Source: Wenzhouxiangellaceae bacterium (GTDB lineage: Bacteria > Pseudomonadota > Gammaproteobacteria > Xanthomonadales > Wenzhouxiangellaceae). Taken from it: DNA of 33,107 nt. The translations under genes and the position numbers were made by a program. The stretch is taken from the NCBI GenBank assembly GCA_007135395.1, contig SLIZ01000142.1, positions 1-33,107 on the forward strand, given 5' to 3'. The notes below the pieces were generated by a model that saw nothing but the letters and a program-made list of their open reading frames with translations, made no database searches and was not told where the DNA came from. Shown piece by piece: positions 1 to 33,107 of the stretch (its first letter is position 1; the number at the start of each line of letters is the position of its first letter).

Positions 1-5
1 GAGGG

Positions 6-105
6 GCTTGCCTCTCAGTGTCCGTGGACTGCGTTCTCGGCGCTTGATGTAGACCATGCTACACCTGGCGCGCCGACGCCTTGCCACGAACGCTGAGAGA
101 CAAGC
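6..105. repeat. ~100-bp imperfect inverted repeat (long hairpin; MITE-like or structured element)
   Basis: The outer arms 6-27 and 84-105 are reverse complements over 22 nt with three mismatches. The inner part continues with a bulged GC-rich stem (about 31-43 against 70-80). It closes on a TGTAG/CTACA stem around positions 48-63. The whole would fold as one long cruciform or RNA hairpin. No coding gene covers it and no transposase is visible, so it could be a miniature inverted-repeat element, a REP-type doublet or the end of a structured transcript from upstream. No target-site duplication could be recognised, because the left flank is only five bases. Confidence 0.6.
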
Positions 106-262
106 TGAATGTCTGCTGATTTGTGATCTCGTTAGTATCTTCGGTCATTCGATGGGCCGGCCAGCGCAGGCCGGGGCTATTCCCGGCGAGCATGCATGAT
201 CGGCCAGCAAAGTTGATTCAGTCGCTACACTACCGCCCTGGAGCGACCGAAGGAATCACGAC
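106..262 (+). other. Leader region upstream of the P-type ATPase
   Basis: No gene is seen here. A small GC-rich hairpin, CCGGCC/GGCCGG, lies at 157-162 and 169-174. An AAGGA ribosome-binding site at 250-254 lies 8 nt before the TTG start at 263. No convincing -35/-10 pair with normal spacing was found; TTGATT (213-218) and TACACT (226-231) are too close together to pair. Confidence 0.4.
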
Positions 263-2980
263 TTGAGTCACGAAGAGACCGCCTGGCACGAACTTGACCG
301 GGAAGAATGCCTCGACAGGCTGGAGACCTCAGAAAAGGGACTTTCGTCTGCGGAGGCCGAAAACCGCCTCCAGCGCCATGGCCCGAACCGGCTGGGTGAA
401 ACCAGTCAGGACAGCGCATTCAAACGGTTCCTGGTGCAGTTCCACAATGTGCTCATTTACATCCTGATTGTCGCCGCCGCCGGAACGGCCCTGCTGGGTG
501 AGTGGATCGACACTGGAGTGATTCTGGCCGTGGTCGTAATCAATGCCACCATCGGATTTATCCAGGAGGGCCGGGCCGAACGGGCCATGGACTCCATCCG
601 GGCCATGCTTTCCCCCCGAACCAGGGTACTTCGCGACGGGCGCCGGGAGACCCGGGATGCCGAGGATCTCGTTCCCGGCGATGTGGTGCTGCTCAAGGCC
701 GGTGACCGGGTCCCGGCGGACCTCCGGATTCTCCAGGCACGCTCGTTGAGTATCGACGAGGCGGTGCTCACCGGAGAATCCATGGCGGCAGCCAAGGAAA
801 CCGGAACTGTGCCCGGGGACACGGATCTGGGGGACCGAATCTCGATGGCCTTTTCCGGCACCCTGGTAACGGCAGGCACAGGGCAGGGGGTGGTTGTAGA
901 AACCGGGGAGCACACGGAGATCGGCAAGGTCAGCGAGCTGCTGTCCCGGGTGGACTCCGTCACCACGCCCCTGCTGAAACAAATGGACAGCTTTGGACGC
1001 CGTCTGAGCCTTGTGATCCTGGTGCTGGCCGCATTCACCTTCATGGTGGGGCTGTGGCTACGCGACTACCCGGCCCTGGACATGTTCCTGGCCGCTGTCA
1101 GCCTGGCCGTTGCCGCCATCCCCGAGGGGCTGCCGGCCATCATGACCATCATCCTGGCCATCGGGGTTCAGCGCATGGCCCGCCGCAATGCCATCATCCG
1201 GCGGTTGCCGGCCGTGGAAACCCTCGGGTCGGTCACGATCATCTGTTCGGACAAGACCGGGACCCTGACCCGTAACGAGATGACCGTCCAGGAGGTCATC
1301 ACCGCCGGGCAACGCTACACGGTTTCGGGAACCGGCTACGAGCCCGCGGGTCAGTTCCGGATCGATGACCGGCAGGCAGACACCGACGAACTCGGTGACG
1401 ACGAACCGCTCCAGGAGCTTTTGCGCGCCGGAATGCTGTGCAATGAGGCTGCCGTCTACGAAGACGACGGCCGGTGGAAGCTGGAAGGGGAGCCAACCGA
1501 AGGGGCGCTGGTAACCCTGGCGATGAAGGCGGGCATGGACAAATCCGCGCAGGAGTCACAATGGCCCCACCTGGATACCCTGCCCTTCGACTCCGACCAC
1601 AAGTACATGGCTACCCTCCACGACGGGCCGGACAATGACCGCAAGGTCTTCATCAAGGGGGCACCCGAGGCCCTGCTTGATCGTTGCAGTACCCAGCAAA
1701 GCGCCGATGGCCCGACCGATCTTGACCGGGAATACTGGGACAAGATCCTCGACCAGGTGGCTGCCAACGGCGAGCGCCTGCTGGCCCTGGCGGTAGCCGA
1801 CGGAAAGCCGGGTGAAGACTCCATCCATGCCGGGGACCTGGGGTCCGGCCTGGTGCTGCTGGGCGTGGTAGGCATTATCGACCCCCCGCGGGACGAGGCG
1901 ATTGAAGCGGTTTCCGACTGTGCCAGGGCGGGAATCCGGGTCAAGATGATCACCGGAGACCATTCAGCCACCGCGCGTGCCATCGGAAAGAAACTGGGGA
2001 TTGGTGACGGCAGCGAGGGGCTGACCGGTCGGGACCTGGAAGGCCTCGACGATGAGGCGCTGGAAGAACAGGCAGACCGGGTCGATGTTTTTGCCCGAAC
2101 GACCCCGGAACACAAACTGCGACTGGTTCGCGCGCTCCAGGCCCGGGGCAGGATCGTGGCCATGACCGGCGATGGGGTCAACGATGCCCCGGCACTCAAG
2201 CGGGCCGATGTGGGGATTGCCATGGGCCAGAAGGGCACCGAGGCGGCCAAGGAAGCCTCGGAAATGGTGCTGGCCGACGACAATTTCGCCTCCATTGCCG
2301 CGGCGGTGCAGGAAGGAAGGACGGTCTATGACAACCTGAAAAAGGCCGTTCTTTTCATCCTTCCGACCAATTTTGGTCAGGCCTTCACCATCGTATGTGC
2401 CATCGCCCTGGGCATGACCCTGCCTCTGTCCCCGGTACAGGTCCTGTGGGTCAACATGGTCACGGCGGTGACCCTGGCCCTGGCACTGGCTTTCGAGCCG
2501 GCCGAACCGGGACTTATGAAGCGGCCCCCGCGAGACCCGGGGACCCCCCTGCTGACCGGACTGCTGATCTGGCGGGTCGGTTTCGTATCCATGCTCCTGC
2601 TGGCCGGCACCTTCGGCCACTACCTGCTGGTTACCCAGGAGCCGGATTTCGAGCTGGACTTCGCCCGCACCGTGGCCATCAATACCCTGGTCACCGGCCA
2701 GGTCTTCTATCTTCTGAACAGTCGTTACATTCTTGCGCCCACCCTGAACCTGAAGGGACTGCTGGGAAGCCGGTCGGTATTGCTGGCCATCGGGGTGCTC
2801 GTGGTACTCCAGGGGCTCTTTACCTATGCACCGCCGTTTCAAACCCTGTTTTCGACCGCAGCTATTGGCACAAACGAATGGCTGCGTATCCTGGCTTTCG
2901 GCCTGGTGCTCTATTTCATTATCGAGGCAGAAAAATGGGGGCTTCGCTACTGGCTCGGTCGGGGCGGGGCCAATATTTGA
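263..2980 (+). CDS. P2-type cation-transporting ATPase (HAD-IC family)
   Basis: This 905-residue protein is a complete inner-membrane P-type ATPase, which moves a cation using an aspartyl-phosphate intermediate. In order it shows an N-terminal cation-ATPase domain (about 5-70), the actuator TGES (170-173), the M4 PEGLP (from P287), the phosphorylation motif DKTGT with D330, the nucleotide-binding KGAPE (465-469), the hinge TGDGVND (635-641) and a six-helix C-terminal membrane block. Compared with SERCA, the E309, N768, N796 and T799 equivalents are kept (E288, N703, N731, T734). The E771 equivalent is Q706 and the D800 equivalent is A735, so classical two-site Ca2+ transport is doubtful and the ion is not assigned. 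The TTG start is supported by AAGGA 8 nt upstream and by the match to the family N-terminus. It appears monocistronic. Confidence 0.93.
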   Translation: MSHEETAWHELDREECLDRLETSEKGLSSAEAENRLQRHGPNRLGETSQDSAFKRFLVQFHNVLIYILIVAAAGTALLGEWIDTGVILAVVVINATIGFIQEGRAERAMDSIRAMLSPRTRVLRDGRRETRDAEDLVPGDVVLLKAGDRVPADLRILQARSLSIDEAVLTGESMAAAKETGTVPGDTDLGDRISMAFSGTLVTAGTGQGVVVETGEHTEIGKVSELLSRVDSVTTPLLKQMDSFGRRLSLVILVLAAFTFMVGLWLRDYPALDMFLAAVSLAVAAIPEGLPAIMTIILAIGVQRMARRNAIIRRLPAVETLGSVTIICSDKTGTLTRNEMTVQEVITAGQRYTVSGTGYEPAGQFRIDDRQADTDELGDDEPLQELLRAGMLCNEAAVYEDDGRWKLEGEPTEGALVTLAMKAGMDKSAQESQWPHLDTLPFDSDHKYMATLHDGPDNDRKVFIKGAPEALLDRCSTQQSADGPTDLDREYWDKILDQVAANGERLLALAVADGKPGEDSIHAGDLGSGLVLLGVVGIIDPPRDEAIEAVSDCARAGIRVKMITGDHSATARAIGKKLGIGDGSEGLTGRDLEGLDDEALEEQADRVDVFARTTPEHKLRLVRALQARGRIVAMTGDGVNDAPALKRADVGIAMGQKGTEAAKEASEMVLADDNFASIAAAVQEGRTVYDNLKKAVLFILPTNFGQAFTIVCAIALGMTLPLSPVQVLWVNMVTAVTLALALAFEPAEPGLMKRPPRDPGTPLLTGLLIWRVGFVSMLLLAGTFGHYLLVTQEPDFELDFARTVAINTLVTGQVFYLLNSRYILAPTLNLKGLLGSRSVLLAIGVLVVLQGLFTYAPPFQTLFSTAAIGTNEWLRILAFGLVLYFIIEAEKWGLRYWLGRGGANI

Positions 2981-3271
2981 AGAAAATCCGGCGATTGAAT
3001 GGTTCTTCCGCCCGCTATCGCCGGGATTTCCGGAACGTGTAAGATGAGGCGAGGGTCGTGTGTAGCAATCCTGAATAACCAGGCAATTTCCGTCGCCCGG
3101 ACGCAAAAATGCAAGGCGGTTGTCGGGCCGGGACAATACAACAGGCCTTAAAGCCCCCTATAATTGCTGCTATTGCAAAGTGCGGGAGGCACTTGTGCGC
3201 GAATATCATGAACTGCATGAACTCGAGACACGGCGGTACACAGCCGGCCGGATGGAGGCCTGCCCGTTCGG
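2981..3271 (+). other. Intergenic region with hairpin and candidate promoter
   Basis: No gene is seen. Immediately after the ATPase stop, the arms AAATCCGGCGAT (2984-2995) and its near-complement at 3017-3029 could form a long-looped hairpin. It lacks a T-tract, so it is at best a weak terminator. A consensus-like TATAAT at 3159-3164 is the best -10 for the downstream diguanylate cyclase gene, although no good -35 pairs with it. A 6-bp hairpin AAGTGC/GCACTT lies at about 3178-3193 in the leader. GGAGG at 3254-3258 is the likely ribosome-binding site. Confidence 0.4.
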
Positions 3272-5020
3272 GTGACCATGGACCTTGCTGCCGCACGTGT
3301 ACTGGCCCTCCTGCTGCTACTATCACCCGGCTCGACCCTGGCCGATGGACTGCAAGAGCGGATCGACCACATCCAGGAGATCAGCGTAACAGCGCCCTGG
3401 CAAACCTCCGAAGCGCTCATCGCCGCGCTGGAACCGGAGCTGGAAGATGCCACGGAACGCCAGCGAAACCAGATTCGATTCATCCAGATCCGCAACCTGG
3501 CCCTGGCCGGAAACGAGCGGGCGGCAATCGGCCTGATGATCCCGTTGCTGGAGCAGGTCACCGACCCCGACCAGAAGCTCCGTGCCTACGAACTGATCGC
3601 CAATCTGCACTTCAACCTGGGCGAATATACTGCCGCCTTTGAATACCTGAAATCAGCCCTTAACCTGGTTCCGGAAATGGGCAGCGTGGATTACAGGGTC
3701 GCCATTCTGAGCATGGCGGCCAATTTCTTCCGGGCGGCCGGGCTGACTGACAAGGCGCTCGAGTACGGGCTCTGGTCGGCCGATCTGGCCCGGCTTTCCG
3801 GCAACCTGCGTTGGCTTTGCATTACGAAGACCAGGCTGGGTGAAGCCCGTTTCCGTCTGGGTCACAAGACGGCGGCGCTCAATGACCTGAATTCGGCGGG
3901 GGAAATCTGTGACCAGTCCGGCGATCCTGTATTTACAAGCGCGCTGAATTCCTCCAGGGCCCGGATCCTGACGTCCCTTGGCCAGTTGGAAGAAGCCGAG
4001 GAAAACGCCCGTAAGGGCCTAGAACTGGCCGAATTTGCCGGCTACCGCAACGGCGTACTTTATTCCCGCCTGGAGCAAGTGCGAGTATTTGCAGCCAGTG
4101 GCCAATGGCCGATCGTGTACGATCGGGCCGGTGATCTGGCCGAAGAGTTCAGGCACCAGGAACGCTGGGAACATCTGGCCGAGACGCTGGAGCTTCAGTC
4201 CAGAGCTGCTGAAGCCATGGCGCGTCCGCTGGAGGCTCTGGCCTATATTCGCCAGGCCCGAATGGCCGAGACCCATTACAGGGAACGGGAATCGAAAATC
4301 CTGCTGGCGTACCTGCAACTGGAATTCGATACCCTGAGCAAGCTGCAGGAGATCGAGCTGCTTTCCGAACGAAACCTGGCCCTTGAACGGGAAGAGCGTG
4401 GCAGGGAGCAGCTTCGGCGTTACCAGACCGGTGCGATTGCCGGGGCGATCGTGATTGCCGGCCTGCTGCTCTTGCTGCTCCACCGCAGTCGGTCGGATCG
4501 ATTACGCTTCATGCGCCTGTCCCAGCGGGACAGTCTTACCGGACTGTACAACCACAGCCAGTTCCTGCGGCTGGCCGAGTCTGACCTGGAAGCGGCCCGG
4601 TCCGGTAACCGAACCTTCGTCCTGCTTATCGCTGATATCGATCACTTCAAGACGCTCAACGACCGCTACGGCCACCTTGAGGGAGACTCGGCCCTGCAAT
4701 CGGTTTCCCGCCTTCTCCAGGAAGTGTTCAGCCCCCTGGGCCCGGTGGGAAGAATCGGGGGGGAGGAATTTGCCGTCGCCCTGAACGGCGTGGCGCCGGA
4801 CAAGGTCCGGGTACTGGTGAGAATTTTCAGCCAGCGCCTGGAAACCCTTCGCGGAAGCGCCGGAAAAATGCACCTGACGCTTAGCTTTGGCATGGCGGTG
4901 GCCGAACCCGAAGAAACCCTGGAAGCGCTTCGGCACAAGGCCGATAACGCCCTGTACGAAGCCAAACGGGGGGGACGCAACCGGCTGGTTGAAGCTTCAG
5001 GCACCGAACCGGAAAGCTGA
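3272..5020 (+). CDS. Membrane diguanylate cyclase with periplasmic TPR-type sensor (GGDEF)
   Basis: This predicted c-di-GMP synthase has 582 residues. An N-terminal signal sequence (cleavage near LADG, about residue 25) is followed by about 350 residues of alpha-helical, TPR-like repeats that should lie in the periplasm. A short coiled segment, one transmembrane helix (about 387-405) and a cytoplasmic GGDEF domain (about 415-575) follow. The GGDEF domain opens with DSLTGLYN (D420) and has the active-site signature GGEEF at 496-500, which is a functional variant. No RxxD inhibitory site precedes the signature, so product inhibition at a canonical I-site is not expected. The start is GTG 3272 or ATG 3278, two codons apart. 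The gene stands alone, and the histidine operon promoter follows 25 nt after its stop. Confidence 0.9.
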   Translation: MTMDLAAARVLALLLLLSPGSTLADGLQERIDHIQEISVTAPWQTSEALIAALEPELEDATERQRNQIRFIQIRNLALAGNERAAIGLMIPLLEQVTDPDQKLRAYELIANLHFNLGEYTAAFEYLKSALNLVPEMGSVDYRVAILSMAANFFRAAGLTDKALEYGLWSADLARLSGNLRWLCITKTRLGEARFRLGHKTAALNDLNSAGEICDQSGDPVFTSALNSSRARILTSLGQLEEAEENARKGLELAEFAGYRNGVLYSRLEQVRVFAASGQWPIVYDRAGDLAEEFRHQERWEHLAETLELQSRAAEAMARPLEALAYIRQARMAETHYRERESKILLAYLQLEFDTLSKLQEIELLSERNLALEREERGREQLRRYQTGAIAGAIVIAGLLLLLLHRSRSDRLRFMRLSQRDSLTGLYNHSQFLRLAESDLEAARSGNRTFVLLIADIDHFKTLNDRYGHLEGDSALQSVSRLLQEVFSPLGPVGRIGGEEFAVALNGVAPDKVRVLVRIFSQRLETLRGSAGKMHLTLSFGMAVAEPEETLEALRHKADNALYEAKRGGRNRLVEASGTEPES

Positions 5021-5044
5021 AACCTGCGGAAAACCAGAAAACTC

Positions 5045-5073
5045 TTGCCCGGGGAGCTTTTTTGCTCTAATGT
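5045..5073 (+). promoter_or_regulatory. Promoter of the regulator-his operon
   Basis: TTGCCC (5045-5050) and TAATGT (5068-5073) form a sigma70-type pair with a 17-bp spacer, placing the transcript start near 5080. The operator-like dyad at 5064-5097 covers the -10 and the start point. The position suits repression by steric blocking. Confidence 0.6.
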
Positions 5074-5097
5074 ATTAACGCACTAATACGTTGGAGC
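5064..5097. promoter_or_regulatory. TrpR-box-like operator dyad upstream of the his operon
   Basis: The perfect half-sites GTATTA (5072-5077) and TAATAC (5084-5089) are separated by 6 bp. They lie inside a longer dyad that also pairs GCTC (5064-5067) with GAGC (5094-5097). The 20-bp core 5071-5090 matches the E. coli TrpR operator consensus at the TGTA, TA and ACTA-TAC positions with the same overall length. Because the next gene is a TrpR-family protein, this is probably its own operator. Site identity is inferred from symmetry and resemblance only. Confidence 0.65.
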
Positions 5098-5107
5098 ATT
5101 CCACTTC

Positions 5108-5434
5108 ATGAAACAGCGAGACCATGGTGTCCGGGCGGCCAATCGAGCCGCACGCGGCTCTCTTGCAGAAGCTTTCCTCAGCCTTGAAACAGCCGAGGAA
5201 TGCCGAGCCCTGTTGAAGGACCTGACCACACCGGCAGAACTCGAAGCCCTGGTGGACCGGTGGCGGGTGGCCCTGTTGCTCGACGAGGGGCTGCCATACC
5301 GTGAAATCAATGAACGCACCGGGGTCAGTGTCACCACCGTTGGTCGGGTCGCCCGTTTTATCGAGCAGGGCAACGGCGGGTATCGGCTGGCCCTGGATCG
5401 CCTCCGGGCCGCTTCCACGCAAGCAGATTCCTGA
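5108..5434 (+). CDS. TrpR-related YerC/YecD-family transcriptional regulator (putative HisR)
   Basis: The 108-residue protein is the usual size for this all-helical TrpR-superfamily group. The C-terminal half carries the helix-turn-helix: LPYREINERTGVSVTTVGRV (about 62-81) resembles the TrpR reading head, where residues of the second helix contact the operator. It is the first gene of the transcript and is followed after 30 nt by hisG. A TrpR-box-like dyad overlies the promoter in front of it. The expected role is to repress its own gene and the his genes when histidine, or a related ligand, is plentiful. That role is inference from context and family. GGAG at 5093-5096 serves as ribosome-binding site and lies inside the operator dyad. 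Confidence 0.88.
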   Translation: MKQRDHGVRAANRAARGSLAEAFLSLETAEECRALLKDLTTPAELEALVDRWRVALLLDEGLPYREINERTGVSVTTVGRVARFIEQGNGGYRLALDRLRAASTQADS

Positions 5435-5464
5435 ATCCCACAAGCCAAGGAAAATCCCCATTTC

Positions 5465-6364
5465 ATGCGCCTGAAAATCGCCATCCAGAAGTCCGGACGA
5501 CTGTCCGAGGCTTCCCTCAAGCTACTGGAAAAGTGCGGCCTGAAGTTTGCCCGAAGCAAGGACAAACTCTTCTGGTTCGGCCGGGACTTGCCCGTCGACC
5601 TGTTGCTGGTCCGCGACGAGGATATTCCCCGCCTGCTTCTCGAAGGGGTGTGCCAGCTCGGCATCGTCGGCGAGAATGTGGCCGAAGAAAAAGTCATCGA
5701 AGCCCTGAAGGGCAAGCCTGCCCATCGGCTTGGACCCCGGCTCGAAAGCCTGCAGCATCTCGGATTCGGCCAATGCAAGCTCATGCTGGCCGCACCCCAG
5801 GACGGGCCTGTGGCAACTGTCGCCGATCTGGAAGGCCGGCGGATTGCCACCAGCTATCCCGGCCTGACCCGCCGCTACCTGGAAAAAAACGGGATCGAGG
5901 CCGAAGTCGTCCTGCTCAACGGTTCGGTGGAAATCGCCCCGGGCCTGGGCACGGCCGATGCCATCGTGGACCTGGTTTCCACCGGTACCACGCTTCGGGC
6001 CAATCACCTGGTGGCCCTGGAGACCGTCATGGATTCCCAGGCTGCCTTGTACCGGACCCCGAGCCGCCTGAGCGCCGAGCAGGACGCCCTGCTCGACAAG
6101 CTTATCCAGCGCATCGAGGGCGTCCAGCAGGCCATGGAGACCAAGTACGTCATGCTTCACGCGCCGCGGGAACGGGTCCAGGCCATCGCCGCAATACTTC
6201 CCGGCGCGGAAGTTCCAACCGTACTTTCCCTGGATGGCCAGCCGGATCGGGTGGCCGTACACGCGGTCTGCCGGGAAGCGGTATTCTGGGAGCATCTGGA
6301 AGAGCTCAAGAGTGCCGGCGCCTCGGCCGTGCTGGTCCTGCCCGTGGAGAAGATGCTGGCATGA
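5465..6364 (+). CDS. hisG: ATP phosphoribosyltransferase, long form
   Basis: HisG catalyses the first committed step of histidine synthesis, joining ATP and PRPP to give phosphoribosyl-ATP. The 299-residue length and the extra C-terminal domain (about 225-297, ACT-like HisG_C) mark the long, homohexameric form that binds histidine for feedback inhibition and needs no HisZ partner. The N-terminus (LKIAIQKSGRL) and the phosphoribosyl-binding stretch around DLVSTGTTLRAN are typical. AAGGAAA at 5447-5453 lies 11 nt before the ATG. The stop overlaps the hisD start in ATGA, so translation is probably coupled. Confidence 0.97.
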   Translation: MRLKIAIQKSGRLSEASLKLLEKCGLKFARSKDKLFWFGRDLPVDLLLVRDEDIPRLLLEGVCQLGIVGENVAEEKVIEALKGKPAHRLGPRLESLQHLGFGQCKLMLAAPQDGPVATVADLEGRRIATSYPGLTRRYLEKNGIEAEVVLLNGSVEIAPGLGTADAIVDLVSTGTTLRANHLVALETVMDSQAALYRTPSRLSAEQDALLDKLIQRIEGVQQAMETKYVMLHAPRERVQAIAAILPGAEVPTVLSLDGQPDRVAVHAVCREAVFWEHLEELKSAGASAVLVLPVEKMLA

Positions 6365-7668
6365 TCAGGACCGTTGTGTGGAAGGACCTGGGCGATTCCC
6401 GCCAAAAGGCACTGCTGGCACGCCCGGAACCGGAGACTTCCCGGGAACTGGCCGACCAGGTGGCTGCCATAATCGAACAGGTCCGACACGGGGGGGATCG
6501 GGCGCTGGCCGATCTGACCCGGCGCTTCGACCGACAGCAGGCCCCGGAAGCATTGCGTGTGCCCGACCATGTACTTGCACGGGCCGCCACGACCCTGCCC
6601 GAAGACCTGTCCCGGGCCATCGACCGGGCCATCGAAACCGTGGGCCGCTTTCATGCCGCCGGCACGCCCGCCGATACCCGGGTGGAAACAGCCCCCGGAG
6701 TGGTGTGCGAGTCCCGCTGGCTGCCCCTGGACCCGGTCGGCCTGTACGTGCCTGCGGGAACCGCACCCCTGCCATCGACAGCCATCATGCTGGGCGTTCC
6801 CGCCCGGCTGGCGGGCTGCCGCAGGCCGGTCCTGGTCACACCGCCGGGTCCCACCGGAGGGGGCGACCCGGCCGTTCTGGGAGTGGCCGGGAAGCTGGAA
6901 ATCGAAGAGGTCTATTTGGCCGGGGGAGCCCAGGCCGTGGCGGCACTGGCTTATGGCACCGAAACCATCCCCCGGTGCCTGAAGATTTTCGGCCCCGGCA
7001 ACCGTTTCGTGACCGAAGCCAAGCGCCAGGTGGCTGCCGACCGGTCAGGTGCCGCAATGGACCTGCCCGCCGGGCCCTCGGAGCTCATGATCATCGCCGA
7101 CGAGACCGCCGACCCGGATTTTCTTGCCATGGACCTCCTCTCCCAGGCCGAACACGGCCCGGACTCCCAGGTCTTCCTGGTCACCGACAGCAAACGACTG
7201 GCCCGGGCGACCGGGGAGGCCGTGCAACGCCATTTGTCCGACCTGCCCCGGGCAGAAACCGCCGGTCAGGCCCTGGCTTGCGGTGCCCTCATCGTGGTGC
7301 CGGACCTGGCCGAGGCGGTAAGCCTGGCCAATACTTACGCCCCGGAGCACCTGATTATTGCCACCACCTACCCGCGACAGCTGGCAGAAGGGATTCATAC
7401 GGCCGGGTCGGTATTTCTCGGTCATTACACACCCGAGGCCCTGGGTGATTACATTTCCGGCACCAATCATGTCCTGCCCACCGGGGGATGGGCCCGGTGT
7501 CTGAGCGGTGTCGCGGTGAGCGACTTCATGCGCCGGATGACCGTCCAGGAAGCCAGTCCGGAAGGCATAGCCGAGCTGGGGCCCCATGCGGCGAGGCTGG
7601 CCGCCCACGAGGGACTCGATGCCCATCGACTGGCGGTGACCCTGCGCCTGGACCGGCTGGACCAGTGA
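6361..7668 (+). CDS. hisD: Histidinol dehydrogenase
   Basis: This zinc enzyme performs the last two steps, oxidising histidinol through histidinal to histidine with NAD+. The product is 435 residues, normal for the family. Visible signatures are GPGNRFVTEAKRQV, the zinc ligands Q262 and H265 in LLSQAEHGPDS, and the catalytic pair E329/H330 in APEHL, matching E. coli E326/H327. The reading frame stays open far upstream through hisG, but the family N-terminus and the ATGA overlap with hisG fix the start at 6361. Confidence 0.97.
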   Translation: MIRTVVWKDLGDSRQKALLARPEPETSRELADQVAAIIEQVRHGGDRALADLTRRFDRQQAPEALRVPDHVLARAATTLPEDLSRAIDRAIETVGRFHAAGTPADTRVETAPGVVCESRWLPLDPVGLYVPAGTAPLPSTAIMLGVPARLAGCRRPVLVTPPGPTGGGDPAVLGVAGKLEIEEVYLAGGAQAVAALAYGTETIPRCLKIFGPGNRFVTEAKRQVAADRSGAAMDLPAGPSELMIIADETADPDFLAMDLLSQAEHGPDSQVFLVTDSKRLARATGEAVQRHLSDLPRAETAGQALACGALIVVPDLAEAVSLANTYAPEHLIIATTYPRQLAEGIHTAGSVFLGHYTPEALGDYISGTNHVLPTGGWARCLSGVAVSDFMRRMTVQEASPEGIAELGPHAARLAAHEGLDAHRLAVTLRLDRLDQ

Positions 7669-8735
7669 AATCTCCGGCTGACCTGGCCCGACCGGAAATC
7701 CGCTCTCTGGTCGCTTACTCATCGGCCCGTTCGGTGGCCAACGGGACCGGGATCCTGCTCGATGCCAATGAGAATCCCTGGCCGCCGACCGGTGACCGGG
7801 GGCTTTCCCTTAACCGGTACCCGGAACCTCAACCGGCCAGACTGCGTCGGCGCCTTTCCGAATACCTGGGCGTGCCCGAGAAATGCCTTCTGATCACCCG
7901 GGGCAGCGATGAGGGCATCGACCTGCTGGTGCGGGGCTTTTGTGCCGCCGGCCAGGACCGGGTGGCGGTGTGCCCGCCGTGTTTCGGCATGTACACCACA
8001 AGCGCGTCCATCCAGGGGGCGGAAACCGTATCGGTTCCCCTTCAGGAGCATGGGGAAGAATTTGGCCTGGACGAGGCAGGTTTGAGCAAGGTTGCCGATG
8101 CCCGCCTGACCTTTCTGTGTTCCCCCAACAATCCCACCGGGACCATCATCGATGCCGAGGCGCTGATCCGCCTGGCCGGCGAGCGCACGGATCGGGGCCT
8201 GGTCGTCGTCGACGAGGCCTACCAGGAGTTCACCCGGCAACCATCGGCCATTCGCCTGCTGGACCGGTTGCCCAACCTGGTGGTCCTGCGGACCCTGTCG
8301 AAGGCCTTTGCCCTGGCCGGCTGCCGGGTCGGCGTTGTCGCCGCCCACCCGGACATCATCAACCTGCTGGCTCGGATCATGCCCCCGTACCCCTTGCCGA
8401 CGCCCTCCATCCAGGCCGCACTGGATGTGCTCGACCCGGAAAACCTGGCTCGCATGACCGCCCGGGTGCGGCAATTGCGAGAGGAGCGGGAAGCCCTGGC
8501 CAGAATCCTGCACGCCCACCCGGCAGTCCGGACCGTATGGCCGGGTCACGCCAACTTCATCCTGGTGCGAATCACCGAAGGGCGGAAACTCGTGGCCGAT
8601 GCCGCCCGGGCCGGGATTCGCCTGCGCGACCAGTCAAGCCAGCCGGGACTGAAAGACTGTGTTCGCATAACCGTCGGTACCCCTGAGGAAAATCGGGCAC
8701 TGGCCCGGTTTCTTGAAACCTGGAGTTTTCAATGA
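7665..8735 (+). CDS. hisC: Histidinol-phosphate aminotransferase
   Basis: This PLP-dependent fold-type I aminotransferase converts imidazole acetol phosphate to histidinol phosphate using glutamate. The product has 356 residues. The substrate-binding N-terminus contains the hallmark LDANENPWP, the cofactor region has SPNNPTGT and VVDEAYQEF, and the Schiff-base lysine is K213 in TLSKAFALAG. The GTG start at 7665 overlaps the hisD stop in GTGA and gives the normal family length, whereas the longer open frame starting upstream lies inside hisD and is not needed. Confidence 0.96.
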   Translation: MKSPADLARPEIRSLVAYSSARSVANGTGILLDANENPWPPTGDRGLSLNRYPEPQPARLRRRLSEYLGVPEKCLLITRGSDEGIDLLVRGFCAAGQDRVAVCPPCFGMYTTSASIQGAETVSVPLQEHGEEFGLDEAGLSKVADARLTFLCSPNNPTGTIIDAEALIRLAGERTDRGLVVVDEAYQEFTRQPSAIRLLDRLPNLVVLRTLSKAFALAGCRVGVVAAHPDIINLLARIMPPYPLPTPSIQAALDVLDPENLARMTARVRQLREEREALARILHAHPAVRTVWPGHANFILVRITEGRKLVADAARAGIRLRDQSSQPGLKDCVRITVGTPEENRALARFLETWSFQ

Positions 8736-9814
8736 GCCTGAAGAAGTATCTGTTCCTGGACCGGGATGGTTGCCTGATCGAGGAGCCGGCCGACGAGCAG
8801 GTGGACTCCCTGGACAAGTTCCGCCTGATGCCCCGGGTGATCCCCGCCCTGCTCACGCTCAAGGCCGCCGGCTACCGGTTCGTGATGGTGACCAACCAGG
8901 ACGGACTGGGCACCGAGAGTTTTCCCGAGGACGATTTCCGGCCCGCCCAGGAAATGCTTCTCGGCATCCTGGCAAGCCAGGGCATCGAGTTCGACGACAT
9001 TCTCATCGATCGAAGCCATCCCCGGGACAATGCACCTACCCGCAAGCCTGGAATCGGGTTGGTCACGACCTACTTGCGGGACCGACAGCTCGATTCCCGT
9101 CGCTCGGCAGTCATCGGCGACCGGCAAACGGACATGGAACTGGCTGCGAACATGGGACTGACCGGCATCCGCGTAGGCCCGCAGGGCCAGCCATGGCCGG
9201 AAATCGCCCGGCAGCTGTTGTCGACCCCGCGTACCGGCGAGGTCCATCGCCGGACCCGGGAAACCCGGATTCGGGTGGCGGTCGACCTGGATCGCAGCGA
9301 ACCGGTTTTCACCCGTACCGGCATCGGCTTTTTCGACCACATGCTTGAACAGATCGCCTTCCACGGCGGCTTCGGGCTTGAACTGGAGTGCGAAGGCGAT
9401 CTGACCGTCGACGAGCATCACACCGTGGAGGACTGCGCCCTGGCCCTTGGCCAGGCCATGAACCAGGCCCTGGGTGACCGCTCGGGCATTGGGCGTTACG
9501 GGTTTGTTCTGGCCATGGATGAATCCCGGGCGGAAGTGGCCGTGGATCTTTCCGGGCGACCTTTCTACGTCCAGGAAGGTGAGTTTCCCCGAACCAGCGT
9601 AGGCGGTTTGCATACGGAAATGGTGGGCCATTTCTTCCGGTCCCTGGCCCAGACGCTGGGTGCCGCCATCCATGTGCGGGTCACCGGCGAGAACACCCAC
9701 CACATGGTCGAGGCCGCCTTCAAGGGCGTGGGCCGGGCGTTGCGGCCGGCCCTTGGCCGAACCCCCGGGGGCGGTCAGGCCGGGGCTATCCCGTCGACCA
9801 AGGGAAGCCTGTAA
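8732..9814 (+). CDS. hisB: Bifunctional histidinol-phosphatase / imidazoleglycerol-phosphate dehydratase
   Basis: The 360-residue fusion carries two pathway steps. The N-terminal HAD phosphatase (about 1-165) has the nucleophile motif LDRDG (D10, D12). The C-terminal IGP dehydratase (about 171-360) has the metal-binding motifs FFDHM, DEHHTVED and HHMVEAAFK. In E. coli HisB the phosphatase half binds zinc through a Cys-His-Cys-Cys loop. Here the matching stretch (about 92-106, ending DNAPTRKP) has no cysteine, so structural zinc is probably absent. From memory, xanthomonad HisB proteins look the same and also end in STKGxL. It starts in an ATGA overlap with hisC. Confidence 0.97.
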   Translation: MSLKKYLFLDRDGCLIEEPADEQVDSLDKFRLMPRVIPALLTLKAAGYRFVMVTNQDGLGTESFPEDDFRPAQEMLLGILASQGIEFDDILIDRSHPRDNAPTRKPGIGLVTTYLRDRQLDSRRSAVIGDRQTDMELAANMGLTGIRVGPQGQPWPEIARQLLSTPRTGEVHRRTRETRIRVAVDLDRSEPVFTRTGIGFFDHMLEQIAFHGGFGLELECEGDLTVDEHHTVEDCALALGQAMNQALGDRSGIGRYGFVLAMDESRAEVAVDLSGRPFYVQEGEFPRTSVGGLHTEMVGHFFRSLAQTLGAAIHVRVTGENTHHMVEAAFKGVGRALRPALGRTPGGGQAGAIPSTKGSL

Positions 9815-10446
9815 TGACTGTTGCGGTAATCGATTCGGGCGGGGCCAACCTGGCCTCGGTGGTCCACGCCCTGGGCAGACTGGGCGTCGAAGCGATACTG
9901 ACCCGTGATGCCGATGTCATCCGGCAGGCCGAGCGGGTCATCCTGCCCGGGGTCGGGGCGGCGGCACCGGCCATGGAGTCCCTTCGCTCAGCCGGCCTGA
10001 CCGGTGTGATCCGGACCCTTGAACAACCGGTGCTGGGCATTTGCCTGGGCCTGCAGTTGCTCTTCCAATCCTCCGCCGAAGGCGATGTGGAATGCCTGGG
10101 AATTGTTCCCGGGCAGGTGACCCGGCTGCCCTCCGGGCCGGAGATCCGACTGCTCCACATGGGCTGGAACCAGCTCCGGTGGCATACGGACGATCCCCTG
10201 TCCCGGGGGCTGGCTTCGGATGCCTGGTTCTACTTTGTTCACGGCTACGCGGCACCGGCAGACCGCGCCGTAGCGGTGGCCTCCCACGGCCGGGACTTTG
10301 GTGCCGTGGTCCGGAAAGACAATTTTGTCGCATGCCAGTTTCACCCGGAAAAATCCGGTGGTGCGGGAGCCCGCCTTCTCGCCAATTTCCTTGAACCCCG
10401 GGCCTCCTCTGCGCAACCGGAAATCCTGTCAGGAGGTGCTGCATGA
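9814..10446 (+). CDS. hisH: Imidazole glycerol phosphate synthase, glutaminase subunit
   Basis: HisH hydrolyses glutamine and passes ammonia to HisF. The 210-residue class I amidotransferase shows the oxyanion-strand region PGVGA, the nucleophile elbow GICLGLQ with C77, and the His-Glu pair H177/E179 in FHPEKSG. The start codon overlaps the hisB stop by one base (TAATG). It forms a complex with the hisF product encoded one gene further on. Confidence 0.96.
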   Translation: MTVAVIDSGGANLASVVHALGRLGVEAILTRDADVIRQAERVILPGVGAAAPAMESLRSAGLTGVIRTLEQPVLGICLGLQLLFQSSAEGDVECLGIVPGQVTRLPSGPEIRLLHMGWNQLRWHTDDPLSRGLASDAWFYFVHGYAAPADRAVAVASHGRDFGAVVRKDNFVACQFHPEKSGGAGARLLANFLEPRASSAQPEILSGGAA

Positions 10447-11177
10447 TTGTCATTCCGGCCATTGATCTGCGCGGCGGGCGGGTGGTCCGTCTCGAACAGG
10501 GGGACTATTCCCGTGAAACCGCCTATGCCCGGGATCCGGTGGAACTGGCGCTGGGCTTCCAGAACGCCGGCGCAAGCCTTCTTCATATCGTCGATCTCGA
10601 CGGCGCCCGGAGCGGTGAACAGGCCAATCTGGCCGTCATTCGGGAAATCTGCCGGCAGGTAACCATTCCGGTCCAGACCGGAGGTGGTGTGCGATCGGAA
10701 ACCGACCTTCAAAAACGCCTTGATGCCGGGGTGTCCCGGGTCGTGGTGGGAAGCCTGTGCGTGGAGGATACCGACCAGGTCTGTCGGTGGTTGAACGGCA
10801 CCTACCGGGAACGCATCGTGGCCGGGCTGGATGTCGTGAAAGGGACCGACGGTGGCTGGCTGCCCCGGACCAGCGGATGGACACGACAGGGTCGTCAGGA
10901 CCTGTTCAGCCTGAGCCACCGGTTGATCCAGGCCGGTTTGCAGCATCTGCTTTGTACCGATATCGAACGTGACGGCATGTTCACCGGCCCCAATCTGGGG
11001 CTGTATCGGGAACTGGTCGAAATCCACCCCGGACTCCGGGTCCAGGCCTCGGGTGGCATCCGTTCCCGGGGGGATCTGGTCCGGGTTTCCGCCACCGGTG
11101 CGGCCGGCGTGATCGTCGGAAGAGCCTTGCTGGAAGGCCGGATCGAACTTGACGAGATCGACCGTTGGTCGCCGTAA
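10443..11177 (+). CDS. hisA: ProFAR isomerase (phosphoribosylformimino-AICAR-P isomerase)
   Basis: HisA performs the Amadori rearrangement of ProFAR to PRFAR in a (beta/alpha)8 barrel. The 244-residue sequence begins [15 protein letters not shown] with catalytic D8. The second catalytic aspartate is D130 in AGLDV. The phosphate-binding glycines appear in GGGVR and in SGGIRS near the C-terminus. It overlaps the hisH stop by 4 nt, and its own 3' end contains the start of hisF. Confidence 0.96.
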
Positions 11178-11944
11178 GAATCATTCCCTGCCTGGATGTA
11201 CGCGATGGCCGGGTGGTCAAGGGCGTGCGCTTCCGCAATCACCGGGACATGGGCGATATCGTGGAACTGGCGCGGTTGTACCGCAATGCCGGGGCCGACG
11301 AGCTGGTGTTCTACGACATCACCGCCAGCCCCCAGCGGCGAAGCGTGGCCATGGACTGGATCGAGCGACTTGCCGAAATCCTGGACATTCCTTTCTGCGT
11401 GGCCGGAGGGATCCGCTCCGTTGACACCGCCCGGGCCGTGCTCAAGGCCGGGGCGGACAAGATCTCGGTCAACTCCCCGGCCCTGGAAAGACCCGGGCTG
11501 ATCGGTGAACTGGCCGATGCCTTCGGCAGCCAGTGTGTCGTAGTGGGCATCGACAGCATCCGGGCGGGTCCCCGACTCCGTGTGCGCCAGTACACCGGTG
11601 ACCCGGACAACATGGTGGACCCGCGCCGGGATACCCGGGAATGGGTCCGGGAGGTTACGCGCCTGGGAGCCGGCGAGATCGTTCTCAACTGTATGGATGC
11701 CGACGGGGTTCGCCAGGGCTTCGATACCGGGCAACTGGCTGGAATCCGGGCAGAAACCGGGTTGCCCCTGATCGCATCCGGCGGCGCCGGATGCCGGCAA
11801 CATTTTCTCGACGTGTTTCGGAAAGCCGATGTGGATGGCGCCCTGGCCGCATCCGTTTTCCATTCCGGCCAGATTGCCATCCCCGAACTCAAGGACTGGC
11901 TGGATCAACAGGGAATCCGGGTTCACCCGGCAAGGAGAGACTAG
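11165..11944 (+). CDS. hisF: Imidazole glycerol phosphate synthase, cyclase subunit
   Basis: HisF accepts ammonia from HisH and closes the imidazole ring, releasing AICAR. The 259-residue barrel has the catalytic acids D11 in [10 protein letters not shown] and D130 in VVVGIDS, plus the phosphate-binding ASGGAG near the C-terminus. The only start that preserves the family N-terminus is TTG at 11165, which lies 13 nt inside hisA. No strong Shine-Dalgarno precedes it, so initiation probably relies on ribosomes finishing hisA. Confidence 0.95.
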
Positions 11945-11947
11945 AAG

Positions 11948-12571
11948 ATGGACCAGCAACGGGACCTGAAAAACCTTGCCTGGAACAGGATGAATGGCCT
12001 GCTTCCGGCCATCGTCCAGGATGCCGATGACGGCCGGGTGCTGATGCTCGGCTACATGAACGCCCAGGCTCTGGAAAAAACCCTGGAATCCAGGCGGGTG
12101 ACATTCCATTCACGAAGCAAAAACCGGCTCTGGACCAAGGGGGAAACCTCCGGCAATACGCTGGAACTGGTCGATCTGGTCCCCGACTGCGACTTCGACG
12201 CCCTGCTGGTGCGCGCCCGCCCGGCAGGTCCGGTCTGTCACCTTGGAACCGAAACCTGTTTTGGCAATACCCGGCCACCGCCAGCCGCATTTCTCGGGCA
12301 CCTGGCAAAAGTCATCGAATCGAGAAGGGAGGCCAGCCCGGAGGAAAGTTATACCGCCGGTCTGCTCGCTCAGGGAATCGAGCGTTGCGCCCAGAAGATC
12401 GGCGAGGAGGGTGTGGAGGTTGCCCTGGCCGCGGCATCCGGCGATGAGAAAAGGCTCGTTGCGGAGTCCGCCGATCTTCTCTACCACCTGCTGGTCGGGC
12501 TGGCCGCCGGCGGCGTGGGCTTCGAAGATGTGATCGCAGAACTGGCAGGCAGGCATGGGAAGAAGCGATGA
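11948..12571 (+). CDS. hisIE: Phosphoribosyl-AMP cyclohydrolase / phosphoribosyl-ATP pyrophosphohydrolase
   Basis: This 207-residue HisI-HisE fusion carries out the second and third pathway steps. The HisI part (about 1-115) has GYMNAQAL, WTKGETSGN and the metal ligands in DCDFDALL and CHLGTETCF. The HisE part (about 120-205) has the MazG-like EEGVEVALAA and ESADLLYHLL helices. It is the only his gene here with a clear gap before it and a strong AAGGAG (11932-11937), ten nt before the ATG. It closes the operon. Confidence 0.96.
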   Translation: MDQQRDLKNLAWNRMNGLLPAIVQDADDGRVLMLGYMNAQALEKTLESRRVTFHSRSKNRLWTKGETSGNTLELVDLVPDCDFDALLVRARPAGPVCHLGTETCFGNTRPPPAAFLGHLAKVIESRREASPEESYTAGLLAQGIERCAQKIGEEGVEVALAAASGDEKRLVAESADLLYHLLVGLAAGGVGFEDVIAELAGRHGKKR

Positions 12572-12603
12572 ATCATCGCCGTAAAGCCCGTCGTCACAAC
12601 GGG
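12565..12603 (+). other. Two short hairpins at the end of the his operon
   Basis: GCGATG/CATCGC (12565-12570 and 12574-12579, loop AAT) overlaps the hisIE stop codon. CCCGT/ACGGG (12587-12591 and 12599-12603) follows. Neither has a T-tract, so they are at most a 3'-end stabilising structure or a poor terminator. Read-through into the lipoprotein gene is possible. Confidence 0.35.
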
Positions 12604-12657
12604 TTCGGGGTTCCTTGTCATACAATGACTTTCGCGAACCGGAATCAGGCATTACTC

Positions 12658-13257
12658 ATGGAAAAGCAAGAACCGGAATATCCCTTGATGCAAACCGCAG
12701 CTGCGCTGGTCGTGCTGGTCGCACTGGTTTTCTCGACCGGCTGCGGCTCCCGCCAGGTACAGGAGTCCCTGACCGGCTCCACCGCCCAGCGACTTGTCAC
12801 CCACAGCATCGACGACCTGATCTCCGGCCTGCCCAAGGAAGACTTCGCTGGCCTGGAAGGAAAGTCGGTTTACGTCAACTCCCATTTCATCGAACGTTCG
12901 GAATTCCGGGACTACGCCGATCAGCGACTGAAAGTGGAGCTGCAAAGCCGGTTTGCCATTCAACCGGCTGCCAGCCCCCTGGCCGCCGACAGGATTCTCA
13001 ACGTCTTCTACACTTCCCTGGGCACCGACCATGGACTACTGGGCTTCTACCTGCCCCTGGGTTTCGTACCCGGCGTTTCCGAACATACGCGGATCAACCT
13101 GATCACCCTGGAGCAGTTTCACGGCGTCTCGGAAATGTATTACTACCTGGGGGAGACGGGATCCGAAGTCCGCAGTCAGGTCCACCAGGCCCGGACACGC
13201 ACCGATGCCCTGGGCCTGCCGATCATCACCATTCCCATTTCGACCCTGGACCGCTGA
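12658..13257 (+). CDS. Putative lipoprotein of unknown function
   Basis: I do not recognise the family. The product has 199 residues from ATG 12658, or 189 from ATG 12688, which gives a more standard signal peptide. A hydrophobic run ends in the lipobox FSTGC, so C29 (or C19) should be lipidated and the mature protein anchored on the periplasmic face of a membrane. The mature part has an alternating strand/helix look (SVYVNSHFIERSEFRDYADQ, RILNVFYTSLG) with a hydrophobic GLLGFYLPLGF in the middle. A TACAAT at 12621-12626 could be its own -10, although no good -35 is seen. Confidence 0.75.
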   Translation: MEKQEPEYPLMQTAAALVVLVALVFSTGCGSRQVQESLTGSTAQRLVTHSIDDLISGLPKEDFAGLEGKSVYVNSHFIERSEFRDYADQRLKVELQSRFAIQPAASPLAADRILNVFYTSLGTDHGLLGFYLPLGFVPGVSEHTRINLITLEQFHGVSEMYYYLGETGSEVRSQVHQARTRTDALGLPIITIPISTLDR

Positions 13258-13385
13258 CGCCCGATTGGCCCGGGTATCCCCTCGGTCCGGGCCGGTTTTC
13301 GGTGCTGCTTGCTGGAACCCACACAGCCCACTTTTCGCCGGATCGCCATACAATCAAGCCCTGATCACCCCAGGGAGTGCTGTCC

Positions 13386-14627
13386 GTGACCCGTTCCGAA
13401 TACATCCGCCCGGTCGCCGCCGACCAACGCCTGGAGCACCTGGATATCCTGCGTGGCTTTGCCCTTCTCGGCATCCTTGCAGTCAACATGGAGTATTTCA
13501 CCCGGCCGATACTGGTCATCGCCCTGGGCGGGGACCCGGGGCTCAGTGGCCCGGACCGGGCTGTAGACTGGGCGATCGGCGCCCTGGCCGAAGGCAAGTT
13601 CTACGCCCTGTTTTCGGTGCTTTTCGGGGCCGGCTTCGCTCTCCTTTGGGAGAAATCGGCCGCTGCCGGCGGGGGGTTTTACGGACTGTATCTGCGCCGG
13701 CTCGGGATTCTTGCTCTTATCGGTCTGGCCCACGGCACCCTGGTGTGGTCCGGAGACATCCTGCTGGTCTATGCACTGTGCGGGTTCGTGATGACCTTGT
13801 TGTTCAGCCGCACAGCCGTATCCCGCCTGCCCAAGTGGATGGTGGTGTTCGTAGCCGTTCCGGTGGTGCTCAACTGGTTGTTCCTGATCTCCTTTGAGAT
13901 GTCGAAGGCTGATCCGGCAGGCCATGAGAACCTGCGGGAAATGCTGGCAACCAACAAGGCCAGCCTGGCGGCGAAAATCGATAAGGCCGCCGGCGTTTAC
14001 GGGGCCGGCTCCTGGCTGGAGGTTACCGGCCAGCGGGTAGCGGATTTCCGCTACACCGTCTCCCATGCCCTGTTCTGGGTTCCGCCGGTGCTGGGTTTCT
14101 TCCTCCTCGGACGCTGGCTGATGGCCTCGGGCAAATTGCGCGACCCGGATGGCAGCCACCGCTTCTTCCGTCGCTGGACGGCCATTGGTTTCCTGGCCGG
14201 AGGAACTCTCAGTCTTGCCGGGTATTGGCTTCAGGCCGGCCACTCCCTGCAGTTGCCGTCGATCGAGCTGGCCCTGGGCTCCACCCTGATGGCCGCCGGT
14301 GCGCCCCTGCTGATGCTGGGTTTTCTCAGCCTCGTTGTCCGGACACGCCGCAGCCTTCGATGGCTTGCTCCGACCGGACGAATGGCGCTGACCAACTACC
14401 TCCTGCAGTCGCTGTTCTGGAGCACCTTTTTCTATGGCTACGGACTGGGAATGTGGGAACAGATTCCCCGGGTCTGGCACCCGGTACTGGCCGCGACCTT
14501 CTTTGCCTTGCAGGTACTGTTCAGCGGCTGGTGGATGGCCCGCTTCCGGTTCGGACCTGCCGAGTGGCTCTGGCGCAGCCTGACCTACATGAAATTGCAG
14601 CCCATGCGGCCGTCTTGGGGTGATTAG
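13386..14627 (+). CDS. DUF418-domain integral membrane protein (YeiB-like)
   Basis: About 413 residues with roughly ten hydrophobic helices. The N-terminal RLEHLDILRGFALLGILAVNM is the hallmark of the DUF418/YeiB group. The C-terminal part (about 230-400) contains the GRMALTNYLLQS motif of DUF418, followed by helices containing FFALQVLFSGWWMARFRFGPAEWLWRSLTY. The function of the family is not firmly established; members resemble acyltransferase-3-type membrane proteins and some act as transporters. GTG 13386 is preferred because GGGAG (13373-13377) sits 8 nt upstream; GTG 13377 in the same frame would overlap that site. A TACAAT at 13349-13354 may be its -10. Confidence 0.9.
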   Translation: MTRSEYIRPVAADQRLEHLDILRGFALLGILAVNMEYFTRPILVIALGGDPGLSGPDRAVDWAIGALAEGKFYALFSVLFGAGFALLWEKSAAAGGGFYGLYLRRLGILALIGLAHGTLVWSGDILLVYALCGFVMTLLFSRTAVSRLPKWMVVFVAVPVVLNWLFLISFEMSKADPAGHENLREMLATNKASLAAKIDKAAGVYGAGSWLEVTGQRVADFRYTVSHALFWVPPVLGFFLLGRWLMASGKLRDPDGSHRFFRRWTAIGFLAGGTLSLAGYWLQAGHSLQLPSIELALGSTLMAAGAPLLMLGFLSLVVRTRRSLRWLAPTGRMALTNYLLQSLFWSTFFYGYGLGMWEQIPRVWHPVLAATFFALQVLFSGWWMARFRFGPAEWLWRSLTYMKLQPMRPSWGD

Positions 14628-14685
14628 TGGGCCCGGCACCGGGGACCGGGTCGGACCCCGCTGACAAGATTTCTGAAATTAGCAC

Positions 14686-14714
14686 TTGCTTTTCGGCCTG
14701 TTTGCCAGTAATGT
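14686..14714 (+). promoter_or_regulatory. Promoter of the EAL-DUF6502-GTG-repeat operon
   Basis: TTGCTT (14686-14691) and TAATGT (14709-14714) are 17 bp apart. The predicted transcript starts near 14721, inside the palindrome at 14712-14723 that overlaps the end of the -10. The stretch before it (14628-14685) contains only a GC-rich imperfect hairpin around 14640-14660 with no T-tract. Confidence 0.55.
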
Positions 14715-14734
14715 CAATTGACAGGATTGTCAAA
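14712..14734. promoter_or_regulatory. Palindrome TGTCAATTGACA plus extra half-site (operator candidate)
   Basis: A perfect 12-bp palindrome at 14712-14723 is followed, four bases later, by a third TGTCAA copy (14728-14733). It overlaps the -10 and transcript start of the three-gene operon. The position suits a repressor site, but no regulator can be named. Confidence 0.5.
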
Positions 14735-14747
14735 CGGGAGCATCCTA

Positions 14748-15503
14748 ATGAAAATTGCGGCCAATGATGTCGCACCGGGCATAAGAGACCAGATCGGTTT
14801 CTACTCGCCACTGGAGTGTGCGATTGCCCGCCAGGAAATCGTGCCGATCAACGAACTGGAAAGGTCGCGTTCGAAATGGTGGGAGTTTCTGGCCCGCCCG
14901 ACAGGGATCTACGGAAACCTCACGCCGCCGGATTTCGTCCAGATGGCCTATGGCGAACTCCCGGCATTCCGATTCGACCGAATGATGTGCGACCTGGCCA
15001 TCGACTGGCTGGCCGGCAAGGGGCCGGACGACCGAGTCAGCGTCAATGTCCATCCGCTGGCGCTGACCGACTCCACATTCATTCACCATATCCTGAGATC
15101 CGTCGAATTCGCCGGTCTCAAGCCGGGCCAGATCTGCCTTGAGCTGCTCGAAAACCGCATCCCCGAAGAAGTGGCTCCACTGCGATGCGGAATGGAAAGG
15201 CTCAAGGCCAATGGAGTGCTTGTAGCCATTGATGATTTCGGGCGGGGTGCCGGCCAGATTCCTCTTTGCAGTACCGGGCTGATCGAGATCATCAAGATTG
15301 ACCGGTCACTGATTGCACCCCTGGTTCACTCGAAAAGCCACAGAAATCTGCTCACCGGGCTGGTCTCCATGGCCGAACATACCGGTTGCCGACTCGTCGC
15401 CGAAGGGGTCGAGAGCCGGGCCGTACTTTCCATGGTGCAGGATTCCGGTCTGCATTACGCACAGGGGTTCGCTATCCATTCACCTGAAGTCGTGGATATC
15501 TGA
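14748..15503 (+). CDS. EAL-domain protein, probable c-di-GMP phosphodiesterase
   Basis: This 251-residue protein is a stand-alone EAL domain with no membrane segment or sensor domain. The signature is EFL instead of EAL (E46). Other catalytic and metal-binding positions look intact: N100, E132, D162-D163 (IDDFG), K183/D185 (IKIDRS), E222 (EGVES) and Q239 (YAQGF). It can therefore be expected to hydrolyse c-di-GMP to pGpG, or to bind it. ATG 14748 has GGGAG (14736-14740) 7 nt upstream; an in-frame upstream start at 14718 would lie inside the promoter. It leads a three-gene operon; the DUF6502 gene starts 16 nt after its stop. It is more complete catalytically than the two EAL proteins at 23145-24823. 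Confidence 0.88.
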   Translation: MKIAANDVAPGIRDQIGFYSPLECAIARQEIVPINELERSRSKWWEFLARPTGIYGNLTPPDFVQMAYGELPAFRFDRMMCDLAIDWLAGKGPDDRVSVNVHPLALTDSTFIHHILRSVEFAGLKPGQICLELLENRIPEEVAPLRCGMERLKANGVLVAIDDFGRGAGQIPLCSTGLIEIIKIDRSLIAPLVHSKSHRNLLTGLVSMAEHTGCRLVAEGVESRAVLSMVQDSGLHYAQGFAIHSPEVVDI

Positions 15504-15519
15504 ATCTTTAGGAGAAACC

Positions 15520-16356
15520 ATGACCACGAATGTTCGCAATATTTCCCGTTCACCGGACGTAAGCTGGCTTGTTGCAGCCCTTCGCCGGATTCTCCGGCCC
15601 GTGATTCGGCTGTGTGTTGGGAGACTCTCATGCCCGAATCTGGTTGCCGTGGTCCGGCAGTTGTATATCGAGGAGGGGCGCAGAGAGCTTAGCCGGCAAA
15701 ACAATGGCAAACAGACAAAGTCAGCCCTTTCGCTCCTGACCGGCCTGGATTACCGGGCCATTGAGGGCATCGAGAAAGAACAAGGCGATCAGTTCGAATC
15801 ATCCGATATCTCGCCGGAGGCCAGCATTCTTTCGACCTGGTATCGCGAAGAAACCTTTCGTGATCCGGAAACCGATGCACCCCGGTTACTGCCGGTTCTG
15901 GGCAAGGGAATCACCTTCCAGACCCTGGTCATGCGCTGTGCCGGGCGCAGTGTGACGGCCCATTCGGTACTTCAGAAATTGCTCGACAGCGGCAATGTGG
16001 CGATGACCGAGGATGGCCAGGTGGAATTGCGCGAATGGGTTTACTTCCCGTTCAGCCAGTCCCAACAGGCGACCTTCGAAATCCTCTCGGCTTCCTGGTC
16101 GAGACTCGGCAAGGCGGTTACCCACAACGCCACGGAAGATCTTGACCCGGACGACCGCTGGCTTCAGCAGGACCGATGGACCCATCGACTACCGCCGGAA
16201 AAGCGCGAGCAATTTCGCAAGGACCTCAGGGCCCTGCTCGAATCACACATCGTGGAAGCAGAAGAGGTCATGGAAGAATTCGAAGCACCGGTCCAGCAGT
16301 CCAACCATATCTGTGCAGGAGTGGGCTGGTACTACTGGGAAGAACCGGAAGAATAA
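15520..16356 (+). CDS. DUF6502-family protein with N-terminal helix-turn-helix-like region
   Basis: The 278-residue cytoplasmic protein matches my memory of DUF6502. A helical start (RRILRPVIRLCVGR) leads to NLVAVVRQLYIEEGRRELS and a winged-helix-like SALSLLTGLDYRAIEGIEKEQ (about 70-90). A middle region with RLLPVLGKGITFQTLVMRC and a C-terminal acidic helical part (EAEEVMEEFEA) follow. The N-terminal pattern suggests DNA binding, but no function is established for the family. AGGAGA lies 6 nt before the ATG. It is sandwiched between an EAL gene (16-nt gap) and the GTG-repeat gene (36-nt gap) in one transcript, so it may be the regulator or adaptor of the system. Confidence 0.82.
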   Translation: MTTNVRNISRSPDVSWLVAALRRILRPVIRLCVGRLSCPNLVAVVRQLYIEEGRRELSRQNNGKQTKSALSLLTGLDYRAIEGIEKEQGDQFESSDISPEASILSTWYREETFRDPETDAPRLLPVLGKGITFQTLVMRCAGRSVTAHSVLQKLLDSGNVAMTEDGQVELREWVYFPFSQSQQATFEILSASWSRLGKAVTHNATEDLDPDDRWLQQDRWTHRLPPEKREQFRKDLRALLESHIVEAEEVMEEFEAPVQQSNHICAGVGWYYWEEPEE

Positions 16357-16378
16357 TTTGTTACACCCAATTAACGCC

Positions 16379-16386
16379 TAAGGAGG
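16379..16386 (+). promoter_or_regulatory. Very strong Shine-Dalgarno (TAAGGAGG)
   Basis: A full eight-base match to the anti-Shine-Dalgarno lies 6 nt before the ATG at 16393. It is the strongest ribosome-binding site in the window and suggests the repeat protein is made in excess over the two proteins encoded before it. It also fixes the start codon upstream of the IEKxGTG repeats. Confidence 0.8.
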
Positions 16387-16392
16387 CAAGTC

Positions 16393-17169
16393 ATGAATGA
16401 AGTTTCAACCAGCACGATGAGCTCCCTGATTGAAAAGCAGGGCACCGGAATCGAAAAGCAAGGAACGGGAATCGAGAAGCAAGGAACCGGTATCGAAAAA
16501 TCCGGTACCGGCATCCGGCGGGGTCTCCGGCTGGGTCTTGCCAGCGCCATCTGCCTTTTTACAGCAGTGGCCTGGACAGGCGCTTTGGCTTCATCGCCTT
16601 CCGCAAGTATCGCAATTGACGATGGCCAGTTCGAGCTTTCCGTCAAACTTTCCAGTGAGCAAGTCGGTGGCCAATCCGTCCTCGACTCCGGCTACGGCAT
16701 GGTCACGCTTGTCAATGGTTCCGGTACCGGCGCTTTGACCAACGGTGATTCCGACCCGGTCAACGGTTCGGGTACCGGCGCCTCAACCGATGGTGAAACC
16801 GACCCGGTCAACGGTTCGGGTACCGGCGCCTCAACCGATGGCGATTCCGACCCGGTCAACGGTTCCGGTACCGGCGCCTCAACCGATGGCGATTCCGACC
16901 CGGTCAACGGCTCGGGTACCGGCTCTTCAACCGATGGCGATTCCGACCCGGTCAATGGTTCCGGTACCGGATCTTCGACCAATGGTGAAACCGATCCGGT
17001 CAATGGTTCCGGTACCGGTGTGGCCGGCTCCGGCGACCCGATTGCCTCGGACTTCTGGGGTGTGGCCGAAGTGGCCGTTGATGACGATGTGGCCTACGTG
17101 GTGGTCTACCAGCTTACCAGTGAGGGACTGGTCGAGCACTCCACCTATTCCATGAATTTGACCCGGTAA
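16393..17169 (+). CDS. Exported or membrane-anchored protein with two Gly-Thr-Gly repeat arrays
   Basis: I do not recognise a named family for this 258-residue protein. Residues 13-40 are four tandem heptapeptides IEKxGTG. After a basic RRG, a hydrophobic segment (about 45-66) ends in GALAS, fitting either a signal peptide with an unusually long N-region or a single N-in membrane anchor. Residues 67-104 are a small Ser/Gln-rich domain. Residues 105-214 hold six 16-residue repeats of the type DPVNGSGTGxSTDGDS plus a partial seventh, rich in D, N, G, S and T. A compact strand-rich tail (215-258) follows, containing VAEVAVDDDVAYVVVYQL. The acidic repeats resemble flexible, possibly Ca2+-binding linkers (inference). 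It is the last gene of the operon, before a strong terminator. Confidence 0.8.
   Translation: MNEVSTSTMSSLIEKQGTGIEKQGTGIEKQGTGIEKSGTGIRRGLRLGLASAICLFTAVAWTGALASSPSASIAIDDGQFELSVKLSSEQVGGQSVLDSGYGMVTLVNGSGTGALTNGDSDPVNGSGTGASTDGETDPVNGSGTGASTDGDSDPVNGSGTGASTDGDSDPVNGSGTGSSTDGDSDPVNGSGTGSSTNGETDPVNGSGTGVAGSGDPIASDFWGVAEVAVDDDVAYVVVYQLTSEGLVEHSTYSMNLTR
16429..16512 (+). repeat. Four 21-bp tandem repeats encoding IEKxGTG
   Basis: Four in-frame 21-bp units encode IEKQGTG three times and IEKSGTG once. Third codon positions vary between units, so selection appears to keep the protein sequence. The fourth unit contains the decamer CCGGTACCGG, which is also characteristic of the downstream 48-bp repeats. 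Confidence 0.9.
16705..17034 (+). repeat. 48-bp tandem repeats (six full units plus one partial)
   Basis: The units start at 16705, 16753, 16801, 16849, 16897, 16945 and 16993. They encode 16-residue repeats. The third and fourth units differ at a single base in 48, indicating recent slippage or gene conversion, while outer units carry more synonymous changes. Each unit contains one GGTACC, spaced exactly 48 bp apart (16723 to 17011). Copy number may vary between strains and could be miscounted in an assembly. Confidence 0.93.
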
Positions 17170-17199
17170 AGTATTTACGACAGTTGACGTGGGGCTTGC

Positions 17200-17229
17200 A
17201 AGGCCGCCTGGAAACAGGCGGCCTTTTTT
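17200..17229 (+). terminator. Strong intrinsic terminator after the GTG-repeat gene
   Basis: A perfect 11-bp stem (17200-17210 with 17215-17225) closes on a GAAA tetraloop. The run of T residues at 17224-17229 follows directly. It ends the three-gene operon 30 nt after the last stop and separates it from the convergent hydrolase gene, whose stop is at 17242. Confidence 0.93.
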
Positions 17230-17241
17230 ATTCCTGAACCA

Positions 17242-18714
17242 TCACTCGATTTTGTGGCGGGCCAGCTCCAGGCGTACTGCGGCCTTTTTCAGTCCGCCTG
17301 TGGTGCATGGAAGATCCAGCACCTGCTCGCACCGCCCCTCGTCATCCGGCTCCAGTGCAAGGCTTCGGGTTCGGATCGCATCGTCGGAATCGCCAAGCCC
17401 CCACCGTAACCGGCTGCTCCCGTCAACACCCAGATCGCCGATTCCGATCACCATGGCAATATCGAAAAGCGCCTGACCGGCATACAGGGTATCCCGGCGA
17501 ATCAGTCCCTGGCGAACATAACGGGGCACCAGCCGAAAGCGAAGGTGAAAATGGGAGTAACGACCTCGACGGGTCTTTCGTGCCGGGATTAGAAAACTTT
17601 CGAAAATCGTCTCTCCATGCCGTTCCAGTTCCCCGGGTTCAATATCCTCGGCTGAAAGATACTCTTCACGGCGCTGGTGAACATGGACCGGCAGACCCCG
17701 GATGGCGATCTCGCTTTCCAGCAGAACAAATTTCAGGTCTTCAAACCCGTCCCAGTCCCGGTCGAAAGCAACGTTGGTCAAGGTAAGCTTGACCCGGGTC
17801 GTGCCAAAAAGAAACCGCTCCAGGTTCTGGAATCCTTCCTCGGAATTGACAATTCCCAAGGGCCCACTGTGGGCCCGGTGAACATAGGCCCGGGCACTTC
17901 CCTTTACATAGGCGTTACGAATCTGGACCAGTCCATCGCTTTGACTGCCCACCGCCCGCCTGGACCAGCCCCTGGCTACATCGTAATCAGCCGGATTGGT
18001 ACCGATCAGGGAAAAAACACGGGAGGGGGGGAAGCTCCCGCCAAGCTCGTGGAGCCTGTCGGCGGGAAAGTCCTCGTCGAAACCCAGGTACTCCCGCATT
18101 CTTCGGGCACCAAAAGTATCGGCATCGTAACGACCAAACAGGTCCCGGACCGCTTCACCGATACTGAAAATGTGCTGAAAGGAAATACCCTTGTGGGGGG
18201 TGCCAAAAGTAAAGATCCGCCCGATCCGCCGGGTGGCCCGGCCATCCGCCCAGGTACGCTGAACCAGTGATCTGCAAATCAGTCCGCCCATGGAATGGGC
18301 GACCAGGTCAACCCGGTCGACCCCGCTGCTGGCACGCACAAGATCCACCAGGCTTGCCAGGTTCTCGGCCAACTCTTCGATCTTCAGGCGCTGGCCGGTG
18401 CCCAGTTCCCGGGAAGTGTCGTCGTAGTAGCGATAGATCACCAGGGACTTGTCAGGCAGCTTCTCCGGGGTCTTCGGCTGGTTGAGAAACTCGATGCGGG
18501 AGTCATCAATATGGCAGAAATAATCCTGGTAGCCGTGGTCACGCAACAGGCGAACCAGGGGGCTTTCGAAGATCAGTAATTCCGCATTCCGGTCCGGGCC
18601 CGTCCGTACCCGGGTCGAGCCGACGTTGAAACCGTAGTAGGGAAGGTCCACCGTATTCTCGATGGCCGAGTAATTGCGGGAGTAACCCCGGACATAGATG
18701 ATGGGTCGCGCCAT
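17242..18714 (-). CDS. Alpha/beta hydrolase, lipase/PGAP1-like
   Basis: The product has 490 residues and no signal peptide. The first half is an alpha/beta-hydrolase: IIYVRGYSR near the N-terminus, the nucleophile elbow AHSMGG with S141, then candidates D260 (SQSDGLV) and H282 (HRAHSG) for the rest of the triad. The arrangement resembles esterase/lipase proteins of the PGAP1/LipA type acting on acyl esters; the substrate is unknown. The second half (about 300-490) is an unassigned beta-rich region with paired basic/aromatic strands (FHLRFRLVPRYVR) that could be a C2-like or jelly-roll domain. GGGAGG lies just before the ATG. It is the last of three consecutive minus-strand genes, 84 nt after its neighbour. 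Confidence 0.85.
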   Translation of the reverse strand: MARPIIYVRGYSRNYSAIENTVDLPYYGFNVGSTRVRTGPDRNAELLIFESPLVRLLRDHGYQDYFCHIDDSRIEFLNQPKTPEKLPDKSLVIYRYYDDTSRELGTGQRLKIEELAENLASLVDLVRASSGVDRVDLVAHSMGGLICRSLVQRTWADGRATRRIGRIFTFGTPHKGISFQHIFSIGEAVRDLFGRYDADTFGARRMREYLGFDEDFPADRLHELGGSFPPSRVFSLIGTNPADYDVARGWSRRAVGSQSDGLVQIRNAYVKGSARAYVHRAHSGPLGIVNSEEGFQNLERFLFGTTRVKLTLTNVAFDRDWDGFEDLKFVLLESEIAIRGLPVHVHQRREEYLSAEDIEPGELERHGETIFESFLIPARKTRRGRYSHFHLRFRLVPRYVRQGLIRRDTLYAGQALFDIAMVIGIGDLGVDGSSRLRWGLGDSDDAIRTRSLALEPDDEGRCEQVLDLPCTTGGLKKAAVRLELARHKIE

Positions 18715-18798
18715 GACTGCCTCCCTGGACCGCTTTGGGTTTTCCAGGAGTTTAAGTCGAACGGACCTTTCTTGCAGAAAGCCGGACCAGGACCAGGT

Positions 18799-19413
18799 TC
18801 AGCCCGGCCCCCGGCAATGCACGGTCACATAGGTCCAGCCGTGCCCGACGAGATCACCGGAACCGTGTTCGGGGCGAATCCATCCTGAAGCCCAGGCGGC
18901 TCTCCCGTCCGGTCGCACATGCACGGCAGGCATTGATTCGGAGTATCCGTGAACCCTCCGGACCCGGTCGTCCGGCGTGTCCCGCTGGAGTCGCAGGATC
19001 GAGTTGGACCAATCGCTCTGGCCATCTCGCACCGAGACCTGGATAAGCTCATCTTCCCCCGGGGCCATGGTCCGTTCCCCTGCAAGACGCCTGTAAATTC
19101 GGACAATCAGCAAACGGCCTTCCTCGTCCTGGCCAGTACCTCGAAACAGAAAGCTGTTGTCGTTTTCCCGGAGTTCGCAGACATTGAGTTCTTCGATATG
19201 GTAGGTCCGTCCGTCCACGTGCACCACGGCCTGACCGGGAGGAGGCAGGACCATCGGATGGGTCCAGTCACTTGCAAGCCGGGCGGACTGGGCCTTGCCA
19301 GACTGCTCCGTTTCCGGTTTGTCGGCTGCCAGCGGCGCACAGGCGACCATTATTTTCACGATCATGGCTATCGCACCGACTCGAAGGCAGCGACGGAGGT
19401 TTTCGGTATTCAT
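18799..19413 (-). CDS. Putative lipoprotein of unknown function
   Basis: No family was recognised. The 204-residue product starts MNTENLRRCLRV, followed by a hydrophobic segment ending MVAC (C25), an acceptable but not ideal lipobox. The mature part has a strand-rich segment HVDGRTYHIEELNVCELRENDNSFLF and a region with conserved-looking Trp residues near the end (AAWASGWIRPEHGSGD). ATG 19413 is preferred over an in-frame TTG four codons upstream. It lies between the stress-protein and hydrolase genes on the same strand, with 96- and 84-nt gaps, so co-transcription with them is possible. Confidence 0.7.
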   Translation of the reverse strand: MNTENLRRCLRVGAIAMIVKIMVACAPLAADKPETEQSGKAQSARLASDWTHPMVLPPPGQAVVHVDGRTYHIEELNVCELRENDNSFLFRGTGQDEEGRLLIVRIYRRLAGERTMAPGEDELIQVSVRDGQSDWSNSILRLQRDTPDDRVRRVHGYSESMPAVHVRPDGRAAWASGWIRPEHGSGDLVGHGWTYVTVHCRGPG

Positions 19414-19509
19414 GGCCAAATGCAACCAGCTAAGCGTCTGAGGTGAGGCGGAAGTATAACCGCTTGACCGTTTGACCTAGAAGAATGCGGCCGCATGGGT
19501 TCGAACGTC

Positions 19510-19941
19510 TTAGTCCACCACGGTGACCAGTCCCGGTGAATGACGAATAACCTTGTCGGTCACGCTCCCCAGCAACAGGGATTTCAGCCTGGAAAGCCCC
19601 CGCCTTCCCATCACCAGGTGGAAATCCGGATTCGCAGTCATGTAACTGATGATTTCTTCGGCCGGATCGCCCCACAACAAGACTTCCTCTGGAGCATTGT
19701 CGGCAGCGCCAAGAGCACTTCTGGCCTGGTCAAAAATTTCCCGGGCCGAGGCCTGTCCGGCTTCCCGTAGCCGCTTTCTGCCGACAAACTCCAGACCCGG
19801 CGCATTCTTGCCCGGGTCGGGGTGGACATGCAGCAGTTTCAGGCGGCGCCCGGTTGCCCGACTCAACCGGTTGCCGGACTGGACAGCTCGAATGGATGCA
19901 TCCGAACCGTCGACAGCAACAGCAATGCTGGACTCACCCAT
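19510..19941 (-). CDS. Universal stress protein (UspA family)
   Basis: A 143-residue single USP domain. It begins with the strand and acidic residue IAVAVDGSD (D11) and ends with the ATP-binding signature GRRGLSRLKSLLLGSVTDKV, which fits G-x2-G-x9-G-S. It is therefore likely a nucleotide-binding, UspA-type stress protein in the cytoplasm. AAGGAG lies 8 nt before the ATG. A candidate FNR/Anr site and matching -10 upstream suggest induction under low oxygen, a common pattern for usp genes in pseudomonads. Two further genes follow on the same strand. Confidence 0.92.
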   Translation of the reverse strand: MGESSIAVAVDGSDASIRAVQSGNRLSRATGRRLKLLHVHPDPGKNAPGLEFVGRKRLREAGQASAREIFDQARSALGAADNAPEEVLLWGDPAEEIISYMTANPDFHLVMGRRGLSRLKSLLLGSVTDKVIRHSPGLVTVVD

Positions 19942-19971
19942 GGTTTCACTCCTTGTTCAGTGAGAGATGGC

Positions 19972-20014
19972 ATCCTACGATGCCCCGACCCGGTAGTATT
20001 TTGACATTGATCAA
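19972..20014 (-). promoter_or_regulatory. Candidate FNR/Anr-activated promoter for the stress-protein gene
   Basis: TTGACATTGATCAA (20001-20014) matches the FNR consensus TTGAT-N4-ATCAA at nine of ten fixed positions. On the minus strand a TAGGAT -10 lies at 19977-19972, which puts the transcript start near 19965 and the site centre at about -42. That is the class II activation position. The leader to the ATG is about 25 nt and contains AAGGAG. Confidence 0.6.
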
Positions 20015-20108
20015 GTACAAAGGCCCGGAAGCGGGATTTCCGAACCGAGGCAGTCAGCCGACGGAACCGGGAATACAATCATACTCAATCAGCTCACGGA
20101 GCTTTTCA

Positions 20109-20630
20109 ATGAAGTCCACCACCCTGCCAGTGTCACTCTTGCTTCTGATTCTTGTCGCCCCGCCGATCCAGGCCGAATCCGGGGTTCTGCCCGAGCTCGA
20201 TGGCCGGATTGATACCGGAAACGAACTGATTATCGGAGGCCAACCCGAACCGCATGAACTGGTCGAGGCCCGGCAGTCGGGCATCCGACACCTGGTCAAC
20301 CTTCGGGGCGAGGGTGAATTTACCGACTGGGACCAGGCCCGCCTGGCAGATCAACTCGACTTCGAGACTCACCGTATCCCGATTGGCAGCGAGGATGACC
20401 TGGATCTGGCCGCCGTTGAGAAATTCGACCGGATAGTCAAGGAGATCGGCGACGAACCGGCCCTGATGCACTGTGCCTCCGGCAACCGGGTGGGTGCCCT
20501 TTTTGCCCTCAGGGAAGCCTGGATCAAGGGGGCCGATCCGGAAACGGCGATCGAGACCGGGCGGGACCATGGTCTGACCGGGCTGGAAGACCGGGTACGC
20601 CAGCTGATCGAAGACAAGCCCGGTGCCTGA
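20109..20630 (+). CDS. Periplasmic dual-specificity-phosphatase-like protein (DUF442/BLH-type)
   Basis: A 173-residue protein with a clear signal peptide (cleavage near IQAES, residue 23). The mature part follows the cysteine-phosphatase pattern: NELIIGGQPEPHEL, a GIRHLVNLRGEGE strand, then the P-loop HCASGNRVG with C122 and R128 (C-x5-R). General-acid residues cannot be confirmed by eye. Similar domains are found in beta-lactamase-hydrolase-like and DSP-type proteins, whose substrates are mostly unknown. ATG 20109 is chosen because GGAG lies 7 nt upstream and a signal peptide starts there; the longer open frame is unlikely. A TACAAT at 20074-20079 may be the -10. Its stop overlaps the next gene. 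Confidence 0.85.
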   Translation: MKSTTLPVSLLLLILVAPPIQAESGVLPELDGRIDTGNELIIGGQPEPHELVEARQSGIRHLVNLRGEGEFTDWDQARLADQLDFETHRIPIGSEDDLDLAAVEKFDRIVKEIGDEPALMHCASGNRVGALFALREAWIKGADPETAIETGRDHGLTGLEDRVRQLIEDKPGA

Positions 20631-21687
20631 GGGCCAGGACGGCATCTCCCAATGTAGGCCACGCTGGCTGCCTCGGACCAGCCTGGTCGTTCTTGTCCTG
20701 CTGTTCAGCCCCTGGGCCTTATCCGAAGGTGCGGATGCCTTCTCCGAACGCGAAATCCAGGCGATCACTGACCAGGCCGGGCAGTTTTCCCGGCTCCACA
20801 GCCTGCTGGTCGTCCATCGGGGCGAGACGAAGGTCGAGCTGGTACAGGGGGGGCCGGGCCTGGACCGACCGGCCAATATCAAGTCCCTTTCCAAGACCAT
20901 ACTGGCCAGCCTGGCCGGCATTGCCATTGATCAGGGAATCGTTGAAGGAACCGACCAGGCCCTGGTTGATCTGCTTGGCGGCCGGGTTCCCGAGAGTGCC
21001 AATTCCGGGGTTCGGGAAATCACCTTCGGCCATGGGCTTTCAATGCAGGCCGGCCTGGAAAGCACATCCGGGGCCAACTACGGCCGCTGGGTCCAGAGCG
21101 AGGACTGGGTCGGCCATGTGCTGACCCGGCCGTTGGTGTCCCGGCCCGGTTCCCGCATGATCTATTCCACCGGAACCACTCACCTGGTCTCCGCTTCACT
21201 GCACGAGGCCAGTGGCAAGACCACCTGGCAGCTGGCCCGAAACTGGCTTGGTGAACCGCTCGGGATCAACATCCCGGAGTGGATGGCCGACCCCCAGGGC
21301 ATCCACTTCGGCGGCAACGAAATGGAGCTCTCGCCGAGGGCCATCGCGCGCTTCGGGGAGGCCTGGCGCAAGGGCGGTTCAATGGGCGGGCGGCAAATCA
21401 TTCCCGCCGGATGGATCGAGCAATCCTGGCAACCAAGGGGGCGATCCCCCTGGACCGGCGATGATTATGGCTACGGCTGGTTCATCACCGAGCTCGGCGG
21501 CAAAACCGTCTACTACGGCCGGGGCTTCGGAGGGCAAATGCTTTATGTCGTGCCGGACAGTGAATTGACGATTGTCATCACCTCCGATCCTAATCCGCCT
21601 TCCCCCGGTGGCGGCTACTTCCGGCAACTCGGCCGGATGGTTGGCAACCTGATCATCCCGGTTTCCGGTAACCGGTCAGGCGACTAG
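20623..21687 (+). CDS. Serine hydrolase, class C beta-lactamase-like (periplasmic)
   Basis: The 354-residue protein has a signal sequence (hydrophobic LVVLVLLFSPWAL, about 21-33). The penicillin-recognising-enzyme fold is recognisable from S88-L-S-K91 (SxxK), Y181-S-T as the YxN-type motif with Thr in the third place, and a GRGFGGQM stretch near the C-terminus in place of KTG/HxG. Such proteins are usually esterases or peptidases and only seldom true beta-lactamases. The GTG start lies 8 nt inside the preceding gene, so the two are probably translationally coupled and work in the same compartment. Confidence 0.87.
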   Translation: MPEGQDGISQCRPRWLPRTSLVVLVLLFSPWALSEGADAFSEREIQAITDQAGQFSRLHSLLVVHRGETKVELVQGGPGLDRPANIKSLSKTILASLAGIAIDQGIVEGTDQALVDLLGGRVPESANSGVREITFGHGLSMQAGLESTSGANYGRWVQSEDWVGHVLTRPLVSRPGSRMIYSTGTTHLVSASLHEASGKTTWQLARNWLGEPLGINIPEWMADPQGIHFGGNEMELSPRAIARFGEAWRKGGSMGGRQIIPAGWIEQSWQPRGRSPWTGDDYGYGWFITELGGKTVYYGRGFGGQMLYVVPDSELTIVITSDPNPPSPGGGYFRQLGRMVGNLIIPVSGNRSGD

Positions 21688-21711
21688 TGGCCCACTAGTG
21701 TACCCCGCCAC

Positions 21712-23079
21712 TCATTCTGTGCCGTCCACCATGGCCAGCAACTCGGCAGTCCTCGACTTCATCAATCCCGCATCACCCCGTGATTCCACGTTAAGGCGAA
21801 CCACCGGCTCGGTATTGGAAAGGCGCAGGTTGAAGCGCCAGTCGGCAAACTCCATGCCGAGTCCATCGGTGAAATCGGTGGCCCGGGCGGTGTCGCGATA
21901 GTGATCCTGAACCGTTTTGAGGGTGGCAGCCGGGTCCTGGACCTTCCGGTTGATCTCGCCACTGCAGGGATAGCGGGCCTGGCATTCGGCAACCAGGTCA
22001 GCCAGGGGTCTTTCATCGCGACTGACCAGACCGGCCACCTTGAGCCAGGGAATCATGCCGCTGTCGCAGTAGTAGAAATCCCGAAAATAGTGATGGGCAC
22101 TCATTTCCCCACCGTAGACGGCATCTTCCAGGCGCATTTTTTCCTTGATGAATGCATGGCCGGTCTTGCACTGAACTGCCCGCCCGCCATGGCGCTTCAC
22201 GATCTCCCGGGTATTCCATACGAGCCGGGGGTCGTGAACCACGGCCTGACCGGGATGTTCGCGCAAGTAGGCCTCGGCCAGCAGACCGACCAGATAGTAA
22301 CCTTCGACAAACCGGCCCTGGTGGTCAAAAAAGAAACACCGGTCGAAGTCCCCGTCCCAGGCAATGCCCATGTGGGCATCGTTATCGAGCACGGCTTGCC
22401 GGGTCACCGCACGGTTTTCCTCCAGCATCGGGTTGGGCACACCGTTGGGGAATCGGCCATCGGGTTCGTGCTGGAGGTGGATAAACTCGAACGGCAGCTC
22501 ATCGGCAAGCCGGTCGATGACCCGGCCGGCCCCGCCGTTGCCCGGGTTGGTCACGATCTTCAGGGGCTTCAGGGAGGGGACATGAATCTGGGAAAGCAGA
22601 TGGCTGATGTAGGCGGATGAAAAATCCAGTGGCTCAAGCCCGCCACGCCGGCTCGCAGGAGGAAACCGACCGACCTCGGCCAGTTCGCGGATTTCCTTCA
22701 GACCCGTATCGCCGCTTACCGGCCGCGCCTGTTCCCTGACAAACTTCATGCCATTGAAATCCGCCGGGTTGTGACTGGCGGTGATCACAATGCCACCGTC
22801 CATGTCCCCATGGGCAGTTGCAAAATAGATTTCCTCGGTGCCGCATAGCCCGATATCGAAAACATCCACTCCGGAATCCCGCAATCCCTCGACCAGGGCA
22901 GACTGGATGGTATGTGAGCTCAAGCGGATATCATGACCGACCACCACTCGACGGGGCTCAATGATTGCCGCAAAGGCCTTGCCGATCCGCCAGGCAATCG
23001 TCTCATTGAGCTGGTCCGGGACCCGTCCGCGAACATCGTAGGCCTTGAAACACTCAAGGTTCATTCGGGCATCGTTCAT
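21712..23079 (-). CDS. manB: Phosphomannomutase / phosphoglucomutase
   Basis: This 455-residue alpha-D-phosphohexomutase interconverts mannose-6-P and mannose-1-P (and probably the glucose forms), feeding GDP-mannose and UDP-glucose for LPS and exopolysaccharide. It resembles E. coli CpsG/ManB along its whole length. Features include FKAYDVRGR at the N-terminus, the phosphoserine loop TASHNP (S102), the metal loop DGDFDR, the sugar-specificity loop GGEMSAHHYFRD and the phosphate-binding RLSNTEPVVRLNVESR. ATG 23079 or ATG 23064 could be used. It follows two EAL genes on the same strand after a 65-nt gap, a setting that hints at polysaccharide control by c-di-GMP. The symbol could equally be cpsG or algC. 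Confidence 0.95.
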   Translation of the reverse strand: MNDARMNLECFKAYDVRGRVPDQLNETIAWRIGKAFAAIIEPRRVVVGHDIRLSSHTIQSALVEGLRDSGVDVFDIGLCGTEEIYFATAHGDMDGGIVITASHNPADFNGMKFVREQARPVSGDTGLKEIRELAEVGRFPPASRRGGLEPLDFSSAYISHLLSQIHVPSLKPLKIVTNPGNGGAGRVIDRLADELPFEFIHLQHEPDGRFPNGVPNPMLEENRAVTRQAVLDNDAHMGIAWDGDFDRCFFFDHQGRFVEGYYLVGLLAEAYLREHPGQAVVHDPRLVWNTREIVKRHGGRAVQCKTGHAFIKEKMRLEDAVYGGEMSAHHYFRDFYYCDSGMIPWLKVAGLVSRDERPLADLVAECQARYPCSGEINRKVQDPAATLKTVQDHYRDTARATDFTDGLGMEFADWRFNLRLSNTEPVVRLNVESRGDAGLMKSRTAELLAMVDGTE

Positions 23080-23144
23080 TTTGGGCCTGTAGAGACGGGA
23101 CAAGTGAGGGATTTTAATGCATCCCCGGCCCGGGGGTAGGTTTG

Positions 23145-23918
23145 TCAATTGGGGCGAAAGACCTGTTCCTGATCCATTTCCGGGGGGGAAAAGTAATAGC
23201 CCTGGAAATTCACCACGCCTTCGTCTCGAAGCCACTTCAGTTCCTCGCCACGCTCAATGCCCGCGGCCATGGGCTGAATGTGCTGCTTGCGGCAAATGTC
23301 CAGGTACTTGCGCACGGTTTCCTGGGCACCGGTTCTGTCCTGGATGTTTTCAATCAGAGCCCGGTCGAATTTCACCCAGTCCGGGGCAAGGTGCTCAAGC
23401 CGGTCCGGATCTGAGTCGTGGCGACCAAAATTGTCGAAAAGTACCTGAAAGCCGGCCTGCTTGAATATCTTCCTGATCTGGCCGAGGTCCTCGAAGTTCT
23501 GCATTTCCTCCAGGTTGCTTAATTCAAGCACGATTCGATTGCTCTCGAAGCCGTTCTGTCTTGCAATCTTGCCCGTCACGGTGCTGACAAGCTCTGCATT
23601 CTGGGCACTGACTTGCGTGCAATTGAGGTGGAGGTTTCCCTCGATTTCGAACTGGCCGGCAGCGCGAATCGCGAGAATCCGGCAAGCCTGATCGAAGGCG
23701 AACCGGTTTTCCGGCGAAACCTGCCGGTTTATGCTGTCTGCCGTCACTGAATCTTCGCCACGAACCAGTGCTTCGAATCCGGTCACACCCTCGGTGGAGT
23801 CACTGACCACCGGATGGAAGGCAAACCGGACATCGGATTCAACGGCTTTGAGATAGCCGCTGACCAGATTCCGGAACACCCCTTCAAGCGGGTCGTTTCC
23901 CGTCGATTCAGGCGTCAT
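23145..23918 (-). CDS. Degenerate EAL-domain protein (paralogue 2)
   Basis: A 257-residue stand-alone EAL protein without a sensor domain or membrane segment. It retains EAL (49-51), N99, E132, K183, D185, E222 and Q239. The DDFG metal-binding loop reads FDNFG (D162, N163), and the glutamate expected after ELS is Asn. Loss of the second aspartate usually abolishes or strongly lowers phosphodiesterase activity, so it may be a c-di-GMP receptor or a protein-interaction module. GAGGAGG lies 9 nt before the ATG at 23918. It shares NRFAFxQACR and LHLNCxxVSAQ with the neighbour at 24002-24823, so the two are tandem paralogues resembling the EAL part of BluF-type proteins. Confidence 0.87.
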   Translation of the reverse strand: MTPESTGNDPLEGVFRNLVSGYLKAVESDVRFAFHPVVSDSTEGVTGFEALVRGEDSVTADSINRQVSPENRFAFDQACRILAIRAAGQFEIEGNLHLNCTQVSAQNAELVSTVTGKIARQNGFESNRIVLELSNLEEMQNFEDLGQIRKIFKQAGFQVLFDNFGRHDSDPDRLEHLAPDWVKFDRALIENIQDRTGAQETVRKYLDICRKQHIQPMAAGIERGEELKWLRDEGVVNFQGYYFSPPEMDQEQVFRPN

Positions 23919-24001
23919 GATTAACAGCCTCCTCAAGCACCTCGGATCTTGCACGGATCATGATACACAAATGGTCACAAAACCGGGCCCGGTTTGTGCA
24001 A

Positions 24002-24823
24002 TCAACCAGCAAGCGTGCCTGCCAATTGGGAGATCGTAGCCGTCCTGGGTGGGATGTGCAGTTCCTCCAGATTGGCTACATCCGGCGCGCGTTCCAGTGC
24101 CGGGCGGGCAAAATAATACCCCTGGAACTGCTTGATCCCCGCATCGCGCAGCCAATCAACCTCCTCCCGGGACTCCACGCCCGTCGCGATGACCTGGATA
24201 TCCAGAGCGCCACAGGTTGCGATCAGTCCGAGGACGATGGCCTGGCGCCTCGGGCTTTTCTGAATTCCCGCAACCAGGGTTCGATCCAGTTTGACCGCAT
24301 CCGGCTGGAATACCACCAGTCGCTTCAGGCCGGTATCGGCGGACCCGAAATTATCGGCCACTACCTTCAGACCCGCATCCCGGACCCGCTGCCCGATCCC
24401 CGCCAGGGTTCGGGCATTACCGAGTTTCTCAAGCTCACCGAACTCCATGAAAATGCGATCCGGTGAAAGCCCGCCCTGTTCGGCAGACAGGCAGGTGGTT
24501 TCGGTAATCAAGTCGATGTCCTGGGCCGAAACGCTCCCGCAATTCAAGTGCAATGCGCTCCGGCCGACCAGTCCGGTGCCCAGCTCAATGGCCCGCATCC
24601 GGCATGCCTGTTCGAAGGCAAACCGGTTTTCATCGCTCACCCGCCGGATGATCGAATTTGCCATCTCTCCCGATACCCCCCGAAGCAGGGCCTCCAGGCC
24701 AACCGGCTTGCCTATTTGAATATCAATGATGGGCTGGAAGGCAAAACTGAAACCGGCATCGAGTACCGAAAAATAGTCCGACATTCTTTGCTGAAATTGC
24801 GATTGATCGTTGTAGAAAGTCAC
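24002..24823 (-). CDS. Degenerate EAL-domain protein (paralogue 1)
   Basis: A 273-residue stand-alone EAL protein. EAL (44-46), N94, E127, K178, D180, E217 and Q234 are in place, but the metal loop is ADNFG (D157, N158), the same D-to-N change as in its downstream paralogue. Catalysis is therefore doubtful, while ligand binding may remain. A 25-residue tail beyond the EAL fold (RAPDVANLEELHIPPRTAT) is not seen in the paralogue. The start is GTG 24823 with AGGGA about 8 nt upstream; an internal ATG at residue 14 is an alternative. It heads a minus-strand set with the second EAL gene (83-nt gap) and manB. Confidence 0.86.
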   Translation of the reverse strand: MTFYNDQSQFQQRMSDYFSVLDAGFSFAFQPIIDIQIGKPVGLEALLRGVSGEMANSIIRRVSDENRFAFEQACRMRAIELGTGLVGRSALHLNCGSVSAQDIDLITETTCLSAEQGGLSPDRIFMEFGELEKLGNARTLAGIGQRVRDAGLKVVADNFGSADTGLKRLVVFQPDAVKLDRTLVAGIQKSPRRQAIVLGLIATCGALDIQVIATGVESREEVDWLRDAGIKQFQGYYFARPALERAPDVANLEELHIPPRTATISQLAGTLAG

Positions 24824-25126
24824 CGGTTCATCCCTCTCTATTTACTTTCGAATCGGCCGGATTAACAACTCGGCGCATGCTTGTACCCGATATTAATGCA
24901 AGCTTCATGCCAATACAGATCGGCAACGGGACCAAACTCTCGAAATCGGCAGACGATCATGGGCTGGAGCGCGGGATCAACAACCCGGATGATGAACCGT
25001 GGTTATTCGACCGGTCAAAGTCTTGTCATACAGCGTCGAATTGACTCAGTCAGTCGACGCCCGTGGCCGTCCAGTGGCGCTCCGGACTGTCTGTCCGGAG
25101 CGCCACAGGACCGCCCCTCACTCCCT
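24824..25126. other. 303-bp intergenic region
   Basis: No gene is seen. It lies upstream of the EAL pair and downstream of the small exported protein, all on the minus strand. Besides the strong hairpin at 25069-25111 it holds a bulged inverted repeat around 24873-24909 (GCATG...CTTG against CAAGCTTCATGC). The EAL promoter must lie here but could not be placed with confidence. Confidence 0.4.
25069..25111. repeat. Perfect 14-bp hairpin with extended stem (terminator-like or REP-like)
   Basis: GTGGCGCTCCGGAC (25074-25087) is perfectly complementary to 25093-25106 across a TGTCT loop. After one A-A mismatch, GTCC (25069-25072) pairs with GGAC (25108-25111). It lies 16 nt past the stop of the small exported-protein gene. 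No T-tract follows on either strand, so it may protect mRNA ends, act as a factor-assisted terminator, or be a dispersed palindromic repeat. Confidence 0.7.
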
Positions 25127-25537
25127 TCAGCGGTTTCTTGATGCCTGTCTGAGCTCCCGACGAATCTCGGTGACCAGGCGATCCACCCATCCCAGGTAAT
25201 TGCGGTGGATGATCTCCCGCCCGTTCTGGCGGTCGTAATGCAGGTTTTCCGAATCCTGATACTCGATCCGGACGCTGTCTTCATCGTAGGTGATTCCGAT
25301 CCGGGCCCAGTGGTCTCTCACATGAAGGTCGGCCACGATATTGCCCGTTTCCTCGCTGTGAACGTCCCAGTCCCGACGAAAAAGGGCATCTACAATGGCA
25401 TCGTGAACCGCCTCGGCATCAACACCGTCGGGTATGGAGATCGGGCTGGGGTCTTCCAGGTCGGTTGCCCGTAGCTGGGCCATTGCTGCCATGGGAACCA
25501 GCAGAATAAGCACAAGAATCCAATTCGATAGTTTCAT
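25127..25537 (-). CDS. Small exported protein of unknown function
   Basis: The 136-residue product has a textbook signal peptide (MKLSNWILVLILLVPMAAMA, cleavage before QLRA), so it should be periplasmic. The mature part (about 115 residues) has a mixed alpha/beta pattern: an EAVHDAIVDALFRRDW helix, then strands IVADLHVRDHWARIGITYDEDSVRIEYQDS and a C-terminal helix with conserved-looking HRNYLGWVDRLVTEIRREL. I recognise the general pattern of small conserved periplasmic proteins but no named family. AGGAG lies just before the ATG at 25537. It follows the DUF218 gene by 61 nt, probably on the same transcript. Confidence 0.78.
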   Translation of the reverse strand: MKLSNWILVLILLVPMAAMAQLRATDLEDPSPISIPDGVDAEAVHDAIVDALFRRDWDVHSEETGNIVADLHVRDHWARIGITYDEDSVRIEYQDSENLHYDRQNGREIIHRNYLGWVDRLVTEIRRELRQASRNR

Positions 25538-25598
25538 TCGCTCTCTCCTTGCAAGAGTGGGGTTTGCATTTGCCCGGCAGGGTCTGCCAGCTGCCGGG

Positions 25599-26303
25599 TC
25601 ACTGGATTCGCGCAAGCATGCGCCGCCTTCCCATCAGCCTGGCCCAGACCCTTCCGGTGGTAAACCAGCAGAGAAATCCCGCCTCAACAAGGGTTGCAGG
25701 CAGGCGCCCCGGGATTCCGAAAACCCTTCCGTCGGCCGGATGCAGCCGCACTTTCAGCCCCAGGGTCCCGGACAAAGCCGTCAGTCGGGCCAGGTGATAG
25801 CGGTTGGAAACAATCCGCAAGGGTTCCTCCCGGGTGCCCGGCCCGACCAGGTTCCTGGCATGACGAAGATTTTCCAGCGTGTCCTGGGAGTGCTCTTCGA
25901 GACAAACCCGGGCCGGATCAATACCGTGGGCGGACTGCAGATAATCCAGGCCCACCCGGGCTTCACTGGGCTGGCCACCACCAAGCAGAACACCCCGGAC
26001 TTCCGGGTCGGCATTCATCACCCGGGCAAGTTCGTCCAGCCGCCGCCGGTAGTCCCCGGAAACTTTTCCGCGCTCCAGGCGGTGTCCGCAGACCAGGACC
26101 CGGCGGCCATCGTTGATCGGTGCCGCGCCCGCAGCCACGATCACAACCCGCAGCCAGGCAACCACGAGGGCGCATCCCAGGGACAACAGGCACACAATGG
26201 CAGTGACGACCAGCGTCTCGACCACATCCCGGTCCCTGGCCAATTGCCGTTGGCGACTGGTTTTCAAATTTCCCGTTCCGTTGCCCGTTGTTGCAAGGCT
26301 CAA
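25599..26303 (-). CDS. DUF218 (YdcF/SanA/ElyC-like) membrane-anchored protein
   Basis: Up to 234 residues, with one N-terminal membrane helix (about 30-52) followed by a DUF218 domain. Typical features are the strand with VLVCGHRL, the VLLGGGQPSEA loop, HGIDPARVCLEEHSQDTLENLRHAR and IVSNRYHLARL. Relatives SanA and ElyC affect envelope integrity and peptidoglycan precursor handling in E. coli; the activity here is unknown. The start is uncertain. TTG 26303 would overlap the -10 of the divergent ketosynthase gene, and an in-frame TTG at residue 21 or GTG at residue 27 (26225) are alternatives. Confidence 0.83.
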   Translation of the reverse strand: MSLATTGNGTGNLKTSRQRQLARDRDVVETLVVTAIVCLLSLGCALVVAWLRVVIVAAGAAPINDGRRVLVCGHRLERGKVSGDYRRRLDELARVMNADPEVRGVLLGGGQPSEARVGLDYLQSAHGIDPARVCLEEHSQDTLENLRHARNLVGPGTREEPLRIVSNRYHLARLTALSGTLGLKVRLHPADGRVFGIPGRLPATLVEAGFLCWFTTGRVWARLMGRRRMLARIQ

Positions 26304-26309
26304 TATACT
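26281..26309 (+). promoter_or_regulatory. Promoter of the ketosynthase-led operon
   Basis: TTGCCC (26281-26286) and TATACT (26304-26309) have a 17-bp spacer and lie 29 nt before the ATG at 26338. AAGGA (26321-26325) follows as ribosome-binding site. The -10 abuts the possible start of the divergent DUF218 gene, so the two transcription units share this short control region. Confidence 0.65.
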
Positions 26310-26337
26310 GTCCGACCGCCAAGGACTTCAATCCAGA

Positions 26338-27519
26338 ATGCAGACTTTCCCGATTTCCGCCATGACCGTCACCAGCGCGGCAGGGCAGGGCCTTGATGCC
26401 CACCGCAAGGCCCTGTCGATGGGGCGCGGGGGCCTGAGATCCAATGACTTCCCCCATTGCAGCCTGAAAACCTGGATCGGCCGGGTGGAAGGAACCGAGG
26501 CGGTTGAACTGCCAGGGTACCTGGCCGACCGGGACTGCCGGAACAATCAACTGGCCCTGCTGGGCATCGAACAGGACGGCTTCGTCGACCGGATTCATTC
26601 CGCGAAAAAGCGTTACGGCAGCGAACGGGTGGGCTGTATTCTTGGCACTTCGACTGCCGGCATATCGGCAACCGAGGCGGCCTACAGGGCCGGTGTGGAA
26701 GACGGCCACATGCCGGAAGAGTACCGGCTCCCCAGGGTCCACACCCCCCATACCTCGAGCGATTTCATTTCCGCCCTGCTCGGCATCGATGGACCAGTCT
26801 GGACCATTTCAACCGCCTGCTCCTCCAGCGCCAAGGTGTTTGCCAGCGGGGCGCGCATGATTCAGGCCGGGTTGGCCGATGCGGTCATCGTCGGAGGCGC
26901 GGACAGCCTGTGCCTGTCGGTCCTGTACGGGTTCAACGCCCTGGAACTGGTATCCGGCTCACCCTGTCGACCCTTCGACCAGCGCCGGGACGGGTTGAGC
27001 CTGGGTGAGGCGGCGGGCTTTGCCCTGCTCGAGCGCCAGGCTTCCGATCCGGTGGCCATGCTGGCCGGTTGGGGGGAAAGCTCCGATGCCTGGCACATGG
27101 CCGCACCCCATCCGGAAGGGGCCGGGGCCCGGGCGGCCATGGAGGCTGCCCTGAAGTCAGCACGGCTGGAGGCATCCGACATCGGCTACATCAATCTCCA
27201 CGGCACGGCCACGCCCCAGAACGATGCCACAGAGACCGGGGTGATCCGCGGGCTGTTCGGCGAATCCACCCCGGCCAGTTCCACCAAGGGCTGGACCGGC
27301 CATACCCTGGGTGCTGCCGGTATTGCCGAATCGGTTTTCAGCCTGCTCGCCCTGACCGATGGCCTGCTGCCGGCCACCCTCAACTGCGACCAGGTCGAGG
27401 CCGAGGCCAGCGGCTTCGTGCTTACTGAACCAAGGAAATGTGCGGTGGACTACGTGGCCACCAACTCCTTTGGTTTTGGCGGCAGCAACTGCACACTGAT
27501 TTTCGGGAAAGCTTCATGA
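26338..27519 (+). CDS. Beta-ketoacyl-ACP synthase (KAS I/II type, aryl-polyene cluster type)
   Basis: This 393-residue condensing enzyme elongates an ACP-bound chain by decarboxylative Claisen condensation. The catalytic residues are C161 (TACSSS), H288 (HGTATPQND) and H322 (GWTGHTLGAAG) with K317. The glycine-rich NSFGFGGSNC ends the thiolase fold. ATG 26338 gives a normal N-terminus, whereas the longer open frame would run through the promoter. It overlaps a second, ketosynthase-like gene by 4 nt. That pairing, together with glycosyltransferase, halogenase-like and methyltransferase genes, is typical of aryl-polyene or xanthomonadin clusters and argues against housekeeping FabB/FabF. Confidence 0.92.
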   Translation: MQTFPISAMTVTSAAGQGLDAHRKALSMGRGGLRSNDFPHCSLKTWIGRVEGTEAVELPGYLADRDCRNNQLALLGIEQDGFVDRIHSAKKRYGSERVGCILGTSTAGISATEAAYRAGVEDGHMPEEYRLPRVHTPHTSSDFISALLGIDGPVWTISTACSSSAKVFASGARMIQAGLADAVIVGGADSLCLSVLYGFNALELVSGSPCRPFDQRRDGLSLGEAAGFALLERQASDPVAMLAGWGESSDAWHMAAPHPEGAGARAAMEAALKSARLEASDIGYINLHGTATPQNDATETGVIRGLFGESTPASSTKGWTGHTLGAAGIAESVFSLLALTDGLLPATLNCDQVEAEASGFVLTEPRKCAVDYVATNSFGFGGSNCTLIFGKAS

Positions 27520-28313
27520 AGGGCATGGAGTTTTCGGTCCTGGGCGCCTCGGTTTCCGGTTTCGGAGTTTCCGGCTGGTCGGCCTTTTGTGCCCGCCTGG
27601 CCGGGCAGGTACCCGGTGAATCCAACGACCTTCCCCCCACCTCGCTGCTGTCGGCCCGGGAGAGGCGGCGAAGCCCCGGAACCGTTCGCCTGTCCCTGGC
27701 CGTTGCCGAGGCCGCCTGCACCCAGGCCAGCCTGGACCCGGCCGAACCCCGGGCCGTGTTTGCCTCGGCCATGGGGGACCTGGAAATTACCGACTACATG
27801 TGCGCCACCCTGGCCGAAGCCCCCGAGCATCTTTCCCCGACCCGGTTTCACAACTCCGTTCACAATGCCGCCTCCGGCTACTGGAGTATCGGTGCCAGGG
27901 CCCGGGGGGACATCACGGCCATAAGCGCCCATGCCGACAGTGCCTGCCTGGGCCTGACCGAGTCGGTCCTGCGCCTGGTTGAAAGCCCGGACCCGGTCCT
28001 GCTGGTCTGCTATGACCTGGCGGCCTCCAGCCCGATCCGGGATGTCTGGCCGGCAGAACATCCCTTCGCCGCTGCCCTGGTCATCGCCGGGCCGGATCAC
28101 TCCGGCGCCATGGCCCGATTGCGCCTGGACACCGGCCAATCGCCGGGCGGGCCATCCATTCTGCCCGACGGCCTGGAACAACTGGCCCGGGACAACCCCG
28201 CTGGCCGCCTGTTGGAAGTCCTGGCACTGGTTGCAGACCCCCCGGCCGCCGAATCCTGCGATCTGCGGCCGGAGCGAGGTCCTGCGGTCCGGATCGCCAG
28301 GATCCGGCGGTGA
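27516..28313 (+). CDS. Ketosynthase-like chain-length-factor protein (Ketoacyl-synt_2 type)
   Basis: The 265-residue protein covers only the N-terminal part of a ketosynthase fold. The signature FHNSVHNAASGYWSIGARA (111-129) is characteristic of the short beta-ketoacyl-synthase-like proteins of aryl-polyene clusters. At the place of the usual active-site cysteine the sequence reads AISAHADS, with no Cys, so it should not condense on its own. It probably pairs with the full ketosynthase encoded just before it and helps set chain length, as chain-length factors do. The start lies in an ATGA overlap with that gene, and the end overlaps the glycosyltransferase gene by 4 nt. Confidence 0.85.
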   Translation: MKGMEFSVLGASVSGFGVSGWSAFCARLAGQVPGESNDLPPTSLLSARERRRSPGTVRLSLAVAEAACTQASLDPAEPRAVFASAMGDLEITDYMCATLAEAPEHLSPTRFHNSVHNAASGYWSIGARARGDITAISAHADSACLGLTESVLRLVESPDPVLLVCYDLAASSPIRDVWPAEHPFAAALVIAGPDHSGAMARLRLDTGQSPGGPSILPDGLEQLARDNPAGRLLEVLALVADPPAAESCDLRPERGPAVRIARIRR

Positions 28314-29074
28314 CCCTCGCCGCTGTCATTCCTGCCCGCAACGAAGCCCGAACCATCGGTTCGGTGGTATCGGGAGCCCGGCACCTGGTCGATTATCTTT
28401 TCGTGGTTGATGACGGTTCCGACGATGCCACTTCCGAAATCCTGGCCGGGCTGGACGTCACCGTCATTCGCCACAAAGCCCCAAGGGGAAAGGCCGCCGC
28501 CCTGGCCAGTGGCTTCGAGGCTGCCCTGGCCACCGATGCCACCGGGATCCTGACCCTGGACGGGGACGGCCAGCACGATCCAGCAGCCATACCGGACCTG
28601 GTCGAGGCCCTGGAATTCTTCCCGGAGCACCTGGTACTTGGAGCCCGCATCGTCGAGCGCAACAGCCAGCCCGGAATTCGCAGGTTTGCCAATCGGTTCG
28701 CCGACTTCTGGATCTCCTGGGCGTCGGGCCAGCGGGTTCCCGACAGCCAGACCGGGTTTCGAATCTATCCCCGCAGGCTGGTGGAGAAGGTTCGCCCGTC
28801 GACCCGGCGGCGTCACGGATTCGTGTTCGAAAGCCAGATGCTTATCGACGGTGCCCGGGCCGGTTTCCCCTGTGTGGGTGTACCCATCCGGGCCATTTAT
28901 GGCGATGTCTCCAGGCCAAGCTATTTTCGCCCGGGCCGGGATGTATGGGAAATCTTCTGGATGGTATGGTGGAAAATCTGGTTTCGCGGGCTCTACCTGC
29001 CGGGACTGTGGCAGGTGATTCGGCATCCTGCACGCATGCATCGGCCGGTTCCCGACGACCACCGGCCGGACTGA
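28310..29074 (+). CDS. Family-2 glycosyltransferase (dolichyl-phosphate-mannose-synthase-like)
   Basis: A 254-residue GT-A enzyme. The nucleotide-sugar site is seen as AAVIPARNEARTI at the N-terminus, VVDDGSDDAT and the metal-binding LDGDGQHD. The acceptor-side motif DSQTGFRIYPRRL is typical of the DPM1/DPG-synthase-like branch, which often uses polyprenyl phosphates. A strongly aromatic amphipathic stretch (WEIFWMVWWKIWF) near the C-terminus may dock it to the membrane. The GTG start overlaps the upstream stop (GTGA). In this cluster it could glycosylate a polyene-lipid product or its carrier; this is inference. Confidence 0.9.
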   Translation: MTLAAVIPARNEARTIGSVVSGARHLVDYLFVVDDGSDDATSEILAGLDVTVIRHKAPRGKAAALASGFEAALATDATGILTLDGDGQHDPAAIPDLVEALEFFPEHLVLGARIVERNSQPGIRRFANRFADFWISWASGQRVPDSQTGFRIYPRRLVEKVRPSTRRRHGFVFESQMLIDGARAGFPCVGVPIRAIYGDVSRPSYFRPGRDVWEIFWMVWWKIWFRGLYLPGLWQVIRHPARMHRPVPDDHRPD

Positions 29075-29149
29075 ATCCGGAGGTGTACTCACCCACCATG
29101 GCGTATCATCGGTGCCTGAAAGGTCAAGCATTCGGATCAAGCCAATAAA

Positions 29150-32864
<3,715 letters not shown>

Positions 32865-33107
32865 ATGGCCGGGCGAGCAAACAATCCGGAACCGACGGGT
32901 CAGCAGGTGCTCGAGATCAATCAGCGCTTCTACGATGGGTTGTGGTCCGGTGCCCGGCTGGTCGAACCGGATCGATTCAACACCTGGCCGATCATTTCCC
33001 CCCTTGCCAGACAGGCAAAATTCCGCCTGGAAGCCGGGCCCGGCCTTCGGCCCCGACTGCCCGTCGAGGGCACCTTTTTTGCCGATATCAGCACGCCTGC
33101 CCTTGCC
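32865..33107 (+). CDS. SAM-dependent methyltransferase, N-terminal part (runs off the window)
   Basis: Eighty-one codons from ATG 32865 are open to the window end. The ATG follows the fadH stop with no gap (TAG-ATG), indicating tight coupling. The visible part has INQRFYDGLWSGARLVEPDRF and NTWPIISPLA, then LEAGPGLRPRLPVEGTFFADIS. The latter looks like the glycine-rich SAM-binding strand of class I methyltransferases of the type seen in aryl-polyene/xanthomonadin clusters. The catalytic half lies outside the window, so the assignment is tentative. Confidence 0.7.
   Translation, partial: MAGRANNPEPTGQQVLEINQRFYDGLWSGARLVEPDRFNTWPIISPLARQAKFRLEAGPGLRPRLPVEGTFFADISTPALA

Follow-up and report, generated by a model that had tools for sequence, protein, structure and literature searches.

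A gene of the DUF6502 family followed by a gene for an exported protein with a short G[ST]G peptide motif is found throughout Gammaproteobacteria, suggesting that this pair is a widespread, undescribed peptide-sensing switch. The example analyzed here lies in a stretch of 33,107 nucleotides from a Wenzhouxiangellaceae bacterium, which as a whole is referred to as the window. The reading we prefer, to which we give a little less than an even chance, is that DUF6502 is a HetR-like autoregulator that recognizes, as its ligand, the GTG motif in the exported protein encoded next to it. Somewhat less probable is the wider claim that DUF6502 proteins constitute a widespread, undescribed HetR-like class outside cyanobacteria, each sensing the G[ST]G peptide of its own exported partner, and that in the window lineage this peptide has been multiplied ahead of the signal peptide and a c-di-GMP phosphodiesterase has been connected to the switch. 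If DUF6502, which was found in 63 of the 229 Gammaproteobacteria sampled and also in other Pseudomonadota, is a HetR-like regulator with its ligand encoded next door, peptide-gated regulation would be far broader than cyanobacteria. The unannotated families DUF6502 and DUF5666 would then gain a testable role, and the c-di-GMP link could be tested in culturable Wenzhouxiangella.

Organization of the locus

Three genes, separated by 16 nt (EAL to DUF6502) and 36 nt (DUF6502 to the repeat gene), lie between a promoter and an intrinsic terminator. In these genes, their spacing, the Shine-Dalgarno sequence before the repeat gene and the terminator, the locus agrees with its first-pass annotation. 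The features are as follows.

14686..14714, + strand: operon promoter, with -35 box TTGCTT (14686-14691), 17-nt spacer and -10 box TAATGT (14709-14714); arrangement common to 20/29 upstream regions
14702..14717, strand not assigned: candidate operator 1, TTGCCA-gtaa-TGTCAA, over the -10 box; conserved TTGNCA-N4-TGNCAA element, 1 of 7 sites in the genome
14718..14733, strand not assigned: candidate operator 2, TTGACA-ggat-TGTCAA, abutting operator 1; double arrangement also upstream of the second EAL gene, contig C178
14748..15503, + strand: predicted stand-alone EAL-domain c-di-GMP phosphodiesterase, 251 aa (PF00563), catalytic set complete
15520..16356, + strand: DUF6502 (PF20112) protein, 278 aa; N-terminal HTH, winged-helix-like middle and C-terminal helix-strand-helix, predicted fold closest to HetR
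16380..16386, + strand: Shine-Dalgarno sequence AAGGAGG of the repeat gene
16393..17169, + strand: exported GTG-repeat protein, 258 aa, whose gene directly follows DUF6502 in homologous loci
16429..16518, + strand: four tandem IEK[QS]GTG units in the n-region, ahead of the hydrophobic core of the signal peptide; protein-level selection
16711..17022, + strand: seven NGSGTG units, modeled with low confidence (disordered) and inserted between two confident beta-sheet halves
17200..17225, + strand: intrinsic terminator, 11-bp stem (11 stem pairs) followed by a T run

From the spacing and the shared promoter and terminator, we infer that the three genes would be co-transcribed. A promoter with an overlapping palindrome had been described here; palindromes do overlap it, and the boxes are better read as TTGCTT-N17-TAATGT. 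The corresponding arrangement, TTG[AC]nn-N17-TA[ACT][TC]GT, was present in 20 of 29 upstream regions (those of 28 EAL-DUF6502 operons plus that of the solitary EAL gene in the window genome), as compared with a mean of 0.07 and a maximum of 1 in shuffled sequences, a statistic that is partly post hoc since the pattern was derived from the compared operons. In a generic promoter scan, the single site found did not exceed chance expectation. Two 16-bp inverted repeats in tandem, TTGCCAgtaaTGTCAA and TTGACAggatTGTCAA (14702-14717 and 14718-14733), meet at the palindrome TGTCAATTGACA. The form TTGCCA-N4-TGGCAA, derived in the same partly post hoc way, was matched at 10 or more of the 12 positions in 13 of 16 Wenzhouxiangella-type upstream regions (shuffled mean 0.36, maximum 3). 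The genome-wide count is the more independent test, and it gave seven TTGNCA-N4-TGNCAA sites in the window genome and one for a reversed-pattern control; three of the seven precede the two EAL genes of the subfamily, two of them in the operon promoter and one at the second EAL gene. When a stricter pattern was used, the candidate operator was scarce in six other genomes. The element is not conserved in families f5-f8, and an inverted repeat in the f8 loci was rejected as the same site because it is a different one.

The EAL protein matches PF00563 with an E-value of 7e-35 and has all nine catalytic residues (E46, N100, E132, E135, D162, D163, K183, E219 and Q239), which supports its description as catalytically complete. 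The corresponding E, N, ExxE, DD, K, E and Q are kept in 23/23 operon EALs, and on the basis of the profile and these residues the protein is predicted to hydrolyze c-di-GMP as a phosphodiesterase. It has the complete catalytic set in common with the stand-alone phosphodiesterases RocR, PvrR and YahA/PdeL, but differs from them in forming a distinct subfamily (30-37% identity between family members), in lacking a receiver or HTH domain and in being encoded with DUF6502. Wherever a related genome with the operon contained a match to the window EAL, the best one was the operon EAL. A second, solitary member of the subfamily is encoded on contig C178 of the window genome, with the same double operator upstream.

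The Shine-Dalgarno sequence AAGGAGG stands 6 nt ahead of the ATG of the third gene, whose product contains, in order, the four N-terminal IEK[QS]GTG units, a stretch that resembles a signal peptide and ends in ALA|SS, in line with the export that had been proposed, and the seven NGSGTG units. In the exported partner, N-terminal IEKxGTG units stand ahead of a signal peptide, and next comes a small beta domain interrupted by Gly-rich repeats of the form G[SNGAD]G[TS]G. In the predicted model of the window protein, the beta halves (residues 70-108 and 221-255) are confident and the repeats are disordered; no PDB match was found below E 0.38, and assignment to a known fold was rejected. Between N-terminal units within a gene, 1258 synonymous and 121 non-synonymous codon differences were counted (random expectation 16 to 47). 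Since the units differ almost only synonymously, the repeats are, by this codon comparison, conserved at the protein level, i.e., it is the peptide sequence that is conserved. The residue preceding GTG seemed in some proteins to covary between the N-terminal and the C-terminal repeats, but this idea was dropped as EKSGTG occurs with GGGTG or GNGTG.

Gene order and the motif in DUF6502 partners

The DUF6502 loci of 25 out of 61 related genomes were fetched, and their neighboring genes were compared. The order EAL-DUF6502-GTG, on the same strand and with small gaps, is kept in f1 (including Wenzhouxiangella), f5, f6 and f7 while the flanking genes change, as is expected of the self-contained cassette that had been proposed; the co-occurrence extends beyond close relatives, the order including at least four families that show it. 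Subsequent searches extended the set by G006, G012, G016, G020, G022, G026, G032 and G034. When the DNA of 84,980 species was searched, in an unbiased way, for a pattern of two IE[KR]xGTG units in tandem, 19 loci were obtained, all in Gammaproteobacteria and all (19/19) beside DUF6502; for one of them (L105) the upstream DUF6502 gene lies beyond the fetched end and was seen in an apparently corresponding locus (L125). In the DUF6502 tree, whose labels are incomplete, the GTG-type proteins form one supported group (99/96). Outside the order, an IEKSGTG query over the class gave weak matches only. Low-scoring matches to this query were observed in families f2 and f12. A viral origin was rejected, as viral contigs do not contain the tandem motif.

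The 30 best GTG loci at the order level all follow DUF6502 (30/30), and among them the EAL gene is present in 11/11 loci of f1 and in 0/19 of f8. Because of this distribution, the DUF6502/GTG pair is regarded as the core, to which, judging from gene content, the EAL gene is an accessory added in some lineages. The same holds for genome G002, in which DUF6502 and GTG proteins occur without EAL; several of its 12 DUF6502 matches are followed by genes for small, exported proteins in which xxGTG occurs one to three times. The first-pass annotation had proposed a c-di-GMP-linked signaling cassette; by the distribution just given, the EAL protein is not the core of the unit. In systems of the LapD-LapG-LapA type, which control the cell surface through c-di-GMP, an EAL-domain protein is linked to an exported repeat protein. 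The window locus resembles these in such a linkage, but it has no membrane receptor, degenerate EAL, LapG protease or large adhesin; its EAL is soluble, complete and 251 aa long, and not an inner-membrane HAMP receptor with a degenerate EAL. A cassette in which c-di-GMP is set by the EAL protein and relayed by DUF6502, and in which the GTG-repeat protein acts as a structural envelope or matrix effector, would explain the conserved order and the EAL proteins catalytically complete in 23/23 operons, as well as variable-length, low-complexity exported repeats like surface spacers. We consider it improbable, since the DUF6502/GTG pair persists with no EAL gene beside it in f8, in G002 and, with DUF5666 lipoproteins, throughout the class, since DUF6502 has no visible c-di-GMP-binding signature and since the repeat-protein model has no PDB match. 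Nothing in the analysis shows that c-di-GMP is the input or that the repeat protein is an abundant surface effector, as the annotation had supposed.

Among the 229 genomes spread over Gammaproteobacteria, DUF6502 and DUF5666 occur in 63 and 60, respectively, and together in 52 (Fisher p 8e-32); DUF6502 occurs also in other Pseudomonadota. The gene after DUF6502 is typically one for a lipoprotein. The N-terminus of the mature protein has the sequence GGIGGTGIS, GGETGTG, GIDGTGI or GISGSGI, in some cases more than once. Of 62 exported genes directly after DUF6502 in Gammaproteobacteria, 55 encode xxG[ST]G (shuffled mean 16.9, maximum 31) and 50 a strict form of the motif (shuffled mean 5.1, maximum 12). 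The motif was found in 22/28 DUF5666 proteins in DUF6502 loci, the motif-less ones being mostly the upstream paralog, and in 1/13 unlinked paralogs (Fisher p 2e-5). Some DUF6502 partners, those of L078, L079 and L245, have no N-terminal motif. Loci of DUF6502 (PF20112) and a DUF5666 (PF18914) lipoprotein have the same layout as the window, DUF6502 and then an exported G[ST]G protein, but in the window lineage a repeat protein takes the place of the lipoprotein, the motifs stand before the signal peptide and an EAL gene is added. No functional paper mentioning DUF6502 was found in the literature searched.

Comparison with HetR

HetR and its peptides pattern cyanobacterial filaments by controlling heterocysts and are a textbook example of how bacteria form patterns; the ligands PatS, HetN and PatX carry RG[ST]GR. 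The DUF6502 protein of the window matches PF20112 with 46.2 bits (cut-off 27, residues 16-233), and its AlphaFold2 model (pLDDT 77, pTM 0.48) has an N-terminal HTH, in agreement with the HTH-like part noted before, a winged-helix-like middle and a C-terminal helix-strand-helix. In a Foldseek search against PDB, the five best matches of the model were all HetR (E 3e-4 to 3.5e-3, probability 0.98-1.00), with TM-scores of 0.33-0.38, i.e., a poor global superposition of a model whose own pTM is 0.48. With hhalign and a profile of 102 DUF6502 sequences, HetR scored 36.8, as compared with a mean of 14.5 and a maximum of 25.6 for 218 decoys and shuffles, and the alignment spans HetR residues 185-275, covering the last part of the flap and the greater part of the hood. 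HetR ranked first also with GTG-only and other DUF6502 subsets, but only 66th, and not above decoys, with a canonical-only profile. HetR was not found by hmmsearch of PDB with 20- and 49-sequence DUF6502 profiles, HetR matches Pfam PF03574 and PF18460 and DUF6502 proteins neither, and HetR relatives searched for on plasmids were not found; a genome search with PF03574, which matched none of the control genomes, was given no weight. The HetR sequences used were checked and corrected against PDB chains. Taken together, the fold comparison and the weak profile similarity are suggestive of a remote relation between DUF6502 and HetR.

The flap and hood folds of HetR were described as novel, and the hood binds ERGSGR or XRGSGR against strand b3, needing E253 (PMC4649674); in every cyanobacterium that has HetR, PatX carries RG(S/T)GR (PMC7761841). 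Opposite b3 in the alignment, DUF6502 reads near-invariantly QQxRW[TS] in the GTG type and QRKVxYDN in the canonical type, a split that parallels that of the partner motifs, KSGTGI and GIGGTGI, respectively. The last segment, GxGWYxW or GxGIYYF, is also conserved. The acidic PatS-binding residues, which in HetR bind arginine (E253, D256 and others), are absent, the aligned DUF6502 positions being W220 and R223; this counts against the HetR-like reading and is in keeping with partner motifs that have the G[ST]G core associated with DUF6502 and lack the flanking arginines. DUF6502, whose model has HetR as its best PDB fold match, resembles HetR in its predicted N-terminal HTH and C-terminal alpha-beta-alpha domain, in a candidate operator of similar length to the 17-bp, partially palindromic HetR site with a gggN5ccc core, and in a cognate protein with a short G[ST]G motif. 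It differs in that the motif is IGGTGI or KSGTGI and not RG[ST]GR, the candidate ligand gene is directly downstream in one operon, the partner is exported, often as a lipoprotein, with tandem copies, an EAL gene is added, and the system is in Pseudomonadota. No report of a HetR relative outside cyanobacteria was found in the literature searched.

The HTH similarity of DUF6502 to CylR2 and phage repressors equals any other sequence match, and this, together with the failure of hmmsearch to find HetR, would suit an ordinary HTH autoregulator unrelated to HetR, with G[ST]G a structural or processing feature hitchhiking with the operon. Such a coincidence seems to us quite unlikely, since the three kinds of partner (GTG-repeat proteins, DUF5666 lipoproteins and tiny exported proteins) have only the motif in common, and DUF5666 paralogs away from DUF6502 do not have it.

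Proposed switch

In the HetR-like reading, DUF6502, with its N-terminal HTH and C-terminal hood-like domain, would bind the two TTGNCA-N4-TGNCAA operators that lie in tandem at the promoter from which it is expressed and, in the window genome, the operator over the second EAL gene, and would repress or activate its own operon. The ligand may be the G[ST]G motif of the partner, acting through the C-terminal domain. Canonical partners have one or a few motif copies near the N-terminus, after the lipobox and so outside the cytoplasm, and a role as ligand would need a route back in; the window protein has tandem IEKxGTG units before its signal peptide. Such units would be exposed to the cytosol while the protein is being exported or afterward, so that the amount of partner made or exported could be sensed by the regulator. 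In some lineages, the EAL phosphodiesterase may couple the switch to c-di-GMP hydrolysis and thus change c-di-GMP.

The cytosolic position of the units would also suit a dedicated cytosolic chaperone or export escort that, ahead of secretion, recognizes G[ST]G in its partner and whose HTH-like part has no role at DNA or a secondary one. To this we assign about one chance in four: DUF6502 and partner genes are tightly coupled, often by a 4-bp overlap (gap -3 in 28 of 62 class-level pairs), and the motif, rare in other proteins, occurs in the direct partner, but an escort would leave unexplained the HTH-like N-terminus with HetR as the best fold match, and also the conserved tandem operators at the promoter of an operon whose only DNA-binding candidate is DUF6502.

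Extent of the unit and a second EAL gene

Neither of the genes flanking the operon in the window belongs to the conserved unit. An EAL gene of the same subfamily stands alone on another contig of this genome.

Window 13377-14627, (+), DUF418-like membrane protein gene (assigned by eye)
Window 17242-18714, (-), convergent, lipase-type alpha/beta hydrolase-like gene (assigned by eye)
Contig C178, L264:3104-3925, solitary EAL gene of the window-operon subfamily

The promoter and double operator of the window operon are also present at the solitary gene, which is likely a second regulon member alongside the operon.

Upstream regions of EAL-less operons

The f8 family operons without EAL (L065, L071, L087-L100) have in common their own promoter (TTGAAAA...CTATCCTA) upstream of DUF6502, and some of these loci also carry inverted-repeat sequences, for example CCTGTTCGAG/CGAACAGG, that differ from the Wenzhouxiangella operator.

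Expansion, partner motifs and apparent cassette decay

A marked expansion of DUF6502 is found in G002, a genome of the window's family, with 12 matches (L032-L043); behind several of them lie genes for small exported proteins that carry xxGTG motifs. Multiplied partner motifs have also evolved beyond the window lineage, as N-terminal tandem GIGGTG or GFGGTG units are present in exported DUF6502 partners at L240, L243, L244, L246, and L253. The partner at L245 has GISVGD repeats in place of G[ST]G, possibly a different ligand motif.

A truncated and apparently decaying EAL gene (L055:4527-4964) precedes a DUF6502 gene, and DUF6502 stands alone at several Wenzhouxiangella loci (L051, L053, L057, and L059); together, these loci indicate that the cassette is apparently being lost.
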